A stretch of 64,000 bases of DNA, taken from the NCBI GenBank assembly GCA_903907995.1, contig CAIVQH010000054.1, forward strand, positions 62,001-126,000, read 5' to 3'. Source of the stretch: an uncultured Verrucomicrobiota bacterium (lineage in GTDB: Bacteria; Verrucomicrobiota; Verrucomicrobiia; Limisphaerales; UBA9464). The notes below the pieces were generated by a model. It worked only from the letters and a program-made list of their open reading frames with translations, had not been told where the DNA came from and searched no databases. Position 1 is the stretch's first letter; each line of letters opens with the position of its first letter. A program made the position numbers and the translations under genes. Positions 1 through 64,000 of this stretch are shown one piece after another.

Positions 1-1311
1 GAACGCGAGCAGACGGAACGCGCCGAGCAGGCGCTGCGGGATTTCGTCCGGCGGGGGAAGTATCCGGAATCCCTATCCCGTTTCGTCCATAGCGACCATA
101 CGCTGGATTTGGCCGGCTGGAAGGCCGGTCAGGGTGCCAACTATCTGAAGGTGCCCGGGTTCGTTGCACCGCACCCGCGTTTCCGGCTGGTCGCCCTGCC
201 CGAAGGCGTTTCACCCAACGCCGCCCCCGATCTGGCGGCCCAGCAGCTCCGCCCCTGGCTGCGGGGAGAACGCCAGCTCAGCGTGGACGGCCAGCCTGCG
301 CCGCTCTTTGCGGCCGTACTGCTGGCGGCTGAGCTGCCGTTGGCGGCGACGACCGGAGCCGCTTCCAAGGGCATTCATTACTGGTCGGAAAATCTGGCCG
401 ACACCGCCCTGGCTGATCTGGTGGAACACACCATCAACACCGAGCTGCGGCGCCGGGCCTACGTCGCGCATGGGCTGGACCCGGCCACCGTGCGTGAGGT
501 CGAACGGATCAAGGCTCCCCTGACCAGCTTCAACCCGAAGAAGGCGGCGGGCGAAGAAACCGTGGGCATGGCCGACCGTATCCGGCAGTGGCTGCCCAGC
601 CTGTTCGTGTACCTGCTCTGGGTCGCCATCTTCTCAATTGCCCAGATGCTGTTGACCAGCGTGATCGAGGAGAAATCCAACCGCATCATCGAGGTGCTGC
701 TGTCCAGCGTCACCCCGGGTGAGCTGATGGTGGGCAAGCTGGCCGGCATTGCCGCCATCGGCCTGACCATGCTCGGGGTATGGGTTGCTTCGCTGGTGGC
801 GATCGTGCTTTGGAAGTCGCTCGGCGTGTCCCCGGAGGCGGCCGCGGCCGCCGGCGGCATGGCCGGAATTCCGGGCGACGTTGCCACGATCCTCCGCACC
901 ACGTGGCTGCTGCCCGCCTTCGCCGTCTATTTCCTGCTCGGCTTTCTTTTCTACTCGGGGCTGATCCTGGCGCTGGGCAGCACCTGCAACACGCTCAAGG
1001 AGGCCCAGAGCTTCATGGGTGTCATCGTGCTCCTGCTCATGGTGCCGCTGCTCATGATGACCTACATCCCGCGCGACCCGAACGGTACGCTCGCCACCAC
1101 CCTTTCATGGTTCCCGCCCTACACCCCGTTCGTGATGATGAACCGGGTCACCGCCGACCCGCCACTGCGGGATGTGCTGGGCACGATGGCACTGCTGCTG
1201 GTCTGCACGGGCTTTGTGCTCTGGGGTTCGGGGCGGATATTCCGCCGGGGCATCCTCCGCACCGGCCAGCCGCCGGAACTGCTCGAACTGCTAAAATGGC
1301 TGCGCCGTTGA
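1..1311 (+). CDS. ABC-2 type transporter permease, NatB-like (5' end outside window)
   Basis: The reading frame is open from base 1, so the gene starts left of the window; 436 residues are visible. The first part is a soluble, extracytoplasmic-type domain. It is followed by about five hydrophobic segments (for example LFVYLLWVAIFSIAQMLL, then FAVYFLLGFLFYSGLILALG). Between the first two lies EEKSNRIIEVLLSSVTPGEL, the hallmark of ABC-2 permeases of the NatB/YhaP type, which export Na+ or small molecules with a separate ATPase. The ATPase gene would be expected to the left and is not visible. The gene ends just before a convergent recombinase gene. The family is fairly sure; the substrate is unknown. 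Confidence 0.85.
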   Translation, partial: EREQTERAEQALRDFVRRGKYPESLSRFVHSDHTLDLAGWKAGQGANYLKVPGFVAPHPRFRLVALPEGVSPNAAPDLAAQQLRPWLRGERQLSVDGQPAPLFAAVLLAAELPLAATTGAASKGIHYWSENLADTALADLVEHTINTELRRRAYVAHGLDPATVREVERIKAPLTSFNPKKAAGEETVGMADRIRQWLPSLFVYLLWVAIFSIAQMLLTSVIEEKSNRIIEVLLSSVTPGELMVGKLAGIAAIGLTMLGVWVASLVAIVLWKSLGVSPEAAAAAGGMAGIPGDVATILRTTWLLPAFAVYFLLGFLFYSGLILALGSTCNTLKEAQSFMGVIVLLLMVPLLMMTYIPRDPNGTLATTLSWFPPYTPFVMMNRVTADPPLRDVLGTMALLLVCTGFVLWGSGRIFRRGILRTGQPPELLELLKWLRR

Positions 1312-1326
1312 CCACCCGCTCCGGCC

Positions 1327-2346
1327 TCAGTTCGCCCGGGGATGAAACTCGTCGTGCAGGTCGCGCAACCGCTGCCCGGCCACGTGCGTGTAAACTTCCG
1401 TGGTGCTGATGCTCGCGTGGCCAAGGAGTTCCTGGATCACCCGCAAATCCGCCCCGTGCTCCATCAGGTGCGTCGCAAAACTGTGCCGCAGCATGTGCGG
1501 CGTGACGTGGCGTTCTATGCCATGGCGCTTCACCCAGTTCCCGATCCGCAGCCAGAGGGTGACGTGGGCGAAGGCGGTGCCGCGCTGCGTCAAAAAGACA
1601 TTGGCCGGTGACTTGGGCCGGACCAGCTCGGAGCGGACGGCGAGGTAACGCCGCAATGCCGTCACCGCCCGGTCGCCCAGCGGCACCACCCGCTCCTTGT
1701 TGCCCTTGCCGATCACGGTGACAAAGCCGGCCTCGAGGTGGAGCTGTTCCAGCCGGATCGAACGCAGCTCGGCCAGCCGCAGGCCGCTGGCGTAGGCCAG
1801 TTCGAGCACGGCATGGTCGCAGAGTTCGCTGGGAGTCGGTTGGGTGGCGATATCAGGCGGCTGCAGCAGACGGGAGATTTCCTCCTCCGACAGGGCCTTC
1901 GGCAGCGTTTTCCAACGGCGAGGAAAGGACAGGTTCTCGGCGGGGTTGGCCGTGACGAAACCTTCGGTCTCCGCAAATCGGAAAAACGCCCGCAACGCCG
2001 CGACCTGGAGATAGACGCTGGCGGAGCTGAGACGCGCGGCTGGTTTCCCCTTCCCGGTCGATCCGGTCTCTTCCGTAGCTTCCGCCGCCGCCGGCTGCGT
2101 TAGGCCACCGGGGACTTCGGCGAGCGGACGCGCCCGCACATGGTCGAGATACGCCATGAGGTCCGCAAACTTCACGTCGCGCCAGGATGCCAGCCCACGG
2201 ATTGGTGCCCACGCGACAAACTGCCCGAGCTGGTGCGAGTAGGTACGCAGCGTGTGCTGCGCCAGCCCGCGCTCGTGTTGCAGGTGGACCAGAAACTCCT
2301 CAACCAACGGTGTCAGTTTCGATTCCAAGACTGCCGCAATGGACAC
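1327..2346 (-). CDS. xerD: Site-specific tyrosine recombinase, XerD/XerC type
   Basis: A 339-residue tyrosine recombinase with an N-terminal SAM-like DNA-binding domain (about 10-130) and a C-terminal catalytic domain. The full catalytic set is visible: R190 (ASGLRLAEL), K214 (IGKGNKERVVPLG), H284 and R287 (HMLRHSFATH), H310 (LLGHASISTT) and Y319 (TEVYTHV). The C-terminus (THVAGQRLRDLHDEFHPRA) resembles XerD more than XerC. XerCD resolve chromosome dimers at dif. The protein is about 40 residues longer than E. coli XerD because of a low-complexity insert near 80-106. It stands alone among non-phage genes, which favours a housekeeping role. The start is GTG; no better ATG is seen. Confidence 0.88.
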   Translation of the reverse strand: MSIAAVLESKLTPLVEEFLVHLQHERGLAQHTLRTYSHQLGQFVAWAPIRGLASWRDVKFADLMAYLDHVRARPLAEVPGGLTQPAAAEATEETGSTGKGKPAARLSSASVYLQVAALRAFFRFAETEGFVTANPAENLSFPRRWKTLPKALSEEEISRLLQPPDIATQPTPSELCDHAVLELAYASGLRLAELRSIRLEQLHLEAGFVTVIGKGNKERVVPLGDRAVTALRRYLAVRSELVRPKSPANVFLTQRGTAFAHVTLWLRIGNWVKRHGIERHVTPHMLRHSFATHLMEHGADLRVIQELLGHASISTTEVYTHVAGQRLRDLHDEFHPRAN

Positions 2347-2444
2347 GCATTGCAGACAGGGACGGTAGCAAAATCGGTCGGCCGCCTGCCTCGTATCGTC
2401 AGCTGGTCCTGGGGAGCGATGTCATTGATGAACCGAGGGGTAAC

Positions 2445-2525
2445 TCGGTGGGGCGAGCGTCCGCGCGAGCCGGGGCAGCCCGGGCCTGGGGCGGCGGAGG
2501 CTCGCGAGGACGCTCGCCCCACCGA
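2445..2525. repeat. Long imperfect inverted repeat (27-bp arms)
   Basis: Arms 2445-2471 and 2499-2525 are reverse complements at 26 of 27 positions. The core word is GGTGGGGCGAGCGTCC and the loop is 27 nt, GC-rich. It lies in the 209-bp gap between the xerD start and the sialidase stop. It resembles the other intergenic inverted repeats of this window in design, but the arm sequence is its own. No T-run follows, so it is not a clear terminator. Confidence 0.8.
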
Positions 2526-2555
2526 ACCCCGATTGGCTTCCCATGCTCTTGCCAG

Positions 2556-3779
2556 TCAGGGCTGCGCGTCCCCGGCCCGCACCCACGCCTCGTCAAAGTG
2601 CGCGTGCCGGATGGCCTTCGTCTCTCCGCGCCCGCCGTTGCCAAAAAAGCAGCTATAGGTGGCGTGCAGTGTGCCGTCCCGGGCCTGGATGAGGCTGGGA
2701 TAGGCGAAGGAACCGGTCCCCGGAGTCACCCGTTCCAAATGCCGCTTCATCGGCCAGGTACGGCCCTCGTCCTCGCTCAGAAAAACGGCGAGCGAATGGC
2801 GTCCGTTCTCAGTGTCGTTGCCGATGAAGGCCCAGACGCCGTTGCGCAGCGCCACGATTTCCAGGCCGGAGCCGGGATTGGGCAGCACACTGTCTATCAC
2901 CGGCGACCAAGTTTCGCCACGGTCGTGCGACTCGGCGGTGAGGGCACGCTTCGGTGGCGGGCCGTTGTCCCGCATATAGGCGACCAGCGTGCCATCGCGA
3001 CGCGCGGCCAGGCTGGGCTGGACGTTGCCGCCGCCGATCAGTGGTGCGCTGCAATGCCAAGTCACCCCGGCGTCGTCCGAGATGGCGACGAGCGAGAACG
3101 AAAAACCATCGTGATACAGCGGTAGCAACAGTCGCGACTCCACTACGAGCGGATGCGCCCGGGGCATCCAGCCCAGCCGGCAATAAAGTTCGTCGCCCGC
3201 ATGATTGCGCATGGCCACCAGATAATCGTTCACATCGCGGTGGGTCCGGGCATCCCAGTCGGACTTGCTCGCGAGGGCTTCCAAACCGGAAATCGCGTTG
3301 GTGACTGCCGCCGTAAAGCTGGCACCAGGCGTGATATGAATAACGCCTTCGCGCTCCCAGTTCGGCGCGCTTTTCCCCGTCCAGTCGCGGCTGACGTGGA
3401 ACTTGAGCAGCGCGCTCTCCCAAGTGTGCGCCAGAATGGTGGGGTGGAACAGCCACAGCCGCTGCTGCGCATCCACGAGCAGCGACGGATTGCAGTCGGG
3501 ATAACCGGGCGTGTCGGCCAGCACGAAGCGGGGGCTCCAGTTCGTGGAGCCGCGCGGCAGGCGGGCGGCCTCGATGCGCACGTCATCGGCGGTACGTTCG
3601 CCGGAACCGTGAAACCAGCAGGCTAACAAATCACCGCGCGGCGTCTCGACCACACACGACGCATGGTTATGCCACGACTCCGGAGGGAAGATCAGTTCGG
3701 TCTGCAGCAAACCCGCCGCGCTGGCGAGCGTCTGACATATCATTGCCCAGGCCAGGCAGCGAAGGAAACGTGGGATCAC
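2556..3779 (-). CDS. Secreted sialidase-family (BNR repeat) protein
   Basis: 407 residues with an N-terminal signal peptide (LRCLAWAMICQTLASAAG). The body is a sialidase-like six-bladed propeller. Asp-box motifs S-x-D-x-G-x-T-W are visible as SDDAGVTW, SHDRGETW and SEDEGRTW. The opening PPESWHNHASCVVETPRGDL and ACWFHGSGER is typical of exo-alpha-sialidase-like proteins that act on extracellular glycans. Whether it is a true sialidase or another BNR glycosidase cannot be told from sequence alone. The start is GTG at 3779, directly after the stop of the upstream Wzz-like gene, so it is probably translationally coupled and the third gene of the padR operon. An internal ATG at 3743 would shorten the signal peptide. 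Confidence 0.8.
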   Translation of the reverse strand: MIPRFLRCLAWAMICQTLASAAGLLQTELIFPPESWHNHASCVVETPRGDLLACWFHGSGERTADDVRIEAARLPRGSTNWSPRFVLADTPGYPDCNPSLLVDAQQRLWLFHPTILAHTWESALLKFHVSRDWTGKSAPNWEREGVIHITPGASFTAAVTNAISGLEALASKSDWDARTHRDVNDYLVAMRNHAGDELYCRLGWMPRAHPLVVESRLLLPLYHDGFSFSLVAISDDAGVTWHCSAPLIGGGNVQPSLAARRDGTLVAYMRDNGPPPKRALTAESHDRGETWSPVIDSVLPNPGSGLEIVALRNGVWAFIGNDTENGRHSLAVFLSEDEGRTWPMKRHLERVTPGTGSFAYPSLIQARDGTLHATYSCFFGNGGRGETKAIRHAHFDEAWVRAGDAQP

Positions 3780-5294
3780 TCAGGCCCCGATGGGAGCCGG
3801 AATCAGCGAAACGGTCGAGCTGGGAGTTCCGGGATCTTTGGGCCCGCCCGAGCGGGCGCGGATCAGGGCCAGCACCAGTCCCGCCAGGGCGCCAAGGGTA
3901 AAACCCTCAAGCAGCATGAACCGGCGGTTGGGCCCGACCGGCCGGGGATCGCCTCCGCCAGCCGACAGGATGGTGAACTGGTCCTCACCCGCGCCCATGC
4001 TATTGAGCCTGAGCCGGGAACGGTTCAATTCGTCCAACTGTTCATGCACGAATTTTTCATCGTCTTCCAGCCGCTGCAATTCGACCCGCTGCGAGGCACT
4101 TTCAAAGAATGAGCCGCTGAGCTCCTCGATACGCTGCGAATAGCCGGCCAGCCGTCGCTTGAGCGCTTCGATCTTGGCCGCCCGCATTTCCTCGGTGACT
4201 GCCACCAGGGCCATGAGGTCGTCCTGTCGCCGGCTGAACTCCGCCTTGAGCGCGGCATCATTCGGCATCCCTTGCAGACGCAATTCCGCGCGTTTCTCCT
4301 CGAGCCGGAAATCAAACCAGCGGTTTCCCGGCATGGACTGCGCCAGTTGTTCCGCCGTCACGGCTTCGGCTTCGCGCAATTCCGACCGGAGGGCCGCATA
4401 TTCAGCCTTCGTCTCCTCCAGACGCCGCTGGACCACGACGTCGCCCGCCCCGGCCGTGGAGATGTTGTATTTTTTCTGAAAGTCGTCACGCGCCTGCTGG
4501 GCCTGGTCGAGCTTCTTTTGAAAAACCAGGATGCCCTGCACAATTCTGGCTTCGGCGTCGGACAACAACGACCGCTGACGTTGCCGGCTGAAATCGACAA
4601 ATTCCTGTGCCCAGGCGGTCGCAAATTGACGGGCATACTCGTAGTCGGTGCTTGAGACGGACAGGATGAAGGTGCCTCCGGAGCCCGGGCTGGCCGAAAG
4701 CGCCGGCCGCTTCAGACGGTTGGTCGCGCCCCCGGCACTCCGCAACGTGGCGAGCACGCGCTGAATGACGGCATCGCTATGCATCATGGTCAGCGTGGTG
4801 TCGATGCTGTTGAGCCCCTCGCGGATCTCGGCGCCGCCGGGACCGCCCGCCGATATTTTGGGCGGCATCAGCAGCACCGACGTGGAGCGGTACTGGCTGG
4901 GCGTCTTTAGGGCGAAGAAGCCGGACACCGACAGACCAACCGCGATGCCCGCAGGAATCAGCCATTTCGCGGCACGATAGCGGGAGGAGATGGGAGCATT
5001 CATAAGCGTGTTTCGCGGGGGATTCTTACCGGGCAGACGGAACCATTTCCGCAGGTTGCTGAGGTGTTCCCGTCCCGCCGCCTTGCCGGTATCCAGAATG
5101 GTCTGTGCCCATAGGAAGGCCATCGCCCACGACTTCGCCCGCTGCTGGGCCTCGCGGCATTGATCGCGGAAGAGCTGGGCCATGGGGTCGCCATAGGCGT
5201 TACGAAATTCCGAGGGAAACAGGGCGAGCAATCGGCGATACACCGCCACATGTCGGCGGCTCGGATCGGCCGTGTTGGGAATAAAATCGCTCAT
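3780..5294 (-). CDS. Wzz/GNVR-type chain-length protein with an N-terminal domain like that of ADOP permeases
   Basis: 504 residues if started at ATG 5294, five bases after the padR stop. Residues 1-97 contain RRLLALFPSEFRNAYGDPM, the N-terminal segment usual in PadR-linked duplicated orphan permeases. Then comes a membrane helix (LIPAGIAVGLSVSGFFAL) and QYRSTSVLLMPP, the Wzz entry motif. A long coiled-coil region follows (about 270-430), then PVGPNRRFMLLEGFTLGAL, the proline-rich C-terminal helix of Wzz/GumC polysaccharide co-polymerases. The family controls chain length of exported polysaccharide from the inner membrane. No tyrosine kinase domain is present. Longer in-frame starts upstream run into padR and are less likely. 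The fusion is unusual: the permease part of the ADOP architecture is absent. Confidence 0.75.
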   Translation of the reverse strand: MSDFIPNTADPSRRHVAVYRRLLALFPSEFRNAYGDPMAQLFRDQCREAQQRAKSWAMAFLWAQTILDTGKAAGREHLSNLRKWFRLPGKNPPRNTLMNAPISSRYRAAKWLIPAGIAVGLSVSGFFALKTPSQYRSTSVLLMPPKISAGGPGGAEIREGLNSIDTTLTMMHSDAVIQRVLATLRSAGGATNRLKRPALSASPGSGGTFILSVSSTDYEYARQFATAWAQEFVDFSRQRQRSLLSDAEARIVQGILVFQKKLDQAQQARDDFQKKYNISTAGAGDVVVQRRLEETKAEYAALRSELREAEAVTAEQLAQSMPGNRWFDFRLEEKRAELRLQGMPNDAALKAEFSRRQDDLMALVAVTEEMRAAKIEALKRRLAGYSQRIEELSGSFFESASQRVELQRLEDDEKFVHEQLDELNRSRLRLNSMGAGEDQFTILSAGGGDPRPVGPNRRFMLLEGFTLGALAGLVLALIRARSGGPKDPGTPSSTVSLIPAPIGA

Positions 5295-5298
5295 CGCA

Positions 5299-5688
5299 TC
5301 ATCCCGGGTTGGCCGCCACGCCATCCGCCAATCCCCGGCGGCGCGCTTCGCGCAGGATTTTTGAGAGGCGCTGGGTCTCGGCCGTGGCGACCTGACCGCC
5401 AAACCCGGTCAGCCGGTAGTAGCGCCGCCGTTCGTCGCCGAGACCGGGATCCGGCCGGTCGCCGCATTCCTCGATCAACCCGATGTCCAGCATCCGCTTG
5501 ATCGTCCCGTAAAGTGTACCTGGGCCCATCCGGATCTGTCCGTCGGTGGTGGCGATCACATCCTGCATGATGGCGTAGCCATGGAGCTCGCCGCCCGCCA
5601 GGGCCACGAGGATGTGGAATACCGCCGGTGTCAGGGGCAGAAGCTGCTCCGGTTCCGCCGGACTGGCATTCTTTGAGGGAGTGGCCAA
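5299..5688 (-). CDS. PadR-family transcriptional regulator
   Basis: 129 residues with the PadR winged helix: LTPAVFHILVALAGGELHGY, then GPGTLYGTIKRMLDIGLIEE, then RRRYYRLTGFG as the wing. A short C-terminal helix is rich in Arg, as in the small PadR-s2 class. PadR proteins are dimeric repressors that usually control their own operon. Here the gene is first in a minus-strand operon with the Wzz-like and sialidase genes. A perfect palindrome sits just upstream of its start (5701-5719), so self-repression is likely. The inducing ligand is unknown. Confidence 0.9.
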   Translation of the reverse strand: MATPSKNASPAEPEQLLPLTPAVFHILVALAGGELHGYAIMQDVIATTDGQIRMGPGTLYGTIKRMLDIGLIEECGDRPDPGLGDERRRYYRLTGFGGQVATAETQRLSKILREARRRGLADGVAANPG

Positions 5689-5700
5689 GCGCGTTCTTTA

Positions 5701-5719
5701 TATATCCGTAACGGATATA
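5701..5719. promoter_or_regulatory. Probable PadR operator (perfect palindrome)
   Basis: TATATCCGT, one central A, then ACGGATATA: a perfect 9-bp inverted repeat, AT-rich in a GC-rich neighbourhood, 12 bp upstream of the padR ATG. Position, symmetry and length fit a dimeric winged-helix repressor site overlapping the promoter. Binding is inferred. Confidence 0.75.
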
Positions 5720-5785
5720 GTCAAGACGGATTGCACTCTGCTACTTCCTCGGGTTGGTCCGGGAGTCACCCGGCCCCATTCGGAC

Positions 5786-6868
5786 CTATTTCGCCGAGAA
5801 GCTGAACACGGTGGATTCCTTCAGCGGCGTCCCGGGGCGGATGACGATGGACGGGAAATTCGCGTGATGGATGGCGTCGGGGTAGTGCTGCGTCTCGAGG
5901 CAGACAGCGGTGTGGCCTATGTGGTTGCCCGTGTAGAGCTGGATGGCCGGCTGGGTGGTCCGCACTTCCATGATGCGTCCGCTCTTCGGCTCGACCAGGC
6001 GGGCGGCCAGCTTCAGGGCCTTGCTGTCGCCCAGGATGTAATTGTGGTCGTAGCCGTTCATCCTCGGCTTCAGCTGCTCGATGCGGTCGCCAATGCGGGT
6101 CGGCGTGCTGAAGTCCATGAGCGTGCCCTTGAGGGGACGGATTTCGCCGGTGGAGATAAGCTCCGCGTCCTGCGGGGTGTAGCTGTCGGACATGATCTGG
6201 AGGACGTTGTCCAGGCAGCTGCCGCCGCCGGCGAGGTTCCAATAGGCGTGGTTGGTGAGGTTGACGATGGTCGGCATGTCGGTCTCGGCCTCGTAGTCGA
6301 GGCGGAGCTCGTTGCGATCAGTCAGCGTGTAAACCACGGTGGTCTTGAGGTTGCCGGGAAACCCTTCCTCACCATCCTTACTCAGATAGGTGAGCTTCAC
6401 CGAGGACTCGCCGGCCCTCGCCGGGGCGGCCTCGACCGTCCAGACGTGTTGGGAAAATCCCTTGTTGCCGCCGTGAATCGTGTTTTTCCCGTTGTTGGCC
6501 GGCAGCTTGTAAATGTGGCCATCGAGTTCGAACTGCGCGCCGCCGATGCGGTTGACCACGCGGCCGATGACGGCGGCGGGACCGTTGAACTGCTCGTACT
6601 TCGCCAGCGTGTCGGTGGTGAGGACGACGTTGGTCAGATGGCCCTGGCGGTCGGGCACATTGAGTTCCTTGATGATCGCGCCGTAGCTGATGATCTGGGC
6701 GGTAACGCCCCTGGCGTTCCGCAGGGTGATCAGCTTGACCTTCCCACCGTCGCGGGCGGTGCCGAAGTCAGTCTGCTCGACCCGCTGCAGCGTCAGGGCC
6801 TGGGCGTGGCCCAGAAGCGCAGAAGCCAGGAAGGACATCGTGATGAGCCGTCGTGAAAAGGGATTCAT
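5786..6868 (-). CDS. galM: Aldose 1-epimerase (galactose mutarotase), exported
   Basis: 360 residues, about the normal GalM length plus a signal peptide (MSFLASALLGHAQA). Family motifs are in order: GRVVNRIGGAQF, NTIHGG (H132), SKDGEEGFPGNL, NLTNHAYWNLAG (catalytic acid H207) and CLETQHYPDAI (catalytic base E325). The enzyme interconverts alpha and beta anomers of hexoses. A signal peptide suggests a periplasmic role on sugars released outside the cell. It shares strand with the lactonase gene upstream, 64 bp away, separated by a quasi-tandem repeat. Confidence 0.93.
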   Translation of the reverse strand: MNPFSRRLITMSFLASALLGHAQALTLQRVEQTDFGTARDGGKVKLITLRNARGVTAQIISYGAIIKELNVPDRQGHLTNVVLTTDTLAKYEQFNGPAAVIGRVVNRIGGAQFELDGHIYKLPANNGKNTIHGGNKGFSQHVWTVEAAPARAGESSVKLTYLSKDGEEGFPGNLKTTVVYTLTDRNELRLDYEAETDMPTIVNLTNHAYWNLAGGGSCLDNVLQIMSDSYTPQDAELISTGEIRPLKGTLMDFSTPTRIGDRIEQLKPRMNGYDHNYILGDSKALKLAARLVEPKSGRIMEVRTTQPAIQLYTGNHIGHTAVCLETQHYPDAIHHANFPSIVIRPGTPLKESTVFSFSAK

Positions 6869-6881
6869 GATTGGAAGGGGT

Positions 6882-6935
6882 ATTCGAAAATCAAAACTTT
6901 GTAATTCGCAATTCGAACTTCGTAACTCGCAATTA
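6882..6935. repeat. AT-rich quasi-tandem/palindromic intergenic element
   Basis: Between the lactonase stop and galM start the DNA repeats words such as AATTCGCAATT, TTCGAACTTCG and AACTCGCAATTA, partly direct and partly inverted. It is far more AT-rich than its flanks. It belongs in style with the elements at 7911-8026, 24585-24697, 35760-35875, 44821-44932, 56986-57083 and 62228-62407. Confidence 0.6.
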
Positions 6936-7841
6936 TTTCACTCCCTTCACCTTCATCCTGATGCCGTAAACCACCTTGCTCGAGGTGATGAAAAGCAGGT
7001 CACGATCCTTGCCGGCGAAGGTGACGTTGCCGGTCCAGGCTCCAGGGATGTCGATGTGCTCAATCTGTTTCCCGGTGGGATCGAAGACCGTGACTCCGTT
7101 GCCCGTGAGATAGAGGTTGCCCATGTTGTCGAGGGTCATGCCGTCGGAACCGAGTTCGCAGAAGAGGTGCCTGTTCGTCAGCGAACCGTCAGGCTGGATG
7201 TCGTAGCTGTAGGTCTTGTGGGCACCCAGGTCGGACACATAGAGCACCTTGCCATTGGGCGTGCCGACGATGCCGTTGGGCTGCTTGAGGTCGGTGGTGA
7301 CGCGCTTCACCGATTTCAGGCCGGCGGCCATGAAATAGACGTGCTGGCCGTCCTGCTGCATCTTGGCGTCGCGCTTCCAATAATCACGCGGGTAAAGCGG
7401 GTCGGTGAAATAGAGCGCGCCGTCGGGACGGATCCAGACGTCGTTGGGACCGTTGAGCAGCTTCCCGTCAAAATCCTTCACCAGCACCGTGACCTTTTTG
7501 TCCGGCGAGATGGACCAGAGCTCGTTCTTTTCGTCCGCGCAGGTCAGGAGGTTGCCGGCCTTGTCGAACTTGGTGCCGTTGGAGCGGCCCGCCGGTTTGA
7601 GCCAGTCGGTGCAGGTGTTGTCGGCGGCGCTCCACTTGACGATGCGGTCATTCGGCTGGTCGGTGAAAAAGACGTTGCCGTCCCGGTCGGTCGCCGGGCC
7701 TTCGGTAAAGATGAAGCCATCCGCGATCTTTTCCAGTTTCGCACCGGGAGCAATGACTGCGGATTCGGCGGCGTGCAATTGAATCGGCATGAGGACAAGG
7801 GCGGTCGCGAGAGCGAACCAATGGCGGCGGTCGAGTTTCAT
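6933..7841 (-). CDS. SMP-30/gluconolactonase-family protein, exported
   Basis: 302 residues with a signal peptide (FALATALVLMPIQLHAAE). It has the SMP-30/gluconolactonase propeller: FIFTEGPATDRDGNVFFTD (metal ligand E47), LLNGPNDVWIRPDG (Asn ligand), QPNGIVGTPNGKVLYVSD (Asn and Asp ligands), and LDNMGNLYLTGNGVTVF. Family members hydrolyse sugar lactones using one divalent metal. With the adjacent epimerase it suggests extracytoplasmic aldose oxidation/lactone handling, though no aldose dehydrogenase is present here. Enzyme class is likely; substrate unknown. Confidence 0.88.
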   Translation of the reverse strand: MKLDRRHWFALATALVLMPIQLHAAESAVIAPGAKLEKIADGFIFTEGPATDRDGNVFFTDQPNDRIVKWSAADNTCTDWLKPAGRSNGTKFDKAGNLLTCADEKNELWSISPDKKVTVLVKDFDGKLLNGPNDVWIRPDGALYFTDPLYPRDYWKRDAKMQQDGQHVYFMAAGLKSVKRVTTDLKQPNGIVGTPNGKVLYVSDLGAHKTYSYDIQPDGSLTNRHLFCELGSDGMTLDNMGNLYLTGNGVTVFDPTGKQIEHIDIPGAWTGNVTFAGKDRDLLFITSSKVVYGIRMKVKGVK

Positions 7842-7910
7842 GATGCGAATGACAGGAGTGACGTGGAAGTGCGCAAGTTTGATTGCGAGGTGGCCGGAGT
7901 CAATCCCGGC

Positions 7911-8026
7911 GGGTGGGTCAGTGGGTCAGTATGTGAGCATGTGGGCAGCGGCATTGTTCGGCTGTTCACTGTTTACTGACCTACTGGCTCATTGGCTCAC
8001 TCCCCCGCACTCGTCACTCGTCACCC
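7911..8026. repeat. Quasi-tandem palindromic element (GGTCAGT / ACTGACC words)
   Basis: The left part (7911-7948) repeats GTGGGTCAGTGGGTCAGTATG. The right part (7962-8000) carries complementary words such as CTGTTTACTGACCTACTGG and CATTGGCTCACTC, followed by TCGTCACTCGTCACCC at 8011-8026. The two halves can fold on each other. It lies in the 220-bp gap between the divergent lactonase and propeller genes, so any promoter must overlap it. Its vocabulary matches the element at 62228-62407. Confidence 0.65.
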
Positions 8027-8061
8027 GTCTCGAAATGGGTTTCCATGCTGCCACCTACCCA

Positions 8062-9060
8062 ATGCACATGATTCAAAAGCTCCTGCTGGTCGGCACCATG
8101 ACTGTCGCAGCGTTCGCCCCCATTCAGTCCGGTGCGGTCGAGGCTGACTCCGCGCCGTCAACCATCAAGCTGCCGGGGCGCGGGCTGGCCGAGCACGACT
8201 TTCTGTATGCGGGCGAATCCAAGCAGCGCCGCGCGTTCATTGTCCGTCACGCCAAAGTGGTCTGGACCTATGACGATCCCACCGGCCGCGGCGAGGTCAG
8301 CGACGCCGTGCTGCTCTCGAATGGGAACCTGCTGCTGGCGCACCAGTACGCCATGGAGCTGATTTCACCCGACCATCAGGTGCTCTGGAAACTGGACGCC
8401 CCGGCGGGCACGGAGATCCATACCGCGATGCCGATCGGCACGGACCACGTGCTCTACGTTCAGAATGGCGATCCCGCCCTCGTGAAGGTTGTAAACATCA
8501 AGACAGGCGAAACGAAAAAGGAGTTCCCAGTGCCGGTCGGCAATCCCAAGGGCACTCACGGCCATTTCCGGCACGGCCGGATCACCGCGCACGGCACGCT
8601 GGTGCTGGCTCACATGGACCTGAAGCGCGTCAGCGAATACGACGCGAATGGCAAGGAACTGCGCTCGTGGCCCGCCAACGGTCCGTGGGGCGTCACGCCC
8701 CTGGACAACGGCAACGTCCTGATCGTGGACCGCACGAGCATCCGCGAAATGACACCGGCGGGTGAAACCGTCTCGACCATCATCCCGTCTGTGGATTCGC
8801 CGGTTTATCCGCTCACGAGCCTGCAACTGGCGTGGCGGCTGCCGAATGGAAACACCCTGGTGAACAACTGGTTCAACGAATGGAGCGGAAAACTGGACCG
8901 TACGAATGCCCCCGTGCAGGCCGTGGAGTTCACGCCGGACAAGAAGGTCGTGTGGGTGCTGCGCTCCTGGGACCAGCCGGATCTCGGCCCGGCGACGACC
9001 ATCCAGATTCTCGATGGCAAAACGGCCCCCGAGAAAGTCAGCTTTGGCGACATTCGCTGA
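8062..9060 (+). CDS. Secreted beta-propeller protein (arylsulfotransferase/PQQ-like fold)
   Basis: 332 residues with a signal peptide (LLLVGTMTVAAFAPIQSGAV). The body has repeated propeller strands: KVVWTYDDPTGRGEVSDAVL, LSNGNLLLAHQYAMELIS, HGRITAHGTLVLAHMDL, NVLIVDRTSIREMTPAGE and WRLPNGNTLVNNWFNEWSG. This pattern is common in verrucomicrobial and planctomycete secreted proteins called PQQ-binding-like or ASST-like. I see no clear catalytic residues. ATG 8062 is chosen; ATG 8035 in frame is also possible, but that region is part of the upstream repeat. It sits with sugar-active genes on the plus strand, 36 bp before the GH76-like gene. Confidence 0.75.
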   Translation: MHMIQKLLLVGTMTVAAFAPIQSGAVEADSAPSTIKLPGRGLAEHDFLYAGESKQRRAFIVRHAKVVWTYDDPTGRGEVSDAVLLSNGNLLLAHQYAMELISPDHQVLWKLDAPAGTEIHTAMPIGTDHVLYVQNGDPALVKVVNIKTGETKKEFPVPVGNPKGTHGHFRHGRITAHGTLVLAHMDLKRVSEYDANGKELRSWPANGPWGVTPLDNGNVLIVDRTSIREMTPAGETVSTIIPSVDSPVYPLTSLQLAWRLPNGNTLVNNWFNEWSGKLDRTNAPVQAVEFTPDKKVVWVLRSWDQPDLGPATTIQILDGKTAPEKVSFGDIR

Positions 9061-9096
9061 ACGTTGACGAACCCAAACGCGTCACCTTTTCCGCAC

Positions 9097-10215
9097 ATGC
9101 TTCGCACTGCTGAACGAATCCTCACGCTGCCCAACTCGGCGCGACGCCTCCTCGGCTGGGTGACCCTGCTGGGTTGCTGGGTCGTCAGCGCGGGGATGAC
9201 CACGCAGGCATTCACTGCGGCCGACGCCGACGCGGCCTTCGACGCCCACGCCAAGGCCTTTTATGCGGAACAGGATGGGCGGGCGTGGTTCAAGGAAAGC
9301 ACCGACGGCGGCAAGGTCTCCTTCTGGATGCGCGCCGAGCAGATGGAGATGGTCCTCGATGCCTACGAACGGACCCACCGCCCGCAGCAGTTGGCCATGT
9401 TCACCAAGCTGTTCCACGGGTTTCTGGCCGACCATCATACCAACTGGTCCCGCAATCCTTTCAATGACGACATCATGTGGATGGTCATGGCCTGCACGCG
9501 GGCGCATCTGCTTACGGGCAATCCCGAGTTTCGCGATGTGGCCAGACTGAACTTCGACCTCTGCTATGCCCGCGCCAGCTCCACCAATCTCGGCGGCGGC
9601 CTGTGGTGGAAGACCGACAACCGCTCCAAGAACGCCTGCATCAACGGGCCTGCCAGCATCGCGGCCTTCCTGTTGGGCCAGGCCACCGGCGAGGCCCATT
9701 ATTTCGAGAAGGCGACGAACACGTTTCTCTGGCTGCGCTCCACCCTGTTCGATCCGGCGACGGGCCGGGTGGCGGACAACATCGGCACGAACGGGCACAT
9801 CGCCCGCTTCGCCCTGACGTACAATCAGGGCACGTTTGTCGCCGCCGCCAATTTCCTCGGCTTCACGAACGAGGCGAAGCTGGCGGCGACGTTCGCCATG
9901 AACGAGCTGTGCAAGGGGAGATTCTTTCCCGCCGCCGGTGAGAAGGGCGATGGCAGCGGCTTCAATGGCATCGGCGCGCGCTGGATCGCCCGCTACATGA
10001 AGGAGCGCGGCGAGCAGGCGACCTTTGAGCCGTGGTTGCAGAAGAACGCGGACGCCGCCTGGCAGGCCCGGCGCGCGACGGATTCCCTGATCTGGCCCCG
10101 CTGGCCCGAGCCAACTCCGGAGGGCGTGCGGTATTCGTGGGGTGCCAGCAGCGCGGTGGTGCTGATGCAGGTCACGCGTCCGACGGAACCTGGTCCGGGC
10201 AGCGGTCCGAAATAG
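9097..10215 (+). CDS. Secreted glycoside hydrolase, GH76-like (alpha-1,6-mannanase family)
   Basis: 372 residues. A hydrophobic N-terminus (LLGWVTLLGCWVVSAGMTTQ) acts as signal. The body is an (alpha/alpha) barrel with motifs seen in GH76: FNDDIMWMVMACTRAHLLTG, where the DD pair is in the place of the catalytic aspartates, GGGLWWKTDNRSKNACINGP, and LTYNQGTFVAAANFLG. GH76 enzymes cut alpha-1,6-mannan backbones. An in-frame TTG at 9064 would give 11 more residues; ATG 9097 is preferred. The next gene begins 29 bp downstream, so co-transcription is likely. Confidence 0.8.
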   Translation: MLRTAERILTLPNSARRLLGWVTLLGCWVVSAGMTTQAFTAADADAAFDAHAKAFYAEQDGRAWFKESTDGGKVSFWMRAEQMEMVLDAYERTHRPQQLAMFTKLFHGFLADHHTNWSRNPFNDDIMWMVMACTRAHLLTGNPEFRDVARLNFDLCYARASSTNLGGGLWWKTDNRSKNACINGPASIAAFLLGQATGEAHYFEKATNTFLWLRSTLFDPATGRVADNIGTNGHIARFALTYNQGTFVAAANFLGFTNEAKLAATFAMNELCKGRFFPAAGEKGDGSGFNGIGARWIARYMKERGEQATFEPWLQKNADAAWQARRATDSLIWPRWPEPTPEGVRYSWGASSAVVLMQVTRPTEPGPGSGPK

Positions 10216-10244
10216 CCTGCTGGAGCCGGAACGAATTGTCCACG

Positions 10245-12431
10245 ATGCGACGAAGCATTCCAGATCTGAGAACCGGTCCGAGACTCCTTCTGCTCGTGTG
10301 GCTGGCCGTCTGCGGGTCGGCGGGCGTACAAGCGGTCACGAACACCAACGGGAGCAGCACCAATGGCCCTTGGTGGTCACTGAAGCCGGTGGTGCGTCCG
10401 GCGTTGCCGGAAGGACTGGAAGCTAACCCGATCGACCGTTTCATCCGGGTAGATCAGCAGAGCCGGAAGCTCAAAGCCGCCGGCCCGGCCGACAAACTCA
10501 CTCTGCTCCGCCGGGTCCACCTCGACCTCACCGGCATCCCACCGTCGCCGGCGGAACAGGCGGCGTTTTTGGCGGACACCTCGGTGGGCGCCTACGAGAA
10601 GGTGGTGGACCGACTGCTGGAGGACGAGCAGCACGCGGTGCGTTATGCGCGCCACTGGTTGGATGTTCTGCGCTACGCCGATGCCGACGAGCGGATGACC
10701 GCCGCGCCCGGCATCCACCTTTGGCGGGATTGGGTGATCGGCGCGTTGCACGACGACGTGCCCTACGACCAGTTCGTGCAGCTCCAGCTCACAGGCCGGC
10801 GGTCGAACGAGCGCACGCAGATGTCGGCCACGGGCTACCGCTCGCGCCGCGAGCCGCGTCCGGGCGATCTGTTTGCGCTGGGCTTTCTCGCGCGGGGCAC
10901 CGGCGAGAATCCGCAGGATCTGGCCATCAATGCGGTGGATACTGTCTCGACCGCCTTCATGGGCCTTACGGTGGGCTGTGCGAAATGCCACGACCACATG
11001 TACGACCCCATCTCGCAGCGGAATTACTACGAGATGAAGGCCTTGTTCGATCCGCTGGTGCTGCGCAAGATCAACCTCGCCAGCGCGGCCGAACTGCTCG
11101 CAGCAGGCCGGGCCCAGGCCGAGGGGGAGAAGCTGCGCGCCCCGTTCGAAAAGGCGGTCAATGAGTTCGCCGCCCCGTACCGCACCAAGCTCTACGACGA
11201 CCGGGTGCTCATGTTGCCGGCGGAAGTCCAGACGGTGATCCGCAAGCCGGAGCGGGAGCGGACCGTCGAGGAGCAGAGGATCGCCGACGATTACTTCCCG
11301 ATTCTGCGCATCGACGGTGACAAGCTCACCGAGGCCATGCCCGAAGCGGCTCGGAAGCAGTATCAGGAACTGCAGCGGCAGTTGAACGCGGTGAAGATTC
11401 CGTCCGTGCCCACGTTGCCGGTGTTCCACACCGTGGAGGTGGATCCCGTGCGCGAACAGGAGAAGAGCTACATTCTGACCAGCGGCGATCCGTTGCGGCC
11501 GGAGAAGCAGCACGAGGTGAAGCCCGGCTGGCCCTTCGCCCCGGCCGATCCGGATTTCCGCGCGGGCCGTATTGAGGCGTTCGCCGACTGGCTGACCGCG
11601 CCGGAGAATCCGCTGTTCGCCCGCGTGGCGGTGAACCGGCTCTGGCAATGGCACTTCGGTGAGGGCCTGCAAAAGAACCCAAGCGACTTCGGCGTCTCGG
11701 GCGGGCTGCCGAACAATCCGGCTCTGCTGGACTGGCTGGCGTCGGAGTTCGTGCGGGTCCGGTACAGCATGAAGCAAATGCACCGCCTGATGGTCACCTC
11801 GGAGGCTTACAAGCGAGCGTCGGAGACGGGGCCGGAGCTGGCAGAGAGCCAGTCGCTTGATCCCGACGATACCGCACTCTGGCACTTCCGCCTGCGCCGT
11901 CTGGAGGCCGAGCCGATCTGGGATTCCATCCACGCGGCCGTGGGTGACCTGGACCTGAAGGTGGGCGGCCCGTCGTTTGAAGCCGCCACCGGCAATGGTT
12001 CCGGGAAGCGCAAGGCGGAGGAAGCCACCAGCACCGAGGGCGTGAAACTGAAGCGACGCGGCGCGTACATGGTGCGCGGCTACTCCGCGAGCCGGGAGGT
12101 CACTCCCAACTTCCTGCAGGCCTTCGACGTGGATGATGGCCGTGCGCCGTGTCCACTGCGCACGCAGACGGTGACCGCTCCCCAGGCGCTCTTCCTGATG
12201 AACAGCGCCGACATCGACCTGGCGGGCAACGCGCTGGCACATCGGCTGAAACAGGAGGCCAAGGATGACCTGGGTTCGGCAGTCGAGCTGGCCTACCAGG
12301 CCGTGCTCGCGCGGCCCCCTTCCCCGACGGAACGGAAGGCTGCACTGGCCTATCTGGAGGACGATCCGGCCCGCCTGAACCGGCTGGCGTGGCTGCTCTT
12401 CAACCTCGATGAGTTCATCTATGTCCGATAA
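10245..12431 (+). CDS. DUF1549/DUF1553 protein with a CxxCH motif, exported
   Basis: 728 residues with a signal peptide (LLLVWLAVCGSAGVQA). DUF1549 is in the first half: LRRVHLDLTGIPPSPAE, WLDVLRYADADER, then VGCAKCHDHMYDPISQRNYY with the CxxCH around C245. DUF1553 is in the second half: FADWLTAPENPLFARVAVNR, FGEGLQKNPSDFGVSGGLPN, and ASREVTPNFLQAFDVDDG. These proteins are typical of Planctomycetes/Verrucomicrobia and are usually paired with a DUF1501 gene, as here (11-bp overlap). CxxCH could bind heme c, but function is not known. No separate cytochrome c (PSCyt1) domain is seen at the N-terminus. Confidence 0.92.
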   Translation: MRRSIPDLRTGPRLLLLVWLAVCGSAGVQAVTNTNGSSTNGPWWSLKPVVRPALPEGLEANPIDRFIRVDQQSRKLKAAGPADKLTLLRRVHLDLTGIPPSPAEQAAFLADTSVGAYEKVVDRLLEDEQHAVRYARHWLDVLRYADADERMTAAPGIHLWRDWVIGALHDDVPYDQFVQLQLTGRRSNERTQMSATGYRSRREPRPGDLFALGFLARGTGENPQDLAINAVDTVSTAFMGLTVGCAKCHDHMYDPISQRNYYEMKALFDPLVLRKINLASAAELLAAGRAQAEGEKLRAPFEKAVNEFAAPYRTKLYDDRVLMLPAEVQTVIRKPERERTVEEQRIADDYFPILRIDGDKLTEAMPEAARKQYQELQRQLNAVKIPSVPTLPVFHTVEVDPVREQEKSYILTSGDPLRPEKQHEVKPGWPFAPADPDFRAGRIEAFADWLTAPENPLFARVAVNRLWQWHFGEGLQKNPSDFGVSGGLPNNPALLDWLASEFVRVRYSMKQMHRLMVTSEAYKRASETGPELAESQSLDPDDTALWHFRLRRLEAEPIWDSIHAAVGDLDLKVGGPSFEAATGNGSGKRKAEEATSTEGVKLKRRGAYMVRGYSASREVTPNFLQAFDVDDGRAPCPLRTQTVTAPQALFLMNSADIDLAGNALAHRLKQEAKDDLGSAVELAYQAVLARPPSPTERKAALAYLEDDPARLNRLAWLLFNLDEFIYVR

Positions 12432-13824
12432 GCTTCAGCGCTCGGCCATCTATCCCTGCGGTCGCCTCGCGCGGCGCGACTTCATCCACCAAATCGGTGG
12501 CGGCTTTCTGGGACTCGCGCTCGGTGGACTCTGGGCGGAGGCGGGTGAGGTCAAGGACGTCATCGTCGGCCCGCACCATGCGGCGAAGGCCAAGTCGGTC
12601 ATCTTCCTGTTCATGTGCGGCGGGGTGAGCCACATCGACACCTTTGACCCCAAGGACAACAAGTGGGCGGGAAAATTCATCGATGCGATCGGCTTCGGCG
12701 ACAACCTGGCCGCCATGAAGCGGCCGGTGATTCCCTGCCTGCGCACCTTCACCCGGTACGGGCAGTCCGGCATTCCCGTCTCGGACTGGTTTCCGCACGT
12801 GGGCAGTGTGATTGACGAGATCGCGGTCGTGCGGTCGATGTGGTGCCACGAGGGCAATCACTTCCCCGCGGTCGTCGAGACGCAGACGGGCCATCGTGGC
12901 CGCGCCTTTGACCATCCGGCTTTCGGCAGCTGGATCTCCTACGCCCTCGGCAGCGCCAACAGGAACCTGCCCACCTTCGTCAATCTGGGCCGGCCTTCCT
13001 CCCCGGTCCAACTGACCGGCGGCTACCTGGGCGCGTATGCGGCGGCGACGCCGTTTCAGGCAGGCGAGACGCCCATTCCGAACCTGCATCCGCCGGAAGG
13101 CGGCTCCGGAGCCGAGCGCGAACGGCAAATGCAGCTCCTGCACACGATGAACCAGGAGTTCCGCGAACGTTACGCAGCCAACCTGGACATTCAGGCCCGC
13201 GCCAAGGCTTACGAACTGACGGCGCGCATGCAGCTCTCCGCGCCCGAGGCGGTGGATTTCTCGGGCGAACCCGAATACGTGAAAGCCCTCTACGGCATTG
13301 GCGAAAAAGAGACGGAGGACTTCGGCAAGCAGCTCCTGCTGGCCCGGCGGCTGGCCGAACGCGGGGTGCGGTTCATCCAGATCTGCCACGCGGGCGGCGG
13401 CAATGGCGCATGGGATTCCCATGGCGACATGAAGACGCACGGCCCCCTCTGTCGCGCCACGGACAAACCCATCGCCGGCCTGATCCGCGACCTGAAGCAG
13501 CGCGGGATGCTGGACCAGACCCTCGTGGTCTGGACGAGCGAGTTCGGCCGCACGCCATGGTCCCAGAACACCACCGGCCGCGATCATAACCCGAAAGGCT
13601 ACACCTCTTGGCTGGCCGGTGGCGGCATCCGCGGCGGCGTGGTCCATGGCGGCACTGACGAGGTCGGCTATCAGGCCATGGATTCGCCACACTACTACAG
13701 CGACCTCCACGCCACCATCCTGCACCAGCTCGGCCTCGACCCCAAGAAGATGGAAGTGCAGGCCCTCGCCCGGACCATGAAGCTGGTGGAGGATGGGAGT
13801 CCGATACGGCAGATTATTGCCTGA
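12421..13824 (+). CDS. DUF1501 protein with Tat signal (sulfatase-like fold)
   Basis: 467 residues. The N-terminus has a twin-arginine signal: ARRDFIHQIGGGFLGLALGG. Then VIFLFMCGGVSHIDTFDPK, SMWCHEGNHFPAVVETQTGH, WDSHGDMKTHGPLCRATDK and VVWTSEFGRTPWSQ, which are DUF1501 motifs related to the alkaline phosphatase/sulfatase fold. ATG 12421 overlaps the preceding stop by 11 bp, showing tight coupling with the DUF1549 partner. The pair is widespread in this phylum, sometimes proposed to act on sulfated or complex polysaccharides. That link is inference and fits the sugar genes upstream. Confidence 0.92.
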   Translation: MSDKLQRSAIYPCGRLARRDFIHQIGGGFLGLALGGLWAEAGEVKDVIVGPHHAAKAKSVIFLFMCGGVSHIDTFDPKDNKWAGKFIDAIGFGDNLAAMKRPVIPCLRTFTRYGQSGIPVSDWFPHVGSVIDEIAVVRSMWCHEGNHFPAVVETQTGHRGRAFDHPAFGSWISYALGSANRNLPTFVNLGRPSSPVQLTGGYLGAYAAATPFQAGETPIPNLHPPEGGSGAERERQMQLLHTMNQEFRERYAANLDIQARAKAYELTARMQLSAPEAVDFSGEPEYVKALYGIGEKETEDFGKQLLLARRLAERGVRFIQICHAGGGNGAWDSHGDMKTHGPLCRATDKPIAGLIRDLKQRGMLDQTLVVWTSEFGRTPWSQNTTGRDHNPKGYTSWLAGGGIRGGVVHGGTDEVGYQAMDSPHYYSDLHATILHQLGLDPKKMEVQALARTMKLVEDGSPIRQIIA

Positions 13825-13869
13825 AGGAACTAACAGGGAGGCCTTTGACGGCAGGAAAGCCGTCTCGCG

Positions 13870-15240
13870 TCAGCGGATGAGCTGCTTTTCCAGATAGCCG
13901 ACCGCCTGGCGGACGTTGGAGTCCACTTCCATGCGGTCTTTCACGGCGCGGCAGGCGTGCAGCACGGTGCCGTGGTCGCGGCCGCCAAAGGCGTCGCCGA
14001 TCACGCTGAGGCTCGATTCGGTGAGCTGGCGGGCCAGGAACATGGCTACCTGGCGCGGAAAGGCGATGTTCTCAGGGCGGCGCTTGCTGGTCATGTCCGC
14101 CAACCGGATGTCGTAGTGCTCAGCCACCCTCTTCTGGATCACGTCGATCGTGATCGTCTGCCGGCCTTCCTCCTGCAGGATTTCCCGCAGCAGGGTTTCC
14201 ACCGTCTCGACCTTGAGCGGCCGGCCGGTGAGCTGCGCGTAGGCGGCCACGCGGGTGAACGCGCCTTCGAGGCGGCGGATGTTCGTGCGGATGCGCTCGG
14301 CGAGGAAATTGAGGATCTCCGGCGGCAGCGCGTAGCCGTAGGCCTGCTCCTTCTTGCGGAGGATGGCGAGGCGCGTCTCGACATCGGGCGGCTGCACGTC
14401 GGCGGTCTGACCCCACTCGAAGCGCGAGATGAGGCGGGCCTCCAGGCCCTGGATCTCGTTGGCCGGCCGGTCGCAGCTCAGCACGATCTGCTTCCGGTTT
14501 TCGTGCAGCGCGTTGAAGGTGTGGAAGAATTCCTCCTGGATGCGCTCCTTGCCGACGAGGAACTGGATGTCATCCACCAGCAGCACATCCACCTGCCGGT
14601 ACTTGCGTCGGAATTTCGCAAGCGTGTTGTTCTGCAGGCCGTCGATGAACTCGTTGGTGAACTTCTCGCAGCTCAGATAGGCGACCTTGGCGTGTTTCTT
14701 CTGCGTGAGCATGTGATGCCCGATCGCGTGCAGGAGATGGGTCTTGCCCAGACCGACGCCGCCAAACAGGAAGAGCGGATTGAAGGCCTTGCCCGGATTC
14801 TGGGCCACCGCCACGGAGGCGCTGTGGGCGAACTCGTTGTTGTTCCCCACCACGAACGTCGAGAACGTATAGGTGGGATTGAGCTGGGGCTCACCGGCCC
14901 GGGGTGCCGCCGGGATTTCCGCCGGTTCTTCGGGCATCGCCACGGGTTCGGGCTCCGCTGGCGAAGCGGCCGTTGCGACCGTGGGCTGAGGGGCCGCGAT
15001 CACAAACGCGATGCTCATCGGCTTCACCGCCGCCCGGCTGACCACCGAGCGCAGCAGGTCAAGGTAGTTGTCCTTGAGCCACATTTCGCAGAACTCATCC
15101 GCCACTGCCAACGTCAGAGTCTCCCCCTTGAGCTGGTGCGGCCGGATTGGCGCGAACCAGAGCGAATAGATCTCGGTTTTCAGCATCCCGCGCAGGGAAT
15201 CCTGAGCGGCAGACCAGAGGGCTTGGGCGGCAACGGGCAT
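13870..15240 (-). CDS. dnaA: Chromosomal replication initiator protein DnaA
   Basis: 456 residues, normal DnaA length. Domain I is about 1-80, followed by a linker rich in Pro, Ala and Glu (82-118). Domain III has Walker A GGVGLGKT (160-167), Walker B LLVDDIQF (220-227) and the arginine-finger region ARLISRFEWG. Domain IV carries the DNA-binding signature GGRDHGTVLHACRAVKDRM. The protein opens the origin by binding DnaA boxes as an ATP-bound filament. No dnaN, recF or rpmH is adjacent, so this is not the classic dnaA cluster. A 450-bp gap with a hairpin lies upstream. Confidence 0.98.
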   Translation of the reverse strand: MPVAAQALWSAAQDSLRGMLKTEIYSLWFAPIRPHQLKGETLTLAVADEFCEMWLKDNYLDLLRSVVSRAAVKPMSIAFVIAAPQPTVATAASPAEPEPVAMPEEPAEIPAAPRAGEPQLNPTYTFSTFVVGNNNEFAHSASVAVAQNPGKAFNPLFLFGGVGLGKTHLLHAIGHHMLTQKKHAKVAYLSCEKFTNEFIDGLQNNTLAKFRRKYRQVDVLLVDDIQFLVGKERIQEEFFHTFNALHENRKQIVLSCDRPANEIQGLEARLISRFEWGQTADVQPPDVETRLAILRKKEQAYGYALPPEILNFLAERIRTNIRRLEGAFTRVAAYAQLTGRPLKVETVETLLREILQEEGRQTITIDVIQKRVAEHYDIRLADMTSKRRPENIAFPRQVAMFLARQLTESSLSVIGDAFGGRDHGTVLHACRAVKDRMEVDSNVRQAVGYLEKQLIR

Positions 15241-15690
15241 GTCGAGTTTGGCAGTTAGGTCGAGACGATTTTGACGGGTTTATTCACGCCCTCCATGTCA
15301 CTCCGCCGTAACGTGGCAGAAATGAGGCAGTTGCACCGGGTTGAAGGCAGACGAAAGCGGTGAAAACACTCCGCTACCGACACCGCAAAACGTCACCAGA
15401 AGATGATTCAACCCGTTGTTTATCAACGGGTTGAGTTCTACCGAAACAGACGTTGGAGCCGGGTGCATCACAGGGAGCAGATTCGAGCTTTGGAATTTTG
15501 TCGGGCCGCTTTTTAGCAATCGCGTGGCGGCAAACTAGATCAAACTGCTAAGTCTTGTACCCAAGTTGTTCACACCGCATTTTTGCCCCATTTTCCGGCT
15601 GTTTCTACAGACTTGGGATGGGTCAATGTGACGGGGCGGTTTCACGACGCCTGCAACTGTCCGCCCGACTGCGGATGCCGTCGAGCGAAA
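15241..15690. other. 450-bp non-coding region upstream of dnaA
   Basis: No convincing gene. The stretch holds the dnaA promoter side, a strong hairpin (15408-15434) and a more AT-rich patch around 15500-15600. DnaA-box-like 9-mers are weak: TTATCAACG (15420-15428) and TTGTTCACA near 15567 each differ from TTATCCACA at two positions. An origin here is possible by position only. Confidence 0.4.
15408..15434. promoter_or_regulatory. Perfect 11-bp hairpin upstream of dnaA
   Basis: TCAACCCGTTG, loop TTTAT, CAACGGGTTGA: perfect pairing over 11 bp. There is no T-run on either side, so it is not a good terminator. It could be an operator or a structural element of the dnaA leader. The loop and right arm include the DnaA-box-like TTATCAACG. 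Confidence 0.55.
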
Positions 15691-16056
<366 letters not shown>

Positions 16057-16215
16057 CTAGGACGCGAACCGCCGGAAGTAAATCGTCATTCCGCAAAATG
16101 TGTTCCTCATCTTTTGCGCTTTGCTTCGCGCCAGTTGGGTCCTCCCTCACGGATGGCCTCCCACCACGACGCTTGCCTGCCCGGCGCGTGTGTGGAAGTT
16201 TCGCGGTCCCATTTT

Positions 16216-17304
16216 ATGGCACACGTCAAACTGCACATTCCGGGTCCGGTCGAAGTCAGCCCCAAAACCTTCCAAGCCCTCTGCTCGCCGATGATCGGCC
16301 ACCGCGGACAGGGTTTCAAAGACCTCTACGCCAAGATCCAGCCCCAGCTGCAGGCGCTGCTGTCCACCAAACAGCTCGTCTATCTCAGCACCTCCAGCGC
16401 CTGGGGCGTGATGGAAGGCGCCCTGCGCAACCTCGTCACCAAGAAGGTGCTCAATTGCATGAACGGCGCGTTTTCGGACAAGTGGTTCGACGTGTCCAAG
16501 AAATGCGGCAAGGACGCCGAGGCGCTGCAGGTGCCGTGGGGCTCGCCCATCCGCGCCGAGCAGATCGACGCGAAGCTCGCCACCGGCCAGTTCGACGCGC
16601 TCACGCTCATCCATAATGAGACGAGCACCGGCACGATGTCGCCCATCGCCGAGATCGCCGCGCTCAAGGCCAAGTATCCCGACGTGATGTTCATCGTGGA
16701 CGCAGTCAGCTCAATGACCGCTGTCCCGCTGGGCTTCGATGCTCTCGGCTTTGACGTGCTGCTCGCCGGCACGCAGAAGGCCTTCGCGCTGCCGCCCGGC
16801 CTCGCGGTGTTCGTGGCCTCGCCCGCCGCGCTGGCCAAGGCCGCCACGGTCAAAGATCGCGGGTACTACTTCGACTTCGTGGAGTTCGAGAAGAACGCGA
16901 AGGAGAGCATGACCCCGAGCACCCCGAGCATCCCGCACATCTATGCGCTCAGCTCGAAGCTCGATGAATTCTTCGCCGAGGGCCTCGAAGCCCGGTACGC
17001 CCGCCACACGCAGACCAACCAGATGCTGCGCGACTGGATCGCCAAGCATGGCTTCACCCTCTTCCCCGAGCCGGAGTTCTCCTCCAAGACGCTGGTGTGC
17101 GTGAACAACGGCGTACGCCCCGGCAGCCGCGTCGTGGATGCGGCGAAGCTGCAGAAGCTGACGAAGGAACAGGGCATCCTCATCGACGGCGGCTACGGCA
17201 AGATCAAGGGCACGACCTTCCGCATCTCGAACATGGGCGACGAAACCGTCGCCACGATCACCTCGCTGATCGCCGCGCTCGACAAGTCGATGGCGCAGCT
17301 CTGA
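16216..17304 (+). CDS. Class V aminotransferase (serine/alanine-glyoxylate or phosphoserine type)
   Basis: 362 residues. PLP fold type I with LHIPGPVEVSPKTFQAL, MIGHRGQGFKDLY, LSTSSAWGVMEGALRNL, VDAVSSMTAVPLGFDALG (PLP aspartate in VDAVSS) and the Schiff-base lysine K188 in LLAGTQKAFALPPG. The HRGxxFxxLY pattern is shared by serine-glyoxylate aminotransferases and by the archaeal-type phosphoserine aminotransferase. The C-terminal GKIKGTTFRISNMGD is also typical of this branch. It could serve serine biosynthesis or glyoxylate metabolism; no neighbour decides this. ATG 16216 is chosen; longer in-frame starts cross the PII gene on the other strand. Confidence 0.9.
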   Translation: MAHVKLHIPGPVEVSPKTFQALCSPMIGHRGQGFKDLYAKIQPQLQALLSTKQLVYLSTSSAWGVMEGALRNLVTKKVLNCMNGAFSDKWFDVSKKCGKDAEALQVPWGSPIRAEQIDAKLATGQFDALTLIHNETSTGTMSPIAEIAALKAKYPDVMFIVDAVSSMTAVPLGFDALGFDVLLAGTQKAFALPPGLAVFVASPAALAKAATVKDRGYYFDFVEFEKNAKESMTPSTPSIPHIYALSSKLDEFFAEGLEARYARHTQTNQMLRDWIAKHGFTLFPEPEFSSKTLVCVNNGVRPGSRVVDAAKLQKLTKEQGILIDGGYGKIKGTTFRISNMGDETVATITSLIAALDKSMAQL

Positions 17305-17308
17305 GGGG

Positions 17309-17370
17309 TTAACCGCTCATCTTCACTGATCGACACGGATCAGTGAAGATGAGTGCGGATCAGCGGTTAA
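17309..17370. terminator. Strong nested hairpin after the aminotransferase gene
   Basis: A perfect 16-bp stem (CTCATCTTCACTGATC 17316-17331 with 17338-17353, loop GACACG) is enclosed by TTAACCG / CGGTTAA (17309-17315 and 17364-17370). It starts 5 bp after the stop codon. There is no long T-run. It may act as a terminator or mRNA 3'-end stabiliser. The words ACTGATC and GGATCAG repeat inside it, as in the other quasi-tandem intergenic elements here. Confidence 0.6.
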
Positions 17371-17446
17371 AATCGGTTCCTCTGATGACGAGGCCCGAGT
17401 TAACCGCTGGCTTTCCTTTGGCGGCGCTGATATTCGTCAAAACCTG

Positions 17447-17647
17447 ATGAAGGCGCTCAAAATATTGGCCTATATCGTTGACCGGGGCGTTTGGGCGGTG
17501 GGTTGCTCGGTGATCACGTTCTACGCCAATGAGCACTGGCCGTTGGCACTTCGCATCGTGATTGGCAGCTTCATTCTTGGATTTGGAATCTGGTATGTTT
17601 GGCGCTTTTTTGTTCAGCCGTTTCGGGAGGGATTGAGGGGCGAATGA
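17447..17647 (+). CDS. Small putative membrane protein
   Basis: 66 residues: MKALKILAYIVDRGVWAVGC, then two hydrophobic stretches (about 5-27 and 35-56) separated by NEHWPLALR, and a charged tail. I do not recognise a family. It is supported only by plausible composition and two hydrophobic helices in a 407-bp stretch otherwise holding only the hairpin at 17309-17370. No clear ribosome binding site. It could be a chance frame. Confidence 0.4.
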   Translation: MKALKILAYIVDRGVWAVGCSVITFYANEHWPLALRIVIGSFILGFGIWYVWRFFVQPFREGLRGE

Positions 17648-17711
17648 ATGCAGGCATCTTACGCCGAGGCAGATTGCCAGTGGAGTTGAGCGCGCATAAA
17701 CGGTTCCCTTT

Positions 17712-18170
17712 ATGGCCAAGCCTGAGTTGAAGCCAATCCCAGCCGAGGAGCTCGTCAAGCGTGCCCTCGGCGTGATCCGTGACGCCAAGTTCCCGCAGCT
17801 TGCCACCATGGATGGCGACCAACCGCGCCTCCGCCCGGTGTCGCCGGTGAAGACCGACGGCTTCGTGATCTACGTCGCGAACCTCCGCAGCTACGGCAAG
17901 ACCGCCGAGATCGCGGCCAATCCCAAGGTTGAGCTGTGCTATGTGGACGAACGGCACGACCAGGTCCGCATCACCGGCGTCGCCGAAGTGCTCACCGACC
18001 GCGCCGTGCTGGAGGACATCTGGAACACCAATCCCCTGCTCCGCCGCTATCTCGGCACGCCGGATAACCCGGCCCTGATCATCTACCGCGTGGTGCCGAA
18101 CCGCGTCCGCTACATGCAGGAATGGGCGCTGGAGTATTACGAAGTGCCCTTGGACGTGGCTCAGCAATGA
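17712..18170 (+). CDS. Pyridoxamine 5'-phosphate oxidase-family (split-barrel flavin-binding) protein
   Basis: 152 residues with the PPOX split-barrel pattern: KFPQLATMDGDQPRLRPVSP, FVIYVANLRSYGKTAEIAAN, KVELCYVDERHDQVRITGVA, then ALIIYRVVPNRVRYM. This subgroup binds FMN, F420 or heme and acts on small molecules; it is not the vitamin B6 enzyme itself. Length is typical for a small general-stress or nitroreductase-like member. It is a single gene on the plus strand, followed by a large intergenic repeat. Confidence 0.85.
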   Translation: MAKPELKPIPAEELVKRALGVIRDAKFPQLATMDGDQPRLRPVSPVKTDGFVIYVANLRSYGKTAEIAANPKVELCYVDERHDQVRITGVAEVLTDRAVLEDIWNTNPLLRRYLGTPDNPALIIYRVVPNRVRYMQEWALEYYEVPLDVAQQ

Positions 18171-18245
18171 TGCAGCCAAGAGCGTCTCCAAGCGCCGCAT
18201 GGGTTCCCTTTCCAAAAACCTCCTCACGCATCTGCTGGCCGCAGC

Positions 18246-18466
18246 GCTGAAAGCGCGTCTGAATATTGCCTGGGGTGGAGCGAACACCGTGAGCGAAGCC
18301 GCAGGGATAGGCCTCACTGGGTTGATCTGCGGGCTGAAGGCCTGACTCCAGCGCCACCAACGCATTCGGACGCACTTACAGCGCTCGGCGGCTTTGGCTC
18401 CGTCAACCTGGGGCTGCGCACGCGCGGCTCGCTACACCCCAGGCATTCTTCGGACGGGCTTTCAGC
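18246..18466. repeat. Large imperfect inverted repeat (about 38-nt arms)
   Basis: The left arm (18246-18283, GCTGAAAGCGCGTCTGAATA then TTGCCTGGGGTGGAGCGA) pairs with the right arm (18429-18466) with about five mismatches; the core TGCCTGGGGTGNAGCGA differs at one base. Between the arms are further complementary GC-rich words. It fills most of the 388-bp gap 18171-18558. The arms carry the GCTGAAAGC and CCTGGGGT words seen in dispersed repeats of related genomes (recollection, not checked). Confidence 0.7.
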
Positions 18467-18558
18467 CATGACGTAGGAGTGAGGAGGAGTTGAACACTTC
18501 ATGACGTCGAGTGTCCATGTCTGGTGAAATTTGGGCCTTTCACCTTCACCAAGTCCGC

Positions 18559-19275
18559 ATGAAAACCAAACTCCCTGCACTGCTCACCCTCGCCGTCGTT
18601 CTCCTCACCGGCTGCGTCCGCTCCATCTCCGATTCTGGCTACGCGCAGGACCGGGGCTGGAATCGCGGTTACAATCCCGGTTACAAGGGAGAGTTGAGTG
18701 AATTCGACGTCCTCGGCCTCCAGCGCGGCACCAACGTGACCGACGCGCAGATCGCTTCGGCACTCGATGGTGCGCAGCGCGTGCACCTGCGCAAGGGAGC
18801 CACCGTGATGCTGATCCAGTCAGGAGCCTATCTGCCGGATGAGCCAATGCGGACCGAGTTCGGCAAGTACTTCAACGTGATCCCCTTCGGCGGGCAGCCG
18901 GCCGAATCGTCCGGCGGTTCCTATGCCGGCTCGTTGCGCCTGGCTGCCGCGCGGGCCGGCTGTGAAACGCTGGTCTGTTATTGGGGCACGCTTGAGTCCG
19001 CGCACGAAGCCTACGGCACCAAGATGGTCTCGTGGGTCCCGGTGGTGGGTGGTGTGGTCCCGGACGAGAAACAACATATGCGCATCCGGCTCAAGGTGGC
19101 GCTGGTGGATGTGCGGAGCGGCAGCTGGACCATCTTCAGCCCGGAACCCCGGAGCGATGCCTCCGCGAGTGGCCGCTATTACCGCGAGGAATCGGACCAG
19201 CGGCAGGTGGAGAAGCTCAAGCAGCTCGCCTACAACGGCGCAGCCGAGGACGTGGTCAAAATCTACGCTAACTGA
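18559..19275 (+). CDS. Predicted lipoprotein of unknown function
   Basis: 238 residues. The N-terminus is a type II signal: LLTLAVVLLTGC, lipobox LTGC with lipidated Cys at about residue 17. Downstream: YKGELSEFDVLGLQRGTNVT, LRKGATVMLIQSGAYLPDEP, AAARAGCETLVCYWGTLES, and VSWVPVVGGVVPDEKQHMRI. The shape is an alpha/beta domain after a short linker. I do not recognise a named family. It stands alone between an upstream repeat and a convergent radical SAM gene. ATG 18559 places the start right at the signal peptide; an upstream in-frame ATG at 18511 is less likely. Confidence 0.75.
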   Translation: MKTKLPALLTLAVVLLTGCVRSISDSGYAQDRGWNRGYNPGYKGELSEFDVLGLQRGTNVTDAQIASALDGAQRVHLRKGATVMLIQSGAYLPDEPMRTEFGKYFNVIPFGGQPAESSGGSYAGSLRLAAARAGCETLVCYWGTLESAHEAYGTKMVSWVPVVGGVVPDEKQHMRIRLKVALVDVRSGSWTIFSPEPRSDASASGRYYREESDQRQVEKLKQLAYNGAAEDVVKIYAN

Positions 19276-19419
19276 ACGGTAGCTCCCCGAGGGAGCGCGG
19301 TTCTGTGAGCCGCAGCAAGCTGCGTGGCCGGACGCGTTCGCGCTTTCACCGCCTGCCTTGCTAGGAAAATTGCTGCGGGTCACAGACCCGCGCTCCGGGC
19401 GACCCGGCACTACTATTGC

Positions 19420-20571
19420 TCACGTCGTCTGGCGCGGCAGGAAATCGCCCGACAGCCCCTCTTTGTTCTCGAGCTGGCGCTGGGCGAGCCACTCCGGTGT
19501 GACCGGCTTGTACATCGTGCAGCCGCGGCAGACTTCGGGGCGTTTCCCCTCGAAGAACCCCTCGATGATGTTCCAGGCGCGCTCGCCGCGGATCACGTCC
19601 GTGAAGGAGGTCTGGTGCAGGTTGCCGACGATCAGGTCGTCGAAGTCGCTCTTCAGCAACCGGCATGCACACAGACGCACGCTGCCATCGTGCCGCACTG
19701 AGTAGGCAAACAGACGCTGACAGGGCAGGTTCACCGGCTCCGGTGCCACGCGCAGCTTTTGTACCCCGAGCATGTCCTTGCCCTCGATGCGCCCGCCCCA
19801 GTTGTCGTAATCGATCGTGAAATTCACCCGCACCTTCTCCGAGAAGTACGGCTTGATCTTCTGCTGATAGTCCGCCGAACGGATGATCTCGCTGGGTTTC
19901 TGCGCGTTGCGGAACTCGATGACCACCCGCACGGGCTCGCCCTTGCTCCGGTTGTACTCGAGCAGGTTCTGGATGCCGCTGATCACCTGGTCGTACTTGT
20001 CCACGCCGTAAACCTTCTTGTACAGCTCGCGGTCCGTGCCCTGGGTGCTGATCGAGACGAAGTGGATGCCGCTGTCGATGAGCCGGCGGTAGTTGTCCTT
20101 GTGGTTCAGCAGGATCGCGTTGGTGTAGAAACCCACGTACCCCAGCTTGGCCTCCTGAGTGGCGTACCGGACCTTCTCGAACACTTCCGGATCCACCAGC
20201 GGATCGCCCACGACCGGCGTCAGGTCGAGGTAATGGCCGCCATTCTTGGCGAACTGATCCACCGCCGTCTTGAACGTCGCCAGCGGCATCACCCCGGTCT
20301 GGAGAGTCTTGGCATCCACCACGCGCGGGTACGCGCAGAAATTGCATCGGGCGTTGCAGATGTTGGTGATGCCGACGTTGAGGTCGATGACCCGGCGTGG
20401 CTCGTGGTGGAACTTGCTCAGCTCGGCGACGGGGAAGCCGGCATTCGCGGCGCTGCGATTGCGCCGGCGCAGGGTACGGCTGCGGAGCTGGTGCGCGCCG
20501 GCATACAGCCAGTCCGCGACCAGACCGGTGCTGTGCACCCAGTGGTAAAGCTTCAGTTTTAAACCCTTCAT
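19420..20571 (-). CDS. Radical SAM protein with SPASM-type C-terminal domain
   Basis: 383 residues from ATG 20571. The radical SAM 4Fe-4S motif is CNARCNFC (CX3CX2C) in the context VGITNICNARCNFCAYPRVV. The barrel continues with HYLDLTPVVGDPLVDPEVFE and GIHFVSISTQGTDRELYKKV. The C-terminus has further cysteines for an auxiliary cluster: LPCQRLFAYSVRHDGSVRLC, CACRLL and EVCRGCTMYKP. Such enzymes mature peptides or modify lipids, sugars or proteins. No peptide precursor is seen nearby, so the substrate is open. The closest look-alikes are radical SAM proteins in polysaccharide or O-antigen regions (inference). An upstream in-frame ATG at 20604 is possible. Confidence 0.88.
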   Translation of the reverse strand: MKGLKLKLYHWVHSTGLVADWLYAGAHQLRSRTLRRRNRSAANAGFPVAELSKFHHEPRRVIDLNVGITNICNARCNFCAYPRVVDAKTLQTGVMPLATFKTAVDQFAKNGGHYLDLTPVVGDPLVDPEVFEKVRYATQEAKLGYVGFYTNAILLNHKDNYRRLIDSGIHFVSISTQGTDRELYKKVYGVDKYDQVISGIQNLLEYNRSKGEPVRVVIEFRNAQKPSEIIRSADYQQKIKPYFSEKVRVNFTIDYDNWGGRIEGKDMLGVQKLRVAPEPVNLPCQRLFAYSVRHDGSVRLCACRLLKSDFDDLIVGNLHQTSFTDVIRGERAWNIIEGFFEGKRPEVCRGCTMYKPVTPEWLAQRQLENKEGLSGDFLPRQTT

Positions 20572-20744
20572 GCGCCGTTGTGCGGTGGTCCGGTGTGACG
20601 CCAATTCACGCCCGGTTCAAGGAGAACCGCCCCGGTAAGGTAGTTGAATTTGGAACGCAGGAAAACAGGAAGGGGCTGATTTCCAGGATTCTTTGCATGC
20701 CAAAACCCAAACAGACCACGCCCGAATTTTCCCAGCAGGCAGTT

Positions 20745-21392
20745 TCACGAAGGGATCTGCCGCAAAAACGCCTGTTCCAACGCCTGAAACCGGGGCCTTA
20801 AGTCACCGTAAATTTCCAAAGTGAGGTTGTACCGACCGTAGTGCTCAAGAATGTAATGGCAAACGGAGGCAAGTTGGGGCGCGCTCGCCACCAGCTCGCT
20901 AGCCTCAAACTCTAAACGAGACTCCAGAATACTGGCAAAACAGTGGATGATGTGGGAATCCCCGCTGGCAGCTACACTCTGGATATAACCGATGGCGGCC
21001 AATACATAGAAGCGGAAGGCGGCCGGCCCCATAAACCTCAGGTCTTCCTCGTAAATGATCGACGCTTCGCGAAACAACGCCTCAGCCTCAGTTAAATTTT
21101 TGCCGAGAAAATGTCGCACCGCCGTCTGTTCATCGAGGTTTCCACGGGTGGGGTTTATTTCTTCGGTGGTAGGCAAGGCCAAGGCTTGCCCACACTCAAT
21201 CAAGGCATTCTTGGCCAGCGTTCTGAATTTTTCACCATCGGCCTGCACGACCGTGATCGTGACATGGCCGGTGGCGATTGTCTTGATGTCCCGCACGCTG
21301 GCCGATTTTCCGGCGTGAGCGACGCCAATGACTTCACAGGGTGCATCGTCACGTAGTTTGACCGGAGGTGAAGGAATCGCTTTCGACTTCAT
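20745..21392 (-). CDS. Hypothetical protein, predicted soluble
   Basis: 215 residues, no signal peptide or membrane helix. Composition is balanced, with helical segments such as LTEAEALFREASIIYEED, AAFRFYVLAAIGYIQSVA and VCHYILEHYGRYNLTLEIYG. I do not recognise the family. GC content is visibly lower than in neighbours. It is followed on the same strand by other unknown genes (21427-22477 lies upstream), so these may form one loosely spaced set of foreign origin. Confidence 0.65.
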   Translation of the reverse strand: MKSKAIPSPPVKLRDDAPCEVIGVAHAGKSASVRDIKTIATGHVTITVVQADGEKFRTLAKNALIECGQALALPTTEEINPTRGNLDEQTAVRHFLGKNLTEAEALFREASIIYEEDLRFMGPAAFRFYVLAAIGYIQSVAASGDSHIIHCFASILESRLEFEASELVASAPQLASVCHYILEHYGRYNLTLEIYGDLRPRFQALEQAFLRQIPS

Positions 21393-21426
21393 GGCTTAGG
21401 CTTCTACGAGCCCGATCAACGGCCCT

Positions 21427-21891
21427 TCAATGCGGGGCGTTCATAAACGGGATGACGCAAAAGATGATCACCAGCAGGATCAGGAAACCCAGATAGGCGA
21501 GAAACACATACTGCTGCCGTTTCCTGGCGGCTTTCAGCTCGCGAATCGCGGAGTCATCGTACGGCTGCCCGGGCAATGGTGGTGGCGAAGTCAGCACACG
21601 CGTCACATCAATCCCACCCATCAGGTTGTTAATGATCGCCACTGGCGTCGCGAAGATGCCGAGGATCGACCACCAGCCCAGAAAGAAGCAGAACAGCGCA
21701 TGCTTGAAACCCACCATTCGGCGGGTTGTGTGCGGTCCCACCCAGACGAATTCGGTCGTCCGCTGGGTGTAGATCAGGAGGGAGAGCACATGATCGTATT
21801 GCACGATGGCCCCGCCATGACTTTGGTAATTATCGAGCAGCTCCTGAAGATTGGGAATCGAGGATTTCGTCGTCCAGAAAATTGGGATCAT
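21427..21891 (-). CDS. Hypothetical membrane protein with two C-terminal-half helices
   Basis: 154 residues. The first half is soluble (IPNLQELLDNYQSHGGAIVQ, TTEFVWVGPHTTRRMVG). It then has two hydrophobic segments: ALFCFFLGWWSILGIFATPV and YVFLAYLGFLILLVIIFCVI. Between them is a Pro-rich loop TSPPPLPGQPYDD. No family recognised. It lies 34 bp upstream of the 20745-21392 gene on the same strand and has similar lower GC, so an operon is plausible. Confidence 0.65.
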   Translation of the reverse strand: MIPIFWTTKSSIPNLQELLDNYQSHGGAIVQYDHVLSLLIYTQRTTEFVWVGPHTTRRMVGFKHALFCFFLGWWSILGIFATPVAIINNLMGGIDVTRVLTSPPPLPGQPYDDSAIRELKAARKRQQYVFLAYLGFLILLVIIFCVIPFMNAPH

Positions 21892-22009
21892 ACCTTGGGT
21901 GTGATGCTGTCTGAGGCCGGAAAACTGGGCACTGCGAAAGGCAGCGTCAATCGCATAACGGAATTGAACTCATCAAGGCCTATTCGTCCGGTATGGAAGC
22001 AATCCATCC

Positions 22010-22477
22010 TCACTTCTCCGGCTCGCCATCCAAAATGAACCGGAGTGAAATCTGTCGAAGTTGAAATCCATCTGGCTTCGGGACGTGTTCCCGGTCTGCC
22101 GGCGCAACCCAATACTCTATTCCCTCAAAATCAGCACGGAACAAGTCCTCAGCCGTCCCCCTTTCCGGTATCAGGATCACATGGGTCCGTTCCGCTGCAA
22201 AAATATAACGTCCCGATTGTTTATGCTCGTCACCGACAACGTCCGTGTAGCGGGTGTCGGCATAGCTGCCATCCGGACGCAACAAAACCCGGCGTCCAGC
22301 GTGAGAAAATCCTCCGCGATTGTCGAGCAGGATACCAGCACCGGTCGGCGTGCTGGCGGTTTGTGGCCTGAACTCCTCGGATCGCTTCAGCTCTCGTTCA
22401 AGGACTGCCCCGACAACAGCAGCCGCAATCAGGACGGCTACGAGCAATAGAAGCAGTTTTTTTGAAGGTATCTCCAC
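22010..22477 (-). CDS. Hypothetical membrane-anchored protein
   Basis: 155 residues from a GTG start. One N-terminal helix (LLLLLVAVLIAAAVVGAVLE) acts as anchor or uncleaved signal. The remainder is a small extracytoplasmic domain: GRRVLLRPDGSYADTRYTDV, SGRYIFAAERTHVILIPERG. The pattern of a property written and then expressed per residue resembles small beta-rich domains, but I recognise no family. Same strand as the two genes downstream; gap to them is about 118 bp. Confidence 0.6.
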   Translation of the reverse strand: MEIPSKKLLLLLVAVLIAAAVVGAVLERELKRSEEFRPQTASTPTGAGILLDNRGGFSHAGRRVLLRPDGSYADTRYTDVVGDEHKQSGRYIFAAERTHVILIPERGTAEDLFRADFEGIEYWVAPADREHVPKPDGFQLRQISLRFILDGEPEK

Positions 22478-22520
22478 AAACGGGTTGGAGCTTCTAGCCC
22501 GTTAGCATCAGGACGCTGGC

Positions 22521-24533
22521 CTACTTCAGCTCCCACTTCTCCCCAAAGAAACCGGCGGCCGCAATGCCACCGGGGGCGCGCGAGGTCACGGGCTTGGTGA
22601 TGTCGATCACTGCCCAGTCAGGGAGCTTCGGGGTCTGGCGGGCGTTGTTGAGGTAGTCGTATTCGCGGAAGGTGAAGCCGCTGTTCAGCACCACGTAGCG
22701 GGCCGGGTTGAGCGGGTTCGGGTAGATGAGCACGGGCACGGCCTCGCCGGCCGCGTAGGTCTTGCCGCCGACCACGAGGCCGGCGGCCGTCCACTTCACC
22801 GGGAGCTTGTCGGCGAGCTTCGCCAGGAGGGCGTTACTGGAGGGGTCGCCCCACAGGACAAGATTGTTCGCCGCGATGTCGGCCTCAGTCACGGCGCTGT
22901 CGTCCTTCACGCGGGCGTCGCCGCGGTACTCCCGCCGCCAGTGCTCGGTGGCGTGGCCCATCTCGGCGGTGACCCAGGCGCCGACGGTCGCATTGAGCGG
23001 CTGGCCGGTGGGGCGGACGAACAGGAACGCGTCCATGAACGCGTCATCAATCGGTCCCTGGAGGCCGTGGCGCTTCCGCAGACTGTCCTCGGGCAGCTTC
23101 TCAAAGCGCCAGGCCACCCCGCGCTTCACCAGGCTGGCGCTCCAGGAGCGGTCGGTCTGGGTGGTGACGGTGGTGACCTTTTCGCCGTTGATCTCGATGT
23201 TGACCGGCTGGAGCAGATCAAACGGGCTGAGCCCCGTCGGAATCGTCAGCGTGAGGGCCTCGACGTTGGTGGTGGTGATCTCGACGGCGTTGTCCTCGGG
23301 CACCAGCTTCGCCTCGACGCGGGCCGGTTCCCAGTGGTGACCAAGCGCATCCACCGTCACCCAGGCCATCTCGTTGTAGCGAAGCGAATGGGTGACGAAA
23401 CGAACCGTCTTCGGCAGCGGATCGCGGCCGTGTGCGACGAGCGCGTCAATGCGGCGGTTCAGCTCGGCCTTGGTGACCTTCTCGTAGCTGTGGCCGGTTT
23501 TGGGGCCGATCAGATGAGTGAGTTCCAGGCCTTCGGCGGCCATCGCCTTGGCCATGACGTCGGCGGCCTGCTTCTGGCCGTCGATGCCACCGCTATACGC
23601 GACGAGGGGGACCATGGAGGTATTAAGCGCGATGGTGGTGGAATCGTAGAGCCGCCAGAGCTGCTGCTCCCACGGGGCGGGCGTGAGTTTTTCGTTTTGG
23701 AAAACGTGCAGGAACTCCGCCGTCTCGCTGAAACCCGCGCCCGGCGCGGCGGCGGCCCAGCGGCTGGCGTAATGGGTGGTGAAGTGCCAGCACGCCGCCC
23801 CGCCGAGGGAGAAGCCGCGCACGACCAGTCGGTCGTCATCGATCTGGTAGTGCTTCTTCACGTCATCGAGGGCTTCCCAGAAATCGGTTTCGCCAGCAAA
23901 GCGCGAGCCGTTGCAGTAGCGACCGTAGAGGTGGAGCACGAAGGCATTGGGCGGCGTGAACTCACCGGGGCTCCGCATGCGATCGCTGAGGAAGGACAGT
24001 TCGCTCAGGGTTTCGCCGCGCCCGTGAAACCAGAAATCGAGGCGGAACTTCTGGGGTGAATCCGGTGACCAGGTCGGCGGCACCACCAGCCCATAAGGCT
24101 GCACGGAGCCATCGATGCGGGAGATGTAGCCGCGCACAACCAGCCCGCGCGCCTCGTTCCAGTGGGGCTTGCCCTCGCGGAGCGAGGCGATCCGGGCCTG
24201 CCCTTCCTTGAGCTGCGCGCGGGCGGCGGCGACCTCGTTGGTGCGGAAGATCTCGTCATAGCGCAGCGCCCAGTCCACCGCCTTGTGGAAGATCTGCACG
24301 TCGGGCAGCAGCGCCAGGCGGGCGGGCTTGTCGGCCAGTTCCTTGCGAAGCGTCTCAATGTCACTGCCCAGCTGCGCCACGCCGTCGGTCAGTTCCTTGC
24401 GGGCGTCGTCCGGGATGACGACGCCGGCCGGCGGAATACGGCGAACATTCTCGATCTGGTTATCTGCCGGGCCATCGGCCAGGGCGGCGGCAAAGGTGGC
24501 GAGCAGGGCGAGGGCAGTCAGGCGTGCGTGCAT
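22521..24533 (-). CDS. Secreted alpha/beta hydrolase (esterase/peptidase S9-like)
   Basis: 670 residues with a signal peptide (LTALALLATFAAALADG). After a helical N-terminal region (about 30-140) comes a hydrolase domain: YGLVVPPTWSPD, LDFWFHGRGETLSELSF (oxyanion loop), and nucleophile elbow VVRGFSLGGAACWHF with Ser in GFSLGG. PLVAYSGGIDGQKQAADVM and LIGPKTGHSYEKVTK give the likely Asp and His. The C-terminal 250 residues are beta-rich, perhaps for binding. It may be a carbohydrate esterase or a polymer hydrolase. Its neighbours do not narrow the substrate. Confidence 0.8.
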   Translation of the reverse strand: MHARLTALALLATFAAALADGPADNQIENVRRIPPAGVVIPDDARKELTDGVAQLGSDIETLRKELADKPARLALLPDVQIFHKAVDWALRYDEIFRTNEVAAARAQLKEGQARIASLREGKPHWNEARGLVVRGYISRIDGSVQPYGLVVPPTWSPDSPQKFRLDFWFHGRGETLSELSFLSDRMRSPGEFTPPNAFVLHLYGRYCNGSRFAGETDFWEALDDVKKHYQIDDDRLVVRGFSLGGAACWHFTTHYASRWAAAAPGAGFSETAEFLHVFQNEKLTPAPWEQQLWRLYDSTTIALNTSMVPLVAYSGGIDGQKQAADVMAKAMAAEGLELTHLIGPKTGHSYEKVTKAELNRRIDALVAHGRDPLPKTVRFVTHSLRYNEMAWVTVDALGHHWEPARVEAKLVPEDNAVEITTTNVEALTLTIPTGLSPFDLLQPVNIEINGEKVTTVTTQTDRSWSASLVKRGVAWRFEKLPEDSLRKRHGLQGPIDDAFMDAFLFVRPTGQPLNATVGAWVTAEMGHATEHWRREYRGDARVKDDSAVTEADIAANNLVLWGDPSSNALLAKLADKLPVKWTAAGLVVGGKTYAAGEAVPVLIYPNPLNPARYVVLNSGFTFREYDYLNNARQTPKLPDWAVIDITKPVTSRAPGGIAAAGFFGEKWELK

Positions 24534-24584
24534 GAGCGGAAGGGACGAAAGCAGACGCGGGTCGCTTCAAAGGGGCAAGCGCAT

Positions 24585-24697
24585 ATCAAAATCCAAGCTC
24601 CAAAATCCAAGCGCCAATGAAACACCAAGCACCAATCTTTCAAGAAGCCCCAACGTACGCTTTGAGCTTGGTACCTGAAGTTTCTCTGGAGCTTCCC
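24585..24697. repeat. Quasi-tandem palindromic element (CCAAGC / GCTTGG words)
   Basis: The left part reads AAATCCAAGCTCCAAAATCC and AACACCAAGCACCAATC. The right part carries the complements TTTGAGCTTGGTACC and TGAAGTTTCTCTGGAGCTT (24676-24694). That last 19-mer occurs again exactly at 35830-35848. It fills the gap between the hydrolase start and the DUF1275 stop and touches the latter. Confidence 0.75.
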
Positions 24698-25450
24698 TCA
24701 GCTCCCCGGAAAACTGCTCGTGCGGGGCGGCTGAGGGGAGGCTTCCTGCATCAGGTCCACCAGACCACGGTGGGTGATGAACCAGAAAATACCTCCGGCC
24801 AGCGTGCAACCCACCGCCGCGAGCGACAGGCACATGGGGCCGAAATGATGGTTGGCCAACGCCCCGATCCACCCACCCACGCCGAACGCCAGCACCAGCG
24901 TGAGCAGGAAGCGCAGCTTCCACCACTCGATCTGCCGGTGCCGCACCCAATGCCCCAGCATCACCCCGATATCGGTCATCGTCCCGGTCACGTGGGTGGT
25001 GCGGATGATGAGGCCGCAGTAGCTGCTGCCGGTGCCGTTCTGAAGACCGCAGGCCATGGCCACGGCCGCAAGGCCCAGCCGCTGTTTGGTGATCAGCAAA
25101 AAGGTCGCGAGCGCCAGCAGCGCGCCTTCCACCATCAGGGCGACTCCGTAACGGCGGTTCGGGATGAGCTGCCAGGCTCCGACAATGATTCCGGCCAGGG
25201 CCGCCCCCGCCAGGAATCCCAGCACGATGCTCAAGGAGGCCCAGGCATCGCTCCAGAGCCCCTGCGCCAGATCGATGCCGAGATGGGAAACGGCCCCGGT
25301 CATGTGGCTGACCGGCGTGAGGAAAAAACCGAGCCCGACCGAGTTGACGTAGCCGGCGGTGCCCGCGAAGGCTGCCGCCCCGGGCAGCAAATGCCGTATT
25401 TTGCGGTAAGCCTCACGGCGATCAACCGGTTGCGGATGGGAATAGGGCAT
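24698..25450 (-). CDS. DUF1275 (YoaK-like) membrane protein
   Basis: 250 residues with about six membrane helices. Signature stretches: AGYVNSVGLGFFLTPVSHMT (usually GYxDAxxF...TGHMTG), CGLQNGTGSSYCGLIIRTTH and VTGTMTDIGVMLG. DUF1275 proteins are inner-membrane proteins of unknown function, often listed as putative transporters. The C-terminal tail is short and hydrophilic. The gene is divergent from the response regulator gene at 25621 across 170 bp. Confidence 0.88.
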   Translation of the reverse strand: MPYSHPQPVDRREAYRKIRHLLPGAAAFAGTAGYVNSVGLGFFLTPVSHMTGAVSHLGIDLAQGLWSDAWASLSIVLGFLAGAALAGIIVGAWQLIPNRRYGVALMVEGALLALATFLLITKQRLGLAAVAMACGLQNGTGSSYCGLIIRTTHVTGTMTDIGVMLGHWVRHRQIEWWKLRFLLTLVLAFGVGGWIGALANHHFGPMCLSLAAVGCTLAGGIFWFITHRGLVDLMQEASPQPPRTSSFPGS

Positions 25451-25620
25451 GGCGCACAGAACGCGAGGCGAGGGCGGCGTTGCGAACGCCCTTCACCACC
25501 GAAGGGTCTGAAGGTGCGCCGACTGCCAGCAGCCGCAATGAAGATTGTGCAAAAGGATCCCTGGCCCTGATTTTTGACGCAGCATTTTGCGCGTGGTGAT
25601 GGTATTCGTGGCGCGAGCTC

Positions 25621-26298
25621 ATGCGTATCCTGATTGCCGAAGACGAAGCCAAGGTGGCCCAGCACATAGCAGCGGGGCTCCGGGCCGAGGGCTATGCGGT
25701 AGATATCGCCGCCGATGGCGAAGAAGCCCTCTGGCTGGCCGAGAACAACCCCTTCGACGTGATCGTGTGCGACGTGATGATGCCCGGCAAAGACGGCTTC
25801 ACCGTCGTGCGGCACCTGCGGCGCAAGCAGATCACCACCCCGGTGATCTTCGTCTCCGCGCGCGGCGAGATCGAGGACCGGGTGCGTGGGCTCGACGCCG
25901 GCGCGGATGACTATCTCGTAAAACCCTTCTCGTTCGCCGAGCTCCTGGCGCGCGTCCGGGCGGTGCTGCGCCGACAGCGACCGCAGGCCATCAATGTGAT
26001 CCGCGTGGCCGACCTTGAGTTGGACCTGGTCACGCATCGCGCCCGGCGCGGCGGCGAGGAGATCGAGCTGACCAATCGCGAATTCGCCCTGCTGGAGTTC
26101 CTCATGACCAACTCGCCCCGCCCCGTGAGCAAGACGGCCATCGTCGAACACGTCTGGGACCAGCACTTCGACTCGGAGACGAACGTGGTGAACGTCTATG
26201 TAAACTATCTCCGCAAGAAGATCGACCGGCCCGAGTGGAAGCCGCTGGTGCAGACGATGCGCGGGGTCGGGTTTGCGCTGCGGGAGGAGCCGGCATGA
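25621..26298 (+). CDS. OmpR/PhoB-family response regulator
   Basis: 225 residues. The receiver domain is 1-120 with the acidic pocket AEDEA, phospho-acceptor D51 (IVCDVMMPGKDG), T/S in FVSARGE and the lysine in DYLVKPFSFAE. The winged-helix DNA-binding domain (about 130-222) has ELTNREFALLEFLMT and NVVNVYVNYLRKKIDRPEW. It resembles CusR/QseB-type regulators. The stop overlaps the start of the kinase gene by 4 bp (ATGA). The DUF3570/DUF4266 cluster begins downstream on the same strand, so it is the natural candidate for the cluster's regulator. Confidence 0.95.
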   Translation: MRILIAEDEAKVAQHIAAGLRAEGYAVDIAADGEEALWLAENNPFDVIVCDVMMPGKDGFTVVRHLRRKQITTPVIFVSARGEIEDRVRGLDAGADDYLVKPFSFAELLARVRAVLRRQRPQAINVIRVADLELDLVTHRARRGGEEIELTNREFALLEFLMTNSPRPVSKTAIVEHVWDQHFDSETNVVNVYVNYLRKKIDRPEWKPLVQTMRGVGFALREEPA

Positions 26299-27404
26299 GG
26301 TCGTTGCAGGTCCGGCTGACCCTGTGGTTCGCGGTGAGCTTTGTCTCCGTGGCCGCCGTGTTCGCCGGCCTGACCTATCATCACATCGAGCAGCAGCTGA
26401 GCCGGACCGCGTTTGAGCGGGAGCAGAACCTTAACCGCGACTGGGTCATCCGCGGCAGTGTGAGCGAGCAGGAGATCGACCAGATCATGACCACGATCGT
26501 GGGCAGCTCGCTGAAGTTCGTGCTGCCGCTCGTGTTCGCGCTGCTGCTGCTGGGCTACTGGCTCGCCCGCAAATCGCTGGTGCCGCTGGAAACGCTCAAC
26601 CGCCAGCTCGCCTCCGTCGGCCCGCGCAATCTCAGCCTGCGCGTCGGGCTGCCGGCCGCCGACAGCCAGTTTCGCGACCTCACCCAGCGCCTCAACGAGA
26701 TGCTGGGGCGCCTGGAACGGTCGTTCGGCGAGATGGGCGAATACGCCGCCAAAGTCGCGCACGAGCTGCGCACCCCGCTCACCATCCTGCGCCTCAAGGT
26801 GGAGCAGTCCGAGGGCCGCATCGCGCCGGACCTAGCCGAGGAGCTCCAGTCGGAACTGCACCGGCTGACGCATGTCGTCGAGCAGTCGCTGCTCATCGCC
26901 AAGGCCGAGCAGGGCCGCCTGACGGTCAGTGTGTCCCGGCTCGATCTGGCCGAAGTCGCCCGGGAGGTTGTGGAGGATTTCCGGCTGCTCGCGGAGGACG
27001 AAGGCCGTTCGCTGCGTCTGGAGGCCGGCCGGGAATGCTGGGCGCAGGCCGATCCGCGGTACGCGCGCCAGGCCTTGCATGCCTTGCTGACCAACGCGCT
27101 CGTACACGGCCAGGGAGAAATCGTGGTGCGGGTGCGTGGGCGCGGCGGTCGGGCGGGCCGGGCTGCCCAGGCCGGCCTGCTGCTGGCCAACGCCGTCCGC
27201 CGCGGACCCCGCCGGGGCGAGGCCAATCTCGGCCTGGGACTGCGGGTCGTGCGCGCCCTGGTCAGCCTGCAGCCGGGCAGCAGCCTGCGGCAGCACGCCG
27301 GCAGCCATTGGCATGCCTCACGGATCGAATGGCCGGCGACCACCCCGCCAGAAGCCGTCGCCCACAAGGCCACTGCGGGAAATGCGGGGCTCTTCCAAAT
27401 CTGA
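26295..27404 (+). CDS. Sensor histidine kinase with atypical ATPase domain
   Basis: 369 residues. Two N-terminal helices (about 8-27 and 74-92) flank a short periplasmic region of only about 45 residues. A HAMP-like segment follows, then the H-box AKVAHELRTPLTIL with H156. The CA domain is reduced: an N-box-like LLTNALVHG is present and a G2-like LGLGLRVVRAL is present, but I see no DxGxG (G1) box between them; instead there is an Arg/Gly-rich stretch. Start ATG 26295 has a good ribosome site (GGGAGGAG) and overlaps the regulator stop. Partner of the preceding regulator. Confidence 0.88.
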   Translation: MRSLQVRLTLWFAVSFVSVAAVFAGLTYHHIEQQLSRTAFEREQNLNRDWVIRGSVSEQEIDQIMTTIVGSSLKFVLPLVFALLLLGYWLARKSLVPLETLNRQLASVGPRNLSLRVGLPAADSQFRDLTQRLNEMLGRLERSFGEMGEYAAKVAHELRTPLTILRLKVEQSEGRIAPDLAEELQSELHRLTHVVEQSLLIAKAEQGRLTVSVSRLDLAEVAREVVEDFRLLAEDEGRSLRLEAGRECWAQADPRYARQALHALLTNALVHGQGEIVVRVRGRGGRAGRAAQAGLLLANAVRRGPRRGEANLGLGLRVVRALVSLQPGSSLRQHAGSHWHASRIEWPATTPPEAVAHKATAGNAGLFQI

Positions 27405-27541
27405 CCGGCTAAGGATTTTCTAACGGTTTGGCCCTCCGCCTTCTAAACCCTGTCCGCTAGTGGTTGGTTGTCACACGCGGCGTGACCGATGGAAGTTCAT
27501 AGGGCATCGGTGACGACGTGGACACTATGGGCGCAAACCTG
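27405..27541 (+). promoter_or_regulatory. Leader of the DUF3570/DUF4266 cluster with CTAA direct repeats
   Basis: CTAAG at 27409 and CTAAC at 27420 are spaced by 11 bp, one helical turn, the typical arrangement for OmpR/PhoB-type regulators binding as tandem dimers. Further on, TGTCACACGCGGCGTGACC near 27470-27488 is a short inverted repeat. Neither is proven; location directly after the two-component genes and before the cluster makes them good candidates. Confidence 0.4.
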
Positions 27542-28819
27542 ATGAAACAGTTTCGTGGGGAAAAGTGTGGAAATAGGGCCGCATTTACCCCTGCCGGGCC
27601 TCTCACGTGCCTGCTGGCGTTGCTGTTCCGCTGCGTGCAGCCGGCACGGGCGGAGGATACCGTCGCTTATCGGTACGAGGATTATCAGGAGGAGGCGGGC
27701 CGGGTGCGCGTCCACACGCAGACGGCCTATTTCGAGACCGACCTGAACCCGCGCGTCGCCGTAAAGGGCGAATTCGTGTACGATGCCATCTCCGGCGCGA
27801 CCCCGACCGGAGCGCCGGCCCCGGCCGGTGGCAACCAGGTGCCGCTCGTGGACCTCAAGGACACGCGCTATTCCGGCAACCTCAGCAGCGATCTCAAATG
27901 GGGCCGCACGACCACCACCCCGGGCTTCGCGTACAGCACCGAAAGCGACTACCAGTCGGTGGGCCTCTCGCTGAACGAGGCGATCGATTTCAACTCCCGC
28001 AACACCACCCTGAACCTCGGGGTGTCGCACAATTTTGACCACGTCAGCGGCTTCTTTCAGCCGGAGTTGCAGCGCAAGGACTCGACCGATTTCCTGGTCG
28101 GGGTGAACCAGCTGCTCGGGCCGCACACCTATGTCACGGCCAATCTGACGCTGGGCTATTCGGACGGTTATCTGACCGACCCTTACAAGGGGGCCACCTT
28201 CCTCTTCAACTACCCGGTCAGCTTCTACAATCCACCCGATTCGTTCACGGTCCCGGAGCAGCGGCCGGACCACAAGTTCCGGCAGGTCGCCCTCTTCGGC
28301 ATCACCCAGTACATCGACCCGCTGAATGCCAGCATCGAAGCCAGCTACCGCTTCCACCACGACAGCTGGGGGATCTTCTCGCACACCGTGGAGCTGTCGT
28401 GGCACCAGAAGCTGGGCAAGAAGCTGATGATCTCGCCGCTCTTCCGTTTCTACAACCAGTCGGCGGCCTCGTTCTACGCGCCCTCCTTTGTGGGTGATCC
28501 GGCCTTCCCCAACGGGGCGATCGGCTCGGTTCAGAGTGACGGGGCCAGCATCGTGTTCAACGATGACCCGAGCTTTCCGGGCACAGGCACCAGCACCTTC
28601 GCGGTGCCGGCGCATCCCACCTATTTCTCCGCCGATTACCGGCTTTCCCAGCTCAACTCCTTCACCTATGGCGTGACCGCCTCGTGGCGGGTGCATGAGC
28701 ACTTCAGCCTGGAAGCGGGCTACAAACGCTACGAGATGCACGGTCTCGATGGCATCACCTCCGCGAGCGCCTATCCCAAGGCGCACATCTTCACCGTGGG
28801 CTTTGGTTTATGGTTCTAA
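27542..28819 (+). CDS. DUF3570 outer-membrane protein, copy 1
   Basis: 425 residues from ATG 27542 (an ATG at 27527 is also in frame). A signal peptide ends near CVQPARAED. The rest is beta-strand rich and ends in aromatic GFGLWF, as in outer-membrane barrels. Motifs shared with copy 2 at 30860 include DAISGATPTGAP, TDPYKG, YRFHHDSWGIFSHT, QSAASFYAPSFVGDP, YFSADYRLS and YKRYEM. DUF3570 has no assigned function. Members sit beside TlpA-like thioredoxins and DUF4266 lipoproteins, as here. The downstream gene starts inside its last codons. Confidence 0.88.
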   Translation: MKQFRGEKCGNRAAFTPAGPLTCLLALLFRCVQPARAEDTVAYRYEDYQEEAGRVRVHTQTAYFETDLNPRVAVKGEFVYDAISGATPTGAPAPAGGNQVPLVDLKDTRYSGNLSSDLKWGRTTTTPGFAYSTESDYQSVGLSLNEAIDFNSRNTTLNLGVSHNFDHVSGFFQPELQRKDSTDFLVGVNQLLGPHTYVTANLTLGYSDGYLTDPYKGATFLFNYPVSFYNPPDSFTVPEQRPDHKFRQVALFGITQYIDPLNASIEASYRFHHDSWGIFSHTVELSWHQKLGKKLMISPLFRFYNQSAASFYAPSFVGDPAFPNGAIGSVQSDGASIVFNDDPSFPGTGTSTFAVPAHPTYFSADYRLSQLNSFTYGVTASWRVHEHFSLEAGYKRYEMHGLDGITSASAYPKAHIFTVGFGLWF

Positions 28820-29331
28820 ATTCACTGGCAACCCTGCCCCGCCGGATGGCGACGGCCCTGGCCACCTTCGCCGCCCTCCTCGGCACCATGGCCGCGCTGG
28901 CCGGGACACCGAAGGCGGGCGAGGCGTTCCCCAATCTGGCCGACTACAGCCTCGAAGGCGCCGTACCCGATCTGGCCGGCAAGGTGGTGATCGTGGACTT
29001 CTGGGCCTCCTGGTGTGGCCCCTGCAAGGAATCGTTCCCGACCTTCAAGGAACTGCAGGAGAAATATGGCAGCCAGGGGCTGGTCGTCGTCGCCATCAGC
29101 GTGGATGAGGACAAAGGGGCCATGGACATGTTCCTCAAGAAGCACCCGGTCCCCTTTGCCGTGATGCGCGACGCCAAGCAGAAGCTGGCCGAGCGGCTCG
29201 ACCTGCCCACCGTGCCGGTGACCTTCATCCTGGATCGCACCGGCAAGATCCACCAGATGCACAAGAGCTACGAGGGCGACAGCACCCGCAAGGAGTTTAT
29301 CGCCATCGTGGAAAAACTGCTCAAGCCCTAG
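28810..29331 (+). CDS. TlpA/ResA-like thioredoxin, copy 1
   Basis: 173 residues. Signal or anchor at 1-31 (RRMATALATFAALLGTMAAL). Thioredoxin fold with VVIVDFWASWCGPCKESFPT, active-site C69 and C72, then FAVMRDAKQKLAERLDLPTV, cis-Pro in VPVTFILDRTGKI. Such proteins reduce disulfides or transfer electrons to specific partners in the periplasm, for example in cytochrome c or metal-centre assembly. ATG 28810 overlaps the DUF3570 stop by 10 bp; the same junction is found in copy 2, which supports this start. The next gene, DUF4266, starts 4 bp after its stop. Confidence 0.92.
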   Translation: MVLNSLATLPRRMATALATFAALLGTMAALAGTPKAGEAFPNLADYSLEGAVPDLAGKVVIVDFWASWCGPCKESFPTFKELQEKYGSQGLVVVAISVDEDKGAMDMFLKKHPVPFAVMRDAKQKLAERLDLPTVPVTFILDRTGKIHQMHKSYEGDSTRKEFIAIVEKLLKP

Positions 29332-29335
29332 CGCC

Positions 29336-29551
29336 ATGAAAACCCGCCTGTTCCTTCTCTGCCTCGTGGCCGCCCCGTTGCTGACCGGCTGCCAGAACGT
29401 GAAGCCGTGGCAGCGCGCCATGCTGGCCGATCCCGTGATGCGGGCCGACCGCGATCCCGCCGGCCAGGCCCTGGCCGAGCACGTCTATTTCAGCCGTGAG
29501 GCCGCCAGCGGCGGCCGGGGCGTGGGCGGCGGCGGGTGCGGCTGCAACTGA
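29336..29551 (+). CDS. DUF4266 small lipoprotein, copy 1
   Basis: 71 residues. Lipobox LLTGC (lipidated C19), then VKPWQRAMLADPVMRADRDP, YFSREAASGGRG and the C-terminal VGGGGCGCN. The second copy at 32622 has the same length, the same PWQR and SREA motifs and an identical last nine residues. The DUF4266 family is defined by this layout; its function is unknown. The CxC pair at the extreme C-terminus suggests metal binding, a redox role or modification. It follows a thioredoxin gene by 4 bp. Confidence 0.92.
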   Translation: MKTRLFLLCLVAAPLLTGCQNVKPWQRAMLADPVMRADRDPAGQALAEHVYFSREAASGGRGVGGGGCGCN

Positions 29552-29597
29552 GTTTTAGCGCAGTTCGTTCCGATGCAAATCCGATCCATCTGAAAAA

Positions 29598-30806
29598 ATG
29601 CACTCCCGTCTGTCGCGCTTGCCTGCGCTGTTCCTGTCCGCGTTCCTCCAACTGGCCCCGCTCCTGCGGGTGGCCTCGACCGAAGCCACCGCGGTCGCCT
29701 CCCCGCTGGTGGCCGTATTGCGCTGGCTCGCCGGCGCGACGGCGGTGGCCGGCAGTTTTCACGCCGTTTCCGCCGCCACCGGCCTGACTTTCACCGGTGC
29801 CAATACCGGCACCAACGGGGTAGTCTTCGCCGGCGCCCGGGCATCCATCGTCAGCGGACGTTACGGCGCCGCGCTGTCGTACAGGGCCACCGCCCTGCCC
29901 CCGGGAATCACCCTCAGCAACCAGGGAGCCTTCAGCGGCAGGCCGACCAAGTCCGGCATCTACAAGACCATTGTCACCGGTATTGGGGGAGGCGGCGAAT
30001 ACACTGCCCCCGCCATCACTTTCACCATATTCGATCCCCCACCCGTGGCGCCTGTCATCACGCAACCGCCCGCTCCCCTGACCGTGACGGAGGGTCAGCC
30101 CGCCAGCTTTTCCGTGACCGCGACGGGCACTCCGGCCCCCACCTTCCAGTGGCTGTTCAAAAATGCTCCGATCCAGGGGGCCATCAGCGCGCAGTTCCAG
30201 ATCGCCAAGACCACGCTGGGCAGCGATGGGAATTACGCTGTCATTGCGTTGAATTCCGCCGGCTCCGTGACCAGCGCGCCCGTTGCCTTGACCATCATTC
30301 CCGCCGCGAAGCCGGTGGCGATCACCAATCAGCCGCTCGGTCTCACCGTGAAAGAGGGTGGCACCGCCGCGTTCAACGTCGGCGTAACGGGCACCGCCCC
30401 CATCACGTACCAGTGGACATTCAATACCGCGACGCTGCTCAACGAGACCAATGCAACGCTGACCCTCAGCAATGTGTCCACCAATCAGGCCGGCACTTAT
30501 CAGGTCAGGGTGGCCAACTCCGTCACCAATCTCCTGAGCGACGCCGTCACGCTCACGGTGACACCGCGCCCGGTGGTGGGGCCATTCGGTCTGGGCCAGC
30601 CCGGCGTGCAGGCGGGCCTGCTCAGCTTTTCTTTCCCGGTCGTGGCGGGTGTGGCTTACGAGGTTGAGTATCGTGACTCGCTGGGGTTGGCCAACTGGTC
30701 CGTGCTGACAAACGTGGCGCCCCCCGCTGCGGCCGGGACTGCGACTGTCACCGACACGGTGGGTGCCGGGCCACGGTTCTACCACGTCACCGCGACGCCC
30801 CAGTAA
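29598..30806 (+). CDS. Exported Ig-like repeat protein of the DUF3570 cluster, copy 1
   Basis: 402 residues. A signal-like segment (LPALFLSAFLQLAPLLRVAS) is followed by a second hydrophobic stretch with VAVLRWLAGATAVAGSFHAV, a motif also found in copy 2 at 33949. Then a putative Ig domain (LSYRATALPPGITLSNQGAF, GRPTKSGIYKTIVTG) and two Ig-like domains (PPAPLTVTEGQPASFSVTAT and QPLGLTVKEGGTAAFNVGVT, each ending in GxYxVxxxNSxG-type strands). The C-terminal part is a SPxF-like domain. It is probably cell-surface or periplasmic. Gap to DUF4266 is 46 bp. Confidence 0.82.
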   Translation: MHSRLSRLPALFLSAFLQLAPLLRVASTEATAVASPLVAVLRWLAGATAVAGSFHAVSAATGLTFTGANTGTNGVVFAGARASIVSGRYGAALSYRATALPPGITLSNQGAFSGRPTKSGIYKTIVTGIGGGGEYTAPAITFTIFDPPPVAPVITQPPAPLTVTEGQPASFSVTATGTPAPTFQWLFKNAPIQGAISAQFQIAKTTLGSDGNYAVIALNSAGSVTSAPVALTIIPAAKPVAITNQPLGLTVKEGGTAAFNVGVTGTAPITYQWTFNTATLLNETNATLTLSNVSTNQAGTYQVRVANSVTNLLSDAVTLTVTPRPVVGPFGLGQPGVQAGLLSFSFPVVAGVAYEVEYRDSLGLANWSVLTNVAPPAAAGTATVTDTVGAGPRFYHVTATPQ

Positions 30807-30859
30807 TTCCGGCCTAGCCAGTCGGCGGAAGCGGGGGCAAGCTCCCACTTAAGCACGAC

Positions 30860-32041
30860 GTGAACCGCTCCGCCCTCCAGTTCAAAGGCTTCCGCCCGCC
30901 GGCACGCCCGCCGGCGCTGGCCAGCCTGCTCGGTGTCTGGCTGGCGCTGGCGGGAGTGCTCCGGCTGCGCGCGGAGAACCACGCCGATTACAAATACGAG
31001 TTCTACCATGAGGACGGAGATCGTACCCACGTCGCCACGCAGACGGTGCTGGCCGAGGCCGACCTGGCCGAATGGCTTCACGCCAAGGCCGATTTCGTTT
31101 ACGACAGCATCTCCGGCGCGACGCCCACCGGCGCTCCGCCACCGGCCGGAAGCACCGAGGTTCCTACCAAGGACCTTTACGACACCCGCACGGCCGGCCA
31201 CCTGGAGCTCGGTTTCATCCAGGGCCGCCACACGATTACGCCCTCCATCGCCTACAGCACCGAGCACGATTACGAATCCATCACGCCCGGTTTGCACTAC
31301 TCCGTCGATTTCAACCGCCGGAACACCACCCTGCTCTTCGGCATTTCGCATAATTTCGACCGCGTCACCGGCGACTTCCTCGGCACCCAGTGGCGCTCCA
31401 AGGCGAGCACGGATTTCGTCCTCGGTGTCACGCAGGTGCTCTCGCCCACGACCCTGATCTCGGCGAACCTCTCCTTCGGCACGGCTTCCGGGTACCTCTC
31501 AGACCCCTACAAAGGGGTGCGTTTCGACGGATATCCCGATCCGGACACGCTGTTCGGCGACCGGCGGCCTGGGCATCGCACCAAGCAGGTGGTGCAGGTG
31601 ACGCTCAACCAGTTCTTCGAGCCTCTGAACGGCAGTGCCGAGACGGACTACCGGTTCTACCACGATTCATTCGGCATTTTCAGCCACACCGCCACGCTGA
31701 CGTGGCTGCAAAATGTCGGCCGTCGCGTGGTGGTTGCCCCCATCGTGCGCTATTACCGCCAGTCGGCGGCCCGTTTCTATGCGCCGAGGTTTGCCGGCGA
31801 TCCGTCCTTCCCGCAGGCGTTTCCGGATGTGGTGATTCCGCAGTTCTACTCGGCCGACTACCGGCTGAGCGAGCTGCACACGTGGACGCTGGGCGTGAGC
31901 GTGACGACCAAGGTGACCCGCTGGCTGTCGCTCGATATGGCCTACAAGCGCTACGAAATGTTCGGCGATGACAAGGTGACTGCCGCGAGTAACTTTCCCC
32001 AGGCTGACATCTATACCCTGGGAATCCGCGCATGGTTCTGA
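30860..32041 (+). CDS. DUF3570 outer-membrane protein, copy 2
   Basis: 393 residues from GTG 30860 (no ATG fits). Signal peptide LLGVWLALAGVLRLRAEN. The barrel motifs follow copy 1 closely: DSISGATPTGAPPPAGS, SDPYKGVRF, YRFYHDSFGIFSHTATL, QSAARFYAPRFAGDPSFP, FYSADYRLSELHTWTLGV, YKRYEMFGDDKVT and a C-terminal IRAWF. It is about 32 residues shorter, mostly from a loop missing before YSADYR. It begins 53 bp after the first Ig-like gene. Tandem duplication, rather than independent acquisition, is likely given the identical gene order downstream. Confidence 0.88.
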   Translation: MNRSALQFKGFRPPARPPALASLLGVWLALAGVLRLRAENHADYKYEFYHEDGDRTHVATQTVLAEADLAEWLHAKADFVYDSISGATPTGAPPPAGSTEVPTKDLYDTRTAGHLELGFIQGRHTITPSIAYSTEHDYESITPGLHYSVDFNRRNTTLLFGISHNFDRVTGDFLGTQWRSKASTDFVLGVTQVLSPTTLISANLSFGTASGYLSDPYKGVRFDGYPDPDTLFGDRRPGHRTKQVVQVTLNQFFEPLNGSAETDYRFYHDSFGIFSHTATLTWLQNVGRRVVVAPIVRYYRQSAARFYAPRFAGDPSFPQAFPDVVIPQFYSADYRLSELHTWTLGVSVTTKVTRWLSLDMAYKRYEMFGDDKVTAASNFPQADIYTLGIRAWF

Positions 32042-32625
32042 ACCGGTCATCTGACCTCCTGGCCCGCCCACTGGACCGCCGCACGGCATTGGCTGTGCTG
32101 GCCGGCCTGTGGTGCCTGCCCTTGACCGCACAGATCGGTTCGGACACGGCAGCCGACACAACCGGCGGCGCAGTGGAACTCAAACCCGGGGATCCATTTC
32201 CCGACCTCACCCAGTTTCCCCTGGAAGGCAAGCTGCCCGAGGATCTGAAGGGACAGGTTCGGGTGGTGGATTTCTGGGCCTCCTGGTGCGCCCCCTGCAA
32301 GGACACCTTCCCCGCCATGGAGGAGCTGTACGTGCGCTTCCAAAAGCAGGGACTCGTGATCCTCGCCATCAACGTGGACAAAAGCCGGACGGCGATGACG
32401 GAATTCCTCAAGGATCACCCGGTGACCTTCACGGTGCTGCGTGACAGCCGGAAGGAACTCGTCTCCAAACTCCGCCTGCCCTCGCTTCCCAGCACCTTCA
32501 TCCTCGACCGCGAGGGCCGCGTTCACTCCGCCTGCAAGGGGTTCCGCAACGCCGAAAGCCGTCGCAAGGCGGTGAAAGAGATCGAGGAGTTGCTGAAGGC
32601 TCCCAGCCCGGCCGCCAAGCCATGA
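32032..32625 (+). CDS. TlpA/ResA-like thioredoxin, copy 2
   Basis: 197 residues. N-terminal signal (DRRTALAVLAGLWCLPLTAQ). The active site is VVDFWASWCAPCKDTFPAME with C86 and C89; WCAPC replaces WCGPC of copy 1. Then LAINVDKSRTAMTEFLKDHP, FTVLRDSRKELVSKLRLPSL and cis-Pro in LPSTFILDREGRV. ATG 32032 lies within the last codons of the DUF3570 gene, the same overlap as in copy 1. The stop overlaps the DUF4266 start by 4 bp. Same proposed role: specific periplasmic reductant or electron donor. Confidence 0.92.
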   Translation: MVLNRSSDLLARPLDRRTALAVLAGLWCLPLTAQIGSDTAADTTGGAVELKPGDPFPDLTQFPLEGKLPEDLKGQVRVVDFWASWCAPCKDTFPAMEELYVRFQKQGLVILAINVDKSRTAMTEFLKDHPVTFTVLRDSRKELVSKLRLPSLPSTFILDREGRVHSACKGFRNAESRRKAVKEIEELLKAPSPAAKP

Positions 32626-32837
32626 AATCCTTCACCCGCATTCTCCTTCTGGTGGGTCCGCTGCTGCTGGCGGGCTGCGCCGGCGTCGAACCCTGGCAGC
32701 GGGAAAACCTCGCCAGCTATGTGATGAGGCCGGACCGCGACCCTGCCGCCACCCGGCTCGGGGACCACATGTGGACCTCCCGCGAGGCCGCCAACGGCGG
32801 TGGCCGCGTGGGTGGCGGGGGCTGTGGCTGCAACTGA
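32622..32837 (+). CDS. DUF4266 small lipoprotein, copy 2
   Basis: 71 residues. Lipobox LLAGC, then VEPWQRENLASYVMRPDRDP, TSREAANGGGR and C-terminal VGGGGCGCN. Compared with copy 1, the middle has diverged (HMWTSREA versus HVYFSREA) while the C-terminal nine residues are unchanged, which points to selection on the tail. It overlaps the TlpA stop by 4 bp and is followed after 8 bp by the DsbD-like gene. Confidence 0.92.
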   Translation: MKSFTRILLLVGPLLLAGCAGVEPWQRENLASYVMRPDRDPAATRLGDHMWTSREAANGGGRVGGGGCGCN

Positions 32838-32845
32838 TTCCGCGC

Positions 32846-33949
32846 ATGCTCCGCCGGCTCCCATTTATGCTGCTCGCGCTGCTGGGATTGCTCGCCAGCT
32901 GGGCAGTCCATGCCGGCGGTCTGAGCCCGTTCCGGGTCCTGCCTTCGCTGGTCACCAACGGCAACGGTTGGGAGCTGTCGGTGGGATTCGATTTTCCGCC
33001 CCGTTGCTATCTCTATGCCGACCGGCTGGCCTTCAGCATCGAAGGTTTGCCGGGTTCCCCGGATTTCCAGCTGCCCCCGCCTTCCCCACCCGGCGGAGGG
33101 GAGCAGCAGCCCCAGTTCCGGCAAAAGTTCACCGCGTTGAGCTGTCAGACTGGCCGCCCGCCTGCCTCCGTGGTGCTGGCGGTGTATCTGCACGGCTGCG
33201 ACCCGGACAACTGCTACTTCCCCGAAGTGCGGCGCTTCCGGCTTTCACCGGATTTCGCCGCGCTGGAACTGCCACCCGATCTCGTCGCCCCGGGACCGCC
33301 CGAACCCGCCCGTTGGCGGTTGCTGGCGGACGGCTTCAACGTGCTGACCCGCAATGGTTTCACCGATGAGCAGGATTTTCTGCGCTTTCTCCACGAGGCG
33401 GGTGTGGCCACCGCGCGGCCGGCCCACGCCGCAGTTCCCTGGTGGCTCGTCGGCGGCATTGCGGCGGCGACTGTAAGCTGGACTGCCTTGGGCCGCGGCA
33501 AAACCCGATGGAGGTCGGCAGCCCTGATCTTGGTGGCCCTGATCGCTGTCGGTGTTCCGGCGTCTCGGCGTTCGTCCGGCGACGAAGGAGGCGTTGGCCG
33601 CCCGGTCGTGTTGAATCTTGGCGCCAATAGCATGGCCGAGGACGATCTGGCGGACTTGCTGAGCCAGGCGTTGCACGATGGTGCCCCCGTGATGCTTGCC
33701 CTACAGCCTACGGCCGCTGACCCGTCCTTAGCAAAACCGGATGTATTCCCTCGCACGCGCGGCAATCTGGGCGGAGTGCAGCAGGTTCGCCTGCAGCTCC
33801 CGGACACTGCGGATCCCCGGGCCCGGGAGCTTTGCCAGTATTTTGCCATCTCCCGCCCGCCGGTCTTTGCGCTGCTCATACCGCGCAATCATTCCCGACC
33901 GAGTATGGCCCTGAACTTGCACGCGACTGAGCAGTGCGCCGTCCCGTGA
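32846..33949 (+). CDS. DsbD-alpha-like protein with two membrane helices and a degenerate thioredoxin-like end
   Basis: 367 residues. Signal LLALLGLLASWAVHA. Residues 30-145 resemble the N-terminal domain of DsbD: WELSVGFDFPPRCYLYADRL and YLHGCDPDNCYFPEVRRF, where the two Cys of GCDPDNCY match the DsbD alpha pair. Next is a linker, then two helices (WWLVGGIAAATVSWTAL and ALILVALIAVGVPAS). The C-terminal domain has a thioredoxin-like layout with a cis-Pro-like ISRPPVFALLIP but no CxxC. DsbD normally has eight helices; those are missing. It is found only in the second copy of the cluster. Confidence 0.72.
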   Translation: MLRRLPFMLLALLGLLASWAVHAGGLSPFRVLPSLVTNGNGWELSVGFDFPPRCYLYADRLAFSIEGLPGSPDFQLPPPSPPGGGEQQPQFRQKFTALSCQTGRPPASVVLAVYLHGCDPDNCYFPEVRRFRLSPDFAALELPPDLVAPGPPEPARWRLLADGFNVLTRNGFTDEQDFLRFLHEAGVATARPAHAAVPWWLVGGIAAATVSWTALGRGKTRWRSAALILVALIAVGVPASRRSSGDEGGVGRPVVLNLGANSMAEDDLADLLSQALHDGAPVMLALQPTAADPSLAKPDVFPRTRGNLGGVQQVRLQLPDTADPRARELCQYFAISRPPVFALLIPRNHSRPSMALNLHATEQCAVP

Positions 33950-34953
33950 TGAAACGCCACCGCCTAGCCTCGCTCGCGCTGGCAGCCGTGCTGCCGTGGC
34001 TGCCCTTGGTACGCTGCCTGGCTCCGGTGGCCACGGCGTCAGGGGCCCCATGGGCCGTCGTACTGCGTTGGGCTGCAGGCATCGCGGCGCTCGCGGGAAG
34101 CTGCCACACCCTTTCGGCTGCCTCCGCCACCCTGAGCGGACTGACCCGCTATGCGAACAACCAGCCCAGTGGGAATCCTACCAATGTCGCCAGCGGGCGC
34201 GTGGGTGTCCCTTTCACCTGGCGCGTTACGGTCAAGGATGCGGGCGTCAATCCCGAGTCCTCTTTTTATGACTGCCGCCCCCTGCCGCCCGGTTTGACTA
34301 TCAACACCAATGCGGGAGCGACCGGCATGATCACCGGCACCCCGACCACAAGCGGCACGTTCCCGGTAACGTTGGTCGCAGGTAACACCCTTTTCATCAC
34401 GCCTGCCACCGCTCCGAACCCCACGCCAATTACCAGCAGCGCCACGATCGTCATCGCGCCGCCACCCCAGCCGCCCACAATCTGGTCACCACCCGCTCCC
34501 CTTGCAGTGGTCACCGGGGCCAGCGCCCTGCTGGATGTGAGCGCCGAAGGGGCCGCCCCGCTCCGTTTCCAATGGCTCCATGACGGCAGTGCGCTGTCCG
34601 GGGCCACCAATGCCACGTTGGAATTCGCCCGCGTCGACTCCACCAACACCGGCAGCTATTCCGTAAAGGTAAGCAATGCCGATGGCACGGTCACCAGCCC
34701 GGCAGCCACCCTGACCGTCCTGGACCCGGCCGTGGTCCAGCTGCGGCTGACGCGCATCACGCCGCTGACCAACAGCTCCCTCTGTACCATCACGGGTCCG
34801 ACCAACTTGGTTTGCATCGTCTGGTTCAGCTCAAACCTGTCGGACTGGTTGCCGATTGCCACCAATCAGCTGACCAACGGCATCCTGAGCGATCATTTTG
34901 CCCATCCCAAGTCGCCCGTCAGCGGCTACTATCGGGTCTCGAATCAGCCTTAA
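33949..34953 (+). CDS. Exported Ig-like repeat protein of the DUF3570 cluster, copy 2
   Basis: 334 residues. Signal LASLALAAVLPWLPLVRCLA, then the second hydrophobic motif PWAVVLRWAAGIAALAGSCH, shared with copy 1 at 29598. Then a putative Ig domain (FTWRVTVKDAG, LPPGLTINTNAGATGMITGT), one Ig-like domain (PPAPLAVVTGASALLDVSAE, NTGSYSVKVSNADGTVTSPA) and a C-terminal region like the SxDLxxW sequences common in secreted proteins of this phylum (WFSSNLSDWLPIATN). ATG overlaps the preceding stop by one base. It is the last gene of the cluster; the truncated pyk follows after 111 bp. Confidence 0.82.
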   Translation: MKRHRLASLALAAVLPWLPLVRCLAPVATASGAPWAVVLRWAAGIAALAGSCHTLSAASATLSGLTRYANNQPSGNPTNVASGRVGVPFTWRVTVKDAGVNPESSFYDCRPLPPGLTINTNAGATGMITGTPTTSGTFPVTLVAGNTLFITPATAPNPTPITSSATIVIAPPPQPPTIWSPPAPLAVVTGASALLDVSAEGAAPLRFQWLHDGSALSGATNATLEFARVDSTNTGSYSVKVSNADGTVTSPAATLTVLDPAVVQLRLTRITPLTNSSLCTITGPTNLVCIVWFSSNLSDWLPIATNQLTNGILSDHFAHPKSPVSGYYRVSNQP

Positions 34954-35064
34954 GCAATCGCGGTTTGCGGCCGCTAAGTACTTCGCAATTAGACGATTCT
35001 AACGAGGTGCGCAGCCTGCAATCCGTTTCGAATTCAGACGCAAGTCATTCTGCGGCAATGAATA

Positions 35065-35757
35065 ATGCTGGCCCGCGGCGACCTGGGCATTGAATGCCCC
35101 TACGAGGAGCTGCCCATCATCCAGCGCCGCATCGTCAAGAAGTGCCAGGAACTGGGGCGGCCGGTCATTGTCGCCACCCATCTGCTGGAGAGCATGATCA
35201 ACAACCCGATGCCGACGCGGGCCGAGATCACGGACGTGGCCAACGCAACCTTCGAGCAGGCCGACGCCATCATGCTCAGCGGCGAGACCACCGTCGGAAA
35301 GTACCCGCTGCAGTGCCTGGAGGTGTTCGACACCGTCACCCGCCGCATCGAGCGCAGCGGCGGCGCACAATACCACGCTCTCGCCGAACTGACCTCGCCC
35401 CGGCAGAAGCTGGTGAAGAGCGCCGTCTTGCTGGCCGACGAACTGAAGGCTGCCGCCATCCTCGTCTTTACCCGGCGCGGCCATATGGCGCGCTACGTGT
35501 CGTGGCTGCGACCGCGCTATTCCCCGATCTACGCCTTTGCCGACCGCTGGACCATGGCCGACACACTGACGCTCTGCCGCGGAGTGATTCCCGGCGTCGT
35601 CGAGTTTCACCACGACAGCCCGGAACGCACCGTGGACAACGCGCTCCGGCAGCTGCTGGGAAACGGCCGGCTGAAGCGTGGCGACACCGTCGTCGTGCTG
35701 AGCAACGTCACCGCCGGCGACCAGGTCGTGGACGCCGTAAAGATGCGGGTGCTCTGA
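35065..35757 (+). pseudogene. pyk: Pyruvate kinase, C-terminal half only
   Basis: 230 residues that begin exactly at the active-site motif MLARGDLGIECPYEELPIIQ and continue through RPVIVATHLLESMINNPMPT, ANATFEQADAIMLSGETTVG and the C-terminal allosteric domain (LVKSAVLLADELKAAAILVF, GDTVVVLSNV). A full enzyme has about 470 residues; the first about 240, with the substrate and nucleotide sites, are missing. A TGA lies 6 bases upstream in frame and only 111 bp separate it from the Ig-like gene, so there is no room for the rest. I infer a rearrangement breakpoint at about 35060. A shorter protein could still be made, but not an active kinase. Confidence 0.88.
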
Positions 35758-35759
35758 AA

Positions 35760-35875
35760 AAGCACCAATTCCTAAGCACCAATGAAGCTCCAAGCCCTAA
35801 ACTTCAGGGGCTTTGGCGCGATTGGGGTTTGAAGTTTCTCTGGAGCTTGGTGCTTGGTAATTGGTGATTAATCCG
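35760..35875. repeat. Quasi-tandem palindromic element (AGCACCAA / TTGGTGCT words)
   Basis: The left part repeats AGCACCAATTCC, AGCACCAATGAAGCTCCAAG. The right part has TGAAGTTTCTCTGGAGCTT (35830-35848) and TGGTGCTTGGTAATTGGTGA, which are complementary. It shares that 19-mer exactly with 24676-24694. It begins just after the pyk fragment's stop. Confidence 0.75.
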
Positions 35876-35896
35876 CATCCATCCACGCAAGCAGAA

Positions 35897-35952
35897 GGGG
35901 CGCGAACCTGACGGTTCACGCCCCATTTGAAATCTTCCGGCTACCGCCGGAA
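35897..35952. terminator. Two hairpins between convergent pyk fragment and greA-like gene
   Basis: Hairpin 1: GGGGCGCGAACC (35897-35908) with GGTTCACGCCCC (35913-35924), 11 of 12 paired. Hairpin 2: TTCCGGC (35935-35941) with GCCGGAA (35946-35952), perfect, 4 bp beyond the greA-like stop. T-runs are weak on both strands; a bidirectional terminator role is inferred from the convergent position. Confidence 0.5.
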
Positions 35953-35956
35953 CCGC

Positions 35957-37774
35957 TCAGGCCGCCGTGGTGGCCGTAATGCTGTCCACCCGGAGGAGCT
36001 GCTTCACGCCCTCGTTGGCGAACTCGACCTGGGCTCCCACAGCCTGGTTGACCAGGGCCTGCGCCAGCGGCGTCAGGTAGCTGAGGTGGTTCTTGTCGGG
36101 ATCGCCATCCCAGGCGCCGACGATGGCGAAGGTTTCCTCCTTGCCGGAGTCGAGATGGGTGATCTTGACGGTGGTGCCCGGACTGACGACATCCGTGCGG
36201 GGATTGGCAAAGTCGCTGCCGCGCGCCCGGTTCAGCATGAGTTCCAACTCGTGCTTCCGCCGCTGGAGTACCTTCTGCATCTCCTTGGCCGCCTTGTACT
36301 CGGAGTTCTCGCGCAGATCGCCGTAGCTCTTCGCCAGGGCGATGTCCCGCACGTTCGCGGGGACCGCCTTGTTCACGAGCTCGTCGTACTCGCCCTTGCG
36401 GCGTTCGAGGCTCGCCCAGCTCACGTGGAAAGTGTTGCTCTCCTGCTTGGCCTGGTCGCCGGTGATCATGCTCTGGATCGCCGGGTACAGCTTCACGATG
36501 CGCGCGAGCAACGACCGCTTGTCCATGTCGTCAAAGCTCGGCGAAAGCTGCAGGGCCCGCGTCATGTCCTTGATGATGTCGATGTCGGCCGACTCGATCA
36601 GCTCGGGCAGCAGCTTCTGGTCCTCGAGGATGAAGTCGCGCAGGCGGTTGGACTTCTTCTCGTTGAACTGGTCGCGCTCCATGGCCGAAAGCATGGCGCG
36701 GAAGACTTCGGGCCCGAGCAGGTCAGCGAAGTAGTCGCCGCGCTCCTTGCCGAACCACAGCAGCAGCTCGCTGCTGGCCCCGTGCTGGCTGATGAGCCGG
36801 GCCAGGGTGTCCTTGAGCATCTGTCCCTTGCCCTCCTGCAACAGGAGGCGCGCACACTCGCCAGCCAGTTTGGCCGGCACCGTGTTGAGCACCTGCACGA
36901 GCTGGGGAGCCCAGTCCGGCACGGTGGCCTTGAATGATTCAAGCGTCCGCCGGTGTTTCGCCGCCGGAATCTCGTCGAAAAGCTCCCGGAGCCGGGGCGT
37001 CTGCGACCAGATCGCCCCTGCTCCAAGATCGCTTTCCGCCGCCGTCTGCCCGATGGCGGCGCGCAGGTCATCCCGCATGAAGATGCCTTCCAGAGCGAGC
37101 GACTGCATGGTGTTCACGTGGCTCGACACGTCGGAGTTCAGCACGGCAATGGCGTCGGCCACGACCTGCTTGTTGTCGATGTCCTCGATGCTCTTGAGGA
37201 TCTCACCGGCCACCGCCACACGGGCCTTCAGGCCCTTGGCGGCCTTGAACTCGGTGCCGAGCCGCTGGGACAGTCCCAGTTCCTCGGTCTGGTAGACGAT
37301 CGGGTCCGCCTTCTTCAGCGGCACCTGGAAATGGCCGTCTTTCTTCAGCTCCGACTTGGCGGCTTCCCACCACTTCTTCCAGTCGGACTGGATCACGTCC
37401 GGCACCAGCACGGCCTGGATCTGGTCCACGGTCGCCCGGCCACCGAAGCTCTGCACCACCAGCTTCACCACATCAAGGTGATGCAGCGCCGCCATCTGCT
37501 GCAGCCCTTTGAGGTCGGAATGCTTCCGCGCCAGCACGTGATCGCGGGGGATCGGCTTCAGGGAATCGGCGGCAAATTGAAGATCCAGCGTGTGGCCGTT
37601 CTTGGCCGAAAAATCAATGACCAGCCGGCTGGCGATGCCGTCCATGGTCTTGATTTTGCCGAAGCCCCAGCTCTTGTGCTGGCAATACCCGGCCTCCACG
37701 AGCGCCATCAGCGGCGCGACGTGTTTCGTGTGAATCTTTCCTGCGGCTACTAGTTGCTCCATCTCCTCTTTCAT
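35957..37774 (-). CDS. GreA/GreB-type transcription elongation factor with long N-terminal extension
   Basis: 605 residues; standard GreA has about 158. The last about 160 residues are GreA-like: a coiled coil (SWASLERRKGEYDELVNKAV, GDLRENSEYKAAKEMQ, the tip motif) and an FKBP-like domain (GTTVKITHLDSGKEETFAIV, LSYLTPLAQALVNQAVGAQV). The first about 440 residues are helical and have no motif I know, except a start with HKSWGFGKIKTMDGIASRLV that looks like a small beta domain. GreA factors rescue backtracked RNA polymerase. Such long fusions occur in Verrucomicrobiota and relatives. ATG 37774 is preferred to upstream in-frame starts. It is divergent from rsmB across 50 bp. Confidence 0.85.
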   Translation of the reverse strand: MKEEMEQLVAAGKIHTKHVAPLMALVEAGYCQHKSWGFGKIKTMDGIASRLVIDFSAKNGHTLDLQFAADSLKPIPRDHVLARKHSDLKGLQQMAALHHLDVVKLVVQSFGGRATVDQIQAVLVPDVIQSDWKKWWEAAKSELKKDGHFQVPLKKADPIVYQTEELGLSQRLGTEFKAAKGLKARVAVAGEILKSIEDIDNKQVVADAIAVLNSDVSSHVNTMQSLALEGIFMRDDLRAAIGQTAAESDLGAGAIWSQTPRLRELFDEIPAAKHRRTLESFKATVPDWAPQLVQVLNTVPAKLAGECARLLLQEGKGQMLKDTLARLISQHGASSELLLWFGKERGDYFADLLGPEVFRAMLSAMERDQFNEKKSNRLRDFILEDQKLLPELIESADIDIIKDMTRALQLSPSFDDMDKRSLLARIVKLYPAIQSMITGDQAKQESNTFHVSWASLERRKGEYDELVNKAVPANVRDIALAKSYGDLRENSEYKAAKEMQKVLQRRKHELELMLNRARGSDFANPRTDVVSPGTTVKITHLDSGKEETFAIVGAWDGDPDKNHLSYLTPLAQALVNQAVGAQVEFANEGVKQLLRVDSITATTAA

Positions 37775-37824
37775 ACTCGCTATGTACTGGATCGTTCGTG
37801 ATTGGTCGTCAGTATGCCTCCCAG

Positions 37825-39114
37825 ATGGTTTCCGCACCAAGACAAATTGCCGCTCAACTCCTCAGGGCCGCCGATTCCCCGGGCGATTTTCTCGAAAATC
37901 GCTTGGAACACGACGACGGCTTCCGCTCCCTCCGCCCCGATGACCGCCGGCTGGCGCAGGAGCTGATCTTCGGGGTGACCCGCTGGCGCGGCACCCTGGA
38001 CTGGCTCATCGCCCGCAAAACCGCCGGCCGCCCCCAGAACGCCTCCGTCCAGATGCTGCTGCGGCTGGGCCTCTACCAGCTTTTCTGGTTGGACCGCATT
38101 CCGGAGTTTGCCGCGGTGAACGAAACGGTCCAGCTGGCCCGGGAATCCGGCTACGCCCCGCAAAGCGGCTTCATCAACGCCGTCCTGCGCGGCTGCCTGC
38201 GCGAAGGCGAGGAGCTGGCCCGGGCGCTGGACGAGCTCCGCACCACCGAGCCGGCCACGGGCTGGTCCCATCCCGGCTGGCTGGTGGAGCGCTGGCAGGC
38301 AGCGCTGACAGACCCCGCCGACCTGCAAGCCTTGCTGGAGTGGAACAACACCCCCCCATCGGTTTTTGCCCGGGCCAATCTGCTTCGCATGGAACAGGGC
38401 CGGCTCCTGGAACTGTGGCGCAACGAAAACCTCGCCTACGACTTCCGCTTTTACGAATGGGCGGGCGAAAACATGGTCTTCCAGCTCCACGCGGTCCCCT
38501 CGCTGGCCCAGCTGCCCAGCTTTCAGCAGGGCGGCTTCTACGTGCAGGACCCCAGCACCCTGCTCGCGGTGCATGAGCTGGGGCCGCTTCCCGGCGAAAC
38601 CATTCTCGACTACTGCGCCGCGCCCGGGGGCAAGGCGACCTACATGGCCCAGCTCATGGGCAACCAGGGCCGAATCGTCGCCCACGACCTTTCGGCGGAC
38701 CGGCTCGAATTCGTCCGCGAGAATTGCACCCGCTTGGGAGTAAACATCGTCGAACTGGTCGCCGCACCGCCGGCCATCCTGCCGGACCAGTTTGACCGGG
38801 TGCTGGTCGATGCCCCCTGCTCCAACACCGGCGTCATGCGGCGGCGCGTCGAACTGCGCTGGCGGCTGACGGCCGACGAAATCACCCGGCTCGCCGAGGA
38901 ACAGCTCGGCCTGCTGCGCCGAGTCGCCCCCGGCCTGAAACCCGGAGGCACCCTCGTCTATTCGACCTGCAGCCTCGAACCGGAGGAAAACCAGCAGGTG
39001 GTGGCCCAATTCCTGGCGATCGATCCCCGCTACGAGCTGATCCGTGAACGCCAGCTTCACCCCGTCCACGACGGTGTGGATGGCGCTTTCGTGGCCGTGC
39101 TGCGGCGGAAGTAA
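37825..39114 (+). CDS. rsmB: 16S rRNA m5C967 methyltransferase RsmB
   Basis: 429 residues. N-terminal NusB-like domain (RQIAAQLLRA, DRRLAQELIFGVTRWRGTLD, NASVQMLLRLGLYQLFWLDR, FINAVLRGCLRE). C-terminal SAM-dependent domain with ILDYCAAPGGKATYMAQLMG, FDRVLVDAPCSNTGVMRRRV (active Cys) and LVYSTCSLEPEENQQVV (second catalytic Cys). This is the complete RsmB layout and length. It methylates C967 of 16S rRNA. ATG 37825 begins right at the NusB-like domain. Next gene is convergent, 4 bp away. Confidence 0.95.
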   Translation: MVSAPRQIAAQLLRAADSPGDFLENRLEHDDGFRSLRPDDRRLAQELIFGVTRWRGTLDWLIARKTAGRPQNASVQMLLRLGLYQLFWLDRIPEFAAVNETVQLARESGYAPQSGFINAVLRGCLREGEELARALDELRTTEPATGWSHPGWLVERWQAALTDPADLQALLEWNNTPPSVFARANLLRMEQGRLLELWRNENLAYDFRFYEWAGENMVFQLHAVPSLAQLPSFQQGGFYVQDPSTLLAVHELGPLPGETILDYCAAPGGKATYMAQLMGNQGRIVAHDLSADRLEFVRENCTRLGVNIVELVAAPPAILPDQFDRVLVDAPCSNTGVMRRRVELRWRLTADEITRLAEEQLGLLRRVAPGLKPGGTLVYSTCSLEPEENQQVVAQFLAIDPRYELIRERQLHPVHDGVDGAFVAVLRRK

Positions 39115-39118
39115 GCGT

Positions 39119-40309
39119 TCAGCCGAAGCGTTCAGCCGCCCGCACGCGGGCCAGTTGCCCGGTGGTCGGGCCGCCCTCGTGCCACCAAATCTCGGATAAA
39201 CCGTGCGAAAAACGGGTTTCCCACGGCAGATGGTATGCCCCCGCATCAAACCACAGCAGGCAATCACCCGCCCGGATCGACGCCGGCAGCGGCTTCCGGG
39301 CAAACTGGTCAAAGGCCATGCAGGTCGGTCCATACACGGCGGTCAGCACTTCCGCACCTTTCCGCTGGGCGAGTGGCAGCAGTTCGTGCTGTTCCCACAT
39401 GGATACCAAGGCGTTCAGCGTGCGCCCGCCGTCGCAGATGAGCTGGCGCAGCCCGCGCCGGGCCTTCACATCCAGGACGCGCACGACCAGCACGCCCGAG
39501 CCGGCCGTCACGAAGCGCCCGTTCTCCAGCCATACTTGCTCCACGCTCGGGAACTTCTTCACTGCCTGCCGGACCGCGAGGGCGAACTTTTCTAGCGAGA
39601 AACCCGCATCCAGCCGCTTGCCGCCCCGGCTCAACGCATGACGCGGCGGAAGTCCACCACCCAGATCGAGAAAGCGCGGAGTCAAACCGGCCGATGTCGC
39701 AAAGGACGAGACCTCGTCCAGGGCCCGTGCATAGCAGCCGGCCTCGGCGATATTGGTGCGAAGGTGGAAATGCAGCGTCTCCACGGCCAGGCCGGCGCGT
39801 TTCAGGCGTCGGACAGCGACCATCGCCTCTTCCGGTGTGAAGCCGAACTGCGTGGGGAACTGCGGCGTCTCGGGATCAAACTCCTCCGCCGTGCAGAGCC
39901 GCAAACCGACGCGCCAGCGGTCGCGCTTGGCCAGCGGCAGCAGTTCGTCCAGCTCGCGTGCGGAGTCGAAATTCACCTGCTGGCCCGGCCCGCTGACCGC
40001 CGGCAGCCAGCGATGTTTCGCCGGCCCGTTGACGAGAATCCCCTCCGTGTCGAAGCCAGCCTCCCGCACCAGCCGGTACTCCAGCTCGCTGACGACTTCC
40101 GCGGGTCGCCCCTGCCCGCGCCACCAGCCCAGCAACGATGGCAGTGGTTGCGTTTTGGTAGAGAGCCAGTGGATCGCCGGGCGTCCAAAATCGAGCGCCT
40201 CCAGCTGCGCCAGCGACTCGGCCACCGGTTCCGCGCTGAAGACGTAGCACGGGGTGGTCGCGCCCTGCTTTAACGCTTCCCGCGCCAGCCACTTCCAAAA
40301 GGAGATCAC
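39119..40309 (-). CDS. PLP-dependent decarboxylase, group IV (DapDC/ODC fold)
   Basis: 396 residues from GTG 40309. Alanine-racemase-like barrel with the PLP lysine in HWLSTKTQPLPSLLGWWRG, then VVSELEYRLVREAGFDTEGI, LVNGPAKHRWLPA, and HFHLRTNIAEAGCYARALDE; glycine loop LDLGGGLPPRH. The C-terminal domain carries ICDGGRTLNALVSM, VYGPTCMAFDQFARKPLP (the Cys-containing partner loop, CxxxD) and CLLWFDAGAYHL. Family members decarboxylate diaminopimelate, ornithine, arginine or carboxynorspermidine; which applies is unclear. A longer frame from 40414 would add a Gly/Pro-rich sequence encoded by an inverted repeat and is rejected. Confidence 0.82.
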   Translation of the reverse strand: MISFWKWLAREALKQGATTPCYVFSAEPVAESLAQLEALDFGRPAIHWLSTKTQPLPSLLGWWRGQGRPAEVVSELEYRLVREAGFDTEGILVNGPAKHRWLPAVSGPGQQVNFDSARELDELLPLAKRDRWRVGLRLCTAEEFDPETPQFPTQFGFTPEEAMVAVRRLKRAGLAVETLHFHLRTNIAEAGCYARALDEVSSFATSAGLTPRFLDLGGGLPPRHALSRGGKRLDAGFSLEKFALAVRQAVKKFPSVEQVWLENGRFVTAGSGVLVVRVLDVKARRGLRQLICDGGRTLNALVSMWEQHELLPLAQRKGAEVLTAVYGPTCMAFDQFARKPLPASIRAGDCLLWFDAGAYHLPWETRFSHGLSEIWWHEGGPTTGQLARVRAAERFG

Positions 40310-40329
40310 CGGCGGCGGATGCCCGAAGC

Positions 40330-40395
40330 CCGGAGGGCCGGTCTCCGACCCGGCGTGGCCACCCCGACTGGCCGGGTCGGAGACCGGCCCTCCGG
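40330..40395. repeat. Perfect 25-bp inverted repeat, 16-nt loop
   Basis: Arms 40330-40354 and 40371-40395 are exact reverse complements (CCGGAGGGCCGGTCTCCGAC then CCGGC). It fills the gap between the decarboxylase and radical SAM genes. Both are on the minus strand, so it could attenuate or protect their mRNA. No T-run. Confidence 0.85.
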
Positions 40396-40410
40396 AACCG
40401 CGTGCCCCCT

Positions 40411-41289
40411 TCAATCAAACACCTCCACCCGCAACCCCGTCTGCGAGCGGATGGTCGCGGCGATGGCCTGCAATTCGTCCTTGGTAAGTTTCGTCGCCCA
40501 CGGTTCAGGAGTCGGGCGCGCGACCGTGTAGGCATGGACCTCCTTGATCCTGCCACCGCCACGGACGATCTCGTTGAGCCGTTCGCAATAGGCCGCCAGT
40601 TCTTCCGGCGGCATCGGTGCGCCCTTGGTCTGGAGAAAGAGACTCTGGATGATCACCGGCCGTTGGCGGGCGGTTTCCAAAATGTTCCTCAGGATACGCT
40701 CAAACTTCACGAACGAGCGGTTCACGAGCTGGTAATAGCCTTCCGTGCCCGCATCCAGCTTGCACCAGAACTCGCCATTGGCCGCGTCCATCAGCTCCAG
40801 ACCGCGCCGCACGCTGGCCTTGTCGAGGCCGGCCGAGTCGGTGATGAGCACCAGTTTGGTGTCGGTGAGGCCCAGCTCTCGCTTCACGTCCGCAACAACC
40901 TGCACGCACTCATCGAAGTTAGGCACCATCGTCGGCTCGCCGTCGCCGCTGAAGGCGATGTCACGGATCGCGCGGGTCAGCTCCGGCACCTCGTTGAACT
41001 TCGCCTGCGTCGCCAGCCCGCCGTCGAGCGCGTAGCGGAGCAGCCACACCAGTTCCCGACGGAGCTGCGCCAGGTCCACGGATTCGGCCCGGCCCGGCGT
41101 CTTGCGGTCCACCTCGCAATAGACACAGTCGAAGTTGCAGCGTTTGTCCGGATTCAGGTTCACGCCGACGGACAGCCCGCGCGAACGGCGTGAGATGACC
41201 GGATACACAAACACCAGGTCCTGGAAGACCCGGGTGTGATCCTGCACGACGGCAAGCGTGTTCTTGATTTCAACCGGCGCGGTGGCCAT
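40411..41289 (-). CDS. Radical SAM protein (MoaA/PflA-like)
   Basis: 292 residues. The cluster motif is CNFDCVYC in NPDKRCNFDCVYCEVDRKTP (CX3CX2C). Then DIAFSGDGEPTMVPNFDECV (SAM-binding GE motif), VLITDSAGLDKASVRRGLEL and QSLFLQTKGAPMPPEEL. A C-terminal VHAYTVARPTPEPWATKL closes the barrel. No auxiliary-cluster cysteines are seen. The pattern is that of the small radical SAM family near YfkA/'Wybutosine-like' proteins; substrate unknown. It is upstream of the decarboxylase on the same strand, 101 bp away with an inverted repeat between. Confidence 0.85.
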   Translation of the reverse strand: MATAPVEIKNTLAVVQDHTRVFQDLVFVYPVISRRSRGLSVGVNLNPDKRCNFDCVYCEVDRKTPGRAESVDLAQLRRELVWLLRYALDGGLATQAKFNEVPELTRAIRDIAFSGDGEPTMVPNFDECVQVVADVKRELGLTDTKLVLITDSAGLDKASVRRGLELMDAANGEFWCKLDAGTEGYYQLVNRSFVKFERILRNILETARQRPVIIQSLFLQTKGAPMPPEELAAYCERLNEIVRGGGRIKEVHAYTVARPTPEPWATKLTKDELQAIAATIRSQTGLRVEVFD

Positions 41290-41363
41290 GCTGGAAAGCT
41301 AGGCGGCCCACGCCGGAAGGCAAAGTGTACAAAGCGGGTGCAACTGAGGAGGCTTCGCCTTCA

Positions 41364-41495
41364 AAGTAGGACGGGGCGTCTCGCCCGTCCCCTAATTATC
41401 TCCGCCGAAGCCAAGGCGGCATCTGAGCCTTTCGGGGGCAGGAGCATCGTGAGGAAAAGGAAATCAGAGGACGGGCGAGACGCCCCGTCCTACTT
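41364..41495. repeat. Perfect 27-bp inverted repeat, 78-nt loop
   Basis: Arms 41364-41390 and 41469-41495 are exact reverse complements (AAGTAGGACGGGGCGTCTCG then CCCGTCC). The element lies in the intergenic gap between divergent radical SAM and ABC exporter genes. The loop (CTAATTATCTCC...) is less GC-rich. Confidence 0.85.
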
Positions 41496-41568
41496 CCAAG
41501 GCCAAAGGCACGCTTCGGCACGTCACCATTGACGCGCCGCCCCGAACCCGTGGAAATTGACGAGACGG

Positions 41569-43518
41569 ATGAGCCAACCTCGATCCTCACGCGATCGCTA
41601 CCGGGACTTCGTCAAAAGCTACCACGCCGGCAAACTGGACGAAGAAGCCGACAAGGCGTCGGGACGGAAGCCGGAGGAAACCCCGAAGGCCGGGGGTAAC
41701 GACGCGGACGCCGCCAAGGCCAAGAAGGGCAAACGCCGCCAGCATCTGCGCGAGTACGTCCGCTGGCTCAAGCCGCACCGGGCCAGCATCATCGCGATGT
41801 TCATCTTCGCCGTGGCGGCCGCCGGCTTCCAGATGGTTGAGCCGCTGTTCATGCGGTACATCGTGGACCGCGTGCTGCTCAACACCACGCTCGACACCCT
41901 GGCCCGCCTGTCACGGCTCCATGTGGCCGGGGCGCTCTTCGTCGGCGTGGTGGTTGCCTCGAATCTCATCGGTGTGCTCAAGGATTACCGCCAGCGGCTG
42001 CTGAATGTCCGGCTGATGCTGGCGCTCCGCCGGGCGCTCTTTGACCGCCTCCTGCACCTGCCGCTACCGAAGGTCTGGGACATGAAGACCGGGGGCATCA
42101 TCTCGCGCCTCACCGGCGATGTGGACACCACCACCGGGCTCATGCAGCTGGCCATTGTCTCGCCATCCGTCTCGATCATCCGACTGCTCATCGCCTTCGC
42201 CGTCCTGCTGCATCTGAACTGGCGGCTGGCCCTGACCGCGCTCGCCATCATCCCCGGCGTGATGCTCATCAGCTTCATCTCCGCCCGGCGCATCCGGCCG
42301 ATCTACCGGTCCGTCCGCAAGGACGCCGAGCTGATCGACGGCCGCGTCGGCGAGACGTTCTCCGGCATCCGGGTCGTGCGCGCCTTCGGGCGGGAGACGC
42401 GCGAGCTGCTGGAGTACATGATCGGGCGGCACATGATGCTGCGGAAGGATCTCTTCGCCTACCGGCGTGAGCTGGTCATCTGGACCTCGTGGTCGCTGCT
42501 GCTCGGGGCCGTGAACGTCGTGATCGTCTGGTACGGCGGTTACCTGAACGTCAGGGGCGGGGCCAGCATCGGCGACATCATGGCGTTCCAGTGGTACACC
42601 TTCCTGCTGCTGAACCCGGTCTGGCAGATCGTGAACTCCTTCTCCGAGCTGCAGCGTTCGCTTGCCGCGATGGAGCGCGTGTTTGAAGTGCTGGCGATGG
42701 AGCGCGACAAGCCGGACCGCCCCGACGCCGTCGATTCACCGCGCATCGTGGACGAGCTGAAGTTCGAGAACGTCGAATTCGCCTACAACGAGGGCAAGCC
42801 GGTCATCCGCGACTTCAGCGTCGCCGTGCCGGGCGGCTCGGTCGTCGCGCTCGTGGGCCGCAGCGGCGCAGGCAAGACGACCGTCACCGACCTGGTCGCG
42901 CGCTTTCACGATCCGACGCAGGGCCGAATCCTGCTCAACGGGGCCGACATTCGCGGCTTCCGGCTCCGCACCTACCGCGATTTGCTCGCCATCGTGCAAC
43001 AGGACGTCTTCCTTTTCGACGGCTCGGTGCGCGACAACATCGCCTACGGCCGCCACGAAGCGACCGACGCCGAAGTCGAGGACGCCGCCCACCGCGCCAA
43101 CGCGCACGAGTTCATCGTCAAGCTGCCGGAAAAATACGGCACGACCATCGGCGAACGCGGGGTTAAACTCTCCGGCGGCCAGCAGCAACGGCTGGCCATC
43201 GCCCGGGCCATCTTGGCGGCGCCCCAAATCCTCATCCTCGACGAGGCCACCAGCAACCTCGACACCGAAAGCGAACAGCTCATCCAGGCCTCCATGGCCG
43301 AACTGCTCGCCGGCCGCACGACGTTCGTCATCGCGCACCGCCTCTCCACCATCCGCCGCGCCGACCTGATTCTGCTGATGGAGGATGGCCGCGTCATCGA
43401 GCGCGGCACCCACGAAGATCTGATGAACGCCCGTGGCACCTACTACGACATGGTCATGCGCCAGGCCGCCACTTCGGCGCAGGAGGGCGAGGCGGCGGGT
43501 GTGATGTTCGCGAAGTGA
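41569..43518 (+). CDS. ABC exporter (permease-ATPase half transporter, MsbA-like)
   Basis: 649 residues. A charged N-terminal extension of about 60 residues (SGRKPEETPKAGGNDADAAK) precedes six membrane helices (first LKPHRASIIAMFIFAVAAAG). ATPase domain: Walker A VGRSGAGKTTVT, Q-loop IVQQDVFLFDGSVRDNIAYG, signature LSGGQQQRLAIARAIL, Walker B ILILDEATSNLDTES, H-loop IAHRLSTI. All catalytic residues are present. Homodimers of this type export lipids, lipid A or drugs. ATG 41569 is preferred to an upstream TTG. No partner gene nearby. Confidence 0.93.
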   Translation: MSQPRSSRDRYRDFVKSYHAGKLDEEADKASGRKPEETPKAGGNDADAAKAKKGKRRQHLREYVRWLKPHRASIIAMFIFAVAAAGFQMVEPLFMRYIVDRVLLNTTLDTLARLSRLHVAGALFVGVVVASNLIGVLKDYRQRLLNVRLMLALRRALFDRLLHLPLPKVWDMKTGGIISRLTGDVDTTTGLMQLAIVSPSVSIIRLLIAFAVLLHLNWRLALTALAIIPGVMLISFISARRIRPIYRSVRKDAELIDGRVGETFSGIRVVRAFGRETRELLEYMIGRHMMLRKDLFAYRRELVIWTSWSLLLGAVNVVIVWYGGYLNVRGGASIGDIMAFQWYTFLLLNPVWQIVNSFSELQRSLAAMERVFEVLAMERDKPDRPDAVDSPRIVDELKFENVEFAYNEGKPVIRDFSVAVPGGSVVALVGRSGAGKTTVTDLVARFHDPTQGRILLNGADIRGFRLRTYRDLLAIVQQDVFLFDGSVRDNIAYGRHEATDAEVEDAAHRANAHEFIVKLPEKYGTTIGERGVKLSGGQQQRLAIARAILAAPQILILDEATSNLDTESEQLIQASMAELLAGRTTFVIAHRLSTIRRADLILLMEDGRVIERGTHEDLMNARGTYYDMVMRQAATSAQEGEAAGVMFAK

Positions 43519-43603
43519 GGTCAGAAAAGAGTTTGGCAAGCGACCCAGCTCAGTTCGCTAACTGCGATTGTTTCTTCCTATTGGTGCAGTCATTGTCTCA
43601 GTC

Positions 43604-44497
43604 ATGGAATCCCCAGAAGCGCCAGCTTGGACCCTGACGAGCTTGCAACAGCTCATTTCTGACAAAATCGAGGAAGGTCTCAAGCTGGACTATAAATCAG
43701 CGAAGTTCCTCGGTCGCGGGGAAAACCAAAAGGATGCTATTACCACGGCAGTTTCAGCATTTGCAAACTCAGCCGGTGGCACTGTGATTTTCGGGGTCAG
43801 CGAGTTCTCCGAAAGGGAAAAGAGGCATTTACCTGAAAAGATCGATCCGATCGATGGACTAGAATTCTCCCGTGAATGGCTCGATCAAATCCTTGGCCAA
43901 ATAAGCCCAAGAATCGAAGGGCTGAAAATCGAACCGGTTAGGGTCGGTCCTGAGGAGAAGCATGTCTGCTATGTCGTCGAAATCCCTCAAAGTCATACAG
44001 CGCACCAAGCTCGAGACTGCAAGTACTACCGTCGCGCTAATTTCGAATCCGTTCCGATGGTGGATTACGAGATCCGCGACATCATGAGCCGCAGGAAACA
44101 CCCCAAGCTGGAATTTACGGTTCGTCTTGAACACACGAACCGAACGAGGATCCTGGCAAGGATCTGGAATAAAGGTGCGGTGCTCGCTCGCCATTACGAA
44201 GTGAAAGTTTTGATTCCGGTTATAATTGGCAGAGCCAACCTCTACCCTGAGAACCCATTACAACAAACCAAAGATGGCTTTCAGTTTTGGCGGGTCTCGC
44301 TGAGAGGTCGAATCGATCAACCACTTTTCCCTGGATCTGACTCAATCCCCGACTTCGAGATTAAGCATACTCCACGCCAATGGGATCCTCCCATACCTTC
44401 CACGGCCGATTACCTAATTTGTAATTTATTCGCTGATGAAATGCCATGCATCGAAAGAAAGATCCCTGTCAATGAGGCATTGGCTGGCTGGACTTAA
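43604..44497 (+). CDS. AlbA_2 / Schlafen-type putative DNA-binding domain protein
   Basis: 297 residues. The N-terminal domain (about 10-165) is AlbA_2: EEGLKLDYKSAKFLGRGENQ, ITTAVSAFANSAGGTVIFGV, then CYVVEIPQSHTAHQARDCKY and YYRRANFESVPMVDYEIRDI. The second half (LEFTVRLEHTNRTRILARIW onward) is beta-rich and unrecognised; it looks like a truncated Ig-like or bacterial transcription-factor-linked domain. GC is clearly lower than in flanks, suggesting transfer. AlbA_2 proteins occur in defence and regulatory contexts, but no partner gene is seen. Confidence 0.82.
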   Translation: MESPEAPAWTLTSLQQLISDKIEEGLKLDYKSAKFLGRGENQKDAITTAVSAFANSAGGTVIFGVSEFSEREKRHLPEKIDPIDGLEFSREWLDQILGQISPRIEGLKIEPVRVGPEEKHVCYVVEIPQSHTAHQARDCKYYRRANFESVPMVDYEIRDIMSRRKHPKLEFTVRLEHTNRTRILARIWNKGAVLARHYEVKVLIPVIIGRANLYPENPLQQTKDGFQFWRVSLRGRIDQPLFPGSDSIPDFEIKHTPRQWDPPIPSTADYLICNLFADEMPCIERKIPVNEALAGWT

Positions 44498-44937
44498 GCC
44501 AGCTCGTGTCCAGCGAGGCTTCCTTAACCCCAGCGCGACCTCGTTGTCCAGAAGCGGACTGAAATTCTCCCTCTCCCCAAGGGAGAGGGCCGGTGTGAGG
44601 GGAAAGGCGACACGCGTCCATCCGGGGCCTCAACTTCTTAGGCGATCCCTTTTTCAATCAATTGCCTGATCGGCCTGCGGTTTTTATCAAACCGCCCTGA
44701 AAGGCCGGCTTATTCTCATTCACACCGTCCTGCAGCCCGTGAGATTCGCCATCGGCGAAATGCCTGGTAAACGCCCCTTCTGCCTATCGTCCTGAAAAGA
44801 CTGGGGAACCCGGTCAGGATCCGAACGTCCAACATCCAACGCTCAACGCTCAACTTCCAAAAAGCACAAAAGGCGAGCGACTATCCCGCCGTTCGCCATT
44901 CGCAGTTCGCAGTTCTTAGTTATGCCCCTCCGCCCCG
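44498..44937. other. 440-bp intergenic stretch packed with repeats
   Basis: No gene seen. It holds a 9-bp perfect hairpin CCCTCTCCC/GGGAGAGGG (44569-44577 and 44581-44589), followed by CCGGTGTGAGGGG, a word set found in dispersed repeats of many bacteria. A two-tier hairpin is at 44671-44707 (CGGCCT and GCGGTTT pairing with AAACCGC and AGGCCG, loop TTATC). The quasi-tandem block 44821-44932 follows. Confidence 0.65.
44821..44932. repeat. Quasi-tandem element (CCAACGCTCAAC / TTCGCAGTTCGC words)
   Basis: GAACGTCCAACATCCAACGC then TCAACGCTCAACTTCC forms an irregular 7-8 bp tandem. Further on GCCATTCGCAGTTCGCAGTTC is a second one. It abuts the stop of the 44938-48042 gene, ending 5 bp away. Confidence 0.65.
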
Positions 44938-47900
44938 CTACCGCTCCGCCCCATACGGCGCATCCAGCTTGTTCAGCGTAAGCCACAGCGGACCGCGCAT
45001 CGGTTTGCCGTCCATGCCGTCGAGGTTCCACTTCACCTCCATCTGCATCACGGGGGCAAGCGCTTCGAGTTCGAGGAACACCGTGCGGCCGTCCGGCAGC
45101 AGGCGGGCGGATTTCACCGTCACGTCGTCCTTGCCCTCCTTGTCCGGCTGGGTCACGGACCAGTCCTTGGAGCCGTACTGGGCGGCGTAGCGGTAGTTCC
45201 ACCGCTTCACGGAATAGCTGCCGGCATCTTCGGCGGTGTCGCGCTTGAGGGGCTGGCTGAAGGTGAGCATCAGCCCGTTGGTGTGCGCGTGCCATGCCAC
45301 CGGCAGATGGGCGGCCTTGCCCATCCAACGCACCCGCTGGAGCGCGCCATCCTTCACCGCGCTGGTCTGCCAGCCGGTGCTGCCCGCCACATAGAGCGCG
45401 CCATCACGGGGATTGTACGTCGCCCGGTTGGACCCGCTGAGGAACTTGGCCGGCAGCGGCACGACCGCCCCCTGCGAAGCGTCATCCACCGCGTCCCGCA
45501 GCACGGCCATCATTGTGCAGCGGCCCCAGAGCAGATGGAGCATGTGACCACCGAGCGGTCCCCACGCATCACGCGGCAGCCATACCTGCGAGCCGCTGGA
45601 GTTGTCCACGCTGTGGGGAATCCAGCACAGCGGCGGCTCGTAGCCGAGGGGTTGCACGGGCGTGATGTGCGGCCCCGGATAACCGTAGTACCGGCCGGGA
45701 CGCACCTCGCTGATCTGCGAAGAAGGCGTCCACTCACCCTGTTGCGGCGCCACGGTGATCAAGCCCGCCGGGCTCACGCCGAGGCCATTGGGATTCCGCC
45801 ATCCGGTGGCGATGGTGACATTGGTGCGTCCGTCGGCAGTGACGATATGGACACCCTTGGGATCGACGTAGAAGAGGTTGCCGGCGGCATCCGCCTCCAG
45901 GCAGGTCACATAGTCATGGCCGCCGGTCGAGGTGGCGATGGAGTCGGTGAAGCTCTCGTAGAAGTCAGCCTCGCCGTCGTTGTTTTCATCATGCAGGCGA
46001 GTGATGCGATCGCGCCCGAGCACGAGCACTTTGCCGTCACGCACGCGCAGTCCCAGAGGCTGGAACAGGCCGGTGGCGTAGCGCTGCCACTTCAGCTCGC
46101 GCAAGGTGCTGTCAATGCCCGTCACGCGCCACACATCGCCATGGATGGTGCAGATATAGCCCGCGCCATCCGGCCCGAAGTCCACGCCTGCCGCGAAGAG
46201 CAGCGCATGCCACGGGTTGTCGTAAGGCAGTGTGAGCGTGTCCACGGCAAGGATGTCGGTGTCCGCCCCACGCTGGCCCTGGGTGGTGAGCGTCGCCCAG
46301 CGGGTGGGGCCGAAGTGTGCCGCCAGACTCGGATCGGGACCGGGCCTGGCGGTTGCCGCGAACCGCTGAAAACCCGCGGAGTCGGCCGCTTTGCCGCGCC
46401 ATAGCCGCAAGGAGAATACCTGCGTCCGCTCGCTCGCCGGCACCGTGATGATCTCACTGCAGCCCGAGTCCGAGACGTGCTCGGACCCGCTCACTCCCGC
46501 AATTCCGGTCACCACCAACGCCGAGACGAGGTCGCCTTCGCGGTTTTCCACCTCGTAACGGTCCTCCGTGGCTCCAGTCCCCTTGGCATCCGCGTTCTGA
46601 GCTTCAACATTGCGGCTGCTGAGGTTGGAGCCACGGAGATGGCCGGCTGCGAACAACCGGAGCGGCTGACGATGCGGGCTGACCGAGAGGGTCCGGCGAA
46701 AAACCGCTCCGGCCGGGCTCAGTTCCAGGCCCGGAGTTTCGAGGATGCGGGTACCGTTCACGGTGTATTCGAGCACGACCGCGCCTTCGCCCCGATGGAT
46801 GCCCACGAAATGAAACACGCCGTTGGTCACCGGCCCGGGTGGGTTGATGGCCGTGAAGGCCAGAGAACCGGACGGTTTCGGCGCACCGATGAGACCGAAG
46901 CGGCCTGGATCGAAGTCCAGAAACCCGCCCGTCCACGCTGCCCGCAGCGCCCCGGTGGCGGTGTCATAGGCGACCGATCCTTCGTCGTTTTTGCCCACTT
47001 TGATCGTGAGCCCCTTGGCAATGGTCCCATCCGGCAGACGAAGGCTGGACGCCAGAAATGGTCCCACGTCCGTCTGCTGCCAGCGGTTGTCCACCCAGTC
47101 CTTCTCACCTTGGGACTCGGGATTGCTGCCGGAAATCTTCGGCGAGCCGGCCACGGTCTTCGGCTCGGCGTCGAGCTGTGCCACCACCCGCTTGAGACCC
47201 GCGAGATCCTTGCCGAGCTTCACCTCGGCATCCTCCTCCGTATGGCCCAGAATGCCGACCGGCCCTGACCAGCCGCTCGCCCGCAGCGTACGGATCATCG
47301 CGACCTCCTCGTCCCCCGTGCCGATGGGCAGGACCATCTTGCCGGTCTTGTCGCCGTCGCGGACCATGCCGTTGAGATTGAAGGCCACCAGGTATGGCTG
47401 CATGAGTTTCAGCGCTTTCGGGAAGTCGGCGATGTGGTCATGCGCATGGTGCAGGTTGTAAACGATGCCGACATTCGCGTGCCCCGCAGCCCGCAGCCGC
47501 TGCACGAGCGTGACGAGATTGGCCGGCTCGCCGTACCAGCCGTTGTGATTGTAGAGCGCAACCGTGCTACCGAGCTTCTGGGCAGCGTCGCAGATCGGGC
47601 CGAGCGTGTTCACGGCGTCGCCGATCGCCTGCTCCAGCTTGGCCGGATCGGTCTCCGGCCCCGGAAACATCGAGACCCAGAGCTGCGGGCTGAGATGATG
47701 CCGCTCCAGGCAGGCCAGGATGGCCTTGGCGTCGTCGTTCAGCGCGGCGGGAAACCACCAGGCCGTCAGCGCGATGTGGTGCTTCTGCAACGCCTCGACC
47801 TCGGCATCGAAGCTCGGGATGTGCTCCGCCCGCCAGTCGTAGGCGAAGTGCGTGAACCCGAGGCGCTCCAGCATCTCGGCGCGCTCCTCGGGCCCGCGTT

Positions 47901-48042
47901 TCTTGGTGTCGAACGGCACGATGCACCAGGCGACCAGATTGGTCGGAGCGAAGAGACCCTCCGCCGCCCGGGAAATCAGCGGGCAGACGAGCAAACCCAG
48001 CATGACGGCAAGGCCGGAACGAAATCGGGAAAACGGATGCAC
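44938..48042 (-). CDS. Secreted multidomain protein: TIM-barrel, DUF6797-like and beta-propeller
   Basis: 1034 residues, GTG start, signal peptide LAVMLGLLVCPLISRA. Residues about 40-290 look like a xylose isomerase-like sugar-phosphate epimerase barrel: TALTAWWFPAALNDDAK-like strands, HNGWYGEPANLVTLVQRLRA, VGIVYNLHHAHDHI, FNLNGMVRDGDKTGKMVLPI. About 310-480 resemble a DUF6797-type domain (LRAAWTGGFLDFDPGRFGLI). The last about 420 residues are a propeller of the kind in PQQ/heme-linked secreted proteins (GAGYICTIHGDVWRVTGID, GLGVSPAGLITVAPQQGEWT, GRYYGYPGPHITPVQPLGYE). No CxxCH or heme domain at the C-terminus is seen. Substrate unknown. Confidence 0.8.
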   Translation of the reverse strand: MHPFSRFRSGLAVMLGLLVCPLISRAAEGLFAPTNLVAWCIVPFDTKKRGPEERAEMLERLGFTHFAYDWRAEHIPSFDAEVEALQKHHIALTAWWFPAALNDDAKAILACLERHHLSPQLWVSMFPGPETDPAKLEQAIGDAVNTLGPICDAAQKLGSTVALYNHNGWYGEPANLVTLVQRLRAAGHANVGIVYNLHHAHDHIADFPKALKLMQPYLVAFNLNGMVRDGDKTGKMVLPIGTGDEEVAMIRTLRASGWSGPVGILGHTEEDAEVKLGKDLAGLKRVVAQLDAEPKTVAGSPKISGSNPESQGEKDWVDNRWQQTDVGPFLASSLRLPDGTIAKGLTIKVGKNDEGSVAYDTATGALRAAWTGGFLDFDPGRFGLIGAPKPSGSLAFTAINPPGPVTNGVFHFVGIHRGEGAVVLEYTVNGTRILETPGLELSPAGAVFRRTLSVSPHRQPLRLFAAGHLRGSNLSSRNVEAQNADAKGTGATEDRYEVENREGDLVSALVVTGIAGVSGSEHVSDSGCSEIITVPASERTQVFSLRLWRGKAADSAGFQRFAATARPGPDPSLAAHFGPTRWATLTTQGQRGADTDILAVDTLTLPYDNPWHALLFAAGVDFGPDGAGYICTIHGDVWRVTGIDSTLRELKWQRYATGLFQPLGLRVRDGKVLVLGRDRITRLHDENNDGEADFYESFTDSIATSTGGHDYVTCLEADAAGNLFYVDPKGVHIVTADGRTNVTIATGWRNPNGLGVSPAGLITVAPQQGEWTPSSQISEVRPGRYYGYPGPHITPVQPLGYEPPLCWIPHSVDNSSGSQVWLPRDAWGPLGGHMLHLLWGRCTMMAVLRDAVDDASQGAVVPLPAKFLSGSNRATYNPRDGALYVAGSTGWQTSAVKDGALQRVRWMGKAAHLPVAWHAHTNGLMLTFSQPLKRDTAEDAGSYSVKRWNYRYAAQYGSKDWSVTQPDKEGKDDVTVKSARLLPDGRTVFLELEALAPVMQMEVKWNLDGMDGKPMRGPLWLTLNKLDAPYGAER

Positions 48043-48177
48043 GCGGGGATGACGCGCGAATCACGTCCCCGCTTCAACCGGGAATCCATGGGTGGCCGGA
48101 GTTCCCTGCCGGTTCGCCTGGCCCGCCGATCTCAACAATGGGTCTCCCGTTCAGGAATTGGAGTTGTAAGGCGGACC

Positions 48178-50469
48178 ATGAGAATGGGATCAAAGCGGAT
48201 GCTCGGAGGTAAAATCCGTTTCGGCTCCTTCATTCTGTTATTGGGGCTGCATACCTGGCTCGGTTTCCCGACCGCCCGCGCCGCCCCGGCGGCCGACGCG
48301 GTGTTGGCCTGGGGGATCGATGATTATGGCACGCTCGCGGTGCCCGCTGAGGCCCTGAGCGGTGTCGTGGCGATCGACGCCAGGAATCGCGGAGTGGCCT
48401 TGAAGGCGGATGGTTCGGTGGTCGTTTGGGGGCGGCTACAGGATGTCCCAAACGCCGCCTTGAGTGATGTTCCGGCCGCAGCCAAAAGCGGAGTCATGGC
48501 GATCGCCGCGGGAGGTTCTTACACGGCGGCCCTGAAAACCAACGGAGCGGTCATTGTCTGGGGGGGGAATGCCTATGGCCAAACCAATGTGCCGCTGGCC
48601 GCTCAAAGCAAGGTTGTGGCCATTGCTTCAGGCATTGGCCACCTCGTGGCCCTGAAGGCCGACAGCTCCACCATCGCCTGGGGCTTGAACGATTACGGCC
48701 AGGCAAGCATTCCTCAGGCTGCGCAGACGGGGGTAAGATCCATAGCAGCGGGAGATCAGCATACGGTGGCTCTGAAAAGCGATGGATCCGTGGTGGCCTG
48801 GGGACGCAACAACTATGGGCAAACGGATGTTCCGGTGGCGGCCCGAAGCGGGGTGACAGCGATCTCAGCGGGACTGGTGAACACAGCCGCGCTGAAATCG
48901 GACGGCTCCGTGATTGTGTGGGGAACCGGCGCCCAGGGACTCACCAACGTGCCGTTGGCAGCCCGAAGCGGGGTGGTGGCCATCTCGGTCGGCAGCCTTC
49001 ATGTGTCCGCCCTGAAAGCGGACGGTTCGCTGGTGATATGGGGCCGTGGCAGTGACAGTTTTTTAATCCCCCCTTTGCCGGCGCGGAGCGGAGTCACCGC
49101 GATTGCCTCGGGCGACCGGTTCAACCTGGCCATTGTCACTCCGATCGCCCCCGCCATCACCGGGCAACCGGTCAGCCAGTCGGTGGACGAAGGCCAAAGC
49201 GGCAGCTTCACGGTGACGGCCACCGGTTACCCCCTTTTCTACCAGTGGTACCAGGACGGCAAGGCAATCCCGGGTGGGACGAACCAGACTTATGATTTCG
49301 CCCACGCGCTGAATCCCGGAGCCGGCGACTATGCCGTGGCGATTCGCAACTCCGCGGGTAGCGCGACCAGCAGCCCTCCGGCAAGGTTGACCGTCGTTCC
49401 CGCCGAGGCCGGCAACGTGGTCATCTGGGGAGAGAATAATCACCGGCAGAGGCCCGTGCCAGCGGCAGCCCAAAAGGGAGTGTCGGCACTCGCCGTGGGT
49501 GATTATTTCGTCCTGGCCCTGACGACCGGGGGCAACGTGCTTGCCTGGGGAGCCTACGATTATAGCCCCAGTCCGATCACTGTCCCGGTCGCCGCCCAAA
49601 CGGGAGTGGTGGCGATTGCCGCGGGTTCGGCCCATGCCCTGGCGCTGAAAGCAGATGGCAGTGTGATTGCATGGGGAAACAACGGTTCGTTCCAGACCGA
49701 TGTGCCCCCAGACGCGAAAGATGGGGTGGTCGCCGTGGCCTCAGGACAGGGGCACTGCCTGGCCTTGAAGGCCGATGGTTCAGTGCTGGCATGGGGTTTC
49801 GACCTCTACGGACAGGCAAATGTGCCGGCTTCGGCCCAGAGCGGAGTGGTGGCGATTGCCGCCGCGGGAAATAACTCCGTGGCCCTGAAGGACGACGGAT
49901 CGGTCGTGGTGTGGGGCGAGAGCCTCGCCGGTCAGACCGATGTGCCAGCCGCAGCCCAAAGTGGAGTGGTGGCGATCGCGGCAGGAATCTATCAGGTCCT
50001 GGCCCTGAAAAGCGACGGTTCGCTGGTGATATGGGGAAACATGAGCCAGGCCAAAGCACCCTTGGCGGCCCAGACGGGCATCAAGGGAATTGCCGGTGGC
50101 ATCTTCCACTCGGCCGTCCTGAAGACCGATGGCACGGTGATAGCCTGGGGGGACAATCACAATGGCCAGACCAATGTCCCCGCCGGACTGAGCCGGATCT
50201 GGGCAATTGCCGCGGGAAGCTATTGCACGGCGGCCCTGATCGGTGATGCGCCGCTGCGCCCCCTGCTGGCCCAGCGCTTTGACGGAAAGAATCTGATTCT
50301 GGCGTGGCCGACCAATTCGGGGGCAGTCCAGTTGCAATCGGCCACCGACCTGGGCCTCCCAGCGGTTTGGAACGCTCCAGCGCTCGCACCCACCTTCACT
50401 GCAGGCCACTTCACCGTCACAAACCCTGCCGCTGGCGGGCGACAGTATTTCCGGCTGGTCAGACCCTGA
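48178..50469 (+). CDS. Secreted RCC1-type repeat protein with central Ig-like domain
   Basis: 763 residues. Signal peptide SFILLLGLHTWLGFPTARAA. I count seven RCC1-like repeats (unit VVAWGxNxYGQTxVPxAA followed by SGVxAIAAGxxHxxALKxDG) before an Ig-like domain (QPVSQSVDEGQSGSFTVTAT to SSPPARLTVVPAEAG), then seven more after it. This fits two seven-bladed propellers joined by an Ig domain. A C-terminal region with LQSATDLGLPAVWNAPALAP and RQYFRLVRP is common in surface proteins of this phylum. Role is probably binding; not known. ATG 48178 has AAGGCGG upstream. Confidence 0.88.
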   Translation: MRMGSKRMLGGKIRFGSFILLLGLHTWLGFPTARAAPAADAVLAWGIDDYGTLAVPAEALSGVVAIDARNRGVALKADGSVVVWGRLQDVPNAALSDVPAAAKSGVMAIAAGGSYTAALKTNGAVIVWGGNAYGQTNVPLAAQSKVVAIASGIGHLVALKADSSTIAWGLNDYGQASIPQAAQTGVRSIAAGDQHTVALKSDGSVVAWGRNNYGQTDVPVAARSGVTAISAGLVNTAALKSDGSVIVWGTGAQGLTNVPLAARSGVVAISVGSLHVSALKADGSLVIWGRGSDSFLIPPLPARSGVTAIASGDRFNLAIVTPIAPAITGQPVSQSVDEGQSGSFTVTATGYPLFYQWYQDGKAIPGGTNQTYDFAHALNPGAGDYAVAIRNSAGSATSSPPARLTVVPAEAGNVVIWGENNHRQRPVPAAAQKGVSALAVGDYFVLALTTGGNVLAWGAYDYSPSPITVPVAAQTGVVAIAAGSAHALALKADGSVIAWGNNGSFQTDVPPDAKDGVVAVASGQGHCLALKADGSVLAWGFDLYGQANVPASAQSGVVAIAAAGNNSVALKDDGSVVVWGESLAGQTDVPAAAQSGVVAIAAGIYQVLALKSDGSLVIWGNMSQAKAPLAAQTGIKGIAGGIFHSAVLKTDGTVIAWGDNHNGQTNVPAGLSRIWAIAAGSYCTAALIGDAPLRPLLAQRFDGKNLILAWPTNSGAVQLQSATDLGLPAVWNAPALAPTFTAGHFTVTNPAAGGRQYFRLVRP

Positions 50470-50674
50470 GCACCCGGCCGGCGGTGCGGGTTCTGCACAC
50501 ATTCACCCCGTCGCAGCCTCCCTAAATTTAATTTACAACTGTAATGAAACCAAACCGCCCTTCCGGTGTCTCACTCCATAGCGGCTGGTAACTCGGCCGC
50601 CCCTCGAAGTGAACCTCCCCAGGCGGAGGACGCCCGCGTCCCACACGCGTTCGCCGCCCTTGATTCCATCACTC
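50470..50674. other. Non-coding stretch ending at an orphan terminator
   Basis: No supported gene. After the RCC1 gene stop is an AT-rich patch (TAAATTTAATTTACAACTGT). It then becomes GC-rich up to the strong terminator at 50675. A short frame on the minus strand is low-complexity and not believable. A small RNA could be encoded here; see findings. Confidence 0.4.
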
Positions 50675-50708
50675 CCGGTGCCGCTGTGCAGTGCGGCACC
50701 GGATTTTT
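50675..50708 (+). terminator. Intrinsic terminator, perfect 10-bp stem and T-run
   Basis: CCGGTGCCGC (50675-50684), loop TGTGCAGT, GCGGCACCGG (50693-50702), then ATTTTTCC. This is the best intrinsic terminator of the window. It lies 206 bp after the RCC1 gene and 108 bp before the tRNA gene. Confidence 0.8.
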
Positions 50709-50815
50709 CCCTTCGCCCCGGGTTGCGCCGCCGTTCCGGTACCGGCAAGGCTTCCCAGAAGTTCAGCTTGGATTTCCTTATCCGCCGACAAATATTCGGC
50801 GGCGACAACGTGTCA

Positions 50816-50890
50816 GCCAGTTTAGCTCAGCGGTAGAGCAACGGTTTTGTAAACCGTGGGTCGTCGGTTCAATCCCGACAACTGGCTCCA
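50816..50890 (+). tRNA. tRNA-Thr (anticodon TGT)
   Basis: Complete cloverleaf: acceptor GCCAGTT / AACTGGC, D-arm GCTC-AGCGGTA-GAGC, anticodon stem ACGGT / ACCGT with loop TTTGTAA (anticodon TGT), T-arm GTCGG-TTCAATC-CCGAC, discriminator T and an encoded CCA (50888-50890). Its 3' end is followed by an integrase remnant, so it is a probable integration site. Confidence 0.96.
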
Positions 50891-50965
50891 CCCTCCATCA
50901 AGGACTTACGTGGATTCTCGAAATGCGCCTTGAAAAATGCGCAACAGTTGCGCAACACTCGGCAC

Positions 50966-51772
50966 ATGGCTTCCACGACCCGCACCGACCCGCAAGACCC
51001 CACCAAGCCGATCGCGGTCACGCTGGGCCGCACTACCGTAACGATCTATCCCAGGGCCGCTGAGCGGGGCCGGAACGCGCGTTGGAACATTGCCGACTAC
51101 TCGGCGGGCAAGCGCCGGTTTCTGTCGTTCCCATCTGCGAAGGAAGCCAAGGCCGAAGCCGCCCGCATCGCCGCCAGAATCAACGCCGGGGACAACGCCG
51201 GGGCATCCATGACGGGCACCGAACGCGCCTTGCTGCTCCGCGCAACAGAGCTTGTTGCGCCGTACCAGATCGACCTGCAAACCGCCTGCGCGCTCTTTGG
51301 CGAGGCCGCCAAGCTCGTGGGGCCGCACAGCGTCGTCGCCGCGTGCAAGGCGTTCGCCAAGCGCTCCCCCGCCTCAAGAACGCGCCTGCCACTTTCGGAA
51401 GCCGTGGCGGGCTATCTGCGCACCAAGACCACCAAGGGGCGTTCCCCGCGCCACCTCCAAGACTTGTCCTCACGGCTGGGACGCTTTGCGTCCGAACATG
51501 CGGGCAAGGCATTGGGCGACTTCGCCACGGAGGACGTTCAACGCTGGCTTGACCGCTTGAAGCGCGAGGATGGCGGGCCGGCATCCGCACAGAGCCGCCG
51601 TAACTTCGCCACCGTGGTCGGGGGACTGTTTGAACACTTCCGCCGCCGGGGCAGCCTCACTGAAAACCCGTGCAAAGATTTGGAGCGGGAAGCCGGTAAC
51701 AGCAGCAACACGCCCACGGTCACCAGACCGAAGCGGCCCCGTTCAAGATACCGTCGCATGACCGCCCCGTGA
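50966..51772 (+). pseudogene. Tyrosine integrase remnant (N-terminal part only)
   Basis: The frame starts 75 bp after tRNA-Thr. It shows an arm-binding beta domain (TVTIYPRAAERGRNARWNIA, RRFLSFPSAKEAKAEAARIA) and a SAM-like core-binding domain (PLSEAVAGYLRTKTTKGRSP, DVQRWLDRLKREDGGPASAQ, RRRGSLTENPCKDLERE). The entire catalytic domain with R-H-R-H-Y is missing. From about 51690 the sequence is the antisense of an acyltransferase gene, so the last about 25 residues are not integrase. It is the trace of an element that integrated at the tRNA. Confidence 0.85.
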
Positions 51773-52431
51773 AATTGCGCCCCGTACGCCAGCAGCACGC
51801 CAAACGCGAGCGCATCCATCCGCAGATGCGTCCACACAAATGGTCCGGACAACAAATCCGGTGAGTAGAGGGCCGTCAGCACCCGCAATCCCAGGCAGGC
51901 CACCGCCACGCCGACCACGATTCGGGGAATGGCCGTGAACGGGTCCGGCTGGCCGGGCTTCCGCCAGGCCAGCCAGACCACGAGGGCCGTGAGCAGCAGG
52001 TAGAAATGCTCCTCGACCGCCAGCGACCACGTGTGGTCACGCAGGCCGCCGAGGTAATTTTGCAGGAAGAACAGTTCACCCAAGATTTTCCGGATCCGGG
52101 GGGCGCCGCTCTGCAATTCCGGCACCAGGAGGACCGCGAGCAGAACATAGAACGCGGGATAGATCTTCAGGCCGCGCCGGATGAGAAACCGCCTCCAGTC
52201 CACGCTGCCGAAACGCACCTGCTCCTGAAACAGCAGCCCGCCAACGAGATAGCCGCTCAGCACGAAGAAAAGATCCACCCCCACCCAGCCGCCCCGGGTG
52301 GTGAACTGCCAGAGGCCGAGGCAGCTTTTCACCGCCTCCTCGCCCAGTTGGTGATGCCAGATCACCACCAGCACCGCGACCAGCCGAAGCAGGTCCAGCG
52401 CCCAGTTGCGCGACATCGGGTTGGTGGCCAT
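51538..52431 (-). pseudogene. Acyltransferase family 3 (OafA-like), C-terminally truncated
   Basis: 297 residues, of which about 250 are real. Start NWALDLLRLVAVLVVIWHHQ, then GGWVGVDLFFVLSGYLVGGL, FLQNYLGGLRDHTWSLAVEE (catalytic-type His/Glu), and TALVVWLAWRKPG: the acyltransferase-3 membrane fold with about six to seven helices visible. After VTVGVLLLLPAS the frame runs into the antisense of the integrase remnant (SKSLHGFSVRLPRRR...). The normal length is 350-400 residues with ten helices, so about 100 residues are lost. These enzymes acetylate surface polysaccharides. Confidence 0.82.
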
Positions 52432-52616
52432 GCGGTTGGAAAAACGGTTCTGAGATATGCCTCGGAGGCGCGTTTCCCGCAGAACCGAGGCAAACGTTCG
52501 GGATTCGCCCCGCCAACATCAAGATTACTCCGCCGGTGGAGATTTCTGGCGGTGGCCTCACCTTTGACGCCTGTCCGCTTGACCCGCCGCCGCCGGATTC
52601 CATTCTCCGCCGCCCT

Positions 52617-54671
52617 GTGCTGAACCTGGCCACACTCAATCCGCAGCAACGCGAAGCCGTGATCACCCATCGCGGCCCGGTGCTCATCCTCGCGGGTGCC
52701 GGGACGGGGAAGACGCGCGTCATCACGCATCGCATTGCGCACATGGCCCAGAAGGGCGTGCCGCCGGGAAACATCCTGGCCGTGACCTTCACCAACAAGG
52801 CCGCGCGGGAAATGCTCCAGCGCGTGAATGAGCTCGTGCCGCGAGCGCGGAGTGGGGAGCGCGGAGCGCGGAAAGAAGACGACGAGAGTCCGCGCTCGGA
52901 AGAACGGCCCACCATCTGCACCTTCCATTCGCTCTGCGTCCGCATCCTGCGCCAGCACATCGAGAAGATCGGCTACAAGCGGAACTTCGTGATCTACGAC
53001 GAGGGTGACCAGCTCGCGGCCATGAAGAAGATCCTCTCGGCCATTTCGGCCAAGGGCGAGAACACCGACCCGAAGGTGATTCTGGCGATGCTGAGCAAGT
53101 TCAAGAACGGCGGCACGCGGGCGGTGGGCTTCGAGGACCCCGGTGTGCGGGCACTCGCGGAGCACGTCGCCAAGCGCTACGAATCCGCCCTCCACGCCTG
53201 CAACGCGGTGGATTTCGACGACCTGATCCTGCTTACCCTGAGGCTGTTTCGCGAACATCCCGACGCCCTGCAGGCCTGCTGCGACCGCTTCCGCTACGTG
53301 ATGGTGGACGAGTATCAGGACACCAATGCCGCGCAGTTCGAACTGGTGCACTCCCTCACCCGGGAGTCGCGCAACCTCTGCGTCGTGGGTGACGACGACC
53401 AGTCCATCTACGGCTGGCGCGGTGCGGAGGTGGCCAACCTCCTCGACCTCGAAAAGCACTTCCCCGAGGTGAAGGTCATCAAGCTCGAGCAGAACTATCG
53501 CTCGACCAACCACATCCTCAACGCGGCCAATGCCGTCATCAAAAACAACGCCCGCCGACGAGGCAAGAACCTGTGGAGCGCGCAGGGCGAGGGCGAGAAG
53601 CTGACCCTACAGTGCTTCGCCAATGACGACGAGGAGGCGCGGGTCGTGGCCGAGAACATCGAGTACGACCGTCTTGCGAAGCGCGTGCCGTGGGGCCAGC
53701 AGGCGATCCTCTTCCGCACCAACATGCAGTCGCGCCCGCTCGAGACCGCGCTGCGCAAGGCGAAGATCCGCTACCATCTGATTGGCGGGCAGAGCTACTT
53801 CGACCGCCGCGAGATCCGCGACTTTCTCGCCTATCTCAGGACCTTCCTGAACCCGCACGACGACGTCGCCCTGCTCCGCATCGCCAACACGCCGGCGCGC
53901 GGCCTCAGCGACGTGACCATGGAGCGGGTGCTCGAGGCCAGCCACGAGCGCAAGTGCAGCGTCTTCGCGACGATGCGGCATACCGACGTGCAGGCCGGCT
54001 TCCAGAGCCGGGCCGGCGAGGCCATGCGCGAATTTCTGCGCTTCATCGAGGAGACCCGCGCGCCGATCGAGGCCAACGAGCCGTTCTCCCTCAGCCAGTG
54101 GGCCGAGAACTGGCTGAACGCCACCGGCTACCTCGCCGAGCTCCAGCGGATGGAAAAGACCACCGAGGCGGCCGAGAACCGGATCAAGAATCTCAAGGAA
54201 CTCATCCTCACGCTCGACGACAAGGAGCAGCCGAACGTCCGTCCACAGGCGCGGCTCGACGAGTTCCTGGCGGATCTCACGCTCGACCATGAGCGCGAGG
54301 AGGACAAGGAGGCCGGCGACGCCGTCACCCTCATCACGGTCCATGCGGCCAAGGGGTTGGAGTTCCCCCGGGTCCATCTCGTCGGGCTGGAGGACGGCCT
54401 GATGCCCCACTCGCGCTCCAAGGTCGAGGGCACGATGGACGAGGAACGCCGCCTCTTCTACGTGGCGATCACCCGCGCCCGGGAGACGCTCCGCATTTCG
54501 CACTGCTCGGGGCGCAAGAAATATGGCCAGCTGCTGCCCTGTCATCCTTCGCCGTTCCTCAAGGAACTGCCCGGCGACTGCTATGAGGATGCGGATGTCG
54601 CCGCTTCCAAGCCGGTCGAAAAGGAGTCAGGCGGCGACTGGTTCGCGGCGATGCGGGCGGCGCTGGATTGA
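52617..54671 (+). CDS. pcrA: UvrD/PcrA/Rep-family DNA helicase with an in-frame palindromic insertion
   Basis: 684 residues from GTG 52617 (a GTG at 52536 would add 27). Superfamily 1A motifs: Q-motif LNPQQREAV, Walker A LAGAGTGKTRVIT, Ia AVTFTNKAAREM, Walker B VDEYQDTNAAQFELV, III VGDDDQSIYGWRGAE, IV LEQNYRST, V TLITVHAAKGLEFPRVHLVG and VI EERRLFYVAITRARE. All are intact, so it should be active in repair or replication restart. Between Ia and the TFHSLCVRIL motif is about 20 extra residues, ARSGERGARKEDDESPRSEE, encoded by a quasi-palindromic DNA element (52839-52899). Confidence 0.93.
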   Translation: MLNLATLNPQQREAVITHRGPVLILAGAGTGKTRVITHRIAHMAQKGVPPGNILAVTFTNKAAREMLQRVNELVPRARSGERGARKEDDESPRSEERPTICTFHSLCVRILRQHIEKIGYKRNFVIYDEGDQLAAMKKILSAISAKGENTDPKVILAMLSKFKNGGTRAVGFEDPGVRALAEHVAKRYESALHACNAVDFDDLILLTLRLFREHPDALQACCDRFRYVMVDEYQDTNAAQFELVHSLTRESRNLCVVGDDDQSIYGWRGAEVANLLDLEKHFPEVKVIKLEQNYRSTNHILNAANAVIKNNARRRGKNLWSAQGEGEKLTLQCFANDDEEARVVAENIEYDRLAKRVPWGQQAILFRTNMQSRPLETALRKAKIRYHLIGGQSYFDRREIRDFLAYLRTFLNPHDDVALLRIANTPARGLSDVTMERVLEASHERKCSVFATMRHTDVQAGFQSRAGEAMREFLRFIEETRAPIEANEPFSLSQWAENWLNATGYLAELQRMEKTTEAAENRIKNLKELILTLDDKEQPNVRPQARLDEFLADLTLDHEREEDKEAGDAVTLITVHAAKGLEFPRVHLVGLEDGLMPHSRSKVEGTMDEERRLFYVAITRARETLRISHCSGRKKYGQLLPCHPSPFLKELPGDCYEDADVAASKPVEKESGGDWFAAMRAALD
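52839..52899. repeat. Palindromic quasi-tandem element inside the helicase gene
   Basis: CGAGCGCGGA (52842-52851) pairs perfectly with TCCGCGCTCG (52889-52898). Between them are direct copies of GAGCGCGGA. Its length keeps the helicase frame. Confidence 0.75.
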
Positions 54672-54796
54672 GCGCGGGCAACGGTTGGATCGATGGGCGC
54701 GTGAATTTTTCAATGCGTCCGCCAAGTCCCTAGGCTTGTCCAGGCGGAGAAGGCTCCATTAATGGGTTTCGCCACGGAAAATCCGCGGCCGAAACC

Positions 54797-55687
54797 ATGA
54801 ATCTCTGCTCAAACAAATCGCTCGCCCGAACTTTCAAGTGGCTTGCCCTCGGCGCCGCGTTCGCCCTCGTTGCCGGTTGCTGCCTCATTGATCATGATGG
54901 GCCCACGCGCCGGGCCACGAGCCTCATGCAGTATCTCTATCCCGGCCATACCGGCCAGGCCATGACCCCGGCCATTCCGACACTGACGCTGCCCCTCCGC
55001 GTCGGCGTGGCATTTGTTCCCGAAGGCCGCAATGCCAATGACCAGGCCGAGAACTGGCCGGAGAAACGGCTGCCGGAAGCGTTCAAGACCGACCTCATGC
55101 GACAGGTCAGCGACCAGTTCCGCAGCCTGCCGTTCGTACAGTCCATCGAGCTGATTCCCACCGCGTACCTCACGCCTGGCGGCGGCTTCGCCAACGTGGA
55201 GCAATTGAAGGAGATGTTCGGGGTCGATGTAGTTGCGCTGCTGTCGTTCGACCAGACCCAGACCACCGAGGCCGGCTTCTGGACGATCACCTACTGGACC
55301 ATTGTCGGTGCCTACGTGGTGCCCGCCGAGAAGAACACCACCACCACGATGCTCGACGCGGCGGTGTTCGACGTGGCCAGCCACAGGCTGCTGTTCCGCG
55401 CCCCGGGCCTGAGTCAGGTGAAAGGCCACGCCACCCCGGTCAACTTGGTCGGGGAACAGCGCCTGGACGCCGAGGCGGGCTTCCGCAATGCCGCCACCAA
55501 TCTCGTGACCAGCCTGAACGGCGAGCTCGCCACCTTCCAGCAGCGGATCAAGGAGCGCCCCGAAGAGGTAAAAATCGTCCGGTCGCCCGGCTACCATGCC
55601 GGTGGCGGTGCTTTGTCTCTCGGAGAAGTGGCGGCCGCGCTCGCACTCTGCCTGGCGGTGTGGCGCAACCGGTCGGAGTCCCGATGA
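54797..55687 (+). CDS. Rhombotarget lipoprotein
   Basis: 296 residues. Signal with lipobox LVAGC (C28). The middle has LPLRVGVAFVPEGRNANDQA, VQSIELIPTAYLTPGGGFAN, VEQLKEMFGVDVVALLSFDQ and TTTTMLDAAVFDVASHRLLF. The end is SPGYHAGGGALSLGEVAAAL, a Gly-rich stretch followed by a helix and basic tail RNRSESR: a GlyGly-CTERM-like sorting signal. This matches the family called rhombotarget lipoprotein, which is found next to a rhombosortase. Here the rhombosortase gene overlaps its stop by 4 bp (ATGA). Presumed target of that protease at the GlyGly region. Confidence 0.82.
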   Translation: MNLCSNKSLARTFKWLALGAAFALVAGCCLIDHDGPTRRATSLMQYLYPGHTGQAMTPAIPTLTLPLRVGVAFVPEGRNANDQAENWPEKRLPEAFKTDLMRQVSDQFRSLPFVQSIELIPTAYLTPGGGFANVEQLKEMFGVDVVALLSFDQTQTTEAGFWTITYWTIVGAYVVPAEKNTTTTMLDAAVFDVASHRLLFRAPGLSQVKGHATPVNLVGEQRLDAEAGFRNAATNLVTSLNGELATFQQRIKERPEEVKIVRSPGYHAGGGALSLGEVAAALALCLAVWRNRSESR

Positions 55688-56325
55688 ACCGGTCGCGTTT
55701 TCCCATGGTCACGACGGCGGTCATCGGCACGGCCCTGCTGGTCCACGCCTGGCCATCGCTCGGCGAGTTGCTGATTTACGACCGGCAGGCGATTCTGGGG
55801 GGCGAGCTCTGGCGCGCCGTCACTGGACATTGGGTGCATTTCTCGGCCAGTCACCTGACGCTCGACGCGCTGGTGCTCGGCGTCGCGGGTACGCTGATGG
55901 AACTGACCGACCGCCGTCAGTTCGTCCGGCTCATGGTGACGGGCAGCATGCTCATCGGGGTCGGACTGCTGGCGCTGCAGCCTGAGCTCGGACGCTACGG
56001 CGGCCTGTTGGGACTCGCCACCGCGGCCGTGGCGTCCATCGTTTTGGGCGCACTCCGGCAGGCCGGAGCCAGCCGTCGCCTGGGTCTGGCCATATTGGCC
56101 CTGATGACCCTGAAATTCGCCACCGAGCTGTTCGGTGGATCTTTCATTTTTGCCTCAATTTCCCGTCCGGAGATCCAGCCATGTCCGTTAAGCCACGCCT
56201 TGGGTGCCGCCACCGCCGTGCTCCTCTGGCTCTGGGAATGTAGGCCAGCAGTTCGTGCCCGCACGCTGTCCGCTTGTGCCCCCATGCCGGTCCGGGCTTC
56301 TATTGCGGGAAAGAATGGAAGCTGA
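55684..56325 (+). CDS. Rhombosortase-like rhomboid-family membrane protein lacking the usual serine
   Basis: 213 residues with about six helices. Rhomboid-type motifs: ELWRAVTGHWVHFSASHLTL, with H49, H52 and H57 in the usual first loop, and PLSHALGAATAVLLWLWE with H171 in the last helix. The protease motif GxSG that carries the catalytic Ser, expected in GRYGGLLGLATAAV, reads GLLG: L109 (codon TTG at 56008-56010) stands where Ser would be. The downstream His of the usual SGxxHG is also absent. Family call is by layout plus linkage with the rhombotarget gene. It may be inactive or use a different residue. Confidence 0.72.
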   Translation: MNRSRFPMVTTAVIGTALLVHAWPSLGELLIYDRQAILGGELWRAVTGHWVHFSASHLTLDALVLGVAGTLMELTDRRQFVRLMVTGSMLIGVGLLALQPELGRYGGLLGLATAAVASIVLGALRQAGASRRLGLAILALMTLKFATELFGGSFIFASISRPEIQPCPLSHALGAATAVLLWLWECRPAVRARTLSACAPMPVRASIAGKNGS

Positions 56326-56974
56326 CGCGATCTCGCCCAACCTTGTCCCTGTCCCTGTCCCTGCCCCGGCCGCTGCCGAACCGCTGCCGGAAGGAGCGCT
56401 GATCCTACCGCTGGACATCATGCAGCGGCTCGACCTGGCCACGATCTTCGGCAACACCCGCCCGGTCGAGCTGGAGCTGGGGGCCGGCGACGGCTCGTTC
56501 CTGATCAATTACACCACGCTGCATCCGGAGCACAATTTCCTCGGCGTCGAGCGCCTGCTGGGCCGTCTGCGGAAGATCGACCGCAAGGGCCGGCGCGCCG
56601 GACTCACGAACCTGCGCGGGCTCCGCGTCGAGGCGGCCTACCTGCTGGAATGGATGATCCCGCCCGGTTCGCTCACCACGATCCACATCTACTTTCCCGA
56701 TCCCTGGCCCAAGCGCCGCCATTGGAAGAACCGGCTCATCAACGAGCGCTTCACCCAGCTCGCCCACACCGCGCTGCAACCGGGCGGCACGGTTTTTCTC
56801 CGTACCGACGAGACCACCTATTTCGCGCAGATGGAGCGGGTGTTTGATGCGAATCCCGATTTTGAACGCGTCACCGCACCCGAGGAACTGGTGGCGGTGA
56901 AAACCGATTTCGAGCGCGGCTTCAACGCGAAGGGTATCCCGACCAACCACGCGGCCTACCGCCGGCGCAGCTGA
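56315..56974 (+). CDS. trmB: tRNA (guanine-N7)-methyltransferase
   Basis: 219 residues. SAM-binding ELELGAGDGSFLINY, then HNFLGVERLLGRLRKIDRK and the TrmB signature IYFPDPWPKRRHWKNRLINE, followed by LQPGGTVFLRTDETTYFAQM. It makes m7G46 in tRNA. ATG 56315 overlaps the preceding stop by 11 bp. The first about 25 residues (NLVPVPVPAPAAAEPLPEG) are low complexity, encoded by a CTGTCC tandem (56342-56362), and precede the normal TrmB start region. Confidence 0.95.
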   Translation: MEADAISPNLVPVPVPAPAAAEPLPEGALILPLDIMQRLDLATIFGNTRPVELELGAGDGSFLINYTTLHPEHNFLGVERLLGRLRKIDRKGRRAGLTNLRGLRVEAAYLLEWMIPPGSLTTIHIYFPDPWPKRRHWKNRLINERFTQLAHTALQPGGTVFLRTDETTYFAQMERVFDANPDFERVTAPEELVAVKTDFERGFNAKGIPTNHAAYRRRS

Positions 56975-56985
56975 GCCCTCGGCGG

Positions 56986-57083
56986 CTCACGCTCCTGCTC
57001 TTGCTCTGGCTCTTTCCGCCCACCGGCCCGGCGGAATTTTTCTCAGCGGAAGCGGAGCAAGAGTAAGAGCATGAGCAGGTGCA
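56986..57083. repeat. Palindromic quasi-tandem element (GCTCTT / AAGAGC words)
   Basis: Left half (56986-57019) GCTCCTGCTCTTGCTCTGGC; right half (57045-57083) GGAGCAAGAGTAAGAGCATG then AGCAGGTGC. The halves are complementary with small offsets. It fills the gap between trmB and the next gene. Confidence 0.75.
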
Positions 57084-57143
57084 TGAAGGGGAAGCCCCGT
57101 CGCAGGCTTGCCTCCCTGCCGTTGGCTCCGCACCTTCCCCCGC

Positions 57144-58439
57144 ATGTCGTTCCGGATCGTCTGGCTCGCGCTGGTGGCGCTGGTGGCCGCCTCGCCGTTG
57201 CGCGCTGAATTGAGCGATCGCCAGCTCAAGGCGCTCGACGGGATCACGCGCGAACGCTTCTCCGCCCGCTGGACCGAACTTGGCACCAACGAGCTGGCCG
57301 ACCTCCGCAAACGCGCCGACGCCTACCTCGACGAGGTGAGGGACCATCACCTCGTGGGCGGCCAGATCGTAAGCGTGCGCTACACCGACACCAACCGCAC
57401 CACGGTGGAACGCTACGAGGCGTTGGAAGACAGCGCCGCCTGGACCGGCCTCGCCTTGGCGATGCACGCCTACCGGTACGCCGTGACCCGCGACAACCGC
57501 GACCTGGTCCACGACAATCCCAGCCTCCCGGCGATCCGCGGCCTGCTCGACGGCGTGGAAACCCTGCTGCACGCCAGCGGGCGGCCCGGCTATCTCCCCC
57601 GCTTCGTGGGCCGGTCACAGAACGAGGCCTACGCCAAGTTCTACGCCACCTATGGTGGAGCGGATGAAACCCGCAAGGGCTTCGGCAAACTTGCCTTTCC
57701 GAGCGGCACCAATGCTCCCGGCATGGTCTGGCTGGGCGGTCCGTCACGCGACCAGTATGCGGCGCTGAACTTCGGCTTCGTGACCGTCTGGCAGCTGGTC
57801 CGCAACGACCTGCGCATCCGCCAGCGGGTCGCCACCAACATCACCCTGATGCTCGAACGCATCGAGGCCGATGGCGGCCGGCTCGACGACGGCAAAGGCA
57901 ACCTCACCTTCATCACGCCCGCCTTGGGAACCGCCCTGTTCCGCACCGGCGCCACCGTCCGGCCCGACCTCTACGCCGCTGCCTACGACCGGCGGGTCCG
58001 CGACCTGCTCGACCAGACGCCCTCGGGAATGGTCCGCTACGGCGACAGCCGGCCCGGTCTTTTCAGCGCCTTCAATCTGCTCTCGCTCTGCCGCTGTGAG
58101 ACCAATCAGACCCGCCTCCTGCTCTTTCAGGACCGTCTCTCGCAGCTCTGGCGCGACACCGGTCCCCAGCTCAACCCCATGGTCGCCGCCTGCTATGTCG
58201 GGGCGTTTACGCGCGTGCCCAACGATGCCTATGCGCTCGCCACGCTGCAGGGGATCCTCAGCCAGTTCCCGGATCCGCCCCGCTGGTCGCTGGCCGGCGA
58301 CAACTCCACCAACGCCGGAATGCTCACGGTCGAAGTCGGCGGGGTGAAGTGGTCGAAATTTGCCCAGCCCCTGGATCGCCGGCCCGTCGCGCCGTTCCAA
58401 TGGGCCTTTCCGCCGAGAAAGTCGTTAAACATGCTCTGA
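57144..58439 (+). CDS. Secreted protein of unknown function, C-terminus disrupted
   Basis: 431 residues with a signal peptide (IVWLALVALVAASPLRAE). The body looks like an (alpha/alpha) barrel: DSAAWTGLALAMHAYRYAVT, HASGRPGYLPRFVGRSQNEA, YAALNFGFVTVWQLVRNDLR, NPMVAACYVGAFTRVPNDAY. It is close in style to hypothetical secreted proteins of Verrucomicrobiota. Up to about RRPVAPFQWA (58405) it reads as a normal protein; the last ten residues (FPPRKSLNML) are the antisense of the serine recombinase fragment. So the true C-terminus is lost or replaced. Confidence 0.7.
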   Translation: MSFRIVWLALVALVAASPLRAELSDRQLKALDGITRERFSARWTELGTNELADLRKRADAYLDEVRDHHLVGGQIVSVRYTDTNRTTVERYEALEDSAAWTGLALAMHAYRYAVTRDNRDLVHDNPSLPAIRGLLDGVETLLHASGRPGYLPRFVGRSQNEAYAKFYATYGGADETRKGFGKLAFPSGTNAPGMVWLGGPSRDQYAALNFGFVTVWQLVRNDLRIRQRVATNITLMLERIEADGGRLDDGKGNLTFITPALGTALFRTGATVRPDLYAAAYDRRVRDLLDQTPSGMVRYGDSRPGLFSAFNLLSLCRCETNQTRLLLFQDRLSQLWRDTGPQLNPMVAACYVGAFTRVPNDAYALATLQGILSQFPDPPRWSLAGDNSTNAGMLTVEVGGVKWSKFAQPLDRRPVAPFQWAFPPRKSLNML

Positions 58440-59020
58440 ACAATTTCGACGCGCTCAGGCAACTTTTCGATTTTCTTCGTTTTGGCATCCACTTTAAGCC
58501 AACCGGGAACCCGTGAGGTTAGCAGTTTCCCGTTAGCCGCTTCCGCTTTCTTGCGGGTCCAAGCTCCTGAAATCTTCCGACCAAGCTCCTTTGCATAAGC
58601 ATGGCCCGCGCTCAATTCCATGAGCGAAACCATTAGCTCAGTCGGCTTATCCAAGGATGAGTCGTCGTAAACCGCTTCATTGTGTGCGGTGCATATCCGA
58701 ACATCCAATTCCAACAGTCGTTCAAACAGCTTGCGCGCATCTCGGACCCTCATTCTTGTCAAACGGTCTAAGGCTTCCACAACCAACACGCACGGTGTCT
58801 TGACTCTTCCAGCTTCAACAGCTTCGATGAACTTGCCTAGCGACCCCTTGCGTAAATTGTCCCCGGTGTAACCGGATACGCCTTTATCGGGGAGCAACGA
58901 TTCATCCAGTTGTAGCTTGAGGCTGGCACAGACGGCCCGAGTTCGTTCGATTTGCCGGGACAGGGAATCGCCTTTCGTCTGAGGGTCACTGGACCACCGG
59001 ATGTAGGAATATGCCTTCAT
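58410..59020 (-). pseudogene. Large serine recombinase, truncated
   Basis: From ATG 59020: MKAYSYIRWSSDPQTKGDSL with nucleophile S10, then LLPDKGVSGYTGDNLRKGSL, VVEALDRLTRMRVRDARKLF (catalytic Arg set) and AYAKELGRKISGAWTRKKAE: a complete resolvase domain. The recombinase domain begins with SRVPGWLKVDAKTKKIEKLP and stops at about NDFLGGKAHW, where the frame enters the antisense of the 57144 gene. Normal length is 450-550 residues; about 200 remain. GC is far lower than on both sides. A remnant of a mobile element. Confidence 0.85.
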
Positions 59021-59086
59021 CCCTTCGATGTCTTTGCGAGACTGCATTCCGTGAGGTTTGCTGAATAGGGGTGAATTGTAAACACT

Positions 59087-59866
59087 CTACGCGAAGACGT
59101 GCATCGTGCCCGACTCCATGAACACGTCATCCACCTCGCCCGTGAGCGGTGTCTTCCATCCCAGGGCCATCGCGGCCAGCAGACGGGTGGACTCGTCATC
59201 CGGCAACCCGCGCGCGAGCATCGCCTGCGCCCAGGGCAGAAAGCGTTCGCTGGTCGGCGCAACCCCGACCGCATCGGCGGCCAAGTGCCAGTCAGCCTCA
59301 CCTTCGCTCCGGAGGGTAAACCACACACCCTGCCGCCGGAGAAACGTGCGGTAGTCGAACAGCCCTTCGGCCGCCGGTCCCGGCGGCACTTGCAGGACTC
59401 CGGTGACTTCCACCCGTTGGGTCCGGAAATACTCGGGGCGCAACACGCCCGAGGCGCTGACCACAAGGTCGCCCGTCGCCGGCTGCCATTCACCATGGTC
59501 GCGACGCAAGGCCGACACCCCCAGCCGGACCATGGTTCGCCCGACCAACTGCCCCTTGCGCTCGGAGAGCCGCAGTGTCGGGGTCTCTTCGATCTCCCCC
59601 CGCACCGTGACGATCTCCGGTTCACGGCCGGCGGTATGCCGCAAATCGTAGGGGGATGTCGCCGACTGGAGGATCGCGTAGCCCAGCCAACCGGTGAGGA
59701 ACAATCCGGCCGCCAGCCAAATGATCCGGAGTCGTCCTGGTACCAGCGCGAGACCAAGAACCAGCGAGGTCGCGGTGAAAAGCCACGGCCAGTGGCCGCC
59801 CCAAAACTCCTCCGCCATCACGCCTGCCGCCAGCAGCAGGGCGGGAAGCAGGAGCGGGCGTTTCAT
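59087..59866 (-). pseudogene. comEC: ComEC/Rec2 competence protein, N-terminal part only
   Basis: 259 residues against the usual 700-800. Two N-terminal helices (LLLPALLLAAGVMAEEFWGG, IIWLAAGLFLTGWLGYAIL), a DUF4131-type OB domain (VTVRGEIEETPTLRLSERKG, RVEVTGVLQVPPGPAAEG, FDYRTFLRRQGVWFTLRSEG), then ALGWKTPLTGEVDDVFMESG and TMHVFA followed at once by TAG. In intact ComEC the sequence runs on with ISGLHV into the membrane channel. The break is at about 59090, where the low-GC recombinase region begins. DNA uptake through this copy is not possible. Confidence 0.88.
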
Positions 59867-59958
59867 GCGCGCCGCAGCAAATCAGAGGTGAGGGCCGGAG
59901 AACAATGCAGGATCGGGGCACCCCCCCGCCACATGAGCCGGGGAGAGAAAATAAGGGC

Positions 59959-60756
59959 TCAGGGATTCCGCTTATTGGCGAGCACCTTGTCCACCGTCCA
60001 GGAGTTTTCGATGATGTTTTTGTTGCTCCAGCGGCGGTGCCATTTGTCGCTGTTGGGATCAATCACCTCGTTTCGGATGGCGGCTTCAGCATGTCCATCG
60101 CAAAACATGACCACGGTGCGCCGCTCATGACGGTTGGAAGGCCATTCCGCCGGCGTCGTGGGGTCGATGTTCGCGTCAAAGGAAGCGTCCGGCATGCTGT
60201 CCGCCAGCATGATCATGTCGGAGGGGGCCACGACTTTGCCCTCCGAGAGTTCACCAACCACATCCACATCACCGCCGAGGCCGCTGTCGCCACCGGCCCC
60301 GAACGGGCCCCAGTCATTGTAGCCAATCGAGAAGCGGGTCTTTTCACTGATGCCATAAGGATCCCTACCGCCATCCGTCAGGCTGTGCGCCCCGAGTGTC
60401 TTGTTCAGGTTGGTGCTCCACGAGTTCGAGGCACCGGTGGCCGGGCACCAGAAGGAGGCACGGTTCGTTCCCATCTGCGTGAACAGCCGGGCCGGCCAGA
60501 CGTAGGTGAACTGGTAGGGCGCCTTCGCCATCAGGCAGCCCGGGTACTTCTTGTACTCCATCACGTACATCACAGTCGCCAAGCCCAACTGGCGGTCGTT
60601 GCTCATGCAGACGGTCTGCTTCGCCTTCGCTTTTGCCTTGGCCAGCGCGGGCAGCAGCATCCCCGCGAGGATCGCGATGATGGCGATGACCACGAGCAGT
60701 TCAATGAGCGTGAAAGCGCGACGACCAATGGTGGTATGGAATCGGGTCTGCTGCAT
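59959..60756 (-). CDS. Type II secretion-like pseudopilin (DUF1559-like / GspG-like)
   Basis: 265 residues from ATG 60756. Class III signal with [20 protein letters not shown]: cleavage before FTLIE with Glu at +5. It continues [20 protein letters not shown], the form seen throughout Verrucomicrobiota, Lentisphaerae and Planctomycetes. The C-terminal part has [11 protein letters not shown] after TVVMFCD, the H-x9-DG-like end. Such proteins are numerous in these genomes and their roles are mostly unknown. No secretion genes are adjacent; it is on the minus strand, downstream of tyrS. Confidence 0.9.
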
Positions 60757-60887
60757 AAGTGCTAATGGGGCGGTGGACGCATTCAAGCTGCTCGCCCTCG
60801 CCCCGGCCAGCCATGCCAAGGAGGCACGACCGGCTATTCCAGATGCACGCGCCGATCTGAAGCCTGTCTGAAAATCCCGACGGACTC

Positions 60888-62168
60888 CTAGCGCGCTGTG
60901 ACCACTGCATAGTTGCGTTTGCCCTTCCGCAGCAGCAGATGCATGCCGAAAAGCAGATCCTCCGTCGTGGCCGCCCTCGCCACCTCCGTGAGGCGGACGT
61001 TGTTGAGATAAAGGCCGCCCCCTTCCAGATCCTTCCGTGCCTGCCCTTTGCTCGGAGCCAGCCCGGCATGCACAAACAATTCAACCAGGGGCATTCCCGG
61101 CGCGGCGAGCTTCGCCGCTTCCAACTCTTTTGAAGGCACTTCGCCCACGATGTCCTTGAACGTGCCTTCGCCGATGCCTTCGAGGCCGCCGCCGAACAGG
61201 ATCTCGCTCGCCCGGATGGCCTCGTGCGTGGCCGCCTCGCCGTGCAGCAGGTCGGTAACGGCCTTCGCGAGGGCGCGGTGGGCCACGCGCGCGCCGGGAT
61301 TCGCCGTGTGCTGCGCCTCCAGCGAATCGATTTCTTCGCGGCCGAGGAAGGTGAAGTATTTCAGGTAGCGGATGACATCGCGGTCGTCGGCATTCACCCA
61401 GAACTGGTAGAAGCGATAGACGCTCGTGCGCTGGGGGCTGAGCCAGATGGTGCCGCTCTCGGTCTTGCCGAACTTCGTACCGTCCGCCTTGGTGATGAGC
61501 GGCAGCGTGAGCCCGAACGCCGGCTTGCCGAGCTTCTTGCGGATCAGGTCGATGCCGGCGGTGATATTGCCCCACTGGTCCGATCCGCCGATCTGCAGGT
61601 CGCAGCCCTGATCACGGCTCAGCACGTAGAAATCAAACGCCTGGAGCAGCATGTAGCTGAATTCCGTGTAGCTGATGCCCACCTCGCGGTCCTCCATGCG
61701 CGCGCGCACGGACTCCTTGGCGACCATCTGGTTCACCGTGAAATGCTTCCCGATATCGCGCAGGAACTCGATGAAGGTGATCCCGTCGGTCCATTCCGCA
61801 TTATCCACCAGGCGCGCGGTGTTGGGGGTTACCGTGAAGTCCAGGAGCCGCGCGAGCTGCGGGCGCACCCCGGCGACGTTGGCGGCGATGCCCTCCTTGG
61901 TGAGGAGCTGCCGCTCGGCCGTCTTGCCGCTGGGATCGCCGATGCTGCCGGTCGCGCCGCCCGCGACGGCGATGGGGACGTGCCCGGCGTTCTGGAACCG
62001 GCGCAGCGTGATCAGCGGCACCAGGCTGCCGACGTGCAGGGAATCCGCCGTCGGATCAAAGCCGCAGTACAGCGTGACCGAACCGGCCGCGAGCCGCTTG
62101 CCCAGCTCCTCGGTATCGGTGCAATCGGACACCAGCCCACGCCACTGCAGTTCTTCGAAAATGTTCAT
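60888..62168 (-). CDS. tyrS: Tyrosyl-tRNA synthetase
   Basis: 426 residues, normal bacterial TyrRS length. Class I motifs: the HIGH equivalent at H45 ([11 protein letters not shown]), the tyrosine-binding region [28 protein letters not shown] and the KMSKS equivalent [10 protein letters not shown]-terminal S4 RNA-binding domain ([32 protein letters not shown]) is present. It charges tRNA-Tyr. There is no T-box-like leader upstream; the gap holds a repeat. Confidence 0.98.
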
Positions 62169-62227
62169 CGGAGACGCGCTTTATCGGGGCGCAACGGCCC
62201 CGGCTCAAGCCGGAAGGTGGGCGCGGC

Positions 62228-62407
62228 GGAAGGAGACGGGAGCCAGTAGGCCCGTAGGTCAGTAGGTCAGACGGAGGCGCCAGTTGCCTTTTCTGACTTA
62301 CTGAGCTACTAACTCGCCTGCTGACTCGCCGTTTTGACAGCGCCCTTCGCGATCCCAACTCCTGACTCCCGGCCGTAAGGCCGCTCCGGTCTCCTGTCTC
62401 CTTCCCC
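62228..62407. repeat. Nested quasi-tandem palindromic element (GTAGGTCAGTAGGTCAG words)
   Basis: From outside in: GGAAGGAGACGGGAG (62228-62242) faces GGTCTCCTGTCTCCTTCCC (62388-62406), and GTAGGCCCGTAGGTCAGTAG (62247 on) faces CTGACTTACTGAGCTACTAA (62293 on). It fills the space between tyrS and the S9 peptidase gene and ends at the latter's stop. Its inner words match 7911-8026. Confidence 0.75.
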
Positions 62408-64000
62408 TCAAGGCTTCAGATAGACTTTCAGCCAGTCGAAGATGGTCTGGTGCCACAGTTCGCTGTTCTGGGGCTTGAGCACCCAGTGGCCTTCATCAGG
62501 AAAGATGAGCAGCTTGGACGGAATACCCCGACGCTGTAGCGCCGTGAAAAGGTCCAGCCCCTGCGCGATGGGCACCCGGAAATCGAGCTCGTTGTGGATG
62601 ACGAGATTCGGCGTCTTGAACTGCTTCGCAAAACGGTGGGGCGAGCCCTCATTGAACTCCGGATGCTCCCACGGGATGCCGTGGTCCCACTCATCAAACC
62701 ACAGCTCCTCGGTCGTGCCGTACATCGTGTCGAAGTTGTACACGCCGCAGTGCGTGATCAGCGTCTTGAACTTGTCGGTGTGCCCCTGGAACCAGTTCAT
62801 CATGAAGCCCCCGTAGGAGGCTCCGGCCGCCGCCATCCGCGTGCTGTCGATGTAGGGCTGCTGCTCCAGCAGGGCCAGGCACGCCATCAGGTCCTCGTAA
62901 ACCTTGCCGCTCCAATCCCCGGAAATCTCGTCAGTGAACTTCTGCCCGAAGCCGGTCGAGCCGCGCGGATTCGGCAGAGCGATGACGTAGCCCTGCGCCG
63001 CCCACAGCTCCGCGTTCCAGCGCGCCGACCACGAATCCATGAACGCCCCCTGCGGCCCGCCGTGGACCCAGAACACGAGCGGGTACTTCTTCGCCGCATC
63101 AAAACCCGGCGGCTTCACGATCCACATCTGCACCGGCGTGCCGCCCGCACCCTTCACCGTGACCGATTCCGGTTTGTTGACCTCCAAGCGGGCGAGCAGT
63201 TCGTCGTTCGCATGAGTCAGCTGAGTGACCGTGCCACCGTCGATGGAAACACTCTGCATGGCGGCGGGCGAAGCCAGTTCGCTGCGGGTGAAGACCACGG
63301 TGCGCCCATCAGGCGTGATGACGGCCTCGCCGCTGGCACCACCGGTGGTGATGGGCTTCGGCATGCCACCTGCGACGGGGATGGTCCAGAGCCGCTTCGT
63401 GGCCTTGTCCTCGGCGGCGAAGACCAGCGACTTGCCGTCCGGCGTCCAGGCGAAATCCTCGACCCACGCGTCAAAACCCTCGGTCAGGCTCCGCGACTGG
63501 CGAGTGGCACGATCCAGCAGCATGAGCTGCCAGCGATCCGCCTCGAACCCAGGCCGGCTCTGCGCGCGGTAGGCCATGAATTTCCCGTCCGGCGAAAAGC
63601 GCGCATAGCCATCGGCGGCGGGATTCTTCGTGAGCTGCCGTCGCTCGCCGGTTCTGAGATTCACGGCCCACAGGTCGTGATTGGTGCTCCAGGCCTCCTC
63701 CCGCGCCGGCGTGGGGGTGGCGGTGTAAACCAGTTCCGTGCTGTCGGGGGAAAAGGTGAACTCATCGCCCGCCTCGAACGTGGTGGAGGTCGGCACGGCA
63801 TCGCGGTCGCCGGGAGTCAGGTCGCGCGGCTCACCCGCGCTGGCGCCGCCCAGGATCGGCACCACGAAGAGATGCTGCCGCTTGCCTTCGACCCACGAGT
63901 CCCAATGGCGGTAGAGCAGCTGGGTGATGACGCGCGCCTTCACCTTGCTCTTCTCACGCTCGTCGAGCTTCGCCTTGTTGGCCTTGTCCGACTCCGCAAA
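62408..64000 (-). CDS. S9-family prolyl oligopeptidase-like peptidase (5' end outside window)
   Basis: The frame is open to base 64000, so the N-terminus lies outside; 530 residues are visible. A TolB-like propeller comes first (FTFSPDSTELVYTATPTP, YARFSPDGKFMAYRAQSRPG, DFAWTPDGKSLVFAAEDKAT), then the catalytic domain: LVFWVHGGPQGAFMDSWSAR, LPNPRGSTGFGQKFTDEISG, nucleophile AAGASYGGFMMNWFQGH, Asp in HNELDFRVPIAQG and His in FPDEGHWVLKPQNS. This is the dipeptidyl/acylaminoacyl peptidase layout. Probably periplasmic in this group; cannot be judged here without the start. Confidence 0.92.
   Translation of the reverse strand, partial: FAESDKANKAKLDEREKSKVKARVITQLLYRHWDSWVEGKRQHLFVVPILGGASAGEPRDLTPGDRDAVPTSTTFEAGDEFTFSPDSTELVYTATPTPAREEAWSTNHDLWAVNLRTGERRQLTKNPAADGYARFSPDGKFMAYRAQSRPGFEADRWQLMLLDRATRQSRSLTEGFDAWVEDFAWTPDGKSLVFAAEDKATKRLWTIPVAGGMPKPITTGGASGEAVITPDGRTVVFTRSELASPAAMQSVSIDGGTVTQLTHANDELLARLEVNKPESVTVKGAGGTPVQMWIVKPPGFDAAKKYPLVFWVHGGPQGAFMDSWSARWNAELWAAQGYVIALPNPRGSTGFGQKFTDEISGDWSGKVYEDLMACLALLEQQPYIDSTRMAAAGASYGGFMMNWFQGHTDKFKTLITHCGVYNFDTMYGTTEELWFDEWDHGIPWEHPEFNEGSPHRFAKQFKTPNLVIHNELDFRVPIAQGLDLFTALQRRGIPSKLLIFPDEGHWVLKPQNSELWHQTIFDWLKVYLKP

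Follow-up and report, generated by a model that had tools for sequence, protein, structure and literature searches.

Gene content of the locus

A four-gene order is read twice in succession in a 64,000-nucleotide stretch of DNA (the window) from an uncultured Verrucomicrobiota bacterium. This raises the question of whether the two sets are copies of each other and what they do together. The locus probably holds two DUF3570 modules for flavin electron transfer, nested one in the other and differing in ancestry, which would work as proposed below. Open reading frames and Pfam profiles placed a regulator and kinase, followed by the four-family order twice, at 25621-34953 on the plus strand. The order DUF3570, thioredoxin, lipoprotein and Ig-like protein, which the earlier note had read twice on one strand, was recovered by the profiles at 27542-34953. 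Set A covers 27542-30806 and set B covers 30860-34953. The features are as follows.

25621..26298, +, OmpR-type response regulator, 81% identity to the regulator of the G692 type-2 operon
26295..27404, +, sensor histidine kinase with a short periplasmic loop (HisKA 3.6e-09)
27542..28819, +, DUF3570-A of the type-1 clade, predicted to form an outer-membrane barrel of 16 strands (Pfam 3.7e-70)
27791..27802, +, putative flavinylation motif Ser84-Gly-Ala-Thr87 of DUF3570-A (motif search, alignment)
28810..29331, +, TlpA/ResA-like thioredoxin A, WCGPC
29336..29551, +, DUF4266-A lipoprotein, tail GGGGCGCN (Pfam 4.6e-23)
29598..30806, +, Ig-domain protein A, two Ig domains
30860..32041, +, DUF3570-B, GTG start, type-2 clade (Pfam 3.1e-66)
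31112..31123, +, putative flavinylation motif Ser85-Gly-Ala-Thr88 of DUF3570-B (motif search, alignment)
32032..32625, +, TlpA/ResA-like thioredoxin B, WCAPC
32622..32837, +, DUF4266-B lipoprotein, tail GGGGCGCN (Pfam 8.2e-19)
32846..33949, +, reduced DsbD, alpha domain with Cys118-X4-Cys123 (profile, fold match, alignment)
33934..34953, +, Ig-domain protein B, one Ig domain

The sets agree in order, but they are not the same set twice as first described: set B has an extra DsbD-alpha gene (32846-33949), which had been overlooked. Genes overlap by 4-16 bp at five junctions, namely regulator/kinase, both DUF3570/TlpA, and TlpA/DUF4266 and DsbD-like/Ig of set B. The other junctions have gaps of 4-53 bp, with 137 bp between the kinase and the first DUF3570. 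Both DUF4266 lipoproteins have a C-terminal Cys-X-Cys (last residues ...CGCN). Both thioredoxins are of the AhpC-TSA/Redoxin type in Pfam. PF13899, the thioredoxin family of the published DUF3570 clusters (PMC8238504), matched thioredoxin A weakly and thioredoxin B not at threshold, a point against the main reading. In the kinase HisKA was above the Pfam cut-off and HAMP and HATPase were below it. The kinase has no DxGxG box, a trait common to its relatives. No promoter-like site was found in a promoter scan of the cluster, and a terminator scan gave 3 terminator-like sites compared to 6.7 expected by chance, with nothing usable.

Ancestry and nesting of the two sets

The earlier note had interpreted the repeat as a tandem duplication. 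DUF3570-A and DUF3570-B are 47% identical and fell into separate supported clades of the DUF3570 tree. Constraining A and B to one clade lowered the log-likelihood by 124.6, and the constrained tree was rejected (p-AU 8.6e-6). In G659 and G661 the corresponding locus has set A without set B. Tandem duplication was ruled out on these three results. The extra gene of set B also has full-length counterparts in other lineages. A recent duplication of one set would explain the identical gene order twice in succession, but against this evidence it retains almost no probability. By phylogeny, sets A and B are two anciently diverged DUF3570 operon types. In the TlpA tree a duplication of the type-1 operon was weakly supported (85/47). 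Since the sets are not tandem duplicates, the test that the earlier note had set for its own reading goes partly against it. The lesson of this locus is that a repeated gene order need not mean duplication.

The regulator and kinase do precede set A, as had been noted when they were called the cluster's own two-component system. The pair nevertheless appears to belong with set B, although it now lies ahead of set A. The kinase is 57% identical to the kinase of the G670 type-2 operon, and the pair and set B co-occur in two of eight same-genus genomes. The regulator and kinase trees include long rows that are unrelated, and few forks of the regulator tree have support, so this assignment leans on identity and occurrence. 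Under a strict criterion that misses some cases, a kinase was scored directly upstream of DUF3570 in 10 of 90 loci, which counts against the main reading. Set A is flanked here by the kinase pair on one side and by set B on the other. Judged by gene order and ancestry, a type-1 set (DUF3570-TlpA-DUF4266-Ig, without ApbE) is nested inside a type-2 operon, which is regulator-kinase ... DUF3570-TlpA-DUF4266-reduced DsbD-Ig.

Misassembly at the junction of sets A and B was rejected, as the separately assembled genome G660 (contig C90, locus L209) runs from set A through set B. Contig C90 aligned to the window over 7.7 kb at 93.6%. At the junction of the kinase and set A, G660 is colinear on two contigs. 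Both break there inside an apparent insertion element, so this junction is supported but not spanned.

Conservation of the gene order in relatives

A search of the phylum supplied loci from 42 of the 42 genomes that matched. A search of the order added loci from 7 of 7 further same-genus genomes, 38 of 40 same-family genomes and 7 other new genomes. Genes in the loci were called by family profiles; longest-ORF calling was noisy due to antisense ORFs. The loci held 110 DUF3570 frames, of which 106 were used. Three fragments of one L073 gene and a short weak frame in L084 were left out.

Among the 87 loci with enough sequence, DUF3570 is followed by TlpA (78/87) and DUF4266 (80/87) at a distance of up to about 4 kb. 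The linkage of DUF3570, TlpA and DUF4266 is far beyond chance, in agreement with the claim that DUF3570 and DUF4266 are linked elsewhere. An Ig gene is present in 66 of the 87 loci. An association with ApbE was also found: ApbE lies inside 68 of the 87 DUF3570 operons, a lower bound because two of the 19 loci scored without it, L154 (in a merged frame) and L173_11552 (on the other side), carry ApbE. About ten of the 31 DUF3570s scored as having ApbE "not adjacent" have a same-strand ApbE within their own stretch of sequence.

Flavinylation and the location of ApbE

DUF3570 was described in the earlier note as an unassigned family. It has been shown to be flavinylated by ApbE (Meheust et al. 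2021, eLife, PMC8238504). The clusters described there contain ApbE, DUF3570, a thioredoxin-like protein and DUF4266, in part with DsbD, and that 2021 description gives them the label "function uncertain". The [S/T]GA[S/T] motif is SGAT in both DUF3570-A and DUF3570-B, with one exact match per protein. All 106 DUF3570s used retain the Ser/Thr that is presumed to accept FMN in this motif. Most aligned relatives have one motif or none. ApbE-associated DUF3570s are reported with two motifs (PMC8238504), and the single motif here counts against the main reading.

ApbE is absent from both sets of the cluster (25621-34953). The suggestion to look for it elsewhere proved sound: a genome-wide search found three ApbE genes, one of which is the ortholog of the operon-type ApbE in the ApbE tree. 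This gene is located on contig C38 beside a third TlpA and an Ig gene; the other ApbE genes are on C37 and C57. In the tree the operon-type ApbE of the window's genome (G000) is placed with those of the other members of its genus. All nine genomes examined whose found DUF3570 clusters hold no ApbE (G000, G283, G654, G655, G656, G659, G660, G661 and G666) carry an operon-clade ApbE. The reading that no ApbE means no flavin was ruled out by the genome search and the ApbE tree. The C38 ApbE probably flavinylates DUF3570 in trans. It could serve a different substrate; FMN_bind was the sole alternative searched, and no FMN_bind protein was found in the genome.

Metal handling, which the earlier note had offered beside redox, would be another function for these genes. 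DUF4266 cysteines would bind metal and be kept reduced by TlpA; DUF3570 would transport the metal and the kinase would sense it. In NCBIfam the kinase matches best the heavy-metal sensor subfamily cztS/silS/copS (144.6 bits, below the cut-off of 292.55), and a VIT1 iron transporter is present in 25 published clusters (PMC8238504). However, no Cys or His cluster is present in the short periplasmic loop of the kinase. The invariant flavinylation motif would be left unaccounted for, as would an ApbE found in most operons and, when absent from them, elsewhere in the genomes examined. Metal handling is unlikely.

The reduced DsbD of set B

The protein encoded at 32846-33949 consists of a signal peptide, a DsbD alpha domain (residues 26-142), one or two membrane helices and a thioredoxin-like remnant, in that order. 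PF11412 matched at 0.00092 (19.7 bits, cut-off 25). A fold match to DsbD was found (E 6e-07), and the best 18 PDB matches were DsbD N-terminal domains. Cys118 and Cys123 align with the cysteine pair of 12 complete DsbD forms, and the CX4C pair is present in the alpha domain of all DsbD forms aligned. The 8-helix electron-conducting domain with its cysteine pair is absent from the protein. PF02683 had no match in the window and the genome search found it on C31 only, where the one complete DsbD gene found in the genome is located. Neither the window protein nor its copy in G660 has the gamma CXXC, and in the G670 counterpart Ser replaces the first Cys. As judged from its domains, the reduced DsbD is unable to use the known route for moving electrons across the membrane. 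The complete DsbDs in the relatives' slot keep all cysteine pairs in 12 of 12 aligned.

Between G000 and G660 the reduced DsbD had a dN/dS of 0.29 overall, with 0.08 in the alpha domain and 0.77 in the gamma remnant; the other eight genes gave 0.03-0.21. By this measure the alpha domain is constrained and the gamma remnant is drifting. Neither set has ApbE, and the gamma ratio and the loss of the membrane and gamma cysteines would suit a decaying relic, an operon that is being lost after ApbE and the functional half of DsbD have gone. Against this, open frames are kept in two species, sets A and B both retain an intact FMN motif, and the ratios of the alpha domain, the reduced DsbD as a whole and the other eight genes do not point to decay. 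A relic is highly improbable.

Position of the flavin on the DUF3570 barrel

The AlphaFold model of DUF3570 had a pLDDT of 91.6 and a pTM of 0.83, and its best PDB matches were outer-membrane barrels. No solved structure of DUF3570 was found by sequence at E values up to 1. A chain of the Mtr complex was match 40 among the PDB matches of the model. DUF3570 is predicted to be an outer-membrane barrel. Its presumed orientation is based on the parity of the strands, on the turns being short at the inner side and on the Phe at the C-terminus. From the model and conservation, the flavin motif appears to lie at the outward rim of the barrel. Columns conserved at ≥90% numbered 26 of 79 in the presumed outward strand third compared to 5 of 76 in the inward third (65 rows). 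These rows had been found with patterns including the motif, so the test was repeated on 101 rows not chosen by motif (22/79 compared to 6/76, p 0.0015). Without the motif stretches the counts were 17/69 and 6/76 (p 0.007). The flavin would lie across the outer membrane from its periplasmic donors, and this counts against the main reading.

Proposed electron route

The earlier note appears right in seeing a two-component-linked envelope redox cluster. The kinase pair would switch on both sets and both DUF3570s would be exported to the outer membrane. ApbE from C38 would attach FMN to Thr87 (A) and Thr88 (B), by analogy with the published Chlorobium case, and the flavin would be held at the outward rim, as the model and conservation suggest. 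Electrons would pass from the TlpA-type thioredoxins to the Cys-X-Cys tail of DUF4266 and on to the flavin, which would reduce an acceptor outside the cell. The idea that the thioredoxin keeps the lipoprotein cysteines reduced fits this route but omits the covalent flavin, the likelier electron destination. Where the operon of another lineage includes a complete DsbD, this protein can supply electrons. The set-B DsbD keeps the alpha domain only, so electrons would have to come from elsewhere, most simply from the complete DsbD of C31. The alpha domain, tethered to the membrane, may act as a thiol relay that serves TlpA-B or DUF4266-B.

The flow could also be inward, with a surface flavin oxidizing an extracellular substrate and periplasmic thiols carrying the electrons in. 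Neither set has the DsbD that would export electrons, and no direction measurement was found for any DUF3570 system in the open-access literature searched. In relatives, however, the slot is filled by a complete DsbD, and proteins of this family move electrons outward from the cytoplasm. Inward flow is very unlikely.

A bolder form of the outward route, in which set B is an envelope-only thiol-flavin relay, is doubtful. DsbD would have been rebuilt as a membrane-tethered alpha domain with no direct draw on cytoplasmic electrons. Electrons would arrive second-hand from a complete DsbD or the set-A thioredoxin and be handed to a flavin displayed outside on the outer-membrane barrel. The Gly-rich Cys-X-Cys tail of DUF4266 would thread the barrel as a moving contact, and a single ApbE at a separate locus would organize flavin attachment genome-wide. 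If true, electrons would cross the outer membrane by a route that needs no haem.

Comparison with known systems

The locus bears on where the flavin is located, what feeds it electrons and whether ApbE is needed in the operon. By the model and conservation, the flavin would be carried on an outer-membrane barrel, at the rim that faces outward. Split operons predict an ApbE acting in trans. In a natural DsbD that has lost the membrane wire but whose alpha domain is constrained, the entry of electrons is separated from the remaining relay.

The clusters of PMC8238504 also have a motif-bearing DUF3570, a thioredoxin-like protein and a DUF4266 with Cys-X-Cys in one operon. The present cluster differs from them in that ApbE is at another locus, two diverged modules are nested and DsbD is reduced to its alpha domain. 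It also has one motif rather than two, thioredoxins of the AhpC-TSA/Redoxin type and a two-component pair in front. DsbD (alpha-TM-gamma) shares with the set-B protein the signal peptide, the catalytic cysteine pair of the alpha domain and a thioredoxin-like C-terminal part, which is a remnant here. The set-B protein is without the 8-helix domain and its two cysteines and without the gamma CXXC. Mtr is an outer-membrane electron conduit. An outer-membrane barrel as a possible electron outlet is common to both, but here flavin and thiols would take part, the cluster has no haem proteins and the barrel is unrelated by sequence. The DUF3570 flavin system is already known, while its nested, DsbD-reduced form with ApbE probably acting in trans is new.

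Gene content of the cluster

The cluster comprised a regulator and a kinase followed by two runs of genes encoding DUF3570, a ResA/TlpA-like thioredoxin, DUF4266 and an Ig-domain protein.

25621-26298, response regulator
26295-27404, sensor histidine kinase
27542-30806, plus strand, set A (type-1 DUF3570 set)
30860-34953, plus strand, set B (type-2 DUF3570 set)
32846-33949, plus strand, reduced DsbD gene within set B

The gene positions in the earlier note were borne out, and the same regulator, kinase and twofold gene order were found. The note had read the runs as one set occurring twice. The four-gene order does recur, but the second run has an extra gene (32846-33949) between DUF4266 and the Ig gene, which had been overlooked.

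The kinase family lacked the DxGxG box of the ATPase domain but had a GLGLRVV motif in 14 of 14 aligned sequences, with variation in two. Four Ig proteins of the genome (29598-30806, 33934-34953, locus L039 7307-8590 and locus L294 5105-6319) shared an unusual start, in which the signal peptide is followed by another hydrophobic segment bearing a Leu-Arg-Trp motif. The Ig copy on contig C31 was adjoined by neither ApbE nor TlpA. Ig-protein size varied widely among relatives.

The pyruvate kinase gene at 35065-35757 was missing its first half and was the sole pyruvate kinase match in the genome. In the same-genus genome G660 the cluster is followed, approximately 10 kb further downstream, by an intact pyruvate kinase. 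The window lacks those 10 kb precisely at 35062/35065, just behind the cluster, which reflects either genuine loss or a misjoin in the assembly.

Two operon types

A tree of 60 DUF3570 sequences was constructed. DUF3570-A grouped with the single-copy type-1 genes of the genus (8 rows, support 100/99; 10 rows, 99/98). DUF3570-B grouped with the type-2 genes of genomes G670, G691, G692 and G452 (6 rows, support 98/95). The tandem duplication proposed earlier fell with these separate clades; constraining A and B to a common clade cost 124.6 log units (p-AU 8.6e-6). The TlpA tree was split between A and B in the same way. Sets A and B are two types and not a duplication.

The type-2 kinase was present in only two of eight genomes of the genus (one of the eight only 54% complete), the window's own and G660, which were also the two with a second DUF3570. 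The window regulator was 81% identical to that of the G692 type-2 operon and the kinase 57% identical to that of the G670 type-2 operon. In G659 and G661, of the same genus, set A adjoined counterparts of window 22521-24533 and 24698-25450 (71-77% identical), with neither the kinase pair nor set B at the locus. As set A stands alone in these genomes and the kinase pair is allied to type-2 operons, a type-2 operon now flanks set A on both sides. The separately assembled G660 had the same gene order, but is split over two contigs between kinase and set A. Both contigs end there in sequence that the window lacks (the 11-kb end of locus L304 and the start of L122; window 27409-27413); it has 18-base inverted ends and is apparently an insertion element.

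ApbE at another locus

The earlier note had proposed looking for ApbE elsewhere in the genome, and three ApbE genes were present. The one on contig C38 was part of an ApbE-TlpA-Ig arrangement that had neither DUF3570 nor DUF4266; in the ApbE tree it grouped with operon ApbEs of the same genus. The same arrangement was found in G660, ApbE-Ig in G659 and G661, and ApbE-TlpA in G654, G655, G656 and G666. The operon-type ApbE clade held 90 rows (support 92). Five ApbEs encoded in or near operons fell outside it: four belong to a divergent DUF3570 subfamily and one to G283. All nine examined genomes in which no DUF3570 cluster found contained ApbE had an ApbE of this clade elsewhere, and in four more (G375, G670, G691 and G692) ApbE was carried by a second DUF3570 cluster. 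The simplest history would be that one operon was duplicated and then shared out over two loci by complementary loss, to which the TlpA tree lends weak support (85/47). The double TlpA and Ig set fits such a split of a duplicated operon. No protein of the substrate family searched, FMN_bind, was found in the window's genome.

Distribution and operon context

DUF3570 was found in 42 of 387 genomes sampled across the phylum and in 115 of 320 genomes of the order. Among the fetched loci, 87 DUF3570 genes had at least 3.5 kb downstream. ApbE followed in at least 68 of these, TlpA in 78, DUF4266 in 80, an Ig protein in 66 and a DsbD-type protein in 10. Of the 90 genes with sufficient upstream sequence, 10 had a kinase directly upstream. 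The fullest operons (e.g., loci L259 and L261) ran regulator, kinase, DUF3570, ApbE, TlpA, DUF4266 and DsbD.

Two genomes of the same class, G169 and G181 (loci L049-L051), each had two DUF3570-ApbE-TlpA-DUF4266 operons approximately 10-13 kb apart, with DUF3570s of different clades and a kinase pair between or behind. The divergent DUF3570 subfamily (L070, L075, L079, L082 and L083) had DUF4266 ahead of DUF3570 and an SSAS-type motif.

Flavinylation motif and barrel model

The [S/T]GA[S/T] flavinylation motif occupies residues 84-87 of DUF3570-A. Its last residue, which we take to be the FMN acceptor after NqrC, was Ser or Thr in every one of 106 DUF3570s; 95 of the 106 had an intact central Gly-Ala. 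An AlphaFold2 model of DUF3570-A from 65 sequences (mean pLDDT 91.6, pTM 0.83) had 16 long strands. PDB matches were outer-membrane barrels (BcsC, FadL, OmpG, AlgE and others) with TM-scores of approximately 0.3-0.5, indicating the general fold only. Turns after even strands were 2-4 residues, loops after odd strands reached 64 and the C-terminal residue was Phe; barrel orientation was inferred from these features. In the model, the motif would lie where strand 3 ends on the outward side. Strong conservation was concentrated on that side, at 26/79 outward and 5/76 inward strand positions in the first set, and at 22/79 and 6/76 in a set selected without reference to the motif. Without the motif stretches the counts were 17/69 and 6/76, and at a looser threshold 18/69 and 8/76 (p 0.018).

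Reduced DsbD of set B

The gene at 32846-33949 encodes a DsbD alpha-domain protein. The Pfam DsbD_N match (0.00092) was below cut-off; in the PDB fold search, each of the best 18 matches was an N-terminal domain of DsbD (E from 6e-07). In 12 of 12 complete DsbDs encoded by DUF3570 operons in other lineages, the alpha CX4C pair, two membrane cysteines and gamma CXXC were all present. In contrast, all type-2 copies in the window's family were altered. Those of the window's genome and G660 had alpha, helices and a gamma remnant without CXXC. The G670 copy had the same build with Ser in place of the first Cys, and the G691 copy was alpha alone (190 aa). No DsbD-type protein was recognized in the G692 type-2 operon. 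The set B protein is not a DsbD by the two tested features. A single complete DsbD_TM gene was found in the genome, on C31. The model of the reduced protein (pLDDT 71.7, pTM 0.43) was usable for the alpha domain only.

Between the window's genome and G660, dN/dS was 0.08 for alpha (16 synonymous, 4 other changes) and 0.77 for the gamma remnant (6.7 synonymous, 14.3 other changes; Fisher p 0.004, counts rounded). For one species pair with few synonymous changes in the remnant, this is suggestive of a constrained alpha domain and a drifting remnant.

Proposed mechanism

The kinase pair would control both sets. FMN would be attached to DUF3570 before membrane insertion: ApbE acts on the inner side, and the published Chlorobium DUF3570 protein carried the modification even though most of it was in the cell pellet (PMC8238504). 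Electrons may then pass from TlpA through the DUF4266 Cys-X-Cys to a surface flavin, and the lone alpha domain of the reduced DsbD may have a role in this relay.

Comparison with the published system

An open-access literature search for DUF3570 or DUF4266 returned PMC8238504 as the sole paper naming either. Section 5 of a 2024 paper on flavinylation structural contexts (PMC11334425) covers FMN-bind, NqrB/RnfD, DUF2271, Flavodoxin_4 and FMN reductase; DUF3570 is not treated in that section. Flavinylation of Chlorobium luteolum DUF3570 by ApbE at two sites was demonstrated in 2021, together with gene clusters that combine ApbE and DUF3570 with a thioredoxin-like protein and DUF4266, some also with DsbD; the paper leaves their function uncertain (PMC8238504). 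Unlike the Chlorobium protein, the window DUF3570s do not have two motifs, and no ApbE lies inside the cluster. DUF3570, the motif, the thioredoxin and DUF4266 are shared with the published system. As read from sequence, these components are linked, an ApbE is encoded in trans and the DsbD-like protein has lost its conducting parts. The system at this locus is of a known kind; its arrangement is new.
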